From NCBI GenBank assembly GCA_963580285.1, contig OY757011.1, forward strand, positions 151,775,092 to 151,839,091: DNA of 64,000 nucleotides, given 5' to 3'. Source of the stretch: Lucinisca nassula. Taxonomy: Eukaryota; Mollusca; Bivalvia; Lucinida; Lucinidae. Position numbers and translations under genes: made by a program. Every line of letters begins with the position of its first letter. Within the stretch, counting starts at the first letter, position 1. Shown here piece after piece: positions 1-64,000 of the stretch. The notes under the pieces were generated by a model. That model was not told the origin of the DNA. It saw nothing but the letters and a program-made list of their open reading frames with translations, and did not search any database.

Positions 1-863
1 CACTCAGTCCCATAATGTATGATAAATTTATGTATATCCTCAGACCAGGTACAGCCGTGTCGGCCACTTCCCGCCGTTCAGATATAACCATGAATATAGA
101 TAATGATTACAATACATCAAAGAATATGTAGTACTTCATTAAATGTGAACCACACTCATTCCCATAATGTTTAATGAATTTTGAAGGCCAGGTACAGCCG
201 TGTCGGACACTTCCTGTCCTCCGGATATAACCATGAAAACATGAACCACACTCATTCCCATAATGTTTAATGAATTTTGAAGGCCAGGTACAGCCGTGTC
301 GGCCACTTCCTGTCCTCCATATATAACCATGAAAACATGGACCTCACTCATTCCCATAATGTTTGATGAATTTTGAAGGCCAGGTACAGCCGTGTCGGCC
401 ACTTCCTGTCCTCCAGATATAACCATGAAAACATGAACCACAATCATTCCCAAAATGTTTGATGAATTTTGAAGGCCAGGTACAGCCGTGTCGGCCACTT
501 CTTGTCCTCCAGATATAACAATGTAAACATGAACCACTCTCATTCCCATAATGTTTGATGATTGTTTTTTTTTTTTTTTTTTTTTTTTTTTTTGGAAGGC
601 CAGGTACAGCCGTGTCGGCCACTTCCTGTCCTCCAGCTATAACCATGAAAACAAATGATGATTTCAATATATCAAGATAGATGAAGTAATTGAATGTGAA
701 CCACACCCATTCCCATAATGTATGATGAATGTATCATATGTATGTATATCGTCAGGCCAGGTACAGCCGTATCGGCCACTTCCTGTCCTTCAGAAGAAAT
801 AATGATTGCATCACTCTTACGCCAAACAACCCCATTACCTTGAAATGTCCTAGCATCACCCAC
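1..863. repeat. 96-bp tandem minisatellite
   Basis: Five near-identical 96-bp units run from about 150 to 560 (equivalent points at 151, 247, 343, 439 and 535), flanked by longer diverged units to 860. Each unit holds the block GGTACAGCCGTGTCGGCC followed by a run reading ACTTCCTGTCCTCC. A pure T tract at about 566-593 interrupts one unit. Because 96 is a multiple of three, a long minus-strand frame stays open across the array. It has no recognisable domain and is a by-product of the period. Confidence 0.9.
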
Positions 864-935
864 CCCCCCCCCCCCAGTTAAATTTAAAATCTGTTTGTTG
901 ATGATATGAAAACATCTAATTGTTGGTAGATGTCT

Positions 936-1811
936 TCACGGTGAATTTTTTGGTTCTTCATCATCTTTGTTTTGGTTTTCGTCAAGGAAAGTATTCAAGT
1001 CAAGGGCACTTGTACCCAAGTTTAATAAGAGCTCTTGCCTCATAATTTCTCTCTGAGCATCATAGAGTTCACAATCAAGGAGGAAATGGTCTACTATTTC
1101 TCTCTCACCGCAAGCACAAGAGGGATCATCAACCACACCAACAGAGTGGAGGTAGTCTTTGAGTCTGCAGTAACCACTCTGCAGTTGCAATATCACCCTC
1201 TGATTTCTTGTGCCCTTGAAACTGATTTTCTTCAGTTTGACTACTTGATGGTATTGATGCAAATTTCTGCCTTTTTCCGATATTTCCCATCTTCGTTGCC
1301 ATTTCCCCATGACTGCTTCTCTTGCTGCATGTTGTATTTGTGCCTGTGTTGCATCTTCTATATCTTCTGGCATTTCCTCTGCTTCTTTTGCAGCCTCCTT
1401 GGCAAGCCTATCCGCTATCTCATTCCCTCTTATATCTGCATGCCCTGGACTCCACTGAATCTTTACTTCTGTCCCATTCCTTTGTAAATCTGACATAACT
1501 TGGATGATGTCAGAGCTTGTTTTCTTGTACTTTTTGTCATCCCAGCCTAACTGTAGAATACCAACTGCACACTGACTGTCACTGAAAATCAAAACTGTAT
1601 CAATCTTTCTTTTCATCTTTTCTTGTAGGATAAAATCTAGTGTCATCTTGATAGCGGCTAGTTCACCAAGGAGAATGGAAGCCAGCTTAGACACAGATTG
1701 TTTGAGCTCTATCGTGTCATGATTTGGTAGAAACAGGGGCCGAAACAGGCAAGAGCCAGCACCACAGGGACCAGGATTTCCTCTGCAAGAGCCATCAGTG
1801 AAAGCCACCAA
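936..1811 (-). CDS. RNase H domain and C-terminal Cys/His motif of a LINE
   Basis: An uninterrupted 291-codon frame. The N-terminus is a type I RNase H fold with all four catalytic acids visible: D in TDGSCRGNPG (residue ~6), E in GELAAIK (~49), D in FSDSQ (~77) and D in GNEIADRLA (~133). Downstream, around residues 230-250, a Cys/His cluster (CACGEREIVDHFLLDC) resembles the zinc-knuckle-like ending of RNase H-bearing non-LTR retrotransposons. In such elements RNase H removes RNA from the RNA/DNA hybrid during target-primed reverse transcription. The minus-strand frame upstream (to 1981, beginning MANKGKTDENLK) joins it through a 14-nt A run at 1810-1823 (+ strand), implying a one-base slip there. 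No RT domain is adjacent; it was probably lost. It could alternatively be a captured stand-alone RNase H. Being stop-free is unusual among its decayed neighbours. Confidence 0.8.
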   Translation of the reverse strand: MVAFTDGSCRGNPGPCGAGSCLFRPLFLPNHDTIELKQSVSKLASILLGELAAIKMTLDFILQEKMKRKIDTVLIFSDSQCAVGILQLGWDDKKYKKTSSDIIQVMSDLQRNGTEVKIQWSPGHADIRGNEIADRLAKEAAKEAEEMPEDIEDATQAQIQHAAREAVMGKWQRRWEISEKGRNLHQYHQVVKLKKISFKGTRNQRVILQLQSGYCRLKDYLHSVGVVDDPSCACGEREIVDHFLLDCELYDAQREIMRQELLLNLGTSALDLNTFLDENQNKDDEEPKNSP

Positions 1812-1984
1812 AAAAAAAAAAAATCTTTCAGCTGGCTAACCTTTAGTATCTCTGCAGTAAAAACAAACTCTTTGGTTGCAGGACGCTGATATGTCACAGC
1901 AGAAGTTTTCTCCTTACTAAATCTGAAAATACTCTTTATTTTGTCTTTCAGATTTTCATCGGTTTTGCCTTTATTTGCCATGAC

Positions 1985-2310
1985 ATTTCAACATTTCAGT
2001 TGCCTCAAAACAGATGATCGTTTGTCGCTTAAAACAACAATAAATAAATTGACATACAATGCTCGATTAGCATATCGTGAAAAATAATCTAACGAGTTAC
2101 CGGAAAAATTTTCGCAGTTACATTGTTATTGTTCTATTATTATATTATGTTCAGAATCATTTTTTCAGGGTGGACAAAACGTCCCACACGATTTTGACAG
2201 GGTGTTAGGGAGGAAGAAGAGCTGATGTTAGGGGACAGTAGAGAACTGAGAGACGACAGTTCATTGCAGAAAGAAAGGCTGCTAGAGGCGCAAATAGGGG
2301 TAGAGGTCAA
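1985..2310. other. spacer with one copy of a GGACGTTTTGTCCACC motif
   Basis: No gene seen. On the minus strand, 2166-2196 carries the same GGGACGTTTTGTCCACC core and flanking CGTGT that is repeated in tandem at 22424-22575, so this is a single inverted copy of that dispersed repeat. Confidence 0.5.
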
Positions 2311-2590
2311 AACAGACGGTCTAATGCCATCTCAAGCTCAAGAGCTGGAGTGGCTATTGACAGGTTAGGCGACGTAGTACGTTCGGCCATCGTGGCTTCA
2401 TCATTCTCATTAAGTATAATAAGGCAATTCTTTATAACGAGGTCAAGTAAAGTTTTTCCCTTTGTGTCTGATTTAGAGCTCCATAATGAGTCATGGGCAT
2501 TTAGGTCGCCAACAAGGATGAAGTCTTTGGTAGGGATAAGGTCAAGAACTTTTTGATATTCATCAGCTGTGGATTTGCTATGAGGAGGGT
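2311..2590 (-). pseudogene. C-terminal half of a LINE AP-like endonuclease
   Basis: The minus strand reads an endonuclease/exonuclease/phosphatase fold: YDPPHSKSTADEYQ, then ILVGDLNAHDSLW with the catalytic GDxNxH signature. The frame continues for about 70 further codons without similarity I can name. The matching N-terminal half lies at 4205-4535 on the same strand, so the two were one domain before the plus-strand element at 2591-4204 inserted. In LINEs this enzyme nicks the target DNA to prime reverse transcription. The RNase H fragment just downstream on the same strand may be the remains of the same element. Confidence 0.8.
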
Positions 2591-4204
2591 CATATATACA
2601 GATCTTACCTCAGTAGTGAAATGGGAATCAACTCTCTCTTCACCGTTCGTGATCAAGCAAGGTGTCCGTCAAGGCGGGGTTTTATCAACAGGGCACTACA
2701 AAAGGTACAATAACCCCCTGCTGATCGAATTGGAAGACAAGTTCGTCGGTGCTACTATCGGCTATATCAGAGTTCCACATGTTACAGTGGCTGATGACCT
2801 AGCTTTGATTACCAATTCAACTTCCGAAATGCATGTTATGCTTCCGAGCACTGGTAGCTTTGCTAACGGAGCAAGATATGTCATCCACCCAACTAAGAGT
2901 TGTATCCTGTCTTACTGGGAGCAGTATTGTTGGTCGAACTGCCCTTCTTTCACACTAAATGGAGAAGAGATAAGCAACGTTGAGCAGACTAAGCATCTTG
3001 GTATTACCCGGGATATCCATAACGGAGTAAATGTGTCAGAGAAAGTGAACCTGGGAAGGAGGACTGCATACTCTCTTATGGGAGCTGGACTTCACAGCGG
3101 GAACGGCCTGAAGCAGAGTGCCTGCGGCAAGATTTGGTCAACATATGTGGTTCCTAGATTCATATTTGGCCTGGATGTGGTAGAACTGAAGACATCCGAC
3201 ATTAAGGTCTTGGAGCAGTTTCAACGGAAGTCCCTTAAACAGATCCAGTCTCTACCAGACAAGACGCAGAGTTCAGTCGTGCTGGCTCTCCTAGGAATCC
3301 TTCCAATTGAGGCAGTAATACATAAAAATATGCTCAACCGGTTTGGCAGGTGGCTTATGACAGATGGTATAGAGAGAGAAATTGCAGTGCGTCAACTTGC
3401 CGTGAAGTCCCCTTGTGAATCATCCTGGTTTAACAAAATTAAGGAGCTCTTACGTAAATATAACCTACCACTACCCTCTGAACTACTAGAAAATACACCA
3501 ACCTAGAATATTTGGAAGCAGCAAGTTAGCCGAGCAGTGAATAGTGTTATTGAAAGCCAGTGGCGGGAGGATATTAAAACAAAGTCTTCATTGAAGTACA
3601 TAAATCCTGATAGTGTCAAAGTTGGGGTGCCCCACCACGTTTGGTCGTCAGTGCGTGTCAGCGTCCATGATAGCCGGAGAGCACAGCTCAAATGTCGTCT
3701 GCTGACTGGTACATATACACTACAAAGCAACCGGGCGGTATTCAACCAGTTTGCGGTAGACCCAACGTGCAAGATATGTTATGCCAGCCCTGAGACAAGA
3801 CAGCACTTTCTGGTGGAATGTCAGCCTCTACAAGGAGTGCGTCAGAATGTATATAAGAAGATGCAGAGTAATCTGGGCGTTGACCTTGCAGACATAGCCT
3901 CCAGTGGTGATGCAGTCCAGCTAATACTTGACCCCAGTGTCTTCTTTGATAACAAGACTGTTATTGATAAACTTGAACTGTATAGCAGAGAACTCATATC
4001 CAATTTACATAGAACACGTACTAAACTCCTTCTTGAAAAAGAAAGACAGCAGGGTCCGTCGAGTTCCCAACTAATAAGGTTTGGAGGCAGTTTCAGCAAA
4101 CAACAGAATTACCAGAAATCAAGACAGAAAAAAAAAACCCACGACGTCGTCTAGACGGTTCGCCGTAAAGTAACCGGCGGAGATTTACTAAACAACAACA
4201 GCAA
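2591..4204 (+). mobile_element. 5'-truncated LINE inserted antisense into a LINE endonuclease
   Basis: The sequence between the two halves of the minus-strand endonuclease is a truncated non-LTR element ending in an AAC-rich tail (aacaacaacagcaacaaca, 4190-4208). Removing it brings codons ILNCY next to YDPP in one frame, as expected for a continuous endonuclease. At most 2-4 bp (TA/TATA) could be target duplication. Confidence 0.8.
2595..4154 (+). pseudogene. LINE reverse transcriptase, C-terminal part, one in-frame stop
   Basis: About 520 codons in a single frame broken only by a TAG at 3504-3506. The N-terminus falls within the palm: QGVRQGGVLST is RT motif B-like (block 4) and VADDLALI is the catalytic xADD block 5 (Y replaced by V). 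Then come the thumb region (EISNVEQTKHLGI, with a conserved K-LG) and a C-terminal zinc-knuckle-like CKICYASPETRQHFLVEC at about 3770-3820. The fingers and endonuclease are missing through 5' truncation. The protein would copy its own RNA by target-primed reverse transcription. The single stop suggests fairly recent insertion. Family assignment beyond non-LTR is not possible by eye. Confidence 0.85.
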
Positions 4205-4535
4205 CAACATAGCAATTGAGAATAGTTATTTTATCTTTTTTCAAATATATGGTGGTAGCACAGTATTCTAGATTGGGTTGTTCAATTTTGAGGTCTAAGT
4301 TTGTAAAAGGTAAATCGTTCCTAATATTTGTTAGGACCCCGCCTCCTCTATCTATTCTGTATTTGAAGGAGGCGACTTTGTAATTGGGCATATGGGGTAT
4401 TTTATCTTTCAGCCAGGTTTCTTGTAGGCATAGTAGATGGGGCTTAAGTTTTTTATCTTCCAAGAGTGACCTAAGTTCGGTAATATTTCCCATGTTGCGG
4501 ATGTTTCATTGTATCAATTCAAGGTCAGAAGTTGT
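4205..4535 (-). pseudogene. N-terminal half of a LINE AP-like endonuclease
   Basis: The minus-strand frame begins around LELIQ-stop-NIRNMGNI, where a TGA replaces the Trp normally found in QWN. It continues PHLLCLQETWL (catalytic Glu in QET), RGGGVLTNIRN and ITILNCY, where the plus-strand element interrupts it. It resumes at 2590-2311. Together these give the usual order of the endonuclease domain: N near the start, QExW, GDxN. Confidence 0.8.
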
Positions 4536-4539
4536 TGTT

Positions 4540-5050
4540 ACAGCCGCGTGTGTGAAGCCGTTGCTTTAGTCGTGGGGCCATGAGGGGGTATTAGTGTCTA
4601 CCGGAGGTCTCTTGTGGAAGTAACGTATAAATATTGTTACTTTGATACGTTGCCTTAGGTAAAGAGTTATTTGATCGTCTGGTTTTTTGCTGGGCAACCG
4701 TTGTGTTGGCATTTGTTTTTATATGGGATCGGCCCTTCTGACTTGACTGGATGAGGCAGTTCCTGTATTGCAGATGTTGCAGATTGCAGATTCCACCAGC
4801 ATTTAAATACAGCACCTTCTTTGAGCAAATCATGACATCGGCTGCTGACACTGGCAATATGTACTCTCGTTTGACAAGACGCCCATCAACTCGGCTGGAC
4901 AATCTCTTGTTTGACAATACGCCCATCAACTCGGCTGGGAATCATGGGTGGCAATGAGTCCCAAATATCATATTCACAGCTTTAGGCATCGCCTGATTAA
5001 TCAGATAATTAGTGCAGCAATTAAGTCATATCCAGAGCTTATTGATTTAG
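4540..5050. other. unassigned spacer with a 40-bp duplication
   Basis: No recognisable protein. At 4870-4940 a 40-bp unit containing GCCCATCAACTCGGCTGG occurs twice in tandem (at 4881 and 4921). Confidence 0.5.
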
Positions 5051-5074
5051 ATGTTTTGTTTTTTTTTTTTAAAT

Positions 5075-5109
<35 letters not shown>

Positions 5110-5155
5110 AACTAGAAACATTTTTATTTAATAAACATATATATAATTATTATAA

Positions 5156-5198
<43 letters not shown>
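5075..5198. repeat. A tract and AAT microsatellite
   Basis: A nearly pure A tract runs 5075-5108 and an (AAT)n microsatellite 5155-5198. They lie just upstream of the LINE D leader and may mark the tail of another retroelement. Confidence 0.9.
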
Positions 5199-5250
5199 CC
5201 GGCAATTAAAGTATTAATGTACAGCTTAATAAGCATTATAACTGTTGTGG

Positions 5251-5338
5251 GCCGAGTTTGCTATGTGCCGAGTTTGTAGGGGCCGAGTTGGTTATGTGCC
5301 GAGTTGGCTATGTGCCGAGTTGGCTATGTGCCGAGTTG
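5251..5338 (+). promoter_or_regulatory. 16-bp tandem monomers at the 5' end of LINE D
   Basis: Six copies of a 15-16 bp unit (GCCGAGTTGGCTATGT) stand head to tail and end about 40 bp before the first LINE D ATG at 5381. Tandem 5' monomers serve as promoters in some LINEs. Here the promoter role is inferred from position only. Confidence 0.5.
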
Positions 5339-5380
5339 TCCCGATACCAAAAGAAGAACGTGCCGAGAGACTGCAGACAA

Positions 5381-5658
5381 TGGCTCAAAATAACACAACA
5401 CCTAGTTTCCACAGTACACTGTTGTCAAGACCTGATCAGAGTAAATCACCTTTGGGAATGGAAATGGAAAGTCAAATAAGTCCTATTTCATCAATGAGTG
5501 GAATGTCCCATTTTAACTTACAAAATGTTTCGTCCTTCAATTCTGCTGATGACACTGTGGTTCACACAACAGGAGTAGGAGCATATGACCAGACAACAAC
5601 AGTTCAAGATATTGAAAGCCAAGTGACCATAGTAGGTGGTGCTCAGACAAGTTTCTAA
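5381..5658 (+). pseudogene. N-terminal region of the LINE D ORF
   Basis: A 92-codon frame rich in Ser, Thr, Gln and Asn, starting MAQNNTTPSFHS and ending at a TAA at 5656-5658. It has no recognisable fold and is low-complexity, like the linker before a LINE endonuclease. The next frame, carrying the endonuclease start, opens at about 5660. Whether this was a separate ORF1 or the front of ORF2 cannot be decided by eye. Confidence 0.5.
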
Positions 5659-6109
5659 TCACCAAGAGTCTGAATCACCCAATCGTCCTTTATAAATGAT
5701 GTTTTTAATTATGTAAATACTGTTTTAACTGAGAGCAAAAATGATGAACTTTTTAATTGCCAAAACAACGGAACCTTTTTAAAAGTGCTTTACAGTAACT
5801 GTGATTGTTTTACCCAGTCAAAGAAAGGAGAATTGCAAAATTATGTAACATCAGATTGTCCACACATAATAGCTTTGACTGAAATCTTCCCAAAACATTC
5901 AACATTTGAGAATTGTGAAGCATTTTACAGCTTAGAGAACTATGATGCATTTATCCCCAATATTAACGAAAGAAGAGGAATAGTAATTTATATTAAAAGT
6001 TCACTGGCAGCAACCAAAATCTCCTTTCAAAATGACTTCAAGGAACAAGTTTGGTGTAAAATTAATCTGTCTGATAACAACTATGCATTGATAGGTTGCA
6101 TCTATAGAA

Positions 6110-6243
6110 TAAAAATCAAAAATGAGTTCCTTTAAGAGCAATGAAAACAGTCATAAGAAAGAAGATGGGTCATACTACGTAGTTTCGGCTAAAAAGCCTC
6201 ATCAGTGACCCTGTAATGATCCGACAACGAAAGCCAGAGGAAA
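6110..6243 (-). mobile_element. hammerhead-bearing repeat, family A, short copy
   Basis: A 134-bp insertion flanked by a perfect 11-bp duplication CATCTATAGAA (6099-6109 and 6244-6254). Read on the minus strand it matches 29500-29630, including the hammerhead core. This is a partial family A unit in the opposite orientation to LINE D. Confidence 0.9.
6167..6211 (-). ncRNA. type I hammerhead ribozyme, family A
   Basis: On the minus strand: stem I GGGTCA, core CTGATGA, stem II GGCT-tttt-AGCC, core GAAA, palindromic stem III CTACGTAG, then UA at the cleavage site and stem I partner TGACCC. Every core position of a hammerhead is present. Cleavage would fall between 6173 and 6172. Stem III has almost no loop, as in retrozyme and Penelope-associated hammerheads. 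Confidence 0.85.
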
Positions 6244-6540
6244 CATCTATAGAAGCCCTAGTTGCTCACGTGAATCAACACTTCAACTTGTTGAATTATT
6301 ACAACATGTAAGCAATCTAAAACCATCACATGTTCTTATCATGGGGGACTTTAACTTCGAAGAAATAGACTGGAATATTTATGAATCATCAGAAAATGAG
6401 AACCACATCTCAAGTTTATTTATGGAAGGTGTCAAAGATTCATTTTTATACAACATGTAAGAGAACCAACTAGATATAGAGACGGGCAGGCACCATCAAT
6501 TTTAGATCTCATATTTACTAATGAAGAAAACATGGTCGAA

Positions 6541-7050
6541 AGCCCATCGGAGACTAACTGTTGGTTTTCTTTTGCTCCAGCATTTCAGTGGCTTCTTGCT
6601 GTCGAGTCCTCACCGTTGTCTCACCTCTGTGGTTCTTTGATTTTTGTGTTCACGGAGATGTTGCACTGATGAGTTAGGAGGCCTTCAAGCGGACTGAACA
6701 AATTATTTGTCTAAATCGCGACGGAAGTAAGGGCGAGGATTGTGGCCACGTAAAATCGATTTAAGCCCCCCAGTCGAAATCATTCAACTGACCGTTCCAG
6801 GGCGGTTCTTCTGTGGCGGTTTATTTATGGTGTTGTTTGTTACTTACTGTGTGTATCACTTGTGTCTTTTTATTTTGGATGGCCATATGGCCATTTTGTG
6901 GGAAAGTAACTGTCCTTATGGCCTTCCTTTGTTTAGGTTTCCATTATGGTCTGGTCGCTTAATGTTTGTGTTTCTTTCCCTTTGGTGTCTTTGGTGGGTG
7001 GAGTAAGTTAATTGTATCGATTCCTGATCTTTGTTTTACTTCTACTTTGA
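6541..7050 (+). mobile_element. Penelope-like element, 3' tail copy
   Basis: It matches the non-coding tail that follows the Penelope RT on the minus strand at 10831-11440. It holds the shared blocks TGTTGGTTTTCTTTTGCTCC, a G/C homopolymer after ATCGATTTAAG, and the common end TTGTATCGATTCCTGATC to CTTCTACTTTGA. The 5' side is truncated at AGCCCATCGGAG and the 3' end is the same as in other copies, as expected for target-primed insertion. It lies within LINE D. Confidence 0.8.
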
Positions 7051-7053
7051 ACA

Positions 7054-8540
7054 CGAGTCTCTCTGAAACATTCCAGAGTTTGAAGATCGTATATATGGAC
7101 AACCATTACTGGATTTAGATATAACAACAGAGAAAGAAAACAAGGTAATACATGCCCTAAAACCACCATAATCACAAGGTCCAGATATGATACACCCCCG
7201 CTTGCTGAAAGAAACATGCATCTCTATCAGACTACCATTAAAAATCTCTTTAGAAAATCACTCGATGAATGTGTCCTACCAGATGATTGGAGGAAAGCAA
7301 ATGTGACTGCCATCTTTAAAAATGGAGACAGAAAAACTTGCTGAAAATTATAGACCAATAAGCTTGACCTCAGTAGTATGTAAATTAATGGAAAAAATAT
7401 ACGAGATGAAATAGTAAAACACATGGAATCAAACAATCTCTTTGCAGAAGAACAACATGGATTTATTTCAGGAAAATCATGTACAACACAACTGCTCGAG
7501 TTCATGGAAGAGATAACACAGGCTATCGATCAAGGTGAAACTATTGACATAATTTACCTTACATTGGATTCAGGAATTCCTATTCAATAGAAAGCAGAGG
7601 GTGGATGTAAATGGTGTTTATTCTGACTGGAAACCTGTCACAAGTGGGATACCACAGGGTAGTGTTCTCGGCCCGGTCCTGTTCCTTGTCTTCATAAACG
7701 ATTTACCAGAGGTTTTGAGTTGCTGCAAAAACTTTTTGCCGATGATGGAAAAATCTATTCATCCATAAAAGAAATTCAGGATGAAAAGAGGCTACAGGCG
7801 AATGTTAAGAACTCGGAGAACTGGGCGAAATTGTGGAATATGTTCTACAATACCAAAAAATGTAAACACATGAGAAAAGGTAAAGGCCAACCAACAGAAC
7901 CTTATACTATGAAATCAGGGCAAGAAACAATTATCATTGAACAAGTGAAGTCCGAGAAAGACCTAGGTGTAATTTTTGACGAAAAATTTTTATTCAGAGA
8001 GTACATATCAAAAAAAGTCGGCACTTGCAAACAGGAACTTGGGGTTGATATTCAAGAGCTTCACTTACATAGACAAAGAAATGTTCTTGGCCCTTTACAA
8101 ATCCATAGTTAGGCCTCACTTAGAATATTTAACAACAGTGTGGTCACCTATGTACAAGAAAGATGCAATTGTTTTGGAAAATACACAGAGAAGAGCCACA
8201 AAAATGGTAAACCCAATACGTCACTTTACATATGAGGAAAGGCTAAAAAAAATAGGGCTCCCTACTTTGGAATATCGCAGACAGAGAGCGGATGTTATTG
8301 ACGTGTATAAGATCCTGAACCAATATGATCGTGTGGACATAAACAAATTTTTTACACTTCAGGAAAATACATCAACCAGAGGTAACAGCAAAAAGCTTTA
8401 CAAAAACGCTCCAGGCTAAATATAAGGGCGAATGTTTTCTCCAACCGTGTAGTGAATGTATGGAATTCTCTCCCCAATGAAGTAGTTCTGGCACCTTCCG
8501 TGAACGCGTTTAAGTCAAGACTAAATAAGCACTGAAGCGG
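7054..8540 (+). pseudogene. LINE D reverse transcriptase and C-terminal region
   Basis: The RT pieces are scattered over frames. AENYRPISLTSVVCKLMEKI (block 1) lies near 7340 and [20 protein letters not shown] (block 4) near 7630. The catalytic block [10 protein letters not shown] is near 7735, a frameshift after INDLPEVLS. Block 3, normally carrying LDFSKAFD, is missing: YLTLD near 7555 is followed by sequence leading straight into KQRVDVNG, so part of the palm is deleted. The C-terminal region reads EKDLGVIFDEKF, then after a shift near 8035 IVRPHLEYLTTVWSP (about 8105) and RRATKMVNPIRH. A last shift near 8410 leads into SNRVVNVWNSLPNEVV, ending about 8535. Confidence 0.85.
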
Positions 8541-8720
8541 ACATGTACACAAATACTCACCTGCGTGCTACATCCCGGGTGAACCCCAACAACAAAACCT
8601 AAGAAGATATCGAAATGGGTCAATAGAAGTGGTGTAACCGCTTAAAGAGGTCTCTAGGATGGGAAGAAAAGGTAAGAGGTAAGTTACTGGTGACACGTCA
8701 AATGACACTCATACACCAGG

Positions 8721-8801
8721 GCAGACTTTCGGATGAGTCTTTAAACCGAGGTCCCGTCTCCGTATGACCTTAGCTGTTGGTGGGACGTAAAACTAAAACT
8801 C
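8721..8801 (+). mobile_element. 5'-truncated tRNA-type SINE (SINE4)
   Basis: It holds the core CTTTCGGATGAGTCTTTAA, ACCGAGGTCCCGTCTCCG and a CACT-rich tail, matching 58767-58898. It is flanked by a 14-bp direct repeat ACTCATACACCAGG (8707-8720 and 8802-8815). Confidence 0.8.
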
Positions 8802-8929
8802 ACTCATACACCAGGAAAAATCAGGGAAAAGTATCAGGATAAAAAATACCAGGAAGAAAGTATCTGTTTCATGTAAAATATAATAGTTGCCATCTTATGG
8901 TAAATTTTAATGTATCTGATGCATGTAGC

Positions 8930-9262
8930 ATCTCAGATAATGCTGTGGGACTTTTACCAGACATTGAGATGAAATGAAATCTCAAGCCCCGCCGCCCAAT
9001 GAAACCAAATAGGCTTCATGAGCATGGAGGCCCGACTCGCACACTTTAGTTTGTTTATCTGGAGGTTTACGTGTCTGTCTACACTATATATGTCATTTTG
9101 GAGACGTTGCTTCCAATTCCTGACATTAAGATGAAGTGACATCTGAACTCCTGTCGCCCAATGAAACCAAATAGGGTTCATCGACTCGCATCACTTTTGT
9201 TTGTTCGATTGGAGGTTTAATGTGCCCGTCTACACTATATAGGTTATTTTGGAGAAGTTGCT
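8930..9262 (-). repeat. two partial SINE2 copies
   Basis: Two truncated minus-strand pieces in tandem, each with GAGATGAA, the CGCCCAATGAAACCAAATAGG block, and a tail of GGAGGTTTA followed by GTCTACACTATAT. Confidence 0.7.
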
Positions 9263-9384
9263 GAATCGCGCGACAAGGCAAATATATGACATTGTAATAA
9301 GCAGTTTAATCGGCGTTCATATGTGAAGCTGACGGTGAGCTACCATCAAAAGGTAAAAGCCCGTTCCCCTCTATGGGGGACATA

Positions 9385-10510
9385 AAAGTTGACCCCAAAG
9401 GAGTTGCAAAACTTTTGGACAAGCTCAACATACATAAGGCATCTGGCCAAGCGTCGGATCCAGTCCCTGTTTTGTCTGGTGTCCCACAAGGTTAGGTACT
9501 TGGACCGGTCCTTTTCTTGATATTTATTAATGATCTTCCTGATAATATCAGGTCATCTGTTCGCTTGTTTGCTGATGATTGTGTTTTGTATAGGAATATA
9601 TATACTTCTTCCGACTGCCTTATCTTACAAGATAGCCTAGCACATTGGGAGGCCGATTGACAAATGAAGTTCAATGTGGCCAAATGCCACTCAATGAGGT
9701 GTCACGGCACCCTCCAGACAAGCAGATTAAATTCAACTACTCACTACATCAGCATACATTGGAACATGTCCAGTCCGCAAAATATCTTGATATCTATATC
9801 ACCATCGCTGATAATCTTGATTGGGGTCAACATATTTCTGAGATTAAATCTAAGGCAACTAGGACATTATGGTTTCTTAGACGCAATTTGGCTTTTGCTC
9901 CTAGGCAGACAAAGGATGTTGCATACAAAACCTTGGTTCGACCTCAACTCGAGTATGCATCACCTGTTTGGCATCCCCATGTTAAAACTCAGGTTGAGAA
10001 GGTTCAGAGGACGGCTGCCCGATGGACCTGCAGGCGATGGCGTAACAGAAGTAGTGTTGGTGAAATGCTCGATGAGCTGGAGTGGCCATCGTTGGAGGCC
10101 CGTCGCGAGCAGTCCTCTTTAACCTTCTTTTATAAGATACACTCTGACACAGTGTCTCTTAATAAAGATAAATACTTGACCCCTGTGACTACTTCAACTC
10201 AAACAAGGGCATCAAAATTAAACAACAGTAAATATCGTAGATACCAGGCCTATAGTGATGCCCTAAAGAATTCTTTCTTCCCTAGAACTAGAAAGTGGAA
10301 TAGTCCCCCCCCACCCCCTCTGTGTTAAATGCCAAAACTGCAGAGGAGTTCAAAGCCCGCATGGTGTAGAATGGGACCCAGATGTGTGCGTTTTAGTACA
10401 CCTCTGAAAGCAGATTGTAAATAGTTTTAAGAACTCATCCACGCACCACCCAACTGAGGTAATGGCCAAGTATGACCGACTCAGTATATGAAGATAGATA
10501 GATAGATAGC
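9385..10510 (+). pseudogene. LINE C copy, RT and C-terminal region
   Basis: It starts with the pre-RT block PKGVAKLLDKLNIHKASGQ near 9400, then jumps by deletion to DPVPVLSGVPQG (block 4). FADDCVLYRNIY, the catalytic ADD block, follows near 9570. The C-terminal region reads SAKYLDIYI, TRTLWFLRRNLAFAPRQTKD, LVRPQLEYASPVWHP and ARWTCRRWRNRSSVGEMLDE, to about 10320. It carries a stop in PQG-stop-VLGP, a W-to-stop near 9658 and a frameshift at HWEAD. The 3' UTR ends in a (GATA)n tail at 10492-10510. It is close to the better-preserved copy at 37861-39122. Confidence 0.85.
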
Positions 10511-10592
10511 TGCTTCCAATTTGTGGGACTTTTATCAGATATCGAGATGAAATGTCATCTCAAGCCCTGCCACCCAGTGAAACCAAATAGGG
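10511..10592 (-). repeat. SINE2 fragment
   Basis: Minus-strand SINE2 piece (CTTCCAATTTGTGGGACTTT to ACCAAATAGGGTTTA), cut off by the Penelope tail that follows. Confidence 0.7.
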
Positions 10593-10820
10593 TTTATTTT
10601 TTTATGGTTTGTCTTTGGGTGTTTGTGTCGCTTATATTATTTTATTTTGGATAGCCTATTGGCCATTTTGTGGGAAAGTAACTCTCCTCTTGGCTTTCCG
10701 CTGTTGATGTTTCCATTGGGGTATGTTGTTTCATGTTTGTGTTTCTTTCCCTTTGGTGTCTCTGATGGGAGCTGTGGGTTAATTGTATCGATTCCTGATC
10801 ATTGCCTCCACTTCTATTTT
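10593..10820 (+). mobile_element. Penelope-like 3' tail, tail-to-tail with the next copy
   Basis: A truncated plus-strand tail from GGTTTGTCTTTGGGTGTTTG to the shared end CCACTTCTATTTT at 10820. After a 10-bp spacer the next copy begins in the opposite orientation at 10831. Confidence 0.8.
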
Positions 10821-10830
10821 ATGAGCATGG

Positions 10831-13100
10831 AAAGTAGAAGTAAACCAATGAACAGGAATCGGTACAATTAACTTACTCCACCCATCAAATACACCAAAGG
10901 GAAAGAAACACAAACATGAAGCGACCAGACCATAATGGAAACCTAAACAAAGGAAGGCCATAAGGACAGTTACTTTCCCACAAAATGGCCGAATGGCCAT
11001 CCAAAATAAAAAGACACAAGTGATACACACAGTAAGTAACAAACAACAACATAAATAAACCGCCACAGAAGAACCGCCTTGGAACGGTCAGTGGAAAGGG
11101 GGGGGGGGGGGGGGGGGGGGGGGAGAGGGGCTTAAATCGATTTTACGTGGCCATAATCCTCGCCCTTACCTCTGTCACGGTATACACTAATTTTGTTTAG
11201 TCCGCATGAAGGCTTCCTAAATCATCAGTGTAACATCTCCGAGAACATACAAATAAAAAAACTACAGAGATAAAACAAGGTTGAGGACTCGACAGCATAC
11301 AACAACAGAATTGCTGGAGCAAAAGAAAACCAACAGTTAGACTCCGATGGGCCCGACCAAAGACGGAGCATCAGGCGCCAACCAACATAAAGAATATTAA
11401 AATAAAATAAAATTCCATTTATGTTTTTACGCTGGGACCGTCATATAATCTTAGGCCCGACCCACCGGTGTGCAATCAAAGAGGGAAGCAAAGTTGCCAA
11501 CCGTGATTGGGTTAACCACCATGCATGCAGTCTGTTTTATAAGATTTATGTTGTACCCAATCTTTATATATCGACGAACGATTTTACGAAATTGGATACT
11601 AAAGACATTACAGGCATGTGTTTTTCTAAATTTATATACTAAGTCACCATAGAATTGGGGTTCCGATAGGCCTTGTTGCAGAAGTGTTTTAAGTCCAACA
11701 TTGAATTTTGAAACCAAATCAGAATGACGTCTATAAAACTTAGAGAAAAGGCTTTACGTAGTTTATGATACCGATACCCCTGATTAAGAAGTTTAGCGGT
11801 TAATAATTTATTACGAGTGTTGAAGTCGGATACATGACTAGACACTCTTGCGAATCGAATTAACTGCGAAATATAAACCCCGTACGATGTCGCACGAGGA
11901 ACATCACCCTCCAAAAAAGGAAAATTTACAATCTCGAAATCAAAATCATCACGTTTATCATAAATTTTGCAAGAAACAAATCCATCTACAATAAATGTAA
12001 ATCCGAAAAGGGGGCCTCGGTATCAGAGGAATTTGCCTTGTTTAACTGAAGTTCTAGGGGACAAATCTGACCTATCAAACCATCAAAGTAAGTATTGTCA
12101 ATATTTAATAAATCATCTAAATATCTAGAAGTAAAGCTAAAAGCGTCAATAATTTCAGATTGGTTATCAATGGAAAGCGACAACATGAAGTAGCTTTCAT
12201 AACAATACAAGAACAGATCAGCCACAAGAGGTGTGCAATTCGTACCCATCGGAATACCCACAATTTGTCAAAATAACTTAGTACCGAATCTAATATAAAT
12301 ATTGTAAAGTAGAAAGGTGAGGGCATCACACACTTTCTGACATTACCAAAGTGTATAATTCTTATGCTCTTTAGAAGTGAAAAATGCATTTCTGACATTA
12401 CATGCAAGATAGAGAGAATCTTCTATGTGAAAAGCCCATTCAATTAAATCATTAAGATTTTCTTTTATAAGATTATGAGGAAGTGTAGTGTAAAGAGTGG
12501 AAAATCGTAAGTAGACAGACTTGAAGCACGAAAACGCCTGGATTTCAATTTATTTAAAACCTCATTCGAATTTTTTATAGACCAAAACAGATTTCTTCCT
12601 GATCTTTCAAAGACTTTATCACAATATTTAATTACATGCGTTTTAATAGCAGTAAGACAGGAGGTTAATAATTTAGAAAAATCAGTGGTAGTGCAAGAGC
12701 TAGAATTTGCAATAAACCGTGCTTTGTAAGGTCTTTTATGAAGTTTAGATAACCAGTATAGCGTAGGAAGCTTGTCTTGGCCTTCTGTAACACACACAGC
12801 AAACTTGGTGGCTGAATGACACATATGTTCATCTACTTTAGCTCTCTCTTCAGCTAAAGGCTGAAGTTCATAGACCTTAGTACCACCAAGCCCCTGCTTA
12901 AGCGTGTTAACATAGTGGAGCCGTCACACAACGACGACGTTGTTAGCGGCCTTGTCTGCAGGGGCCAAAACAAACTTCTTATGAAATTCTTGAATACCTA
13001 GTTTAAGATGACATAAAGACGTCTTAGGCTTAGGAGGTAATAAGTTAGCAGTCAATCAGGTTTTACCAGATTTCTAGAAAAAGAGGTGTTTCAAAGCCCA
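10831..13100 (-). mobile_element. Penelope-like retroelement, long copy
   Basis: Minus strand: coding region about 13080-11451, followed by a ~610-bp tail to 10831 with the family's 3' end. The tail includes an expanded G run at 11098-11123. No GIY-YIG endonuclease is visible after the RT. The 5' end near 13100 is undefined. Confidence 0.75.
11451..13080 (-). pseudogene. Penelope-like reverse transcriptase, several frameshifts
   Basis: Reading from 13080 downwards: the conserved LAPADKAANNVVVV-like block (about 12960), DKLPTLYWLSKLHKRPYKAR (12790), SLSTYDF with the catalytic Asp of motif A (~12500), GIPMGTNCTPLVADLF (motif B, ~12255) and SRYLDDLLNIDN with YLDD motif C (~12120). Then DVPRATSYGVYISQLIRF (11905), LLQQGLSEPQFYGDLVYKF (11690) and an end at CTPVGRA-stop (11451). 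Frameshifts lie near 12500, 11990, 11745 and 11600. Penelope-like RTs are telomerase-related and copy the element RNA at a DNA end. The motif style fits this group better than LINE or LTR RTs, but I cannot exclude another telomerase-like lineage. Other copies lie at 21240-21815, 22990-24560 and 27190-27906. Confidence 0.75.
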
Positions 13101-13885
13101 TCATGACCCTGTCAAGAATCCCATTAAAATCCTTCAGCATGAAATGTTATCTCCTTCTTGGAGCTAATTTATAGGATAAATAAAACCACATGTTGATAAT
13201 CTAGCAAATGGACTGAACTGATCATATAGTTGTTATAGTTGTTATGCCGTTCATTTGTTTTTATCTGAGTGATTTTAATATGTAAAAACAAATGATAAAT
13301 AATTTTACAAATCGATTTTGTGTGAGACATCTTGGGTATCAATTGTACAGCATACCTTGGTTAACAGTGTTTTACAGACAAAATAAATCAAAGCACTGAA
13401 AACACTGGTTGGTATATATACTGTCTTCGAGTGTATGCTGGGAAAATATAGTAGTCCTGATCTGTTTTGTTTATCCTTTAAATTAAACCTTTTAAGCTAA
13501 AAATTGTAGACCCTGATCAGACACAGCATTTTGCGGCGTCTGACCCTTAAATTCCTCTACTGTAAGCAACAGAGTCGACCCTGTTCTGCGGTGTCTGATC
13601 TGGGTCCTCACTGTTTGTTAAGCCAAACACATGGACCAGCCCGGATTCTATTATACAACACAGTGATCTCACTGCGACAAAATTAGCACTGCTACGCTTG
13701 TACATTCTTTAAATAAGTTACCTGGATTTCCTCCAGTGATAGTCACGTGGACTTTACTACTGGAGAGCTTCTATGCTTAGTAACTGTGGGTCGACTGCTA
13801 AACAGTCGACCAAAAATACCAAGACCGGGGTAAAGTCTGTATACGCTTTTATATCAAGCAAATAAAAAGAGGGCCAAGATGGTCC
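13101..13885. other. unassigned spacer with hairpin-module remnants
   Basis: No gene. At 13505-13640 two damaged copies of the CTGATCAGAC...GCGGCGTCTGA hairpin module of the TTAA MITEs can be seen; the rest is AT-rich without structure I recognise. Confidence 0.4.
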
Positions 13886-14593
13886 TGAATCGCTCACCTG
13901 ATTTCAAAGATGTCACATAGCTTCTGAAAGTTCTGGTGGCCATCTTGTTCATCAGAGCTGAACAATTTTATCTAATTCTGTAGACGGTCACCTCAGCAAC
14001 ATTCCTGTGAAGTTTGAATCAAATTGGCCAAAGGGTTTATGAGGAGTTGGCATTTAAATCAAACTGTTAACCTTTTTGTTTTTAGCTCTGGCTGCCATTA
14101 TTGGTTCATCTGAGACAAACGATTTTAAATATTATGGTAGAGAGTCAACTAAGCAACATTCCTTTGACATTTGATTGAAATTGGCCCAAGGGTTTATGAG
14201 GAGTTGATATTTTAAGCAAATTGTTGAGGATTTTTTTTTAATTTTTAGCTCTGGTGGCCATTCCATTCAGCCAAGCCAAACGATTTTAGCTGATTTGATA
14301 GATGGTCACCTAAGCAATATTTCCATGAAGTTTGTATGAAATTGGCCCAAGGGTATAAGAGGAGTTGCTGTTTAAAGATTTTTTTCCATTGGCGGCCATC
14401 TTGTTCATTGGAGCAGAACGATTTCAACTATTTTGGTAGTGGGTCACCTGAGCATCATTCCTATAAAGATTGATTGAAGTTGGCGCAAGGTTGAGGAGGG
14501 CTGGCATATAAAGCAACTTGTTGACATTTTCTATATTTAGCTCTGGCGGCCATTTTACTCATCAGAGCTGGAGTGTTTTAGCTAATTTTGGTA

Positions 14594-14880
14594 GTTTGTT
14601 TGTATTGGTGTTTAATGGCCCAAGTCACCACTATTTTAGGTCATTTTTGAGCCGGTCAGTTTACCCATCCTCAATTTTCCTGGGCAGGCTTATTTGTAAG
14701 CGGTTAACCAGTACAGTGCACATTCTTTCGCCAGAAACTGAAAACTGCCCTTATTGAATCAGCGTAAGGGAGAGAATGACCGTAGAAAAGATTTCAAAAT
14801 CAGTCTCCGCGAAAATGTTGCCGACCACTGCAGGTATCGAACACGCATGCACATCCGACTAACTACAAAGGCTGGTAACT
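14594..14880 (-). mobile_element. SINE1, tRNA-derived, full length
   Basis: The minus strand shows a tRNA-like head at 14880-14815, a middle block with TCATTCTC and GTGCACTGTACTGG, and a tail ending in GTTTAATGGCCC with ACAAAC repeats. It provides the uninterrupted version of the sequence split at 50858-52098. A 10-bp direct repeat ATTTTGGTAG flanks it, though the host array also contains this word. Confidence 0.8.
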
Positions 14881-15544
14881 ATTTTGGTAGAAGGTCACCT
14901 TAGCAACATTCCTATGAAGTTTGAATAAAATTGGCCCAAGCGTTTAGTAGAATTTGTCATTTAAAGGTTGTTCTATTTTTAGCTCTGGTGGCCATTTTTC
15001 TCATCGGAGTTAAACCGTTTTAGCTATTTTAGTAGAGTGTCACCTAAGCAAAATTCCTATGAAGTTGTATTGAAATTGGCTTATGGGTTTGGGAGGAGTT
15101 GTCGTTTAAAGCTTTTTTCTGTTTTTAGCTAATTTGGAAGAGGGTCACCTAAGTAACATTCCTATGAAGTTTGATTGAAATTTGCCGATGTGTATAGGAG
15201 GAGATGGCATTTAAAGAAAATTGTTAACGTTTTTCTGTTTTTAGCTCCAGCTGCCTTTTTTGCTCATCGTAGCAGAACCGGTTGAGCTATTTCGGTAGAA
15301 GGTAACCTATGCAACATTCCTATGAAGTTTGAATGAAATTGGCCCAAGCGTTTAGAAAGAGTTGTTGTTTAAATTTTTCTATTGTTAAGCTCTGGCGGCC
15401 ATCTTGTTCATCGGAATGGAACCGTCAAAGCTTAGCTATTTGGGCAGAGGGTCACCTAAGCAACATTCCTATGAAGTTTGATTGAAATTGGTCCAATGCA
15501 CATCACGAAAAGACGCCTATATAATTTTGACCCCCTTGAACCTT

Positions 15545-15661
15545 ATTTTTCTTATTTCTGCTCTAAAATATACTCGTAGATTGTGGGTACGAGTTAGTAC
15601 CGCCTCGATGAGGCGGTTCTAACGAGTACCACAATCTATATTTTGAGAAAAGTAAGAAAAA
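15545..15661. repeat. long imperfect hairpin
   Basis: Nested inverted arms around a centre at 15607: inner TAGATTGTGGGTACGAG...CCGCCTC against GAGGCGG...ACAATCTA, and outer TTTTTCTTATTTCTGCTC against a matching AGAAAAGTAAGAAAAAT. This is a MITE or foldback remnant within the tandem array. Confidence 0.7.
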
Positions 15662-15904
15662 TATCACAATTTTTATCTTAAGAGTTTCATTTTTCCGGCG
15701 ATAAAGGTTACAATGTATTTGTATAAAAGTGTTTTCGTATTGAGAGCCCATCACACAGAGCTGTCAGGTATGCGGTCTGGCCTTGTAGGGTCATAAGCTC
15801 CTTGGCCAAGGGTATTAGAGATGTTGTTTAAAGATTTTCTATTTTCAGCTCTGGTGGCCATCTTGATCAACGGAACGATTTTAGCTATTGTGATAGAGGG
15901 TCAC

Positions 15905-16502
15905 TTAACCCATTCCCACTTGGGGACTTTGTGAATTTTGTTGATTTTCGCAGTGTTGCCTAGGACAGCAACTTCATCTAACCATTATTTCATAACGAAT
16001 GGTCTGTTTTACATCAAACTCGGCAGGAATGTTCACTGACAGTAGCCTTTCAAATGGCTAAATCATCTTTGCTGTGGTAACAAGGGGGCATCTCAAAGTT
16101 GTCAAAAAGTGTGATTTCACATGTATTTTTGACCGAATCTTAATCTTCACACTGCTGTCAAGGCAACAGTTAAGGGGTTTGGCACTGGCCATTTTCACTG
16201 TCTGCAGCATGTTTTATCAGCTTCAATTTCGAGGCATTTTTTACCCAGACATCCTCAGATTTCATTTCAGTGGCCCCCAATTTTGTTCGGCGGTGATGGG
16301 GCTACCGCCCCCTTCAAACCCCGCATAAGTATATTTTTAGTGAGGAGCCGCGCGAAAAAACAGGCCATATTTTAGGACCAATAATCCAAACGCAAACATA
16401 GCTGTCCAGGGGTGGGTATGCAGAATTTAAGTGGTTCTGGGGCTCAAAAAAGGGGATGGGGTGCATACACGCAAAAAGAGTATCTGAGTGGGAAAGGGTT
16501 AA
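15905..16502. mobile_element. TTAA-flanked MITE, family M3 (piggyBac-like)
   Basis: It is bounded by TTAA at 15905-15908 and 16499-16502, with inverted ends CCCATTCCCACTTGG / CCCTTTCCCACTCAG. The flanks (GGTCAC-TTAA-GCAA) join into the normal array motif GGTCACCTAAGCAA, so the insertion is precise. TTAA duplication and CCC-starting ends are piggyBac hallmarks. No transposase remains. Confidence 0.8.
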
Positions 16503-16750
16503 GCAAGATGCCTATGAAGTTTGATTGAAATTGGCCCAATGGTTAAGAAAGAGTTGACATTTAAAATCAAATTGTTGACGTTTTTTCTATTTTTGTTTTA
16601 GCTCTGGTGACCATCGTGTTCATTGGAGCGAAACGATTTTAGTTATTTTGGAAAAGGGTCACCTTAGCAATATTTCTATGAAGCTTGATTGAAATTGGCC
16701 CAAGGGTTACGGAGGATTTAGTATTTAAAGCATATTGTTGATGCCGAAAT

Positions 16751-17334
16751 CTCAGAAAAATGTACAGGCACACCCCTCTCTTCCCCTCCACTAACCGTCT
16801 GCTTTGTTGTCTGCTGGTTACTGTCATTGTTCAATGCAAACAGTGTGGACCCAAATCAGACTGTTCCTTTAAAAGCGATCTGATGAGGATGTACACAGTT
16901 TGCCTGCATGCAAACTTCTTGTTGGCTCACGGTTCCGATAAGGAGGAGGGAGTTATTGCCAAACCCGGGCGTCAGGCGTCCGGATTCGGCGTCTGCATTT
17001 AGTTCAAGTTTGGTATATTTTAAACATTTATGTTCAAATAAACTAAACAACAGGGAAAAACAATATTTAAAACAATAAATAGTTCCTTTTAACTCCATTT
17101 TTTCCAAATGGTTTTTTTTTTCTTTCTTTTTTCTTTTTGCTTAAATAAGACTTTTTATGTGTCCCAACTTCGGAGAGATTGGAAAGGCATACTGCTTTTT
17201 GGTTGTTTGTCCTTTCGTCGTTTATGCATAGCATATATAACTTTCAGTTTTGAGCATTTTGTACAGTGCAGGCTTTTCAAACCATAGCGTTACGTTTTAA
17301 CCGTATATACTAGGGTTTTTGAAATTTCAAATAT
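16751..17334. other. unassigned spacer
   Basis: No gene recognised. Fragments of the CTGTTTGC hairpin module (16840-16900) and T-rich runs (17100-17150) are visible. Confidence 0.4.
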
Positions 17335-18453
17335 GTATTCCTCATGGAAATTAGCTCACAATTTTTGGGTCGATAGTTTACAATCGATCCTAATTTACTA
17401 AATGGCAAAATCCGAAATTATACTTGCCCATGTGACCATCACTGATTTGGGAAAACCAGTATTACGGTTATTAATAGAAAAAGTCTGGCTATTTCTATCG
17501 ATGTTACAAGCAGGTCAGAGCTATTTATAGAGTCTGGACAGGAATCGTGTGCTAGGTTCGGCAAACACCAAATACCTAGATCAGAGGCCGCGGAATGTGG
17601 AGTCTGCTCAGCAGGTTGCATTACGAGGACTGTTCAAATATGAATGCAAGTAGAACGTTTCTCATGCACTAATGCGAAAATCACCTGGAAATAAATATCA
17701 CAGCGTAGAAAAACATTTTACCTATACATTGATACCAAACCTGTTAAAATCCGTGCACTTTAGCCATGTATATCGTTCGATAAACACTGTCTACTCTTGT
17801 ATACTAATACAAAACATGGTTGGAAGAAGATCAGAGTACGCCGTTGAAAAAGGTCGTTGTATTCTTGGTATATGGTGCAAAGACATTTTTGATAAAATAT
17901 GTTCGGTTTATGGGCATAATGAAATGTCTTTTCTGACAGTTTTTCGTTGGTGTAAGAAATTCAGCTGTGGGCTAGGCTCAACAGAAGATGCACCACATGA
18001 TCGTCGGCCGAAAAGAGCAACATCTGCCAAGATGGTCGCTAGAGTGAAAGAAATAGTTGCTACCGATGCACGATAAACCACTAGGCAAATAACTAGTATG
18101 GTTGGCATCTCATTAGGAGCAGCTCATACAATTCTGAAACGGGATTTGAAAATGAGAAAGATCTGTGCTAGATGGATTCCCCATCTGTTGACAGATGAGC
18201 AGAAAAAGACACGCGTTCAGTGCGCCAAGAAGTTGCTTAAAAAGTTTCCAAATTACAATGCACGGTATTTCGCTAATGTCGTCACAGGTGACGAGACATG
18301 GGTTCACTTTTTGAGCCAAAACGAAATATTCAGAACAAAATACGGGCAACAAAGTATTGCAAAAGACCATGCATTGCAAAGCGGACCATGAGCGTCAAGA
18401 GGGTAATGTATGCCATATTCTTTTCAAATCAGGGCCCTGCTATTCAGGTTGCT
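17335..18453 (+). repeat. 1119-bp tandem duplication, first copy (5' part of mariner)
   Basis: 17335-18453 is repeated directly as 18454-19572; I noticed only two differences (17418 and 17464 regions). The unit holds ~290 bp of left flank, the mariner 5' terminal repeat at 17624 and about two thirds of the transposase (17816-18453), ending abruptly at GGTTGCT-GT. Confidence 0.95.
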
Positions 18454-18742
18454 GTATTCCTCATGGAAATTAGCTCACAATTTTTGGGTCGATAGTTTAC
18501 AATCGATCCTAATTTACTAAATGGCAAAATCCGAAATCATACTTGCCCATGTGACCATCACTGATTTGGGAAAACCAGTATTGCGGTTATTAATAGAAAA
18601 AGTCTGGCTATTTCTATCGATGTTACAAGCAGGTCAGAGCTATTTATAGAGTCTGGACAGGAATCGTGTGCTAGGTTCGGCAAACACCAAATACCTAGAT
18701 CAGAGGCCGCGGAATGTGGAGTCTGCTCAGCAGGTTGCATTA

Positions 18743-20060
18743 CGAGGACTGTTCAAATATGAATGCAAGTAGAACGTTTCTCATGCACTAATGCGAAAAT
18801 CACCTGGAAATAAATATCACAGCGTAGAAAAACATTTTACCTATACATTGATACCAAACCTGTTAAAATCCGTGCACTTTAGCCATGTATATCGTTCGAT
18901 AAACACTGTCTACTCTTGTATACTAATACAAAACATGGTTGGAAGAAGATCAGAGTACGCCGTTGAAAAAGGTCGTTGTATTCTTGGTATATGGTGCAAA
19001 GACATTTTTGATAAAATATGTTCGGTTTATGGGCATAATGAAATGTCTTTTCTGACAGTTTTTCGTTGGTGTAAGAAATTCAGCTGTGGGCTAGGCTCAA
19101 CAGAAGATGCACCACATGATCGTCGGCCGAAAAGAGCAACATCTGCCAAGATGGTCGCTAGAGTGAAAGAAATAGTTGCTACCGATGCACGATAAACCAC
19201 TAGGCAAATAACTAGTATGGTTGGCATCTCATTAGGAGCAGCTCATACAATTCTGAAACGGGATTTGAAAATGAGAAAGATCTGTGCTAGATGGATTCCC
19301 CATCTGTTGACAGATGAGCAGAAAAAGACACGCGTTCAGTGCGCCAAGAAGTTGCTTAAAAAGTTTCCAAATTACAATGCACGGTATTTCGCTAATGTCG
19401 TCACAGGTGACGAGACATGGGTTCACTTTTTGAGCCAAAACGAAATATTCAGAACAAAATACGGGCAACAAAGTATTGCAAAAGACCATGCATTGCAAAG
19501 CGGACCATGAGCGTCAAGAGGGTAATGTATGCCATATTCTTTTCAAATCAGGGCCCTGCTATTCAGGTTGCTGTGCCTTAAGGCAAATATGTAAATGCGA
19601 AGTTTTACAAGAATAAAGTTCTTCGAAAATTGAAGAAATATTTCAAAGAACGAAGACCCGCAACTGGCTTGGCCAATGTCAGATTGCTACATGACAATGC
19701 GTCATCGCACAATGCGTTCATTGTGCAAGACTGTCTGAAGCAGGAAAAGGTTGTTGAACTCCCTCACCCCCCGTATTCCCCTGACCTTGCCCCGTGTGAC
19801 TTTTTTGTTCCCGTGGCTGAAAGAATACCTTTCTGGTCGAAAATTTGTACAGCGCAAACACATCGGTTCTGCAATATTCCAGTGCCTTCATAGTATACCT
19901 CGAAAAGACTACCAAAATGCATTCAATGATTGGATCAGAAGACTGAAAGTTTGTATATCTGTTAAAGGGGAATACTTTGAGGGGACATAAATTTTTCATC
20001 GAAATCTATCACGGAATCATTTTTATGTACTTAGTTGCATTCATATTTGAACAGTCCTCA
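18743..20060 (+). mobile_element. mariner transposon, full length
   Basis: 1318 bp between TA dinucleotides (18741-18742 and 20061-20062), with ~27-bp inverted ends GAGGACTGTTCAAATATGAA. Length and TA duplication fit Tc1/mariner elements. A second 5' end exists at 17624 because of the tandem duplication. Confidence 0.92.
18935..19990 (+). pseudogene. mariner DD34D transposase, inactivated
   Basis: The likely start is MVGRRSEYAVEKG at 18935. The N-terminal helix-turn-helix pair covers about residues 1-110. The linker carries RWIPHLLTDEQ, the mariner WVPHxL-type motif. The catalytic block DETWVHF (first Asp) is near 19412. The second Asp is in LLHDNASSH (~19690), and the third is the Asp of PYSPDLAPCD, 34 residues later, giving DD34D. 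Lesions: TAA at 19193 (after ATDAR), a frameshift near 19420, TAA at 19579-19581, and a frameshift in the T run near 19803. The C-terminus continues FPWLKEYLSGRKF to YFEGT-stop at 19990. The enzyme cuts and pastes the element at TA sites; this copy cannot encode it. Confidence 0.93.
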
Positions 20061-20062
20061 TA

Positions 20063-20560
20063 TTGGCACCAGGGCTATAATTTGAACACTCTTGGTATAG
20101 GTCCATTAGATGAAGCTTCATACCAAATATCAAAGACCTGGGCCTTCTGGTTGCAGAGAAGAAGACTTTTAAAGGTATTCCCTCTCTAAGTCTATGTAAA
20201 ACCAGTTGGCCCTGTGGCAGGGTCGTTTTTGGCCCCAGGGCTATAATTTGAACAATATAGGTAGAGTTCCACTAGATGAAGCTTCATATCAATTATCAAA
20301 GACCTGGGCCTTCTGGTTTCAGAGAAGAAGATTTTTAAAGATTTTCCCTAAGGCTATATGTATATATAAGCCTATGTAAAACGAGTGGGTCCCGACGCGG
20401 GGGCGTTTTTGGCCTCAGGGCTTTAATTTGAACAAACTTGGAAGAGGTTCACTAGATGAAGCTTCATACCAAATATCAAAGACCTGGGCCTTCTGGTTTC
20501 AGACAAGAATATTTTTATATGTTTTCCCTATACAAGCCTATGTAAAACCAGTGGGGCCCT
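20063..20560 (+). repeat. three ~180-bp tandem units
   Basis: Three units share GGGCTATAATTTGAACA, GATGAAGCTTCATACCAA, ATCAAAGACCTGGGCCTTCT and GCCTATGTAAAACCAGTGGG. The mariner is inserted at the left edge of the array. Confidence 0.85.
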
Positions 20561-21235
20561 TCAAATTTCAGTACCGACCTACATAATTGTTTGGCCATAT
20601 AATTCCATTTGGAATTTGTTTAAAGTGACTTTCATTTGATATACATAGTACAAATAGGTAAAGATGTACCTACCTATGCAATTACAGAGTAGATCGAGGT
20701 TAGATGGCCTCCATCTGATCAGGACCTACACTATTTGTCATCTAGTTTGCAAATTTGAATAAATACATTATATATCAAGTAATTTGATTGGTCGATAGTG
20801 AGAAATACGTGTGTCTTATAAATACATGCAGCAGGATAAGGGTGAAACAGTTCTCATAAGAATAGACCAGGTGAGTCCCATGCTAATGTCTTTTTTCATG
20901 GAGAAATAAGAACAAGTAAACCTCAATTATCTTTTGTTTTCAGCTGACTTGGTGATAATTACTGCTGATCCATTACACAATAGAAAGATTTATACATATA
21001 TATATATAAAAAATATTTACATACTTCTGATTGTGCAATTGCCACTTATATAAGGATAAACTGAATAAAGGGTAGTACTGCTTCATTTCATTAAAATTGG
21101 CTACCGCACATAACATTTGAATAGCTTTCACCTGTTTCTTCCCATTATGAGAAACCAGCTATCAGGGAGTCTGCAGTCAGAAAATTTATGTTTATGATAA
21201 AATAGATCCCTGCTGATAAAGCTGAAACTCAGAGC
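20561..21235. other. AT-rich spacer with an M1 MITE remnant
   Basis: At 20690-20850 the right half of an M1 MITE is visible (CATCTGATCAGGACCTACAC, AAGTAATTTGATTGGT and CAGCAGGATAAGGGT). Nothing else is recognised. Confidence 0.55.
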
Positions 21236-21239
21236 ACCG

Positions 21240-21815
21240 CCAATCGGAGCAAAATTCTTGGGCTAAACTGCAGACCTGTTAGTATTTTGAGAATAGAAAA
21301 AAATGCGTTTATTCACTAGTTTTAAAATGCTAAGTTTCCAGTCCTTAAGGGCTTTATACTCAACATACTCTCGTTTACACCATCGATTACCGAATTCATT
21401 CAAGGCAGCAGCGATTTCATCTCTACATTTACTGAAATCAATTTTAGAAGGAAACCGATATTTCGGTCCTTTAGAAATTATATTCCTTATCCTAGAATCA
21501 GGAATAATTTTCAAATTGCCAGTAATTACATGACCAGCAGCAGGATAGCAATACACTGAGTTTTTTACAATCACGCGAATCAGGAGTATTTGTATCAATA
21601 TCAAGATCTGAAACAAGTTTATTGAAATTAAAAATGATAGATCTAACGGGTTTGTTATATTTATAGCAAATTATAGGTTTTTCAGTATTTTGAAAATAAG
21701 CAGGAATGGAAGAAAGCACCGAGCTTGCACACTTTAAAGTTTCTTTAATTGAAGATTTTACATCCCCCTCTACACTAATCATCTCAATGTTTGGAGACAT
21801 TGCTTCCATTTGTGG
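21240..21815 (-). pseudogene. Penelope-like element, N-terminal coding part
   Basis: The minus strand reads EKPIICYKYNKPVRSIIFNF, then after a frameshift near 21560 AAGHVITGNLKIIPDSRIRN, KGPKYRFPSKIDFSKC and FGNRWCKREYVEYKALKDW. It ends near IFFYSQNTN. I associate these blocks with the region upstream of the RT in this Penelope-like family, so this fragment complements the RT copies at 11451-13080 and 22990-24560. No GIY-YIG motif was seen in it. Confidence 0.6.
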
Positions 21816-21849
21816 GACTTTTACCAGACACTGAGAGGAAGTGACCTCT

Positions 21850-22423
21850 CATCCAATTTATAAAGCAAGAGTTACAGAGATAGGTTGCAAAATTGATTAT
21901 TAAACTGAAAAACAAATCAAAACATACAAAAGCTTAAGTATCCTAATCATCATAACATCAGAAACGAATATGGATAAAACTAATACTTTTTTCCTGATTC
22001 TTTTCCTATCTAAAACTGATACTTTTTTCCGATACTTTTTTCCTGATACTTTCTTTCCGATTACCTGCGAGAATATACTCCCATGAACACAAAAATGAAT
22101 GCGGAAATATAGTTAGATGCTTTTATTTACAAAACATGAATATGCAAACACAACCATGGTTAAGAGCACAATTTTTACATAAATGTAATTTTATGATAAT
22201 AACAGTTATTTCATTTCAATTATTTATTAATTAGATTGGTCTCTATTCCTAATCAGAATGTGTTAATTGTAATTAGTAAAAATATTTTCACACTGTGTAT
22301 GATTGAGCTAATATCATTTCAACAAACAACAATTAGTTATTTTTTAGATAGATTGGACAATTCCTTTTATTAAGTATAATGATTCCCTTTTAGAGAATTA
22401 AACACTACCTTCTAATTGAGTAT
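21850..22423. other. AT-rich spacer
   Basis: No gene. A short run of diverged GATACTTTTTTCC units occurs at 21985-22065. Confidence 0.5.
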
Positions 22424-22575
22424 GGGACGTTTTTGTCCACCATGTCTTAATCGTGTGGGACGTTTTGTCCACCCTAAAAAAATAATGCGGAACGTTTTGT
22501 CCACCCTGAAAAAAATGATGTGGAACATTTCTCCACCTGGTCAAAAATGGCATGGGACGTTTTGTCCGGCTCCCC
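22424..22575 (+). repeat. ~33-bp tandem repeat (GGGACGTTTTGTCCACC)
   Basis: Five diverged units of 30-33 bp, each carrying GGGACGTTTTGTCCACC or a variant and an A-rich spacer ending AATG. A single inverted copy occurs at 2166-2196. Confidence 0.8.
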
Positions 22576-22810
22576 ATTCATACACCAGGACTTGTGACGG
22601 GAAGTAAGTCCCCACAAAATTAAGCTCTCACTAAAGAGGTAAACTTAGCTACACAATCCTCAGCACATTCAGCTGCCGAAATAATCGAATCGGGAAGGGC
22701 ATTCCACTCTCTAATGGTTTGGGGGAAAAATGATATTTCATAAATGCAAGTTCTTGCAGTAAGGGTCTGAAACATAGTGTGCAATCTGGATGGGGTCATT
22801 AATCGTGGCC
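22576..22810 (-). pseudogene. LINE B 3' end
   Basis: The minus strand reads the LINE B C-terminus SFFPQTIREWNALPDSIISA and CVAKFTSLVRA-stop (22620), followed by the 3' UTR word CCTGGTGTATGAATG. The same block is at 31090-31250 on the plus strand. Only the end of the element is present. Confidence 0.8.
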
Positions 22811-22930
22811 ACAAACTTACTGACCTAATTATCATGGATTTTGCTAAGGCCTTGGACAATGTACCTCACAGGTAGAGGCTATATATAAACTGGATCATTC
22901 CCTTCTTTCTTTCTACTTATACTGCAATCG
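22811..22930 (+). pseudogene. LINE C RT fragment
   Basis: The plus strand reads LTDLIIMDFAKALDNVPHR, RT block 3 of LINE C (compare 37863). It abuts the inverted LINE B end, then becomes unrecognisable. Confidence 0.75.
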
Positions 22931-22989
22931 GTCACATTTGACCATTACTCGCAGGTGTACATTACATACACTCCAGGTTGCTGTGTTGA

Positions 22990-24560
22990 AATAGAAGTTA
23001 AGGCAATGATCAGGAATCGATACAATCAACCCACAGCTCCCATCAGAGACACCAAAGGGAAAGAAGCACAAACATGAAACAACAGACCTAACGGAAACGT
23101 CAATAGCGGAAAGCCAAAAGGATAGTTACTTTCCCACAAAATGGTCAATAGGCTATCCAAAATAAAATAATATAAGCATCACAGACACCCAAAGACACCC
23201 AAAGAAAAATAAACCGCGACAGAAGAGCCGCCTTGGAACGGTCAGCGGAATCGAATTCTACTGGGGGGGGGGGGCTTAAATCGATTTTACGTGGCCACAA
23301 TCCTCGCCCTTACTTCCTTCGCGATTTAGACAAATAATTTGTTCAGTCTGCATGAAAGCCTCCTAACTCATCAGTGCAACATCTCCGTGAACACAAATAA
23401 TCAAACAACCACAGAGATGAAACAACGGTGAGGACTTGACAGCAAGAAACCACTAAAATGCTGGAGCAAAAGAAAACCAACAGTTAGACGGTCGTATAAC
23501 ATTTATGTTGTACCCAATCTTTTTATATCGAAGAATGATTTTACGAAATTGGGTGCTGAAGTCATTGCGGTTATATATTTTTCTGAACTTGTATACTAAG
23601 TCACCATAAAATTGGGGTTCCGATAGACCTTATTGCAGTAGAGATTTAAGTCCAATATTGAATTTTGAAATTAAATCAGAATGACGTCTATAAAATTTTG
23701 AAAAGGCTTTTCGTAGTTTATGGTACCGATAATATGTTCTATAAAAGGATAACCCTGTTAGCCGTTAACAATTTATTAAGAGTGTTGAAGTCAGATACAT
23801 GACTACAAACTCTGGTTAATCGAATTAATTTCGAAATATAAACGCCATAGGATGGCGCACGAGGAACTTCACCAGCCAAAAAGGAAAATTTACAATCTAA
23901 AAATCAAAATCATCGCGTTTATCATAAATTTTGCACAAAACAAACCCATCTAAAATAGACAGATGTAATTCCAAAAACGGGGCCTCGGTATCAGAAGAAT
24001 TCGCTTTATTTAACTGAAGTTCTGAAGGGTAAATTTGACTGATCAAACCATCGAAATAGGTATTATCAATATTTAATAAATCATCCAAGTATCTAGAAGT
24101 GGAGCTAAAATTTTCCATGATTTCAGACTGGTTTTCAGCAGAAAGGGACATCATGAAGTCTCTCTCATAACAAAACAAAAACTAATCAGCCACGAGTGCA
24201 GCGCAATTAGTACCCATCGGAATACCCACAACTTGTCTAAATAACTTAGTAACAAATCTTATATAAAGATTATCAAGTAGAAAGGTGAGAGCTTCACACA
24301 CTTTCTGACATGACCATAAAGTATAATTTTTATGCTCTTCAGAAGTGAAAAACGCATTTCTTACATTAGATGCAAGATAGAGGGAGTATTCCCTATGAAA
24401 TGTCCATTCAATTAAATCATTAAGTTTTTCTTTTATAAGATTATGAGGAAGTGTTGTGTAACAGGTGGAAAAAATCATAAGTAGGCAGATTTGAAGCACG
24501 AAAACGCCTGGATTTCAATTTATTTAAAACTTCATTAGAATTGTTTATAGACCCAAAAAA
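22990..24560 (-). mobile_element. Penelope-like retroelement, RT and tail
   Basis: Minus strand. The RT pieces are LPHNLIKEKLNDLIEWTF (24430), VVGIPMGTNCAALVAD (24230; stop at 24182), FCYERDFMMS, SRYLDDLLNIDN (~24090) and KIYDKRDDFDF (23905). The C-terminal region is more decayed and runs to about 23500. The tail follows, with the shared 3' end at 22990 and a G run near 23263. The 5' side is truncated near 24560 next to a SINE. Confidence 0.75.
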
Positions 24561-24574
24561 ATTCTACCTGATTG

Positions 24575-24865
24575 AAAGCCTACACAGTAATCATGTAATT
24601 ACGGTAGGGGTCTTTAACCTGCACACGAGATGACTCTTCCTGCACAAGGGGCCGGCCTTTAGTTAACGTCCCGATAAGAAAGACGGCGCACTTTTTGGCA
24701 TTCATCCCTGCAAATGTTGCCAATGGAGCGTGTTCGGACACCGAAATAATCATCGCCTCCGGGAATCGAACCGGGGCCTCTAGCATCAGAGGCAAGTGCA
24801 CTAACCACTGAGCTATCCTCATGGGATACTAAAGACCCAGCAGGCCCATGACGTAATTGTGACGC
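24575..24865 (-). mobile_element. SINE3, tRNA-derived
   Basis: On the minus strand the head GATAGCTCAGTGGTTAGTGC (box A) and GGTTCGATTCCC (box B) form a tRNA-like pol III promoter. The body GAACACGCTCCATTGGCA and the tail match the plus-strand copy at 25239-25592. Confidence 0.9.
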
Positions 24866-24985
24866 CACATCGGCGTCGATACAACGTCATGACGTCGGGG
24901 CAACGCCATATCTACGTCGGTGCAACATCGTGACATTGCACCGACGTTGATTTGACGTTGCCCAGCGACGTGTACCTGCTAGGTA
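24838..24985. repeat. ACGTC-rich degenerate repeat
   Basis: A stretch dense in GACGT/ACGTC words (CATGACGTCGGGGCAACG and the like), a diverged ~25-bp GTTG-ACGTC repeat ending at CCTGCTAGGTAGG. Confidence 0.6.
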
Positions 24986-25238
24986 GGATCCACACTGAAG
25001 TGGATTTGCCCATGGCTCTCTGGACGCTCACATCAAGATATACTTGATGGCCAGGAGTCGGATCCAGTCCCTGTTTTGTCTGGTGTCCCACAAGGTTAGA
25101 TACTTGGACAGGTGCTTTTCTTGGTAATTATCAATGATATTCCGGATAACATCAGGTCTTCTGTTTGATTGTTTGCTGATGATTGTGCTTTGTATAGAAA
25201 TATATATACTTCTTCTGAACGCCTTATCTTACAAGATG

Positions 25239-25592
25239 AAGCGTGATAGCTCAGTGGTTAGTGCACTTGCCCCTGATGCTAGAGGTCCCGGGTTCGATCC
25301 CCGGCAGCGGTGATAAAATTTCGGTATCCGAACACGCTCCATTGGCATCATTTGCAGGGATGAATGCCATAAAGTGTACCGTCCTTCGGATAGGGACGTT
25401 AACTGGAGTCCCCCTCCTGTGCAGGGAGAACCATCCACGGTGCAGGTTAAAGAATCCTACTGTAATTACAATATTACTGTGTAGGCTTCCATACTGCGTA
25501 ACTGGAGTGTATGTAATATAATATAAAGCATCTCTGTCCCCTCCTGGGGTTAAGACGAAACCGAAAGAAAGGAAGGAAGAAAGAAAAAAAGA
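25239..25592 (+). mobile_element. SINE3, tRNA-derived, full length
   Basis: The head GTGATAGCTCAGTGGTTAGT (box A) and GGGTTCGATCCCCGGCAGC (box B) resembles a tRNA gene with an 18-nt anticodon region. The body holds GAACACGCTCCATTGGCATC and the tail ends in GAAAGAAAGGAAGG-type purines. It is inserted into LINE C between TTACAAGATGAA and GAATAGCCTAGC. Confidence 0.92.
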
Positions 25593-26030
25593 ATAGCCTA
25601 GCACATTGGGAGGCCGATTGGGAAATAAAGTTCAATATGGCCAAATGCCATTCCATGAGGGTGTCACGCCCCCCCCCCCACACACACATACACACACATA
25701 CAAGTAGATTAAATTCGACATTACTGATAATCTGGATTGGGGTCAACATATATCTGAGATTACATCCAAGGCAACTAGGACATTGGGATTTTTAGACGCA
25801 ATTTGGTTTTTGCTCCTAGGCAGACAAAGGATGTTGCATACAAAACATTGGTTCAATCTCAACTCAAGTGTTCACCACCTGTTTGGCTCCTCCATGTTAA
25901 AACTCAGATTCAACAGGTTGAGAAGATTCAGAGGACGGCTGCCCGATGGACCTGCATGCGATGGCGGAACCGAAGTAGTGTAGGGGAAATGTTCGATGAG
26001 CTGGAATGGACATCGTTGGAGGCCCGTCGT

Positions 26031-26655
26031 TAAATATCAGAAAGGCCTCTGTGTCACTAAATTAGGTATAGTTACGCCTTAATTGCAACCACTGGGTCGA
26101 TATTTCTGCTGGTGGGTGATTCGCTCGTCCCCGAGGGTATCATCAGCTCAGTATCAGTTCCTTAGTGCTGAGGTTGATACTGCGGTGTTGACGTCAGTGC
26201 TCAAGTACTGATTTAAATAACTATATTATATCTTTAATTTTTGCAGCATAAAATTCTAATTGCTCTAAAACTAAGACTGACTTGTCAGGTGAGACATGTA
26301 TCTTAGCGGATTTGGTTTACACATTTTGTTATATTTTAAATTTTGCAAGTCTCGCTACTTTGGACTGACTTTTCCTGATGCCCGGGACTTCCGTGGAGTG
26401 TGGGTCATGTTTGCTGATGTTGGCTCGGTGGGGGACCCTATAAGTCCGCGGGTAGGCTCTCTTGCCTGATGCCTCCAGCTGACCTGTCTCATAGGCTACG
26501 TCGGTCGGTGTGTGCTCGGAGGGGGATGTGCTGTGTTTGCCGGGTCTTGTCCATCATCCGTTTCGGTTTCAAAACTTTGGGGTTGAGACACACTGATGAA
26601 GATTAAATATCAGAAAGGCCTCGGTGTCACTAAATTAGGTATAGTTACGCCTTAA
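26031..26655 (+). mobile_element. hammerhead-bearing repeat, family B, 1.1-unit copy
   Basis: One 573-bp unit plus a repeated 52-bp end: 26031-26082 recurs at 26604-26655. The left copy starts in stem II of the ribozyme and the right one carries it complete, so the insertion is a permuted, slightly longer than unit-length copy. It interrupts LINE C. A second copy lies at 37168-37757. Confidence 0.9.
26587..26628 (+). ncRNA. type I hammerhead ribozyme, family B
   Basis: Stem I GACACA, core CTGATGA (26593-26599), short AT-rich stem II GAT-taaat-ATC, core GAAA (26613-26616), palindromic stem III GGCC, then UC and cleavage after 26622. The stem I partner GGTGTC gives five pairs here, and six in the TGTGTC of the left repeat. 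All core bases are present; stem II is weak, so activity is less certain than for family A. Confidence 0.8.
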
Positions 26656-26755
26656 CTTTAACCTTCTTTTATAAGATACACTCGGATACAGTGTCTCATA
26701 ATAAAGATAAATACTTGACCCTGTGACTACTTCAACTCAAAGAAGGGCATCAAAA

Positions 26756-27075
26756 TTAAAGGCATTTATTCTGTAACAGTAAAACACACGGTGTGTTCAT
26801 AATTGTTTTATTGCCCCCTGTGATATACTGACTATAGCAGATCAAAGGCGGCCCTTAATAGGGTGATTAGTAGCTCTTGTTGAATCCCCTGACTGAGGCA
26901 CTTAAGAGGAAAATCAATAATGTACACCAGTCAACAGTAAGTAATTTATTGATTTTCCCCAAGGAGGCCCCTTACCTGTTGAAGACAGAGCACTTCACTT
27001 CAGTCAGCTCTGAGGGCTACATCATATTATGTAATGAAATGATAGTCCGCAATAATCAAGAATAAATGCCTTTAA
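26756..27075. mobile_element. TTAA-flanked MITE, family M4
   Basis: It is bounded by TTAA at 26756-26759 and 27072-27075, with inverted ends AGGCATTTATTC / GAATAAATGCCT. The flanks join into ATCAAAATTAAACA, exactly the LINE C sequence near 10213, which serves as the empty site. It holds no coding sequence. Confidence 0.85.
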
Positions 27076-27189
27076 ACAGCAGTCAATATCGTAGGTATCA
27101 GGCCTACAGCGATGCCCTGGACTAGAACTATTCCTCAGTGGAACAGTCTTCCCTCCTCTGTGGGAAATGCCAAAACTCCAGAGGAGTTC

Positions 27190-27906
27190 AAAGTAGAAGT
27201 AAAACAAAGATCAGGAATTGATACAATTAACTTACTACATCCATAAAAGACACCAAAGGGAAAGAAATACAAACATTAAGCGAGCAGACCATAATGGAAA
27301 CCCAAACAAAGGAAGGCCATATGGACAGTTACTTTCCCACAAAATGGCCATATGGCCATCCAAAAATAAAAAGACACAAGTGATACACACAGTAAGTAAC
27401 AAACAACAACATAAATAAATCGCCACAGAAGAGCCGCCTTGGAACGGTCAGTGGAAGATTTCCACTGGGGGGCTTAAATCGATTTTACGTGGCCACAATC
27501 CTCGCCCTTACTTCCGTCGCGATTTAGACAAATAATTTGTTCAGTCCGCATGAAGGCCTCCTAACTCATCAGTGCAACATCTCCGTGAACACAGAAATCA
27601 AAGAACCACAGAGGTGAGACAACGGTGAGGACTCGACAGCAAGAAACCACTGAAATGCTGGAGCAAAAGAAAACCAACAGTTAGACTCCGATGAGCCCGA
27701 CCAGAGACAGAGCATCAGGCACCAACCAACATTATCTCTTTAATTTTCAATAAGCCTTTACGTTGGAGCCGTCATAGAATCTGAGGCCTGACCCACCGGC
27801 GTGCAATTAAAGAGGGAAGCAAAGTTGCCAACCGTGATTGGGTTAACTACCATGCATGCAGTCTGTCGTATAATATCAATGTTGTACCCAATCTTTTTAT
27901 ATCTTT
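27190..27906 (-). mobile_element. Penelope-like 3' part with RT C-terminus
   Basis: The minus strand reads IIRQTACMVVNPITVGNFAS and LFNCTPVGQASDSM to the stop at 27758, then the tail to 27190 with the family 3' end. It is inserted into the LINE C 3' region within GAGTTCAAAG/CCCGCATGG. Confidence 0.85.
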
Positions 27907-28595
27907 TTAATCTTTTAAGCCCGCATGGTATAGATTGGGACCCAGAGGTAAGCGTTTCAGTACAACTCTGCAAGCAGATTGTAATTAGTTTTAAGAACTC
28001 ATCCAGTGAGTTTTTTTTTTTCTAAATTCTAAATTTAGCGCACCATCCAACTGAGGTAATGGCCAAGTATGACTGACTCGGTCTATGAAGACAGATAGAC
28101 AGAAACACCAATGAATGATGATTTCTACAGTGCCTTCAGGGAGATCGTTTGGCCTGTCAGGCTCAGCAAACAAGGCACGATGCTTAGTCCGTCAGAAGGA
28201 CAAATATTGGTTTTCATCATGGCTTGGAACAAATTGTTAACTTCCCTACTCGAGATAAGAACACTTTGGATTTGATTCTTACAATTTTACCACGACAATT
28301 TGAAGATATTCAGTCTCCGGACAAACTAAGTGATCAAGATATTGTTTCTGGATTTTTAAATATCTCCATACCACCTATAAAGAAACCTCGTAGAAATGTG
28401 TACTTATACCAAAAGGGTGATTATAAAACTATGAGAAAGGATGCCCTAAACTTTGCAAAAGAGAAATACTTTATTGGTCATTCAGACGCTCTGTCTGTCC
28501 AGGATAACTTTGATTCGATAAAGTCTTTCATTCAAGGTTCGTACGAAAATCATATCCCCTCCAAAACTAGCAGGTCTGTATCTTCAATTCCTTGG

Positions 28596-28690
28596 TTTCA
28601 TGTTTTTGTTTCTTTTCCTTTGGTGTCTCTGATGGGAGCTGTGGGTTGATTGTATCGATTCCTGATCATTGCCTCATCTTCTATTTTAAC
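28596..28690 (+). mobile_element. short Penelope-like 3' tail
   Basis: Only the last ~95 bp of the tail (TTTCATGTTTTTGTTTC to CTTCTATTTT), heavily 5'-truncated, within LINE B. Confidence 0.8.
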
Positions 28691-28790
28691 TTTTCGTTTA
28701 TACTGTCTCACTTTTATTTCTTTTACATTGCCTTGTACGACGCCTCTGCACACACACCTGCATGGTAGTCCTCTTTACGGGGTTGCTGCA

Positions 28791-28941
<151 letters not shown>

Positions 28942-29231
28942 CAGGCAAGGTATCCAACCCCTTAATAAAAGAGGAGGGAACGGGGTTGCTGAATCTGACA
29001 CTTAAAGGGCAGAGGAATTAGTTGGTCAATTCAATGATGCGTTTAATAAAACTGAGTTCAACGAGGTTCCATTGACTGGAAGATCGGCCCCTTTCATGGA
29101 AAATAGTGTTGTATCCTCGGCGGGAGTGATCGAGTTACATAAAGGCTTGAACCCGTCTAAAGCTTTAGGACCTGATGAGCTTTATCCTTTGAGTCCTGAA
29201 GGAACTAGCAAATGAGCTGCGTCCAGGTTTT

Positions 29232-29639
29232 AGGAACTCATTTTTGAATTTTATTTGCCTTCACTGCAGCTGGTGTTGTTCCGTGTGGCGGCCGTAAAAC
29301 GTCTCCCCGTACATCAACCATAGTGCAGTTTATATTTTACTTTTGGTCCTTTGAGATCAGCGTGAATATTCTGAGAAATCAGAAATAAATTATTGGTTTA
29401 GACTCATATTCTAGACCGGTTTTTAATTATTTGGACCCCATTTTGATTTATATCAGTCTTTGAATCGACTGCCTGTTTGAAATTCGCAAATTTGCAGTAT
29501 GTTTCCTCTGGCTTTCGTTGCCGGATCATTACAGGGTCACTGATGAGGCTTTATTAGCCGAAACTACGTAGTATGACCCATCTTCTTTCTTATGAATGTT
29601 TTCATTGCTCTTAAAGGAACTCATTTTTGAATTTTATTT
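29232..29639 (+). mobile_element. hammerhead-bearing repeat, family A, 1.07-unit copy
   Basis: The 25-bp word starting AGGAACTCATTTTTGAA occurs at both ends (29232-29256 and 29615-29639), so the insertion is one 383-bp unit plus a terminal redundancy. The flanks are LINE B codons (ELRP before, HLFQQSLDTGEIP after), so the repeated word belongs to the element and not the target. It carries a complete hammerhead. Confidence 0.9.
29534..29579 (+). ncRNA. type I hammerhead ribozyme, family A
   Basis: Stem I GGGTCA (29534-29539), CTGATGA (29540-29546), stem II GGCT-ttatt-AGCC (29547-29559), GAAA (29560-29563), palindromic stem III CTACGTAG (29564-29571), UA with predicted cleavage after 29573, and stem I partner TGACCC (29574-29579). 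It differs from the 6167-6211 copy only in the stem II loop, so the paired and core positions are conserved between two independent insertions. Confidence 0.88.
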
Positions 29640-30501
29640 ACTCATCTTTTCCAACAATCTCTCGATACGGGTGAAATCCCCAAAGAATGGCGCCTAGCAA
29701 ACATCTGCCCACTTTTCAAAAAAGGAGACAGGGCTCTTGCTCGTACTTATCGCCCGGTGTCACTGACCTATGTTCTATGTAAATTGCTTGAACACATAGT
29801 CTGCTCGAACATCATGGCCCACTTGGATGAACATAAACTTGAGTCAGACAGAAAACATGTATTTAGAAAAAGGCATACATGTAGTTGCGAAATTCAGCTG
29901 AGCACGGATATTAATGATTGGGCAAAAATCTTGGAAAAAGTTGGTCAGGTGGACACATTTATTCTGGACTACGAGAAGTCTTTTGACACCCCACCTCATG
30001 AACTACTTAAATCCAAATTATTTGGTTATGGAATGTGGGGGAAGGGGGGGGGGGGGGCTCCCAAATGGCTAGATTCCTCCCTTTGTTACAGAAAACAGCG
30101 TGTTGTTGTTAATGGTGAATCTAATGAATGAGATTTCAGCCCTTTAAATGAAATGTTATGCAGATAACAAGGAAGAGAACAAATAAAATTGAGGCTTCAT
30201 ACACCTTAGAGGGAACGGTCCTCGAAAATGTGAATGCCATTAAACATCTTGGTGTGCCAATCAAACACGATTTGAGATGGAATACACACATGAGCAACAT
30301 ACAAAGGCGAATATATCAATTGGGTTCCTGGGTAGAAATCTTCATCAGTGTCCTCAGGATGTGAAGGAGACAGCATATAAGGGACTTGCCCGCCCAATAT
30401 TTGAATATGGCAGTTGCTTCTGGGACCAAAGTGGAGTAGTCCTTAATGAAGACATAGAAAAAGTTCAGAATAGAACTGCAAGATTTGTGACAAGCAAAAA
30501 C

Positions 30502-30889
30502 TGCTTTGATGAGTTAGGAGGCCTTCATGCGGACTGAACAAAATATTTTTTCTAAATCGCGATGGAAGTAAGGGCGAAGATTGTGGCCACGTAAAATCGC
30601 TTTAAGCACCCCCCCCCCCCCCCCCACAGTGGAATTCGTTTCCGCTGACCGTTCCAAGGCGGTTCTTCTGTCGCGGTTTATTTTTGTTATGGTTTGTCTT
30701 TTGGGTGTTTGTGTCGCTTCAGCATATTGGCCATTTTGTGGGAAAGTAACTGTCCTTTCGGCTTTCCGCTATTGATGTTTCCATTAGGTCTGTTGTTTCA
30801 TGTTTGTGTTCCTTTCCCTTTGGTGTCTCTGATGGGAGTTGTAGGTTGATTGTATCGATTCCTGATCATTGCCTCCACTTCTATTTTGA
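30502..30889 (+). mobile_element. Penelope-like 3' tail
   Basis: It starts at TTTGATGAGTTAGGAGGCC and ends at the shared CCACTTCTATTTTGA. A C run lies at 30608-30625. It is inserted in the LINE B C-terminal region. Confidence 0.85.
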
Positions 30890-31279
30890 AATTGGGAGCA
30901 TTACTGGAATTCTAGGAAAATTAAGATGGAAGTCTCTCAATAAAAGGAGAAGAGACAGTAGGCTCATATTGTTATACAAAGGTCTAAAGGGTGCTACGAA
31001 CATTCCAACTGATGACCTTGTTCCCACAGTTAGGCACTTTTGAAAGCATCATTCAATGGCGTTTCAAACCCTTACTGCAGGAACTGACATTTATAAAGAA
31101 TCGTTCTTCCCCCAAACCATTAGAGATTGGAATGCCCTTCCCGATTCGATTATTTCGACATCTGAAGGTGCTGATGATTGTGTAGCTAAGTTTACCCCTT
31201 TGGTTAGAGCTAGGGACTAACTTCCCATATCACAGGTCCTGGTGTATGAATGTCATTTGGCATATCACCAGAAACAATT

Positions 31280-31965
31280 CTGATTCTCATTCGCTGGGGG
31301 AACAAGGCAATCCGTTGGTATGCTGGTAGCACCCTTTAAACCTTTTTATTAAAGTATTAGCCTACTGTCTTTTATCATTTTCTTCAGAGACTCCCATCTT
31401 AATTTTCCTAGTATTCCAGTAATGCTCTAATCTAGCAGCTCTATACTGAACATTTTCAATTTCTTCATTAAGGACGACTCCGGGCCGCTGGGGTCCCAGA
31501 TACTGCCATATTCAAAGATTGGGCAAACAAGATCTTTATATGTTGTCTCTTTTACACAGAACACAAGTCAGAGACACGGGCGATAATTACGGGCAAGAGC
31601 CCTATCTCCTTTTTAAGAGTGGGCAAATGTTCGCTAGTAGACATTCTTTGAGGATTTCACTCGTATCAAGAGATTGTTGAAACAGGTTTCCAAAAACTGG
31701 ACCTAACTCTTTTACTATAGTTCCTTCAGGACTCTAGGATGTAGCTCATCGGGTCCTAAAGCTTAAGTGGGGTTTAAGCCTTTAAGTGACTTGATCACAC
31801 CTGCCGATTGCACAACAATATTATCCATGAATGGGGCCGATCTTCTAGTCAATGGAACCTCCGTGAACCCAGTTTTATTTAAAGGCATCATTGAATTGGC
31901 CAACTGGTTCCTCTGCCCTTTCGGAGTCTGATTCAGCAATCCCGGCCGTCCCCTCCTATTTTATT
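31280..31965 (-). pseudogene. LINE B, inverted second copy with RT deleted
   Basis: The minus strand carries the same blocks as 28190-31215, from the RAEEPVGQFNDAF-like linker (31900) through GPDELHPRV-like words and the block 1 region (31600). It then jumps to the C-terminal DLVCPIFEYG and GILGKLRWESLKK words (31500-31390). It lies tail to tail with the plus-strand copy and is more damaged. Confidence 0.75.
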
Positions 31966-34540
31966 AGCTCACCTGAGCCGAAGGCTCATGTGAGGTATTA
32001 GTATACCACGAGCCGGCGTCCGTCGTCCGTCGTCGTCCGTCGTCGTCGTCCGTCGTCCACACTTTCAAAGAAGTATATCTCCGGAACCAGTGGGCCAATC
32101 TTGATCAAATTTCATGTTAAGCATTATCAGGTAGGGGGAAAGGCTGCATACTGTTTTCGGGCAGATCGGATTGGAACTCTGGTTGCCATGGCAACAAATA
32201 GCTCCCATAGACTTAACATAGGAAAAAGTTTGTCATCACTCTAGCTCCGTCAATTTTTTTCTGATTGTCTTCATTCTTGCAGATAACGAGGACAGGCATT
32301 AAATCTCGATCAAGTTCGATTTTGGGCTGAATCGGATTATTCACTCAGGAGTTACGTGCCCTTGAGCGTTAGGAAAAAGCTTGTCATCACTCTAGCTCCG
32401 TCAATGTTTTTCTGATCGACTTCATTCTTGCAGATAACGAGGACAGGCATGAAATCTCGATCAAGTTCGATTTTGGGCTGAATCGGATTATTCACTCAGG
32501 AGTTACGTGCCCTTGAGCGTTGAAAAAATTGCCTATTGACTTAACATGGGGAGAATGTTGTCATCACCGTAGCTGCTTCAATTATTTTCAGATTGGCTTT
32601 ATTCTTGCAGATAACCAGCACAGCCATGAAATCTCGGTCAAGTTCGATAACTGGCAGAATCGGATCATTCACTTAGGAGTTACCTGCCCTTGTGTGTTTT
32701 TGCATTAGGGTTAATGGGAATTTCAAAAATGTATATCTTAAAGACTACTTGGCCAACTTTGATCAAATTTCATGTGTCGCATTATTGGGCAAGTGGAAAG
32801 GCTTCATTAGGTTTTCAGGCAGATCTGAGTGGAACTCTGGTTGCCATGGCAACATCTAGCTCCCATAGACTTCACATAGGAAAAAGCTTGTCATCACTCT
32901 AGCTCCGTCAATTTTTTTCTGATCGACTTCATTCTTGCAGATAACCAGTACAGGCATAAAATCTCGGTCAAGTTCGATTTTGGGCCGAATCAGATAATTC
33001 ACTCAAGAGTTACGTCCCCTTGAGCGCCCGAAAAATTGCCTATCGACTTAATATGGGGAAAATGTTGTCATCGTTGTAGCTAGTAACGAGGACAGGCATA
33101 AAATCTCGGTTAAGTTTGATTTTGGGCAGAATCGGAATATTGACCTCGGTGTTACGTGACCTTGAGCGACAAAAAAATTGCCCATAGACTTAACATAGGG
33201 AAAATGTTGTGACTACGATAGCGACCTGATTTTTTTTTTCAGATCAGCTTCAAACTTGCAGGTAACGAGGACAGACATAAAATCACGGTTAAGTTCGATT
33301 TTGGGCCGAATCGGATTATTTGCCTTGGAGTTACCTGCCCTTGAGCATGAAAAAATACGTTGTGACCTCGATAGCAACTTTATTTTTATTCAGATCAGCT
33401 TCAAACTTGCAGGTAACGAGGACAGGCATAAAATCCCGGTTAAGTTTGATTTTGGGCCGAATCGGAATATTGACCTCGGAGTTACGTACGTGACCTTGAG
33501 CGACAAAAAATTTGCCCATAGACTTAACATAGGGAAAATGTTGTGACTACGATAGCGACTTGAATTTTTTTCAGATCAGCTTCAAACTTACAGGTAACGA
33601 GGACAGACATAAAATCTCGGTTAAGTTAGATTTTGGGCCGAATCGGATTATTTACCTTGGAGTTACCTGCCCTTGAGCATAAAAAAATACGTTGTGACCA
33701 CGATAGCAACTTTATTTTTATTCAGATCAGCTTCAAACTTGCAGGTAACGTGGACAGGCATAAAATCTCAGTTAAGTTCGAATCGGAATATTGACCTCGG
33801 AGTTACATGACCTTGAGCGACAAAATATTTGCCCATAGACTTTACATAGGGAAAATGTTGTGACTACGATAACGACTTGAATTTTTTTCAGATCAGCTTC
33901 AAACTTGCAGGTAACGAGGACAGACATAAAATCTCGTTTAAGTTCGATTTTGGGCCGAATCGGATTATTTGCCTTGGAGTTACCTGTCCTTGAGCATAAA
34001 AAAATACGTTGTGACCACGAGAGCAACTTTATTTTTATTCATATCAGCTTCAAACTTGCAGGTAACGAGGACAGGCATAAAATCTCGGTTAAGTTCAATT
34101 TTGGGCTGAATCGGAATATTGACCTCGGAGTTACGTGACCTTGAGCGACAAAATATTTGCCCATAGACTTAATTAGGGAAAATTTTGCGACTACCATAGC
34201 GACTTGAATTTTTTTCAGATCAGCTTCAAACTTGCAGGTAACGAGGACAGACATAAAATCTCGGTTAAGTTCGATTTTGGGCCGAATCGGAATATTTGCC
34301 TTGGAGTTACCTGCCCTTGAGCATAAAAAAATACGTTGTGACCACGATAGCAACTTTATTTTTATTCATATCAGCTTCAAACTTGCAGGTAACGAGGACA
34401 GGCATAAAATCTCGGTTAAGTTCGATTTTGGGCCGAATCGGAATATTGACCTCGGAGTTACGTGACCCTGAGAGACAAAAAAATTTGCCCATAGACTTAA
34501 CGTAGGGAAAATGTTGTGACAGAAATAGCGACTTGAATTT
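31966..34540 (+). repeat. tandem array element with palindromic start, ~327-bp dimers
   Basis: It begins AGCTCACCTGAGCCGAAGG (self-complementary) and a CGTCCGTCGTC run. Diverged units alternate at ~150 and ~177 bp, giving a dimer period near 327 bp, with AACTTGCAGGTAACGAGGAC, GGTTAAGTTCGATTTTGGGC and GAGTTACGTGACCTTGAG. No coding capacity. The structure resembles non-autonomous bivalve elements with a central array. Confidence 0.85.
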
Positions 34541-35157
34541 TTAGCTCACCTGAGCCAAAGGCTCCAGTGAGCCAATAGTATACCAAGGCTCCGGAGTCCG
34601 TCGTCTGTCGTCCGTCCATCCGTCGTCCACACTTTCAATGAAGCATATCTCAGAAGGCAGTCGACCAATCTTGTTTAAATTTTATGTGTAGCACCATTGG
34701 GCAAAGGGAAAGGCTGCATTAGGTTTTGGAGCTAGTCTGGTTCATTTGTTCCTTCATTCTTCTTTCTCTCCATATAGAGATAATAGACCAATGTTAAATT
34801 TTTAATCAAAGATTTCTCAGGAACTATAAAAGCTAGAAGCATCAAATTTGGTATTCAATAGAATAATGATGACTTATTTTGTGTAAGAGACATTGGGCTT
34901 TCTCAGCTTATTTGTTCATCTGTTCTTTCATTCTTCTTTCTCTCCATTTTGACCAATGTTAAATTTTCGTCAAAGATTTCTCAGGAACTATAGAAGCTAG
35001 AAGTCTCAAACTTGGAATGCACAGCAATAATCATGACTTATATCCTGTAAGGGTCAATGGGCTGGATTCTATTAGCATATTTAGTAGTCAAGTCTGTGAA
35101 TTGTTAAAACTTAAGTTCCTCAGGTGAGCGGTTTAGGCTCATTGAGCCTCTTGTTAA
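34541..35157 (+). mobile_element. second CTCACCTGAG element, complete ends
   Basis: It starts AGCTCACCTGAGCCAAAGG and ends CTCAGGTGAGCGG ... GAGCCTCTTGTTA. The interior has two TTTCTCAGGAACTAT(A)GAAGC units. It abuts or interrupts the previous array, whose own right end is missing. Confidence 0.7.
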
Positions 35158-35404
35158 GGGGTGGAATACCTTGCCTGCCTTTCTTCTGACTATTGGTATA
35201 TCTGTAGAAGTCTTTTGGATTTATAAGGCAGCATTCCAACAGATACCATGTCAAATATATAGGAAAAACGCAGCCACTATACAGGTATTAAGGAATACAG
35301 CTAACATAGATATAACAAGGAAATGTGTCAATACGACTATTGTGTAAAGTAAATTAAGTGTGAATTAGTATTTAAGGATTTTGTCGCTGTTTTTGAAAAG
35401 ACCA

Positions 35405-35502
35405 AATGCCTGATGCTCTGTCTCTGGTCGGGCCCATCGGAGTCTACCTGTTGGTTTTCTTTTGCTCCAGCATTTCAGTGGTTTCTTGCTGTCGAGTCCT
35501 AA
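35405..35502 (+). mobile_element. Penelope-like tail fragment without the usual 3' end
   Basis: GATGCTCTGTCTCTGGTCGG to TTGCTGTCGAGTCCT matches the first part of the tail (compare 6541-6605). It stops before the family 3' end, so it was later cut by a deletion or rearrangement. Confidence 0.7.
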
Positions 35503-36172
35503 CCTGATCTACAACTCATCCAGACCCTCTCTGTGTCCACTTTTCGAGTGTTTCTTGGATCTTTGGGAAGGTTTTATCGAGAGCCGCCTTGATTTCGCTG
35601 GTCTGGAGAAGGGCCTCCTGTTTGGGGCGCAGCACGGGGGTTGTGTACTCCTCACTACCATCTGGGTTGTCTTTCCGAAGCTGAACCTTGAGATCCAACC
35701 GGAACTTCACGCCACCCAGAGCCTCGATCTCTTCCTCGAGCTTGCTACTGATTTGGGGCACCACAGCCTCGAGGAAAGCCCTGGGGTCTGCACTATGAGG
35801 ATTATTGACAGGCACGTCCATCTGCCAGCCCATCAAGAAGTCGCCACTGACTCATGGGGTCTGACTGAAGACTAGCTTTTCTTTTATCTGCTCAGCAGAT
35901 GCAAACAAGTCCAGAATCTCATCCTGATATTCCTTCACGGATCACAGGACTTTCTTGCGGGAGATAGGGTCAAATTCCTCCTCAATGGCCTTCTTTTTGC
36001 GTGGTGCGGGGGTAGGTCGATATTTTTCAGGCTGTAAGGGCTTTAACAAGCGCCCTTTGACAGAATCTGTGATAGGCTCATCCAATATGTTTTGAACCAC
36101 ATGGTGGAGAGTCCAATCCTTCTCAGTTATTTTTGCCAGTAACTGCTCTATGTATTCATCCATAGTGGCCAT
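35503..36172 (-). pseudogene. N-terminal part of a protein of a probable large DNA mobile/virus-like element
   Basis: One minus-strand frame from an ATG at 36172 (MATMDEYIEQLLAKI) to 35503, broken by three TGA stops at 35942-35944, 35852-35854 and 35516-35518. The frame between stops is otherwise clean, so the stops are recent. Visible features are a basic Pro/Lys-rich stretch (PTPAPRKKKA, ~residue 55), an acidic helix region, and a block KFRLDLKVQLRKDNP followed by EKWTQRGSG before truncation. I associate these blocks, from memory and without a search, with proteins that carry a family B DNA polymerase further downstream in Polinton-like or adintovirus-like elements of animals. No polymerase motif is present. 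Truncation occurs where a Penelope fragment begins. Confidence 0.5.
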
Positions 36173-36179
36173 GTTACTG

Positions 36180-36790
36180 AATGGGTTTTCAATTTACAAT
36201 CACAGTCTCTAAATAGCATCATCGATGGCGACCAGACGCCTAAATTCCTTCTGCACCGCTCTGGTTGCACGACCCCGAGCACGTGCATACCAATACGACC
36301 AACAAAGTTGTTGTTTGTTTGTGACCCCCACCACACAGACCTTGCATGGCCGCGTGCATGAACCCTTGCGGAGACGCGTGAGGTGAATTTAACAGTAATC
36401 AAACAAATCTTACCACACAACTCTATCGAGCTAACTGTCAGCCATTTGCAAGTGTTGTGTTCCTTAGGCATGGGTTTGAAATAAACGAGGCTAAAACCAG
36501 TATATCTATTACAAGTATGTGTCTAAATAGTTTACTTCCTTGTTAAACCTCGAATTTGTCCTTGAACTGGGGCCCGCCAACGGGGTGGGGGGTGCAGTTT
36601 TTTTTTTGCCCCAAAAAGTTGTCCTTGACCATTGTCTACGATTTTTGGGTGTGGGGTTGGTGGGATGGGGGCGCTTGCGGCAAAATGTTTGGGTGCTGGG
36701 AGGCTTTATTTACTAAATGGAGTGTGCCCTAGAACCTAACGTTTGGGTGCTGGGAGGCTTTATTTGCTGAATGGAGCGTGTCTCAGAATT
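36180..36790. other. unassigned spacer with a ~56-bp duplication
   Basis: No gene recognised. At 36690-36780 a unit with GTTTGGGTGCTGGGAGGCTT occurs twice. G-rich stretches lie at 36570-36680. Confidence 0.5.
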
Positions 36791-36794
36791 TTGT

Positions 36795-37165
36795 CCAAGA
36801 ACTTACATTGTATATACTACTGCTTAACCCAGGAAGTCCTGCTCGTAATGCTCAGATGTGAGCGAGTAATAGGGGAAAAAAGCCTTAGCGAAGTCCATGA
36901 TGATCAAGTCAATCTGTTTGTGGCCACGTTTTATGGCCCCCATCCAGATTGCTCACAATGTCATGGTAAAATTGAACTAGTAGCCTTTCACAAGACCTTT
37001 GACTCCGGAAACCATGTTGACAGTCAGCAAGAATGCTCCCAAAGACTAAGTCTTGTTGATATTGCTTACTAATGTATGCTCCAGGGTTTTGCAACAGATT
37101 CATTATAATGCTTTTCTCCAATTTCCTTTTTGATGCCATTGTAACCTTAGTATACACATTTCTCA
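36795..37165 (-). pseudogene. LINE RT fragment (LINE C-like)
   Basis: The minus strand reads SILADCQHGFRSQRSCERLL and FYHDIVSNLDGG, the HGFR block between RT blocks 2 and 3. It is cut on its 5' side by the family B ribozyme repeat. The plus-strand LINE C at 37861 begins at the very next block (DLIIMDFAKAFDKV), now inverted relative to this piece. Confidence 0.75.
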
Positions 37166-37167
37166 CT

Positions 37168-37757
37168 TTACGCATTAATTGCAACCACTGGGTCGATATC
37201 TCTGCTGGTGGATGATTCGTTCGTCCCCGAGGGTATCATCAGCTCAGTATCAGTTCCTTAGTGCTGAGGTTGATATTGCGGTGTTGAAGTCAGTATTCAA
37301 GTACTGATTTAAATAACTATATTATATCTTTAATTTTTGCCGTATAAATTTCTATTTTTTTCTAAAATTAAGACTGACTTGTCAGGTTGGACATGTATCT
37401 TAGCGGATTTGATTGCCACTTTTTGTAATATTATAAATTTGGCAAGTCTCTCTACTTTGGGCATCTCCTTCCTGATGCCCGGGACTTCCGTGGAGTGTGG
37501 GACATGTTTGCTGACGTTGGCTCGATTGGGGACGCCTATAAGTTACCTGGTAGGCGTCTCTTGCCTGATGCCTCTAGTTGACCTGTCTCATGAGCTACGT
37601 CGATCGGTGTTTGCTCGGAGGGGGATGTGCGGTGTTTGCCGGGTCTTGTCCATCATCCGTTTCGGTTTCAACACTTTGAGGTTTAGACACACTAATGGAG
37701 ATTAAATATCAGAAAGGCCTCTGTGTCACTAAATTTGGTATAGTTACGCATTAATTA
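37168..37757 (+). mobile_element. hammerhead-bearing repeat, family B, second copy
   Basis: One ~577-bp unit with a 13-bp terminal redundancy TTACGCATTAATT (37168-37180 and 37745-37757). It aligns along its whole length with 26070-26655 (for example ACCACTGGGTCGATAT, GGGACTTCCGTGGAGTGTGG and GGTCTTGTCCATCATCCG). Confidence 0.88.
37686..37727 (+). ncRNA. hammerhead ribozyme remnant, family B
   Basis: Stem I GACACA/TGTGTC, GAAA and the GGCC stem III are kept, but the core CTGATGA reads CTAATGG (37692-37698). Two essential core bases are changed, so it should be inactive. Confidence 0.8.
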
Positions 37758-37860
37758 TTTTCAGTAGTCAAAATAGTCCCTCTGATTCTGTGTTTTTGTT
37801 TGTTTGATTTGAGGCTGACTGACTTGATTCGACTTGATTCGACTGACTTGATTATCAGAC

Positions 37861-39122
37861 TGACTTGATTATCATGGACTTCGCTAAGGCCTTTGACAAG
37901 GTACCTCACAGGAGGCTATTGTATAAATTGGATTACTATGGGATAAGAGGATCCACACACAGGTGGATTAGCTCATGGCTCTCAGGGCGCTCACAACAAG
38001 TTGTACTTGATGGCCAAGCGCCTGATCCAGTCCCTGTTTTATCTGGTGTCCCCCAAGATTCGGTCCTTGGACCGGTCCTTTTCTTGGTATTCATTAATGA
38101 TCTCCCTGATAACATCAGGTCATCTGTCCGTTTGTTTGCTGATGATTGTGTCCTTTATAGGAATATATATTCTTCTTCTGACTGTCTTATTCTACAAGAT
38201 GACCTAAATCAACTAGCACAGTGGGAAGCCGATTGGCAGATGAAGTTCAATGTGGCCAAATGTCATTCAATGAGGGTGTCGCGACACCCTCCTGACAAAC
38301 AAATTAAGTTTGACTATAAACTTCACCAGCAAATCTTGGAGCAAGTTCAATCCGCCAAATATCTTGGTATCACCATCACTGATGATCTTGATTGGGGTCA
38401 ACACGTTTCAGAAATAACATCAAAAGCAACTAGGACTTTAGGATTTCTTAGACGAAACTTGGCTTTTGCACCTAGGCAGACAAAGGATGTTGCATATAAA
38501 ACATTGGTTCGCCCTCAGCTAGAATATGCATCACCCATTTGGCATCCCTGTGTTAAAACTCAGATTCAGCAGGTGGAGAAGGTGCAGAGGACAGCTGCTC
38601 GATGGACCTGCCGACGATGGCGCAATAGAAGCAGCGTCGGTGACATGCTTAACGAGCTAGAATGGCCGTCCCTAGAGGCCCGTCGTGAGCAGTCCTCTTT
38701 AACCTTCTTCTATAAGATACATTCAGGTACAGTGGCCGTTAATAAAGATAAATACTTGACCCCTGTGACAGTTTCAACTCGAACAAGGGCATCAAAAGTA
38801 AACAACTCACAGTAGCACAGGTACCAGTCCTACAGTGATGCCCTGAAAAATTCCTTCTTCCCTAGGACTATTCCCCGGTGAAATAGTCTTCCCTCTTCTG
38901 TGGTGAATGCTAAGACTGCAGAGGAGTTCAAAGCCCATACAGTGTAAGATTGAGACTCAGAGGTATGCGTTTTAGTATACCTCTGTTATTCAGATTGTAA
39001 ATAGTTTTAAGGACTCATCCAGTGACTTCTTTTTTTTTTTTAAGCTAAATTCTAAATTTAGCTACGCACCCAACTGAGGTAATGGCCAAAAATGACCGAC
39101 TCAGTATAAGAAGATAGATAGA
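37861..39122 (+). pseudogene. LINE C, best-preserved copy, RT to 3' end
   Basis: A single 316-codon open frame at 37865-38815. Blocks: LIIMDFAKAFDKVPHRRLL (RT block 3, catalytic Asp), [20 protein letters not shown] (block 4, G changed to D in PQG), RLFADDCVLYRN (catalytic ADD), AKYLGITITDDLDWG, LGFLRRNLAFAPRQTKDVAY, LVRPQLEYASPIWHP and ARWTCRRWRNRSSVGDML. A TAG at 38813-38815 is followed in frame by RYQSYSDALKNSFFPRT and another stop. The element is 5'-truncated, lacking the endonuclease and fingers. The 3' UTR ends in AAGATAGATAGATAG at 39108-39124. The long open frame suggests the youngest LINE insertion here, although the block 4 change would probably harm activity. Confidence 0.9.
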
Positions 39123-39124
39123 TA

Positions 39125-39220
39125 GGTTTAACGTCCCCGTCAACACTGCAAAGGTCATTTTGGAGACGTTGCTTCCAATTTTGTGGGACTTTTATCCGAC
39201 ATTGAGATGAACCTGTTGAG
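39125..39220 (-). repeat. SINE2 fragment
   Basis: Minus-strand SINE2 tail (GGTTTAACGTCCCCGTCAAC to CCGACATTGAGATGA), truncated. Confidence 0.75.
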
Positions 39221-39339
39221 TCTTCGATGTGTTGACCCCAATCAAGATCGTCAGTGATGGGGATACCAAGTTATTTGGTGGTGGAGCCTGTTCCTAATTT
39301 TATTCTGAGCAACCCAACATTATTTATCGGTGTTTAGTG

Positions 39340-39503
39340 ATACTATACTGGTCACGGTTAATTGCGTCGGTCACGGTTTGGCGTCATTAAATGAGAGTGC
39401 GCGGTCAGCTTGATTGACAGGAAATGGAAGTCACGTGGAGCTATTCATCCAATTAGCGATTTGACATTAACTTCTGCGCAAAGATGATGCGCCATAGAAA
39501 ATT
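39340..39503 (+). promoter_or_regulatory. unk: putative unk promoter and 5' leader
   Basis: Richer in CG than its surroundings and free of recognisable repeats. It holds a CACGTG E-box (39432-39437), a CCAAT box (39449-39453) and a GCGTCATT CRE-like word (39381-39388). No TATA box. The transcription start is not visible. Confidence 0.45.
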
Positions 39504-39507
39504 ATGA
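39484..39507 (+). other. possible 7-codon uORF overlapping the unk start
   Basis: ATG ATG CGC CAT AGA AAA TTA TGA. The stop codon overlaps the main ATG as ATGA (main start 39504-39506), a layout that permits termination-reinitiation. It is only relevant if the transcript begins upstream of 39484, which is likely but not shown. Confidence 0.4.
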
Positions 39508-39571
39508 CAACAAAAATGCCGTCTGAGAACCCGGCGCTTCCAGCGCAAACAGAAAAACCGCCTCACTACAC
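39504..39571 (+). CDS. unk: unkempt, coding exon 1
   Basis: ATG at 39504 gives MTTKMPSENPALPAQTEK and PPHYT, where the last codon is split AC|G by a GTAAGT donor at 39572. The ending EKPPHYT joined to YLKEFRT in exon 2 matches the conserved start of unkempt CCCH zinc-finger proteins. The first residues are variable in the family. A second in-frame ATG at 39516 could also serve. Unkempt is a cytoplasmic RNA-binding protein that represses translation of target mRNAs and acts downstream of mTOR signalling in neuronal differentiation (family knowledge). Intron 1 is 103 bp (39572-39674), ending TTTGCAG. Confidence 0.88.
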
Positions 39572-39674
39572 GTAAGTTTGATTGTCATGCATTGTTAGTG
39601 ATATAGCTAGAGAAATTATCTCGTATTTGCCTCAATTGATACGTCAGATTAAGGCATGTTACCTTTGTTTGCAG

Positions 39675-39884
39675 GTATCTAAAGGAGTTCAGAACTCAAC
39701 AATGTCCGCTTTTTCTGCAACACAAATGCACACAACATAGACCATTCACTTGTTTTCACTGGCATTTTATGAACCAACGAAGGAGAAGGCCAGTTAGGAA
39801 AAGGGACGGGACCTTCAATTACAGCCCTGATGTCTACTGCACAAAATTTGACGAGACAACAGGAGTGTGTCCAGATGGTGACGA
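39675..39884 (+). CDS. unk: unkempt, coding exon 2 (first CCCH region)
   Basis: 210 bp, phase-consistent with exon 1 (AC|G) and ending GA|GTAAGT at 39885. The protein runs YLKEFRTQQCPLFLQHKC, TQHRPFTCFHWHFMNQRRRR, then RDGTFNYSPDVYCTKFD and TGVCPDGDE. The cysteines and histidines of the first unkempt zinc-finger unit (C-x-C-x-C-x-H type, with HRPFTCFHWH) are all present, and identity to the animal unkempt family is high. No stop or frameshift is seen. The rest of the six-finger region and the C-terminal RING must lie further downstream; I found no next exon (CPFLH...) before the window end, so intron 2 is at least ~24 kb. Confidence 0.95.
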
Positions 39885-40703
39885 GTAAGTGATAGTTCAT
39901 TCATTCTGTCAGTCATTCAAATTTTGGTGGGAAACCACCGTGGAAAAATATACAAATTCACTTATTAGGACCAAAAGTCGTTAGTGACAGTCTGTCAGCT
40001 GTCTCTTTCCAGAGAGCTAGTTATCTGTTGATGTTTCTTGCTCAACGAATGAGCAAATATCTCTTTTATTTCCCACGGTTGTGAAACTAAGCTTTTGACA
40101 TCTGTAAACAATGGCGGCCATGTTGTTCTATTTACAAACCATAACCAAAACAATTATGATCCTTTGTCAAGAGGTTGTAGTTACTTTGCCACTCTTGGAT
40201 CATAGTCACTGCTTCCTTTGCCAATTTCGAATGAAAATGATTGAATTCATTTTAAGCAAACAGGACATTCCGGACAACATCTGGAGTCAGTAACCTTTCT
40301 GCTGACTTTGTTTACATGGAATATTGCTAAAAATAGAACAAAGGAAATATCAACTTTTCAAGTTTTTAATCCTAATGGGATGACCAAGTCGATTAATTTG
40401 AATGTCAATTACGAGATAATGCTCATATAAACTATTTCCAAAAAATAAAATTGTTTGTCAGTGTCGAAATGAGTTGTCAATTCTGGCTTCAAGTCAGCTG
40501 TTACATGTAAACAAACCATCAGCCTTGACCTAGTTGCACAGTGAACTAGTGTGGCTCTCAATTCATATTGACTGTCTAGTATTAGAAAGAATATATAATG
40601 TCTGAAATCAGAAATTTTAACTGTCGTGTATTATCAGGATAATTCAATAATGGGACACCAGATTAAAATACTTTCTCATAAAAACAGAAATCTGAGAGTT
40701 TGT
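39885..40703 (+). other. start of unk intron 2, mostly unique sequence
   Basis: Begins with the donor GTAAGTGATAG. No repeats or genes recognised; ordinary AT-rich intron sequence. Confidence 0.7.
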
Positions 40704-41484
40704 CACAGTTATTGCAACATGTCTAAGAAAGTTGCTTTATTTGAAGGCAGTCTATAAATTTAAAGACTGTCTTTAAATTCAAAGCCTTTTTAATCTGTAG
40801 ATTTAAAGACTCACATGAGGAAAATAATGAAACTAAAAAAATTCACATTCTCAATCATACACAGCCTCAGTCTTCATCTCATTTAAAATTAATATGTTGC
40901 TGAAGACTGCATGTATTTTATTGTTTGTAAATCTTGTTTTCATGACAGAACGTAACTAAGAAATAAAACAACACAGTTTTTTCCCTTAGACCACGAATGC
41001 GGTGAAACTTAGCTGAAAGGGAGGGAATATCTGTCAAAGGTCGAACATAAAATGATTTTCCTGCTGACATCATTTCCTTTTTCGGTCATTTTACTGTTGT
41101 AGGCAGTCTGAAACTTTCATCAATTTCAGTTGGCAGAAAAACAGTCTGTCAAAGCGGGTGGTCAGTAGGTTAACAAAATGATAAAAGCGTTAATCGGTTA
41201 TACACTTTCATTCCTTGGCTCATTTTACACGTGAATATAATTACAAACCTGTTTTTCTGAGAAATCTTCAATTATGGTTTTAGGAATTCTATTAAGTAAA
41301 GCCAACTATATGATTTGCACTTACAAATGATTAAATATTCCACATATAACGACCAAATAACTATAAATAGCAAAGTGCCATTTTACGTGTTACACCATTT
41401 TGTGGATTTTATTTGTGTAAGTCTTTAAATCAATAGACTGTCTTTAAATCAAACAACTTTCTTAGACCTGTGCAATATACACTG
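40704..41484. mobile_element. DNA element with ~60-bp inverted ends
   Basis: Left arm 40704-40766 (GTCTAAGAAAGTTG, GGCAGTCTATAAATTTAAAG) is matched in reverse at 41415-41484. The ends CAGT...TATTGCA are also inverted. No transposase, and no clear target duplication. It lies in unk intron 2. Confidence 0.75.
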
Positions 41485-41647
41485 CCATGTATTTGCCAAA
41501 CAAATATGACCACACATGAGTACTAGTAAACTGCTTAGGACTAAGCCTGCCCAGGCTATGTGGTGTATGTCAGACCATCTATTGCATAAATAAGCCTTTT
41601 GGTTTCATTGGGGGGGGAGGGGTTGAGATGTCGTTTCACTTCAGTGT

Positions 41648-41840
41648 CAGGTTTTATTTGTTTGATTTTAGGTTCAACGTCCCCCTCAACCTTCTATATG
41701 TCATTTTAGAGACGTTGCTTCCAATTTTTGGGACTTTGACCCGACATTAAGATGAAATGGCAATTCAAGTCTTCAAGACCTCTCACCCAATGAAACCAGT
41801 AGGGTTTATTCAGCATGGGTGATCTGACTCACACCGCTTT
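41648..41840 (-). mobile_element. SINE2 split by a hAT-like element (part 1)
   Basis: The minus-strand SINE2 tail and middle up to CACACCGCTTT. The rest (GCTTTGCCTGGACTGGCTTA to CATCTATTTTTTTCAAGCCC) resumes at 45719-45842. A 6-bp CGCTTT is present on both sides of the insertion. Confidence 0.85.
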
Positions 41841-42964
41841 CAGTGTTCAATCTAGGCTGCGCCATTGCGCCCTGGGCCCGCTTTTTACATGAGGGGCGCA
41901 CTAGAGATCATTCAATGGGCCCGTCGGGCGCAACTGTAGAATTTAGAGACTGTTTCTTCTGGAGTTCATTTTTGCGATTTTTCGGCTGCCTGTTGCGTAT
42001 TGTTGAGTTGATCAAAAACCGCATGTTGCCTGATCAAAATAACTTAGAAAAACATTTTGTTTTACCTATTTAACTAGTAACAATTCTTATTTTTATAAAC
42101 CCATATTGACGTTTTGTTTACCGGGGATGCGGCCATGTTCGGTATACTTGTGTGCGCCGGGCGGCTTACGCCAAATTCGTGTGCGCCGTGCGGCTTACGC
42201 TAAATACCGGACCGAAATACCGCAATATACCGAGGCGGGCGTTATTTATTATAGAGTTCTTCTCTTCCAGAAATATTTTTAATGGCATTCATTCTAGATA
42301 AAACATGCATATAACACTTGAGCAAGACACTTTATCCAAATAGACCTTTCTTAATATTATAGCTCATTAATATTAATGTATATCCAGAACGAGGCTAAGC
42401 TGGCAAACAAACTTGTAAGCTGGCTGAGATTACTAGCAACAGAATGTCAGCATACATGTAGGTCAGGCTAGTATATATTAATTCTTAATATTACTTTTTT
42501 TTTCTTTAAATCCAAAAAATCATCTTCAGGAGAAAGTCATATAAGTTAAGGGGACAATTAATTGTTTCAGCTTAGGGTACAGAGGCTGGTTCTCTTACTT
42601 ATTTCTCTTCTAAGTTCATACTTTTGATTAAGTGTTTTGACACAAGGCCCATTTTGTTTTGCTCTTTTGACTTATCAAACAAATTCATGGAAAATAATCA
42701 TGTTAAGATAAGAAATGTAAACAACTACATATCACATTTCCCATGGATAGTGTTCCGCACTTCCTCTGATTAAGGCACCTATCTATTTAAGTGACAAAAG
42801 CAGACATAGTTTGCTTCATTAGCGGAGGGTGTTCTCACTAACATCGGATTGTACATGTATACGGCAGACCTGCTTTAGTATTATATGAGCTCGTGCATCA
42901 CAAAACCTACTTCAAAACTTGCCACTGGTGAAGACTCATTTCAGACTGCACAGTCTGGTTAGGA

Positions 42965-43455
42965 CCTTCAATGATGACAGGATAGCCAATTGTCCATTTT
43001 GTGGGAAATTAACTGTCCTGTTGGTTCCCCTAATGATGTTTCCATTAGGGTTTATTTACTTTATTAAAAGAAGAAATAGGTGGGCTGCATGATGCTTCCA
43101 TGCAAAGCTGAAACCGATCTCACACGAGTTCTGATAAACCGCTAAGCGGATCTAAGCCTGCCCAAGCAAAGCGGTGTGAGGCGGACTGTCTATGCTTATA
43201 AACCCTATTTGTTTCATTGGGCGACAGGGCTTGAGATGTCAATTCATCTCGATGTCGGTTAAATGTCCCACAAAATTGGAAACAACGTCTCCAATATGAC
43301 CTATACAGTGTTGACAGGGACGTTAAACCACAAATCAAATAAACCAATCAAACAATTATTTACTAATTCATGTTCATATTTCTTTCTTTTTGGTGTCTCT
43401 GGTGAGAGATGTGGGTTAATTGTATCGATTCCTGACCATTACCTTCACTTCTATC
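42965..43455 (+). mobile_element. Penelope-like tail split by a SINE2
   Basis: ATAGCCAATTGTCCATTTTG...GATGTTTCCATTAGG and, after the SINE, TCATGTTCATATTTC...ATTGTATCGATTCCTGACCA to CTTCTATCTTC. The two parts are contiguous in other tail copies. Confidence 0.8.
43055..43360 (+). mobile_element. SINE2, full length, inside a Penelope tail
   Basis: TGGGCTGCATGATGCTTCCA, then CTAAGCCTGCCCAAGC, CATTGGGCGACAGGGCTTGA and the tail ACGTTAAACCACAAATCAAA. It is flanked by TTATTTACT on both sides (9-bp duplication). Confidence 0.85.
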
Positions 43456-44368
43456 TTCTGTAGCCTCTAGACTATGGAAAAACACGTAAACAACAATTCC
43501 TGACCAAGTGGAAGGATGTGCCCTCTAAGAAATATGTATAAAACATGGGTTGTAAAACAAATGCTAATGAAAGGGGACATGGTGCATCAAACACACGGTT
43601 TCCTTTATTCGCCGGTATGGATTCTGGGATTTGCAATTTGTTCAATATCATTGAATTCACTAGGAGAACACTTTTTTTCTATTGCTGATCTGAAAGTGAG
43701 AACTGTGGAGTCTGATGCCTTTTGCAGTAAACAATTTACGCAAAATGAAGCATTCATCTACCATCACACCATCCATCCCTTGGTTCAAGCAAGTCTAGCA
43801 GGCCAGATAACTGTGTTATTTCAACATCTGACATGCAGCATGTGTACAAAGAAGATATTAATGTAACAGCACCATGAGAAGTAGGCATGTGAAAGTGTTG
43901 GTTCCTATATAATTTGAGTAGGACTGAACGTTAAAAACTAGCGAAGAAGGCTGTTGAGTTTGTATCTCAGCAGTCTGCTATTACCCTGGTCCCTGGATAC
44001 AACTGCATAAAGAAGTCTGGCATAAGCTCATGGATAATCCCCTTGTGACAATTTTTCTGCTTACTGTTGCTACTGAGCAAATGAAGTGAACACTTAAGTC
44101 TTGCAAAAAGGAGGCCAACCCGTAACCAAAACATAAACATGATAAAATGATTAACTCATCTATATAATATTATATTTAAAAACACGCATCTTTTACGCCT
44201 GGCTAAACCTAATGGATATTTAAATGGCCTTGTAGTAAGCACTTTGCTTGTTTGATGCATTTACTAAAAGACGGAACAGCCCATGTGTAAAAGTTTTTCA
44301 AAAGTGTTTGACATTCTGTCCTGGCTGACTCAATCGTAATGTGACAGTTGTTTGTTCATCCAGATCAG

Positions 44369-44672
44369 ACCGGCCTCAGTAGCTCAGTTGGATGCTCGTC
44401 TGACTGGTGATCAGGAGAATGTGTGTTCGGTACCTGCCAGGGTCGGCAACATTCATTCTTGGAGACAGATCATGGAATCTTTTCTACGGTCATTCTCTGC
44501 CTTCCGCTGATTCAAGAAGGGCAGTTGTAAGTTTCTAGAATGTGCACTGTACTAGTTAACCGCTTACGTATAAGCCTGCCTAGGAAAAGTTTGATAGGTT
44601 AATTGACTGGCTCAAAACTGACATAAATAGTGTTAACTGGGCCGTTAAACTCCAATAGAAACAAACAAATCA
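44369..44672 (+). mobile_element. SINE1, tRNA-derived, full length
   Basis: The head GGCCTCAGTAGCTCAGTTGG (box A) and GTGTTCGGTACCTGCC (box B-like) is tRNA-like. The body shares TCATTCTCTGCCTTCCGCTG and GTGCACTGTACTAGTTAACC. The tail is GTTAACTGGGCCGTTAAACT with CAAACAAA. Confidence 0.9.
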
Positions 44673-44775
44673 TCCAGATCAGCCATATATACACATGTTC
44701 TCAACAGTTGAGCTTTTAGACGCGATGGCTGTACGTGGCATCTTTGGATTTTCTACGGTAACACTAAGATTAACA

Positions 44776-45064
44776 TATAACCCATTTTATACCAGACACC
44801 CCAGAATGGTATACTGGCAAACACGCCTGCTGCAGAATGCAGTGTCTGATCAGGGCCTACACTATTTGCAAAAAGTTCAGCTGTTTTTTTTTTTGTTTTT
44901 TTTTTGTTTTGTTTATTTTTGCAAACTGTTCAGCTTTTTTTTTATATTATTTTTTTTTTTTCAAATAAATTGTAAAAGATAACAAAACATGGCACTCCTA
45001 AATTTTGAAGTGGACTCCTGCTTTATATAGGTAGGAAGAATCCATTTGGTACAAAACGGGTTAA
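44776..45064 (+). mobile_element. TTAA-type MITE, family M2, expanded by T tracts
   Basis: Left end AACCCATTTTATACCAGACA; right end TTTGGTACAAAACGGGTTAA. A central GTGTCTGATCAGGGCCTACA hairpin module. Two T-rich tracts (44886-44960) enlarge it. Confidence 0.75.
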
Positions 45065-45842
45065 TATCAATTCTGGAATTGCTCTACCTTACAAATAAAA
45101 GACGGGATATTTTGCTGAAAGGTATTTAAGATGTTTCCTTTTTTAATTTTGCTAAAGAAATGCTATGAATCATCAGTATTGTTCTAACCTTTAAATGGGG
45201 GCCCATCATCTTATTTTAATGATAATTTGTTCCTATACACTTCAATTTTAGCAGTTTGGGGAAAAGACAAGGCTGTATTATACTTACCATCAAAGAACAA
45301 TTTGGTATACAACAATGAAAATGAGTTGATTTTGTTTCAGAAAAAAAATACAATGGAAGATTCAGTTGTAGCCATTATTCATTCTACTACTGTTTGCCAG
45401 CTTAGCCTCGTTCTGGTTTTGGAATGTAAAACATGCATATAATTTGAAAGGTGGCTATTGTTTTGTACTGTATAAATGAGGTAATGAGCAAATGTGACCA
45501 ACTCAGTATTAGAAGATGGATAGATAAACTAAATAGATTTTGTCTGTGCTGTTAAACTTGTTTTGTGTCCATTTTTATCATGCAGCTAAAACCTTAAGAT
45601 AAATCTGGTAACTTTATATAGTATAATTTAAGGGCCCCCTAAATTTCCAAATGGCCCCCTTTTGCAAGGCCTGTGGGCCCAGAGGGCCCCCAAACCCCAA
45701 ATCCTGGATTGAACACTGCGCTTTGCCTGGACTGGCTTAGATCCTCTTAGTGGTTTACCAGTACTCGTGTGCTGTCAGTTTAAGCTCTGCATGGAAGCAT
45801 CATGCAACCCATCTATTTTTTTCAAGCCCCGATGGAGGGGAG

Positions 45843-45950
45843 TCGGTCTCAGTGTCAGGTAAAAGTCCCACAAAATTGGAAGCAACATCTCCAAAGTGAC
45901 CTTAATAGTGTTGATGGGGTGTAAAACCTCAATTCAAACAAACAAACCAC
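45843..45950 (+). repeat. SINE2 3' part
   Basis: GTGTCAGGTAAAAGTCCCAC through to AAACCTCAATTCAAACAAAC, a 5'-truncated plus-strand copy directly after the split minus-strand copy. Confidence 0.75.
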
Positions 45951-45952
45951 TA

Positions 45953-46270
45953 CCCCTCTCATTATCTCTTGTCACCTCTGTCCATCGGGGCTTGGAGAAG
46001 TAGATGATACATTGGGCTGCATGGTGCTTCCACGCAGAGCTGAAACTGACCACACGAGTACTGGTAAACCGCTTAGAAGGACTAAGCCTGCCCAGGCAAA
46101 GTGGTGTCAGTCAGAACGCCCAGTGCATATAAACCTTCTGGTGTGACAGGGCTTTAGATGTCATTTCATCTCAATATCGTGTAAAAGTCTCACAAAATGG
46201 GAAGCAATGTCTCCAATGACCTAAATAGTGTTGATGGTGATGTAAATCGTGTGTTTGGTGTTGTAACCTC
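45953..46270 (+). mobile_element. SINE2, nearly full length
   Basis: CCATCGGGGCTTGGAGAAG, GGTGCTTCCACGCAGAGCTG, GGACTAAGCCTGCCCAGGCA and the tail GTGTTGATGGTGATGTAAAT. The end is diverged. Confidence 0.8.
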
Positions 46271-46276
46271 ATTAAT

Positions 46277-46967
46277 TAGGGATGGGTATTGTCAGAATTT
46301 TCGTATTATGATATACTGCGATATGGTTACTGCGTATTGCGATACATATCACAATATACTATGTAGCAATCTGAAACACATTGGCAATTGGAAAACCCAA
46401 ATATATATGGGAAAAAGAAGGGAGTTCTCATGGGTATATATCCTTTATCATGTTCCTGCTCATGCACTTACAAAACCAAGTCCAAGGTACTTTCTAGAAT
46501 TGTCCCAATGTTTTGAGGTGAAATAAAGATAGTATTTGAAAATGCCATAAATGTTGTATTAGATTGATGGCCTAGGTCACATTATTTGTGACTGTCATCT
46601 TTTGCAACCTGGATTGTTTTTAAATGAGTTGGTATTTTGCCATGGTAAAGTTTGTTATGGTTTCTCTTGATTACGCTAAATTGTAAATGCTAAAACGGCA
46701 TATACAACAACACACACGATTCACCGAAATCCTAGCTCGGCCTACACTATGACCAGCCTATACTTAAAGAGTGGAAATCGATTGAATTACTAAATTTAGC
46801 CGCGGGAAAGATTCTGTTTTCAATGAGCTGTATTTATTGATCAGTTACGAAAAAAAAATATGAAAATGGAAGAAAATATCGGTATTTGCTGACCATATTG
46901 TGATATGATTTTTTCTGAACTGTATCACGATATACTGATAATAGCGCACATCACTAAGCAGAGCTGA
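46277..46967. mobile_element. hAT-like MITE with GATATAC-rich ends
   Basis: The ends TTAGGGATGGGTATTGTC and (reverse) TTAGTGATGTGCGCTATTAT lead into subterminal ATGATATACTGCGATATGG and ATATCGTGATACAG words. This is like the GATGGGCGATAT-type hAT MITEs known in animals. Target duplication is unclear. Confidence 0.55.
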
Positions 46968-46969
46968 TC

Positions 46970-47747
46970 TCCCATCTGATCAATGTCGATGCAATGTCAT
47001 GCATCAACGATACGCACAGTCTTTGTCTGCCTGCCTGCCGGGGCAGTGTAAACTAGAGCAAGCCAATGACATTTCATCGCATATCCCCATGCTGTGAAAA
47101 TCATGTCACAATAAAAGGATCCTCTGGTGGCCCCAAGACATACCTCCTGGGCATAAATTTTGCATGGCATGGCTGTATTCTACTCTTCATTACCTTCGAT
47201 TTAATGTGCAACATGACTATGTTTCTAAAAAAATAGATTTTTGACCCCTAGGGTGGGGGTCAGGTCCCTACCCTGGGGGGGTCACTACTACATTCTGAAT
47301 TCTGGATATGTTCCTCAGTTCTCTTCCATAGGGCCAATGCCTGTGACAGTTTCTAGAATCTAACTAAAAAAAGCCTAATAATGGGAAAAGGGACCTGGAA
47401 TCCTACTTTTTGACCTACGGTGACCACTAGACATGCCCATGGGGTGGAATTTTTGCACCGCTGTATTCATTTCTTCATTACCTTCGATTTGATATGTAAC
47501 ATGACTACGTTTGTGCAAAGAAAAATTGACCCCTGGGGCTAACCTCACTGGCCTTGCCACAGGGGAGTCACATCAGAATTCCAAATACATTCTTTCAGTC
47601 CTCATCCATCTGTGAAAAGATTTGTGGTCCTGTTTTGATTGTCACACAACTAGAATCTTGAAGTACATGTACTCCTGTTCCTATTTTAGGACAATTAACT
47701 TGTTTTTTGTTTGTTTGTTTTGGAGTCTTGGCACAGTCAATGTTATT
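46970..47747. other. intronic spacer
   Basis: Two diverged ~300-bp stretches share TTCATTACCTTCGATTTGAT and GACCCCT(A/G)GGG words (47190-47290 and 47465-47550), a weak internal duplication. No gene seen. Confidence 0.5.
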
Positions 47748-47801
47748 TAAACTCCGTTAAGAAAATCTGAATCATCAATTTTTTTTCGTTTCTTCCTTTT
47801 A

Positions 47802-49916
47802 GGAAGTGTCTCCTGACAACCGGTTGTCAGGAGCATTTTTGCTATCAAAAATGCTCCTGACAACCAGCAATATTTTTCCTTAAAAACCTATGATATTAGT
47901 ATTATTTTAGTTACCTTTTTTAGGTCTTTTTTAGGTATTTCATGGTTCTTGACACATGTTTAATGCTTTTTTGTCATTTTTTAGTATTCAAACAAATTAA
48001 TCCATGAATTTTTTATTATACCCCCGGCATACGAAGTATGTCAGGGGGTATATAGTTTTCGTCTTTCCGTTCGTTCGTACGTTCGTTCGGTCGTTCGTCA
48101 ACCTTTACGTCAAAGTTTTGCGTTAAACCTTTTTGATTGCTCATATCTCTTTAACCACAGGTTGGATTCTCTTCATATTTGGTACAGGATATCTCTATAG
48201 CATTACCTTTCATATGGAATATCTAAGCACCTGGGTCAAGCCCCTGGGTGGGTTGTCTGTCTGTCCGTCTGTCTGTCTGTTCATCTACTTTTACGTCGAA
48301 GTTTTGTGTTAAACCTTTTTCATTGCTGATATCTCTGTGACCACATATTAGATTCTCTTCATGTTTGTTACAGGATATCTCTATAGCATTACCTTTCATA
48401 TGGAATATCTAAGCCCCTGGGTCAAGCCCCTGGGTGGGCTGTCTGTCTGTCTGTTCATCTAATTTTACATCAAAGTTTTGTGTTAAACCTTTTTCATTGC
48501 TGATATCTCTGTAACCTCGTGTTAGATTCTCTTCATGTTTGGTAAAGGATATCTCTATAGCATTACCTTTCATATGGAATATCTAAGCACCTGGGTCAAG
48601 CCCCTGGGTGGGTTGTCTGTCTGTCCGTCTGTCTGTTCATCTACTTTTACGTCAAAGTTTTGTGTTAAACCTTTTTCATTGCTGATATCTCTGTAACCAC
48701 ATATTAGATTCTCTTCATGTTTGTTACAGGATATCTCTATAGCATTACCTTTCATATGGAATATCTAAGCCCCTGGGTCAAGCCCCTGGATGGGCTGTCT
48801 GTCTGTCTGTTCATCTAATTTTACGTCAAAGTTTTGTGTTAAACCTTTTTCATTGCTGATATCTCTGTAACCTCATGTTAGATTCTCTTCATGTTTGGTA
48901 AAGGATATCTCTATAGCATTACCTTTCATATGGAATATCTAAGCCTCTGGGTCAAGCCCCTGGTAGGTCTGTCTGTCTGTTCATCTACTTTTACGTCAAA
49001 GTTTTGCGTTAAACCTTTTTCATGGCTGATATCCCTGTAACCACATGTTAGATTCTCTTCCTTTTTGATAAATGATTTCATGATGCATGTCCCTTCGCCC
49101 ACCCATGGTGACCTTGACCTCAAGGTCACGGACTTAGAAATTTTTGCATTTGCTTAAAGTTTTATGTCAAAGTTTATAGATGCCTGTATGTTCAATTTGA
49201 TGCCCTCAATCCCTTGGTCCATTTAGAAATTTTATGTTTGGTTTAGCTTTTACAAGCACATTTATAGATTCTTATAGCTTCTTGACTTCATTCATATCAC
49301 ATACAAGCTCGAAAGATATATCAGAGGGTGACGCTGGCCGGGGGTATACGTGACCCACTGGTCACTTTCTCTAGTTTTTGAAATAAATTCCTAGAATGGA
49401 ATCAATCAAATTCTGGCCTATTATTTTTGTAATTGCAAAGTGAAACTAACAACCTTGTTAGTTAGTTAACTCATAAAATGCCAGTCACAACAATTGTCGT
49501 TATGTTTTGCCATCTACCTCCTGAACCCTTTAATAGATTTTCATTAAACTTTGGTCAATTATCCCCCTCAGTGAGCTAATGTGCAGAACCTATAAATGAA
49601 CCATGCCGACTCAAGGTCAAGGTCACATTTGAAGGTCACAAGTTTAAAACTTTGAATTTTTTGTCCCTCCCATATCTCCTTTACCCCTAAAAGGATTTTC
49701 ATTGAACTTTTGGTCAATTATCCCCGTCAGTGAGCTAACCATGCCAACTCAAGGTCAAGGTCACAGGCGAAGGTCACAAGGTTGAACCTTGATACAAAAT
49801 GCGGCGGGGGATTTGGCTGTCCTCCAGACTGCTTTCTTGTTGAAAAAATATTGCTGGTTGTCAGGAGCATTTTTGACAGCAAAAATGCTCCTGACAACCG
49901 GGGAAGCAGCCTATTA
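47802..49916. mobile_element. element Y: foldback element inserted in the left arm of X
   Basis: Each end is a hairpin (GTTGTCAGGAGCATTTTTG against CAAAAATGCTCCTGACAAC), and the two ends are inverted relative to each other through AATATTGCTGGTTGTCAGG. The left end adds a perfect palindrome CTCCTGACAACCGGTTGTCA+GGAG. It is flanked by a 10-bp duplication CTTCCTTTTA (47792-47801 and 49917-49926). The intact right arm of X shows the uninterrupted target. A 9-10 bp duplication suggests a Mutator-like or foldback mechanism. Confidence 0.88.
48017..49360 (+). mobile_element. element Z: CCCCCGGCATAC array element inside Y
   Basis: It starts with the palindrome ATACCCCCGGCATACGAAG and a GTTCGTTCG run. 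Five units of 174-185 bp (dimer ~357 bp) follow, with GATATCTCTATAGCATTACC and TCATATGGAATATCTAAGC. It ends GGCCGGGGGTATACGTGACC. Non-coding; similar in plan to the 31966-34540 element. Confidence 0.85.
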
Positions 49917-50749
49917 CTTCCTTTTAATACTCATTTTAGCCCATACATCACTGGGAAAGTTTTAGACCTCACCCTCCGCTGATTTCTCCAGCAAGTCGTA
50001 TGCCTCTGCGACAGTCAGGAAAGGCTGTGATTATTTGGAGAAAATTGCAAAGCAAAGAAATGAGAGCACAGACTAAGTCCATTTGACGATGATTGTCAGG
50101 TAAAATAATAAATATTCAAATCCATGTGACACACTTTATTAATAGATATGCAATTGTGACACACCTTATATTCGAATGGCTAGATAGAGACTCACTAGGA
50201 ACGGGGAATAACTAGCGCGATGTGCTGTCAAAAGTCTTCAAAAAGAGTTATACCGATATCAGACGTGGAGTCACTGGTAGTGCTTTTCCATGGGGTGATC
50301 ATGCAAATAAAACATAGACGCCCTTGTAATGTACAAGAGCAGTAACCACTTCTTTGTATGTTTTAAAAAGGTTTGTCGAACCTGTCAGAATGTCTTAGTC
50401 TGTGAAAGAAAATATAGATTTTGCAATTTTCTCCATATAATCATAGCATTTCCTAGTTGCAGACGCATACGACTTGCTGGAGAAATCGGCGGAGGGTCAG
50501 GTCTAAAACTTTCTCATAGTGATGTTACTGATGTATGGGCTAAAATGAGTATTAAAAGCGAGGAACGAAAAAATCAATGATTCAGATTTTCTGAACGGAG
50601 TTTAGGTCATTTTTGATAAGGCTGACATGATTAATAGGATAATCGATTAATCGATCGATAAATTCCACAAAAATGATTATCATTTCTGATTTGCTTGTAA
50701 CTGATTTTTTGATAAGTACAATTTACTTCCAAAGGTTGTGCCTAAAACA

Positions 50750-50850
50750 GCTGGATGAGTGGCAAACAGTGCAGGCTCTGATGAGACACCACATTCTGCG
50801 GCGTCTCAATTGGGTCTACACTGTTTGCTCAGGCCTGTCTATTCAAATAC
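50750..50850 (+). repeat. stand-alone hairpin module
   Basis: GGCAAACAGTGCAGGCTCTG, then CGGCGTCTC and GGGTCTACACTGTTTGCTCA: the central hairpin of the TTAA MITEs without recognisable MITE ends. Confidence 0.65.
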
Positions 50851-50857
50851 ATAATAG

Positions 50858-52098
50858 TGAGTCGGCCAGTTTACCTATCAACATTTTTTCTGAGCAGACT
50901 TATAAGGAAGCGTTTAACCAGTACGGTGCACATTCTTTGGCCAGAAACAGGGGTTGGGCGGTCAAAACCGGGGACGGTTTTAACCAGTTTAAACTGTCCC
51001 GGTCAATACTCCCAGAGTGGTCAATACTAGTCAGTACTGATTGATTGAAATATTGAGTGGTCAATTGAATAATTTTAGTGTTGAAAAGGCAAAGCTACTG
51101 AAACTATTTTGAAGTTTTGGTCTCTTTGCTGGAGGCTAATCATTTGATAGAGTTTTAGGTGCAGATGTTATTTCTTCAAGTGGCCTCTTAGCAATACTTT
51201 CTGGCTTTTTTTAGCCCTAGGGATTTTTTTGTCTATGACTCATCAGTCTTAAGACCTGAGCACTAACTTCAATAGTGCTCTTTGCACCTTGCACTTTTTT
51301 TTTTTGGTACCTTCCAAAATAGTGGAGAAGTTCAGTAATAGCTTGATGATAAGATACTTTTGATTGCATATAAATCAAAATTTCACACATAAGGAATAAA
51401 GCCTGGCATCAGTTTATAATACCCCTATTAGGGACAATTTTGCCACACCCACTGCAGTGGCATGGGTTAGTCTGGCTTGACAGCAAAAGTTACAGGTGTT
51501 GTAGATACCTTTAAATATACAAAGACATCAGTGAATCATTGTTTGGTTAATAAATTAGAGCCTTTTACAGAGGTCTAAAGATTAATGACAGGTGTTATTC
51601 ACACGTTTGTCAATATATGTATGTGAGTCTATCCAACCTCTTCATTTGACCAACAATAATGTCTTGACTTTTGATCAAATAAAAAATACCTCAAATAATT
51701 ACTGTTATTAATAAAAACTTAAACCTATTTTGTCTTGTTCAGTGATGAAAATAACATTTATCATGGACATGATGCAGGGGGAAAGCTTTTAAGACCAGTT
51801 TAGCAACAGGGCAGAGCCATATACTCCAGTGATTTAATTGACCATCAATCGACCAGTAATGACCAGTTTTAACCATCAGCCTGGTCAATACTCATATTGA
51901 CCGGCTTTTTGCCAACCTTGCCAGAAACTGACAACTGCCAGGGTCCCTTGAATCAACGGACAGGAGAGAATGACCTCAGAAAAGATTTCATGATCAATCT
52001 CCGCGAAAGAATGTTTCCGACTCTGGCAGGTATCAAACCTACATCCTCCTGATAAACAGTCAGACTCGCAGCCAGCTGAGCTGCAGAGGCCGGCACAG
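50858..52098 (-). mobile_element. SINE1 split by a hAT MITE
   Basis: The minus-strand head is at 52098-52020 (CCGGCCTCTGCAGCTCAGCT) and the body runs to CCAGAAACTG at 51930. It resumes at 50947 (GAATGTGCACCG) and ends at 50858. The uninterrupted order is seen at 14594-14880. Confidence 0.9.
50948..51919. mobile_element. hAT MITE, 972 bp
   Basis: The ends CAGGGGTTGGGCGGTC and, reversed, AAGGTTGGCAAAAAGCCGG are inverted; the subterminal GGTCAATACT words are repeated at both ends. It is flanked by the 8-bp duplication GCCAGAAA (50940-50947 and 51920-51927). A CAGGG start with 8-bp duplication is the hAT hallmark. No transposase. Confidence 0.9.
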
Positions 52099-52276
52099 TT
52101 AACTTGTATAAGCATTGAGTCTCCCTGAGAGGACCATTGGCAAATAGTGTGGCTGGTGATCTGCTGTCACAGAAAACCGTGTCTGATCTGGGTATACTTG
52201 AAGTCAAATGATGTTTAAGAAACTTACAATAAATTAAGCTACCAGACGACTTCTTAGATTGGTAATGGGTCTGTCC

Positions 52277-52850
52277 TTAACCCTTGTCCCACTGAATAAT
52301 TAATTTAATTTATCATATGACGTCGCATCTGAGAGTGTAAAAATGCCATGTAATATTTTCGATAATCCACTAGTGGATTAAATATGCAAATTAGCTAGAT
52401 ACGTCCCGTAACGTTACATGTACGACGTCCTTAACGACGTCGCCTTTACTAATGGCAGAATATTGACATTTTTGTAAACAATCGTGAATAAAATACGTTT
52501 TAAATGTCATATGATAAATAGAATCTTGCATTCGTGCTCATGTATTATTGAATTTATTAAACTCGTCGAGGAAAAGGGATAAAATGCTCGACAAAGCCTT
52601 GCATTTTATCCCTTTTCCTGAACTCGTTCAATGAATTCAATAATACATGACCACTCATGTAAGATCCTCTATTTAATTTAATTACATCCATTTCTGACTT
52701 TTAACCAATCAGATTACTTAATTTGATTTATTACTGCAAATTTGCAAACTGAATTCCAAACAGTGTAGATACTGATCAGATGGCATCTGATCTGGATCTA
52801 GACCATTTGCAAAGGTAGGGGTTGTCATGTTCTGAACTATTAGCCTGTTA
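52277..52850 (+). mobile_element. M1 MITE interrupted by a hairpin element
   Basis: Left end TTAACCCTTGTCCCACTGAA at 52277. After the insertion (52311-52673) the M1 body resumes ACATCCATTTCTGACTTTTA, then a hairpin with GATCAGATGGCATCTGATC; the right end is decayed near 52850. Confidence 0.8.
52311..52673. mobile_element. 363-bp hairpin element
   Basis: It is flanked by a 10-bp duplication TAATTTAATT (52301-52310 and 52674-52683). The second half is a ~70-bp-arm hairpin: CATGTATTATTGAATT, AGGAAAAGGGATAAAATGC and their complements around 52593. Confidence 0.85.
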
Positions 52851-53088
52851 GGTGGGTAATGTTTGATTTTTATCTGTACAGTGCTTTTTGACCCATTTTA
52901 TAGAGGCAAACTCTAAAATGTGACGCTTGCAAACAGTGCAGGGCCAGATCAAACATCACAGAATGCGACATCCAATCAGGGCCTTCACTATTGTGAAATG
53001 TACAGCGGTTTTTCAATATATTATTAAAATCAACTCAGCCTGAGCACCCAAAATTCCAAGATTGTCTCCTAAATATAATAGGTTGAGG

Positions 53089-53293
53089 CCGCTTAGAGGA
53101 TCTAAGCCTGTCCAGGAACCGCGGTGCGAGGCGGACCGTCCATGCTAATAAACCCTATAGGTTTCATTGGGCGACAGGGCTTGAGATGTCATTTCATCTC
53201 AATGTCGGGTAAAAGTCCCACAAAATTGGAAGCAACGTCTCCAAAATGACCTTTACAGTGTTGACGGGGACGTTAAACCTCAAATCAAACAAA
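53089..53293 (+). mobile_element. SINE2, 5'-truncated
   Basis: From CCGCTTAGAGGATCTAAGCC to ACCTCAAATCAAACAA, with a perfect 14-bp duplication ATAATAGGTTGAGG (53075-53088 and 53294-53307). Confidence 0.93.
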
Positions 53294-53307
53294 ATAATAG
53301 GTTGAGG

Positions 53308-54127
53308 ATTCCATTCAGTACAAAATGGGTTTAGTAAATATTGGAGGAGATTGAATCTTTTCAGAAGCCTTCAGAACTTACAAGTTATTTTTTTTAACAA
53401 TTAACTTTTCAACGTAAAAATCATTTTACCAAGATATTGATTTCTTTATCAATGGTAATTTCATGGGCTACATTATATGAGTCTTGTCAGCAGAAAAGCT
53501 GTCTTTAGGATTTGCTTTTTTTGGTTTGTTTGATTTGAAGTTGATGTCCTCGTCAACACTACCTTGTGCTAACTATGCAGTCTACACAAAATCTACTTGC
53601 ATTTTTTTTTTCAGCAAAATATCTGTCAGGGATATTTGCAGTTTAAAACTAAGAGTCCTTAAAATTAAAAAGGGCCAGTGGCCCATTCATTAATGTATAT
53701 GCATTTTCTTAAATTTTGATGGCCATTTTAAAATTTAATGTGCCATTTGGTAAAATGAATGGTCCCAAGAATCCTTAATATCCATTGTGGATAAACATCA
53801 TATTTGGGCTGCTTATGGTAGGTTGAAGTTCGGTTAGATTCGGTTTGCTCACAAAATATGTAAGAGCCCATTACAGAAATATCCCTTGTGTTTTAGACCA
53901 TTTTGGCCACAAACAATTTTGTTAATCCATTTGGTAAAGAATACTGTTGTGATCCTAAGTATTGGGACAGATGGACAAACAGTGCAGATGCAGATAAGAC
54001 TGCTCCTCTGATCTGGGTCTACACCGTTTGCATTTCCATCTGAACCTTTTGGATTCCTTTCTGGATCGTGAAACAGTTTGTTAAAATTTTAGTAGAATTA
54101 CAGCAAGTCCTCACGGTGTCCAAATTC
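53308..54127. other. intronic spacer with MITE remnants
   Basis: A SINE2-like tail trace at 53525-53560 and one hairpin module at 53975-54035 (GACAAACAGTGCAGATGCAG). Otherwise nothing recognised. Confidence 0.5.
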
Positions 54128-54340
54128 TTAACCCTTATCTTGCTGTTCACAACAACCCCTATCTTCGCAAACAGTGTAGATCCAGATCAGATGGCTTCTG
54201 AAGAAGCCATCTGATCTGGATCTACACTGTTTGACATTCAGTTTGTGAATTTGTAGGAATAAATTGCATCAAGTAATTTGATTGGTTCAAAGTCAGAAGT
54301 GGGTGTGGCTAAAATGAATATTCAGCAGGATAAGGGTTAA
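54128..54340 (+). mobile_element. TTAA MITE, family M1, complete
   Basis: TTAA at both ends, inverted ends CCCTTATCTTGCTG / CAGCAGGATAAGGG, and a perfect central hairpin AGATGGCTTC-TGAAGAAGCCATCT within longer arms. Piggybac-like by TTAA and CCCTT. An M2-like remnant follows directly to 54565. Confidence 0.92.
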
Positions 54341-54599
54341 GGTTTTTACGGCAGAATCTACCCCTTTATATACCACAGGAGTCCATTTCAAAGTTTAGGG
54401 AGTGTCAAGTTCAGTTATTATTTATTTCTTAACTTTATTTAGAAAACGGAATTGTGAAGATCTTGATGATCCATCCCCACGTTCTGTGGTATCTGATCTT
54501 GGTCTGCACGGTTTAAAAATGACCAGTTTTGAGGTTCCCCATATAAAGGGGTAATGGTAATTAAAGGTACTTCAAACGATTGGACCTTTGGCGTCCAGT

Positions 54600-54895
54600 T
54601 TATTTGATTTGAGGTTTAATGTCCCCTTCAACACTATAGGTCATTTTGGAGACATTGCTTCAAATTTTGTGGGACTTTTACCCAATAATGAGATGAAATG
54701 ACATCTCAAGCCCTGTTGCCCAATGAAAGCAATAGGGTTTATAAGGATGGACGGTCCGGCTTGCACCTTTGCCTGGGCAGGCTTAGATCCTTTAAGCAGT
54801 TTACTAGTTCGTGTACAGCCGGTTTCAGCTCTGCATGGAATCATCATGCAGCCCATCTATTTCTTCAAGCCCTGATGGGTGGGGACCGAGGCGTC
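54600..54895 (-). mobile_element. SINE2, full length
   Basis: The minus strand reads from CCCATCAGGGCTTGAAGAAA through GGATCTAAGCCTGCCCAGGC to the tail ACATTAAACCTCAAATCAAA. Confidence 0.9.
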
Positions 54896-55286
54896 CAGAT
54901 TTTTGGAACTGCATCAGTGGATGTTGAGAAATTTACAGCTATTATATTTTGTTAGACTGATGTACTGACATTGCGCAAACCATAAATGTTGGGTTACCAA
55001 GGCCAATTTTGGTTGGTGAATTCACTGAATTATAATCAAAACCAGGGCTGGAAAATTCCACTGGTCTGCTCGCACTGACAAGTAAACATTTTGGAGGACA
55101 AGGAACATTTTCTAAAGTGCCTATGAAATTATCCCAATGCACTCGGTGATGCAGGGCAAGTGAAATTTTTGTGAATTTTCTGGCCCTGAAGCCAACTTTT
55201 TATCTGTTTGAAAGAAACTTTGTTTATATTGTTCAATTCTATGTTCTTCAGAAAATCTCTGCTTTTCATTGGTTGTGGGCCTTGCA

Positions 55287-55501
55287 CTAACTCTTTTCCT
55301 GCTGTTCACGACAACCCCTATTTTTGCAAACAGTGAAGTTCCAGATCAGATGGCTTCTCTGATCAGGATCTACACTGTTTGAAATTCAGTTCATGAATTT
55401 GTAGGAATAAATTACATGTACATGTACATCAAGTAATCTGATTGGTTCATAGTCAGAGGTGGGTGTGGCTAAAATGAATATTCGGCAAGATAAGGACTAA
55501 G
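55287..55501 (-). mobile_element. TTAA MITE, family M1, degraded ends
   Basis: Ends CTAACTCTTTTCCTGCTG and AAGATAAGGACTAAG are recognisable M1 ends with mutations; the central AGATGGCTTCTCTGATC hairpin is shortened. The following 55502-55916 has a G run at 55612-55627 and is otherwise unassigned. Confidence 0.8.
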
Positions 55502-55916
55502 CTGCAAAAGCTGATTAGTATAGTATAGCTATCACTCATCTCTATAGTAACCTTGATGTCAAGGCCATACACTTGGAATCTTAAGGCATATACATGTTCA
55601 TGAACCTTTTGTGGGGGGGGGGGGGGGTTACTTCACTTATTTTGAGCAGATTGTTAATCAGAGGTGGGCCAAAACTGGATTACCCAGAGAAAAACTACCT
55701 GACCTTCCATTGCAGAGCTGGGTTCTCACATGTGACCCGAGCGCAGCTGGAACCACAGCAGTGAGAGACCTTATGAGTAAGAGTCAGCAGTCTTACCCAG
55801 TAGGACACGGAGGCACGTCACATGAACCAGTTGCAGTGCTTTCAAAGAGGCACATCATTGTTTCTCGGACAGTATTTATCCCAGATAATTGGACAACATT
55901 ACTCCTTGCTGCTGCC

Positions 55917-56095
55917 GGCCTCGGTAGCTCAGTCAGATGCGCATCTGACTGGTGAGCAAGAGGACACAGGTTTGATAACGATACCTGTCGGGGTCAGCAG
56001 CATTCTTTCATGGAGATTGATCATGAAGTTTAGTGTTGACTGGGTCTTGATCATGAAGTTTAGTGTTGACTGGGTCTTGAAGTTCTAAAAACAAA
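55917..56095 (+). mobile_element. SINE1, 5' part
   Basis: Head GGCCTCGGTAGCTCAGTCAG and GGTTTGATAACGATACCTGT, then CATTCTTTCATGGAG. It ends in a 29-bp tandem duplication of TCATGAAGTTTAGTGTTGAC. Confidence 0.85.
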
Positions 56096-56239
56096 TAATC
56101 CGTGCTGTACTTATTCATAAATTCGAACAAGTGCAATCTACTACATTGAATATGCCAAATTCTGTGGCATCTTGTGTGGGTTTGGACTATTTGCTCAGGC
56201 CTGTCTGAATACATATGGTAAATATGGTTCTTCACAGCT

Positions 56240-56445
56240 TAACCCTTTTTGTACCAAATGGAATCTTCCATCTTATATATATAGCAGGAGTCCATTTCAA
56301 AATTAAGGGCTGTCAGGTTGTGTTTCATCAAAATTTATTTGGAAAATGACTGAACTTTTAGCAAACAGTGGAGGCCCTGTTCAGACGCCATGTTCTGCGG
56401 CGTCTGATCTGGGCTTGTACTGTTTGTCAGGGTTACCTTATTGGG
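56240..56445 (-). mobile_element. TTAA MITE, family M2, one end lost
   Basis: TTAACCCTTTTTGTACCAAA at 56240, AGCAGGAGTCCATTTCAAAA, and a hairpin with CGCCATGTTCTGCGGCGTCT. The far end is not recognisable. 56446-57444 is intronic sequence with two more hairpin-module remnants (56995-57070 and 57340-57430). Confidence 0.8.
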
Positions 56446-57444
56446 GTTTGGGACCTAGACCCATATTTCATGGTTTATATTGGAATAACTTTCTACTTTG
56501 CAATGTCACTGACTGGGTGCCACTCCATGGATGTGTAGCACAATACTCCCAACTTTGTATAACACTGTTTCACAGAAGTTCTCTTGAATCATACTGCAGC
56601 CTCTGTATTTATAATACTATTATTGCAGAACAGCCATATTACATCCAAATGAAACTACCTGTAATGCTAGACTGGTGCATTGTAAACTTATGTTTCACAT
56701 GCTACTATTCAATATAATAATACAGGTTGTAACTTTAGTGGCATGGTCATTTGATACTTTCAGAGAGGTGTGGTATCACAGTACATGTATCTGTATACCC
56801 ATATACATATCTCCTCTTACCCGTATCATTGCAGCGCAAGCACTGGCAGATGCAACACCCTTTTTTCTGAGGATTTTGTATCTCAGTTCCGGATATTACA
56901 CAGCTGCCATAAGAAAAAAAAACCCAAAGCACTGACAGCACTAATGGGTCGATTTTTTCTCAGTGTAGGATGTAAAAAATGTCCAGAGCTTTAGATTCCG
57001 GTATTGTAAGCAAACAGTGAAGACTCTGTTCAGATGCTGTATTCTGGTATGGGTCTAAACTGTTTGCCAAACCCAACAGATTTCTATAGTCAACACTCTT
57101 TAGTAATACTGCCTCACACCAATTAGAAGAGCATTATAAATAACTGTTAACTGGATTTCCTGCAAATCAGTGATATTCACATGGACATCAGTATTGATCT
57201 GTGCTTAGTAACTTTGGGTAGAAAAAATACAAGTCAGGTCTCCCGATTCATTTTGGTCTGGATAGAGTGTTCCCCATTATATAGCAGGCACCCATTTCAA
57301 AATTTAGGGGTAATTTTGAGAAATTTATTTAGAAAATGTTAAAATGTTTTGCAATAAGTGAAGGCCCTCACCAAATTCCATAATTTGAGGTGTCTGGTCT
57401 TGGCCTGCACTGTTTAACAGTGTCCCATTTTTGTTGCGCCTGCT

Positions 57445-57657
57445 TTAACCTTTAACCTGCTGAATATTCATTTTAGCCACACCCATTTCTGACTTTGAAC
57501 CAATCAGATTACTTGATGTAATTTGTTCCTACAAATTCTTAAACTGAATGTCAAACAGTGTAGATCCTGATCAGATGGCTTCTTCAGAAGCCATCTGATC
57601 TGGATCTACACTGTTTGCAAAGATAGGGCTTGTCGCCTACAGCAGGGTAAAGGTTAA
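57445..57657 (-). mobile_element. TTAA MITE, family M1, complete
   Basis: TTAA at both ends; ends CCTTTAACCTGCTG / CAGCAGGGTAAAGG; central hairpin AGATGGCTTC-TTCAGAAGCCATCT. 57658-57959 is unassigned intron. Confidence 0.9.
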
Positions 57658-57959
57658 GCAGAACATAATAGAGGAGTCTGGTTTTCCGTCCATCGGTTTG
57701 TCAACATATGCGACCACCCTAACTTTTACCCTACTGGAAGAGTCCATTTCTCAAGAACTATAAGAGCTTCATTAATGATACTTGGCACAAGCTTGCATCT
57801 AGGAGTGACAACTTTTATGCAGGCATCATTTGTGTTTGACCTTTACCTAGATTTCATGGTTCAATGACTTTGTGCCCCCACAGGTGCGGCATATCCGGGC
57901 GGAATTCTTGAGTGGTTTTGCATCTGTAATGGGCTAAAGAGATTCAGAGTTAACCTATT

Positions 57960-58164
57960 TTGTACTGGAAACCCCAAAACTGGTATTGAGCCAACAGTGC
58001 AGGCCCAGATCAGATGCCGCAGAATGTGGCATCTGATCAGGGTCTATACTGTTTTAAAAAGTGCCATTTTCCTAATAAATTTTGCAGAAATAACCCCTAA
58101 ATTTTGAAATGGACTCCTGCCATATATAAGGAGGAAGATTCCATTTGGTACAAAAAAGGTTTAA
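57960..58164 (+). mobile_element. TTAA MITE, family M2, complete
   Basis: TTAACCTATTTTGTACTGGA ... TTTGGTACAAAAAAGGTTTA+A; hairpin CAGATGCCGCAGAATGTGGC. Confidence 0.9.
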
Positions 58165-58349
58165 CCCTTGACTCCCGAGTTTCTGAAGTGGATTCTTCCT
58201 CGATTTCATCTTCAATTTTTTAATGCATAGGGGCCTACACAGTAGCAAATAGCTATTTCACATGTGTCACTAAACACAATGGCAGACTGTAGATCCTGAT
58301 GAGTTGGCATGTTATGGCAGTTAGCATAAGTATCTATACTGGGCTACAT

Positions 58350-58625
58350 GGACACCCCTTGCCCATTTGGGCTTCAAGAAATATATTAATTGGGCTGCAT
58401 GGTGCTTCCATGCAGAGCTGAAACTGACCGAACTTGAGTACTGGTAAATGGCTTAGAAAGTGGTGCAAGTTGGACCATCTCTAGCAGTATCTTGTTGTGA
58501 TAGGACTCGAGATGTCATTTCATCTCAGTTTCAGGTAAAAGTCAGGACTACAAAATAGGAAGCAGTGTCAGAAAAACGACTTAAATGGTGTAGAGGGAGG
58601 TGGTCAACCTCAACTCAAACAAAAA
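58350..58625 (+). mobile_element. SINE2, nearly full length
   Basis: TTGGGCTGCATGGTGCTTCC, GAGATGTCATTTCATCTCAG and the tail CAACCTCAACTCAAACAAAA; the middle has a small deletion. Confidence 0.85.
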
Positions 58626-58766
58626 ACTGGGCTAAATGAACAATAAAAAGGTTCACAGACCAACTTAGATACATACAGTGTGTACGGTAATGATCCTAAG
58701 TAATGGGACAGATAGGCCTAAGCAGACAATGCAGACCCAGATCAGACTGCAGTCTGATCAGGGTCT

Positions 58767-58898
58767 CCAGGGGTCGCAGGCTCAATCCTGGGCTTCTCCA
58801 GACTTTCGGATGGTCTTTAAACCGAGGTCCCGTCTCCGTGTGAGTGTGACCTTAGCTGTTGGTGAGACGTAAAACTCAAACACTCATTCACTCACTCA
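58767..58898 (+). mobile_element. SINE4 inserted into a hairpin module
   Basis: A partial tRNA-like start GGGTCGCAGGCTCAATCCTG (box B-like), core GACTTTCGGATGGTCTTTAA, ACCGAGGTCCCGTCTCCGTG and a CACTCATTCACTCACTCA tail. It is flanked by the 13-bp duplication CTGATCAGGGTCT (58754-58766 and 58899-58911), which is part of the host hairpin. Confidence 0.93.
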
Positions 58899-59104
58899 CT
58901 GATCAGGGTCTACACTGTTTGCCATTTGGAATGGACAAACACATTTGTTTAAATTCTAGAAGAATTGCAGCAAGTCCTTAGTTTTGATCCAAGTGAGATG
59001 TGGCTCATGATGAGCCCACTGCTTAACTGTGACACCATATTTGAGCCCAGTATTCACAGTTTCGACCAGGTATTTTTAAAGACACAAACAGACCACAGCC
59101 CCAC

Positions 59105-59317
59105 TTAACCCTTGTCCTGCTGAGCCCGGATATGCCTTTTCTTTGAAACAATGTAGATCCAGACCAGATGGCTTCTGAAGAAGCCATCTGATCAGGATCT
59201 ACATTGTTTGTCATTCAGGTTGTGAATTTGTTGTAATAATTTGCATCAAGTAATCTGATTGGTTGATAATCGGTATTGGGTGTGGCATATATGAATATTC
59301 AGCAGGACAAGGGTTAA
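59105..59317 (+). mobile_element. TTAA MITE, family M1, complete
   Basis: TTAA at both ends; CCCTTGTCCTGCTG / CAGCAGGACAAGGG; perfect central AGATGGCTTC-TGAAGAAGCCATCT. 59318-60172 is intron with an M2-like remnant at 59717-59890. Confidence 0.92.
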
Positions 59318-60185
59318 TTTTAGAACTTAGATACAGAAAACTAGAGGTGTTGCACTATTAAAGCATCAGGTGCTGATCTACACCTTTTGTTGTAATAGGT
59401 TTTCTTTTGCAACAGTAGAAGTACAGTGAATTTGACCTGGCTAGATGTGTTGTGGTTTGTTTATATATTTTTATTGAATGATGGTATTGAACTCCATAAA
59501 CCATGAAACGGTGCATGTGAACTGGCAGGTGCCCACCAAAAGTTAATTGTTTACAAACCAAAACATGACCTAGCAGTTTATATTACCAGGTTGGGCTGTC
59601 ATGAGAAAAAGTGTCGTCAAGTTGGTATTTAATATATAATGTGTCCAGTAACTTACTGTATCTGTGTACAGACTGGTGAGGATACATGACAGTCAGAATA
59701 ATATGGCCAATTATATTTTAACCCATTGTATACTTGGTGGACTCTTCAGTTGCTATATGTACGACAAGTCCATTTATCATATAAAGGGTGTCAGGCCTAT
59801 TTTTCCGTTTTTATTCTAGTTTTGACGAAAATTCTATTAGCAAACAGTGCAAGCCCTGATCAGACGCACTGTTTGCCAAGGTATTCCGCATGCATTAGGT
59901 TGACTGATCACCTTATCCCAGTATAAAAATAACTTGGCAAAAAATAACAGTTTTCTTGCAACAGTACACAGTTTTGTATAAATAAACAGGTAGCAGATAC
60001 CAGATAATTGCAGTCAATAAAACATAATTGAAGTTTGTATAGCCTGTATGTAGCTAATCAATGTTTTTACAAGTGAGTGACTATGTTCTGTGGTAGACTT
60101 AATTATGGGCAGCCTGATCAGTTTTGTGATTACATGGTAAAATATTTTTCATAAATAATTATGGGCATATATACATGATTGGGGT

Positions 60186-60473
60186 TCGCCCCCGCCCATC
60201 GGGGCTTAGAGAACATGGTGCTTCCACGCAGAGCTGAATCTGACCACATACGAGTACTGGTAAACCCCTTAGAAGGACAAGCCTGCCCAGGCAAAGCAGT
60301 GTGAGTCAGATCGTCCAATACATATAAGCCTTCTGGTTTCATTTGGCGGCAGGGCTTGAGATGTCATTTCACCTCAATGTCGGGTAAAAATCCCACAAAA
60401 TTGGAAGCAATGTCTCCAAATTGACCTAAATAGTGTTGACGGGGACGTTAAACTCCAATTCAAACAAAAACAA
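60186..60473 (+). mobile_element. SINE2, full length with target duplication
   Basis: 288 bp between a perfect 13-bp duplication ACATGATTGGGGT (60173-60185 and 60474-60486). It starts TCGCCCCCGCCCATCGGGGC and ends ACTCCAATTCAAACAAAAAC. The start may be the end of a tRNA-like head (box B-like TTCGCCCCC). Confidence 0.95.
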
Positions 60474-60755
60474 ACATGATTGGGGTGTTCTTGGTCATGC
60501 TTTCTGTTTGGAAATCTTACCCGGTTTGTTTCTCTAGCCATGAGTTTTACTACATTTACATGTATGTTAAATAAAGTTGAACTTAAATGAGTTGAACAAA
60601 AAATTTATGTCAGATTCATACACCTCCCCCTGCATACAATATAATTAATGTAACTAGAATCGTGCAGTCAATGGCATATCACATATCCCCGGGATTCCAT
60701 TCAATTCGATGTTACTCAACCTTGTTCTGAATTCCCCCCTCTCCCCTTCTTCATC

Positions 60756-60986
60756 TTAACCCATTCGGTACCAGAAACCCCTAAACGGGTACCCTGGCAA
60801 ACAGTGCATGCCCAGATCAGACGCCGCAGAACGCGACGTCTGATAAGGGCCTACACTGTTGGCGAAAAGTTGAGCAATTTTTCAAATCAATTTTGAAGAT
60901 AACACAACCTGACATCCCTGAATTTTGAAATGGGCTCCCGCTATATATATTAGGAGGAAGATTCCATTTGGTACAAAAAGGGTTAA
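60756..60986 (+). mobile_element. TTAA MITE, family M2, complete
   Basis: TTAACCCATTCGGTACCAGA ... TTTGGTACAAAAAGGGTTAA; hairpin with CAGACGCCGCAGAACGCGAC. A SINE2 tail fragment follows (60990-61080). Confidence 0.93.
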
Positions 60987-61127
60987 TTTCAGGTAAAAGA
61001 AAAGTCCTACAAAATTGGAAGCAATGTCTCCAAAATGACTTAGTGCTGATGAGGACCTAAAACATCATTTGAACAAAACATGATCCATTTTTTGGCAAGT
61101 TATACACGTATATAAATTTAACCCTTA

Positions 61128-61333
61128 TCTTGCTGAATATTCATTTAAGCCACACCCATTTCTGTCTATCAACCAATCAAATTACTTGATGTAATTTATT
61201 GCTACAAATTCATAAACTGAATGCCAAACAGTGTAGATCCTGATCAGATAGATGGCTTCTTAGAAGCCATCTGATCTGGATATACACTGTTAACAAAGAT
61301 AGGGGTTGTCGTGAACAGCAAGATAAGGGTTAA
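61128..61333 (-). mobile_element. TTAA MITE, family M1, complete
   Basis: TTAA at both ends; CCCTTATCTTGCTG / CAGCAAGATAAGGG; hairpin AGATGGCTTCTTAGAAGCCATCT around 61260. 61334-61582 is unassigned intron with one damaged hairpin module. Confidence 0.92.
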
Positions 61334-61582
61334 CTTCCCAGAGGATGGCTCAGTATGACCCTGCCAATGGTTTCAATTTTTGCCATGGATTCAGAAGCAG
61401 AATGAAAAACAATATAGATCCTGAGCAGCTGGCTTCCTATTATCAAGAGGACATACCCAAGTTCAACATGGGGAGGCTTGATAAAATGGAAACCCTAAAA
61501 TGGGACTCTGGCAAATGATCAGGTGTGGCATTTTTCTAATCACTTGCTAAAAGTAACTTAACCTAATACCAACCTGACACCC

Positions 61583-61790
61583 CTACCCTTATCCTGCTGA
61601 ATAAATTAATTTAGCCACAACCATCTCTGACTACCAACCAGTCACATTACTTGATATAATGAATTTGTTCAGTTCACAATCTACATGGCAAACATTGTAA
61701 ATACTGATCAGATGGCCTACTTCATTTGATCTGGGTCTACATAGTTTGCAAAAGGAAGGGTTGTAGTGTTCAGCAGGATAAGGGCTAAAT
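61583..61790 (-). mobile_element. TTAA MITE, family M1, ends mutated
   Basis: CCCTTATCCTGCTGAATAAA ... CAGCAGGATAAGGGCTAA. It preserves the AATAAATTAATTTAGCC word that serves as the empty site for the hairpin insertion at 52311-52673. An M2 remnant follows at 61924-62050. Confidence 0.85.
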
Positions 61791-62274
61791 TTAGAAATGG
61801 ACTCCAGATCAGCTACATACAAGGTGGAAGTTTCTAAGCAGGATAGAATGGGTTGATAATTCCGCATCTGTTACCAATAAGTGATGTTTTTCAGTATGGA
61901 GTGATCTCTTGTATGTAAACATTTTAACCCATTTTATATGGGGGAACCCCACAAAAAGGCACTGGCAAACAATCAGATTAGGTGTCTCCCACAATGCTGT
62001 CTGATCAGGGCCTTCACTGTTTTAAAAAAATAGCCATTTTTTCAACCAAAAAAAAAAATTAAACATGACAGGTCTCTTGACATCTGTAGAATTGAAAATG
62101 GAATGTTTTGAAGGGACTTACCATAAAAATCCTAAAAATGTGGACACCCTGAGGACTTCCTGTAATTGTGCTAAAATTTAACTATAAATTTGTTACAGGA
62201 TCCATTAAGGAGTCCAAATGTGCACAGTATAGACCCAGGACCAGTCTGATCTGGGTCTCCTCTGTTTGCTAAGG

Positions 62275-64000
62275 CTTGTCCCAATACTTAGGATCCTTAC
62301 AGTAGGAAGGGTTCATGCAGTATAAAATGGTGGGTTGATTGATTGATTGAGTTGGAGTTTATAACAACACCTCCATCATTGTGGGTCATATAGAAGAGAG
62401 ATGGGGAAGAAAGAGGGAAAGGAATGAAAGTAAAGAGCAGGGAGAAATAACATTCCTCGTCTACCAGTACCTGCTGCATGTCCAACTGTAAGCCAATAAC
62501 AGTTGGATGCCCCAGTGATTGACTGTCATGCAAGATAAAGAACAGGAAGAAATAACATTCCTCCTCTACCAGTACCTGCTGCATGTCCAACTGTAAGCCA
62601 ATAACAGTTGGATGCCCCAGTGATTGACTGTCATGCAAGATAAAGAACAGGAAGAAATAACATTCCTCCTCTACCAGTACCTGCTGCATGTCCAACTGTA
62701 AGCCAATAACAGTTGGATGCCCCAGTGATTGACTGTCATGCAAGATAAAGAACAGGAAGAAATAACATTCCCCCTCTACCAGTACCTACTGCATGTCCAA
62801 CTGTAAGCCAATAACAGTTGGATGCCCCAGTGATTGACTGTGATGATAAAGATAAAGAACAGGAAGAAATAACATTCCCCCTCTACCAGTACCTGCTGCA
62901 TGTCCAACTGTAAGCCAATAACAGTTGGTTTGCTAAGGCTTGTCCCAATACTTAGGATCCTTACAGTAGGAAGGGTTCATGCAGTATAAAATGGTGTGTT
63001 GATTGATTGATTGAGTTGGAGTTTATAACAACACCTCCATCATTGTGGGTCATATAGAAGAGAGATGGGGAAGAAAGAGGGAAAGGAATGAAAGTAAAGA
63101 ACAGGGAGAAATAACATTCCTCCTCTACCAGTACCTGCTGCATGTCCAACTGTAAGCCAATAACAGTTGGATGCCCCAGTGATTGACTGTCATGCAAGAT
63201 AAAGAACAGGAAGAAATAACATTCCTCCTCTACCAGTACCTGCTGCATGTCCAACTGTAAGCCAATAACAGTTGGATGCCCCAGTGATTGACTGTCATGC
63301 AAGATAAAGAACAGGAAGAAATAACATTCCTCCTCTACCAGTACCTACTGCATGCCCAACTGTAAGCCAATAACAGTTGGATGCCCCAGTGATTGACTGT
63401 GATGATAAAGATAAAGAACAGGAAGAAATAACATTCCCCCTCTACCAGTACCTACTGCATGTCCAACTGTAAGCCAATAACAGTTGGATGCCCCAGTGAT
63501 TGACTGTCATGCAAGATAAAGAACAGGAAGAAATAACATTCCTCCTCTACCAGTACCTGCTGCATGTCCAACTGTAAGCCAATAACAGTTGGATGCCCCA
63601 GTGATTGACTGTCATGCAAGATAAAGAACAGGAAGAAATAACATTCCCCCTCTACCAGTACCTACTGCATGTCCAACTGTAAGCCAATAACAGTTGGATG
63701 CCCCGGTGATTGACTGTCATGCAAGATAAAGAACAGGAAGAAATAACATTCCTCCTCTACCAGTACCTGCTGCATGTCCAACTGTAAGCCAATAACAGTT
63801 GGATGCCCCAGTGATTGACTGTCATGCAAGATAAAGAACAGGAAGAAATAACATTCCCCCTCTACCAGTACCTGCTGCATGTCCAACTGTAAGCCAATAA
63901 CAGTTGGATGCCCCAGTGATTGACTGTCATGCAAGATAAAGAACAGGAAGAAATAACATTCCTCCTCTACCAGTACCTGCTGCATGTCCAACTGTAAGCC
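62275..64000. repeat. 105-bp minisatellite with a 654-bp higher-order duplication
   Basis: 105-bp units (marks at 62541, 62646 and 62751) hold TACCAGTACCTGCTGCATGT, the small palindrome CCAACTGT-ACAGTTGG, and GATGCCCCAGTGATTGACTG. A non-array leader (TTTGCTAAGGCTTGTCCCAA at 62275) recurs at 62929, giving a 654-bp higher-order unit. The array runs past the window end. The open minus-strand frames it contains result from the period being a multiple of three. Confidence 0.95.

Follow-up and report, generated by a model that had tools for sequence, protein, structure and literature searches.

A hammerhead retrozyme family in the clam Lucinisca nassula with a near-constant 3′ insertion end and a conserved domain beside it

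The repeat at 29232..29639 of the window, the stretch of 64,000 nucleotides of contig OY757011.1 analysed here, belongs to a real, abundant and probably recently active family in the genome of Lucinisca nassula. With a probability of roughly 0.7, it is a non-autonomous non-LTR retrozyme that would move through a circular RNA, copied from a fixed internal start by an enzyme of the Penelope-like kind. Elements of this kind are known; added here is the anatomy of the insertions, with a fixed 3′ end, a target preference and a domain shared between families. The retrozyme would be transcribed, and its RNA would cut itself at the hammerhead and close to a circle of about 383 nt. Reverse transcription would begin at a fixed internal site, at a target starting with TT(T) and usually continuing with A or G, and would proceed upstream through anything from part of a lap to several laps. 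The place where copying stops would vary, the conserved domain being the most frequent one and the ribozyme perhaps another. The domain, lying 3′ of the start, would be the docking place of the Penelope-like enzyme.

The window copy, its ribozyme and its abundance

The window holds two copies, the longer of which splits a LINE:
29232..29639, plus strand: retrozyme insertion, 1.07 units of the 383-bp unit, G+C 38% (sequence, self-BLAST, genome-wide copies)
29232..29256, plus strand: left 25-bp terminal redundancy, unit phases 1-25 (self-BLAST)
29615..29639, plus strand: right 25-bp redundancy, its end being the fixed 3′ junction, ...TTTTA (self-BLAST)
29000..29231, plus strand: left flank, LINE fragment split by the insertion (paralogue at 31551-31921, minus strand, 83%)
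29640..30131, plus strand: right flank, remainder of the same LINE, reverse-transcriptase region (Pfam RVT_1)
6108..6246, minus strand: second copy, 140 bp, 5′-truncated, ribozyme core intact (self-BLAST, 97% identity)

A unit of about 383 bp with a 25-bp terminal redundancy had been proposed from the letters, and self-BLAST confirmed it: the 25-mers at 29232-29256 and 29615-29639 match exactly at a distance of 383 bp, and the copy of 408 bp is one unit plus the 25-bp repeat at its ends. The TTT that follows ...TTTTA of the right redundancy may belong to the element or to the target. The unit has a G+C content of 38.1% and contains no stop-to-stop frame of 150 aa or more, the frame at 29631-30131 belonging to the flanking LINE outside the unit; no LTR beyond the redundancy was seen in the self-BLAST of the window. 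The interrupted LINE, which we take to be CR1-like, stays in frame across the insertion site once its flanks are joined (judged by eye), and its RVT_1 match in the right flank (E 1.4e-05, 25.3 bits) lies under the cut-off of 29.6. The second copy sits between direct repeats CTATAG (up to TTCTATAGATG).

The surroundings contain further repeats. A (GATA)n microsatellite of ~150 bp lies directly upstream of the interrupted LINE (28790-28941). A near-perfect short hairpin element around GATCAGATGGCTTC...GAAGCCATCTGATC occurs at 57546-57622 and in locus L070 (about 230-285) and gives weak Rfam miRNA matches. Two tRNA-like Rfam matches, at 25247-25304 (plus strand, 30.3 bits) and 24759-24815 (minus strand, 28.8 bits; cut-off 29), are perhaps tRNA-derived SINEs. 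A tandem repeat of ~166 bp is found in the flanks of L019, in L044-L047 and at 20050-20560 of the window; one retrozyme copy is inserted within it.

All elements of the complete hammerhead core claimed by the original prediction are present, in order, at 29534-29579, and the cleavage expected after 29573 is, by sequence, correctly placed:
29534..29579, plus strand: type-I hammerhead, predicted cut between 29573 and 29574, GUA triplet (sequence; sub-threshold Rfam)
29534-29539, plus strand: segment GGGTCA (sequence)
29540-29546, plus strand: core CTGATGA (sequence)
29547-29559, plus strand: segment GGCTTTATTAGCC (sequence)
29560-29563, plus strand: core GAAA (sequence)
29564-29571, plus strand: segment CTACGTAG (sequence)
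29572-29573, plus strand: TA, followed by the predicted cut (sequence)
29574-29579, plus strand: segment TGACCC (sequence)
29563..29572, plus strand: palindromic stem III segment ACTACGTAGT (sequence; counterpart in family B, ACTAGCTAGT)

Stem I comprises 6 bp and stem II about four, and the short stem III lies within a perfect 10-nt palindrome (ACUACGUAGU), which makes a dimeric ribozyme as plausible as a monomer; the segment could serve either form. The genome-wide copies support both the type-I assignment with a minimal stem III and the retrozyme-like nature of the repeat.

Rfam hammerhead models, suggested as a check, gave sub-threshold matches only at both window copies: RF00008 at 21.4 bits (cut-off 48.5) and RAGATH-1 at 19.2 bits (cut-off 56.3) for the copy at 29232-29639, and RF00008 at 31.9 bits for the copy at 6108-6246. 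With the RF00008 alignment also in the wrong (type III) register, Rfam was set aside as the deciding test. The type I model RF00163 is absent among the matches listed for the window, which leave out lower-scoring ones of the same clan, or for the copy; a genome search with it gave no match among the best 73 of 434,402 candidates scored, and control genomes were equally silent. One sub-threshold RF00008 match came from five loci with family A (the window family), B, D or Penelope-type sequence. Local folding was likewise rejected as evidence: the 86-nt stretch around the ribozyme has a z of 0.31, with 121 of 200 shuffles as good. In the minimum-energy folds of this stretch and of the circle, an alternative pairing replaces the active stem III; over the 46-nt ribozyme, the active monomer fold has -11.7 kcal/mol and the optimal fold -12.5 kcal/mol. 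The linear unit folds with a z of -1.99 against shuffles, and the circular unit at -94.1 kcal/mol with a z of about -2.8 against 60 shuffles. As Rfam matches are sub-threshold and the local fold is unremarkable, it is the invariant core, together with the stems and the copy numbers, that carries the identification.

These numbers are high. An exact 40-nt hammerhead word occurs 16,301 times in the genome (2.93 Gb; 696 contigs of up to 225 Mb) and its reversed control not once, which is beyond chance. At least 94 matches to the copy were obtained with 40 of 1,786 candidates scored, many of them spaced by 383 bp; tandem copies with a unit periodicity near 383 bp, whose absence was to count against the original prediction, are thus common. 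Insertions range from 59 bp to 3.8 units, those picked by their ribozyme from 0.15 to 3.8 units. The majority sequence at unselected loci differs from the window copy at 7 positions, and a 35-nt word at phases 171-205 with the window allele 186C has 107 exact genome matches, which by sequence places the window copy in a small subfamily; with so few matches and a minority allele inside it, this 35-mer was dropped as a genome-wide continuation control. By its ORFs, contig 696 (17,101 bp) is the mitochondrial genome; its cytochrome b shares 80% identity with that of Loripes, 79% with Pillucina, 77% with Lucinella and 68% with Pegophysema, all lucinid clams, versus about 59-63% for other named molluscs among the matches listed, which makes a lucinid host probable; two nameless proteins are nearer, at 92% and 83%.

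Three samples were drawn. Sample A consists of 34 loci, the best matches to the 408-bp query, plus the window copy, and is biased toward long copies and the window subfamily. Sample B comprises the first 20 ribozyme sites on contig 1, length and 3′ end being no criteria. Sample C, 19 loci selected by eye, has the exact 3′-end word but neither its 35-nt continuation nor an exact ribozyme in the vicinity; most sites within tandem clusters were skipped, and having been chosen by its 3′ end, the sample serves for 5′ ends only. The strict core pattern is found in 68 of the 77 units of sample A and the window. Variant cells number 16/1,994 in the core and stem I, 9/760 in stem III, 32/1,038 in stem II, where one 14-nt deletion weighs heavily, and 320/19,038 in the rest; the units are related, hence these counts are descriptive.

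Ordinary satellite DNA, arising by unequal exchange and carrying a chance or relict ribozyme, would share the 383-bp tandem copies and one segmentally duplicated cluster. Most of the sampled copies, however, are single or short insertions at dispersed places, with a constant 3′ end and differing flanks, and empty paralogous sites exist; the probability of this explanation is close to nil. The cluster itself lies on contig C17 (1.39-1.53 Mb), where one partial-tandem insertion recurs in seven nearly identical copies within 0.15 Mb. Flanks agree in three of them (L010, L011 and L042), and the cluster is probably a segmental duplication.

Insertion ends, target sites and units within insertions

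Nearly all sampled insertions of the family end at one place in the unit. The 3′ end lies at phase 21-30 in 19 of the 20 ribozyme-picked loci of sample B, and at phase 20-30 in 56 of 58 insertions when sample A, sample B and the 6-kb copy are pooled; the fixed site is 63-66 nt downstream of the predicted cleavage site. The exceptions are L055 (phase 44) and L036 (phase 35), the latter having a target similar to the bases that come next in the unit. Rows of the pool were anchored on a TTTTTA-type word; those dropped include L067, which ends at phase 26 without that word, and in the row of L040 (5′ phase 90) the anchor was set a few bases beyond its proper place. Since nearly every sampled insertion ends at this internal site, reverse transcription would start there. 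After the anchor, T is found at +1 in 52, at +2 in 55 and at +3 in 43 of the 58 rows, and A or G at +4 in 43. Locally, 40 of 77 exact 3′-end words are followed by an exact match to the next 12 nt, compared with 24/32, 72/86 and 51/55 at three other places in the unit taken as controls. Genome-wide, the 23-nt word of the 3′ end has 18,977 exact copies, and the 35-nt word that prolongs it into a further unit has 7,064 (about 37%). Four multi-unit insertions differ from the majority at position 23, always in the terminal piece, as if the target, or slippage when copying began, had supplied its letters.

A fixed 3′ end, variable 5′ ends and short duplications are also seen in LINE-driven copies. 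The insertions match this pattern, and domains of reverse-transcriptase or RNase H type are encoded in five of ten long window ORFs tested, two of them under the Pfam cut-off. Accordingly, a SINE-like origin deserves attention, though it is unlikely: linear transcripts ending near TTTTTATT would be copied from their 3′ end by a LINE enzyme, the hammerhead would merely trim, and tandems would derive from transcribed arrays. Against it, no short-unit repeat tails are seen at the printed 3′ ends, and the continuation of 7,064 of the 18,977 3′-end words into a further unit means that the end is not obligatory.

Empty sites, which exist as paralogues through dispersed repeats, clarify the target. 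Two sites of one dispersed repeat were each hit twice: L015 and L033 occupy the first, their 5′ ends lying at 86 and about 173, and L020 and L025 the second, with 5′ ends at 343 and 150. The 5′ end of L033 adjoins a target that resembles the unit, and other 5′ ends may likewise be a few bases off. The right flank of L020 starts with TTAGATC in the empty site, and the TT is therefore target there; on the left side, 11-15 bp of target are deleted, the value depending on the paralogue. Best-match target duplications average 3.67 bp versus 3.21 bp for a null of mismatched pairs, a value reached in 1 of 5,000 permutations; individual cases measure 7 bp in L031 and 6 bp or more in the window copy at 6108. 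Target duplications are thus short and only slightly over the null, and microhomology can explain part of them. The length of 408 bp had been taken as the readout of copying round a circle; the circle is supported, and the length results from a 5′ end that happens to fall at phase 1, 5′ ends being variable and the 3′ end fixed.

The 5′ ends are scattered over the unit, with two hot spots. Without sample C, 11 of 58 fall at phases 79-99 (3.2 expected, 0 of 5,000 simulations); a weaker excess is seen at phases 310-330, with 8 of 58 (3.2 expected, 61 of 5,000 simulations). With sample C, the counts are 14 of 77 (4.2 expected) and 13 of 77, the latter inflated by the selection of that sample against an exact ribozyme. 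The first hot spot falls within the conserved domain, the second within the part of the ribozyme around stem II. Folded or protein-bound RNA may halt the enzyme there; the SINE-like alternative can read phases 79-99 as a possible transcription start. Copies made from linear monomers cut at the hammerhead, for which a start at phase 343 is predicted, were also considered and rejected, since 2 of 77 insertions start at 341-344. Sample B was picked for its ribozyme and sample A for full length in this comparison; sample C is fairer, and there the count is 0 of 19.

Units within one insertion resemble one another. Among 34 blocks of at least 460 bp, 30 insertions were used, after two C17 duplicates and one of two neighbours in both L030 and L017 had been dropped. 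A minor allele in a unit pair is carried by both units 46 times and by one only 31 times; the shuffled mean for both units is 12.9 and the maximum 22 (500 shuffles). Counted per insertion and site, 26 of 48 cases are uniform and 22 mixed. Ten of the mixed cases concern phases 15 and 23, in the stretch adjoining the 3′ end, and six come from a single chimaera (L026:1495-2114, minus strand), in which each of the two units has the diagnostic alleles of a different subfamily, likely by a template switch or in two events. Such sharing of variants fits laps round a monomer circle and, together with the genome-wide copies, favours the reverse transcription round a circle that had been suggested; alternatively, it could reflect transcription of an already homogeneous tandem array, itself born that way.

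Related families and the domain next to the junction

Three further families, B to D, were found beside the window family A. Family B has a unit of 261 bp, a cleavage triplet GTC and an end ...ACATATT(T), the distance from cut to 3′ end being 87 nt as measured by eye. Families A-D align mainly in the hammerhead and in a block of ~108 nt that starts at the 3′ junction:
29251..29362 of the window, plus strand: conserved structured domain common to the four families, directly 3′ of the putative start of reverse transcription (alignment, predicted structure)
L029:3137-3602, L060:980-1247, L016:491-755 and L067:1684-1881, minus strand, and L037:2017-2214, plus strand: copies of family B (fetched loci)
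L050:783-970, minus strand: family C, single locus, carries the domain
L046:about 5000-5480, minus strand: family D, single locus, carries the domain

Family B may be abundant; a sixth locus of it is L084. There (L084:373-501, plus strand), a copy of family A abuts the 3′ end of family B at ...GAACATA/TTTATTAG, a junction that may be either a nested insertion or a template switch between families.

The alignment of the domain contains ten sequences, five of family A, three of B and one each of C and D, nine of which are distinct. Its predicted structure has 21 pairs, with 95.2% of cells paired versus 36-56% when slid by 1-3 columns. Changes on both sides of a pair affect 7 cells versus 2.9 in shuffles, a number reached in 0 of 500. 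Two other measures are ordinary: 3 pairs with both-side changes are reached by 177 of 500 shuffles and 9 further pair types by 113 of 500, this covariation resulting from few independent events. In the best pair, families A and C have G-C, family B has A-U and family D has G-U; another pair is U-A, with G-C in B. Within sample B, 17 of 1,092 cells vary at phases 41-120 versus 149 of 4,000 at phases 121-300, and at phases 21-40, also in the domain block, 10 of 334. A promoter would account for the conservation, not for the pairing. Nothing relevant to a link with mollusc SINE domains appears in the accessible part of PMC11121367.

The position of the domain bears on the enzyme. LINE-type recognition of 3′ ends predicts conservation upstream of the end. 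Families A and B differ directly upstream of it and are conserved downstream, the reverse of what the SINE-like alternative predicts.

Candidate helpers, known relatives and meaning

An enzyme of the Penelope-like kind is somewhat the likeliest helper, by analogy, a LINE being its main rival. According to the available text of PMC11167929, the enzyme of the Anolis Poseidon element starts 111-118 nt into the ORF, 85-92 nt past the hammerhead cut, and prefers 5′-ATT-3′ DNA; this internal start downstream of a hammerhead is why a Penelope-type helper is preferred. A similar start is deduced for the clam from its constant 3′ ends, and the 87 nt estimated by eye for family B compare with the 85-92 nt of Anolis (PMC11167929). 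Both systems combine a fixed internal start tens of nucleotides past the cut with an AT-rich target, containing ATT in Anolis, where RNA 3′ of the start is needed. Unlike the clam unit, Poseidon is autonomous and encodes a reverse transcriptase and a GIY-YIG endonuclease, and it has two adjacent start sites non-homologous to the target; its hammerhead cleavage is dispensable in vitro (PMC11167929). The word ‘retrozyme’ does not occur in the text available from that source. Both the dispensable cleavage and the difference in homology speak against the Penelope-type reading, the TT(T) of the clam target matching the template.

Penelope-type elements are present in the clam genome. Matches to the GIY-YIG domain number at least 138, with 150 of 746 candidates scored, and some possibly belong to host genes. 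Many frames are open over 763-820 aa, some in tandem at 3.8-4.0 kb, and L068 and L069 show a further frame ahead of the long one, 431 and 492 aa in length, respectively. Examples are:
C6:63493014 and C6:63496822: tandem Penelope-type elements with long open frames
C5:145336487 and C5:145340514: likewise, among others

The 383-bp unit itself contains no ORF of telomerase-like reverse transcriptase or GIY-YIG type. Units A and B have no match beyond 15-22 nt in nine genome regions beside Penelope-type ORFs, at estimated positions, of which at least three (L071, L075 and L076) cover mainly ORF1-ORF2 without the 5′ repeat. This lack of a helper tied to the unit by sequence counts against the Penelope-type reading, as a weak test. 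It also bears on the improbable case that the repeat is a solo pseudo-LTR derived from a Penelope-like element and no independent retrozyme family. Such elements carry tandem pseudo-LTRs (available part of PMC3846280), that of Anolis has a hammerhead (PMC11167929), tandem GIY-YIG ORFs exist in the clam genome and one of the nine regions (L073) has a minimal hammerhead motif, detected by eye. Yet the nine regions bear no similarity to the units, at least three being short of the 5′ repeat, and the clam hammerhead has a stem I of 6 bp and a stem II besides its short stem III.

A viroid-like RNA that replicates from RNA to RNA and is occasionally reverse transcribed into the genome is more improbable still. 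It would agree with the small circle, the ribozyme, the compact predicted circular fold and the cloned mussel retrozyme sequences without exact database match (PMC7229834, in the part available), but not with more than 16,000 genomic copies and genomic subfamilies. Further, a core-word scan of the opposite strand detected no hammerhead core at either window copy, other ribozymes being covered by Rfam only.

Newt satellite 2 is another comparable hammerhead repeat, stemming from a vertebrate and differing in sequence from the clam unit. Its repeats of about 330 bp, with a short stem III able to act as a dimer, recall the clam element (accessible part of PMC7229834). Closest to the retrozyme reading are the non-LTR retrozymes of animals described in 2020 from Acropora, Mytilus and axolotl, which, in the text available, share a type-I hammerhead, a unit of a few hundred bp (about 350-390 bp in Mytilus), low G+C, dispersed short tandems, no LTR seen and no long ORF (PMC7229834). 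The clam unit has an intact type-I core, 383 bp within the range of 150-450 bp, tandem and partial tandem copies, a G+C below 50% and no coding capacity; it differs in host and sequence family. Duplications, when present, exceed 4 bp in metazoan retrozymes and are shorter on average in the clam, with the single cases of up to 7 bp given above. The constant 3′ junction, the TT(T)R target and the shared structured domain are not described in the available portion of PMC7229834. Plant LTR retrozymes also have a hammerhead and a circular RNA intermediate, which is putative in the clam, but they have type III hammerheads, 600-800 nt, LTRs and 4-bp duplications (same source, as far as available); neither LTRs nor a type-III hammerhead are found in the clam unit.

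The suggestion that the family may be undescribed holds for the family, absent from the literature searched, and not for its kind, known in animals with mussel units of 350-390 bp (PMC7229834, in part). Within the limited coverage of that literature, no title or abstract mentions the window family or a fixed start site in retrozymes. A review of 2020 described metazoan retrozymes as lacking a conserved motif that would hint at a mobilising autonomous element (PMC7761336, available text); the fixed 3′ junction of the clam insertions, their preferred target and the domain conserved by the start are motifs of the kind called missing there. It is tempting to propose, tentatively and with rather less than an even chance, that animal retrozymes are satellites of Penelope-like enzymes, with a dedicated docking RNA domain directly 3′ of an internal start site. 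One priming on a closed circle would yield multi-lap cDNA at the target, the ribozyme would make the circle, and the docked domain, perhaps with the folded ribozyme, would impose the stops. The footprints of the insertions suggest a specific and testable mechanism for the jumping of retrozymes, and with its >16,000 exact ribozyme copies the clam would be a rich system for natural circular RNA.
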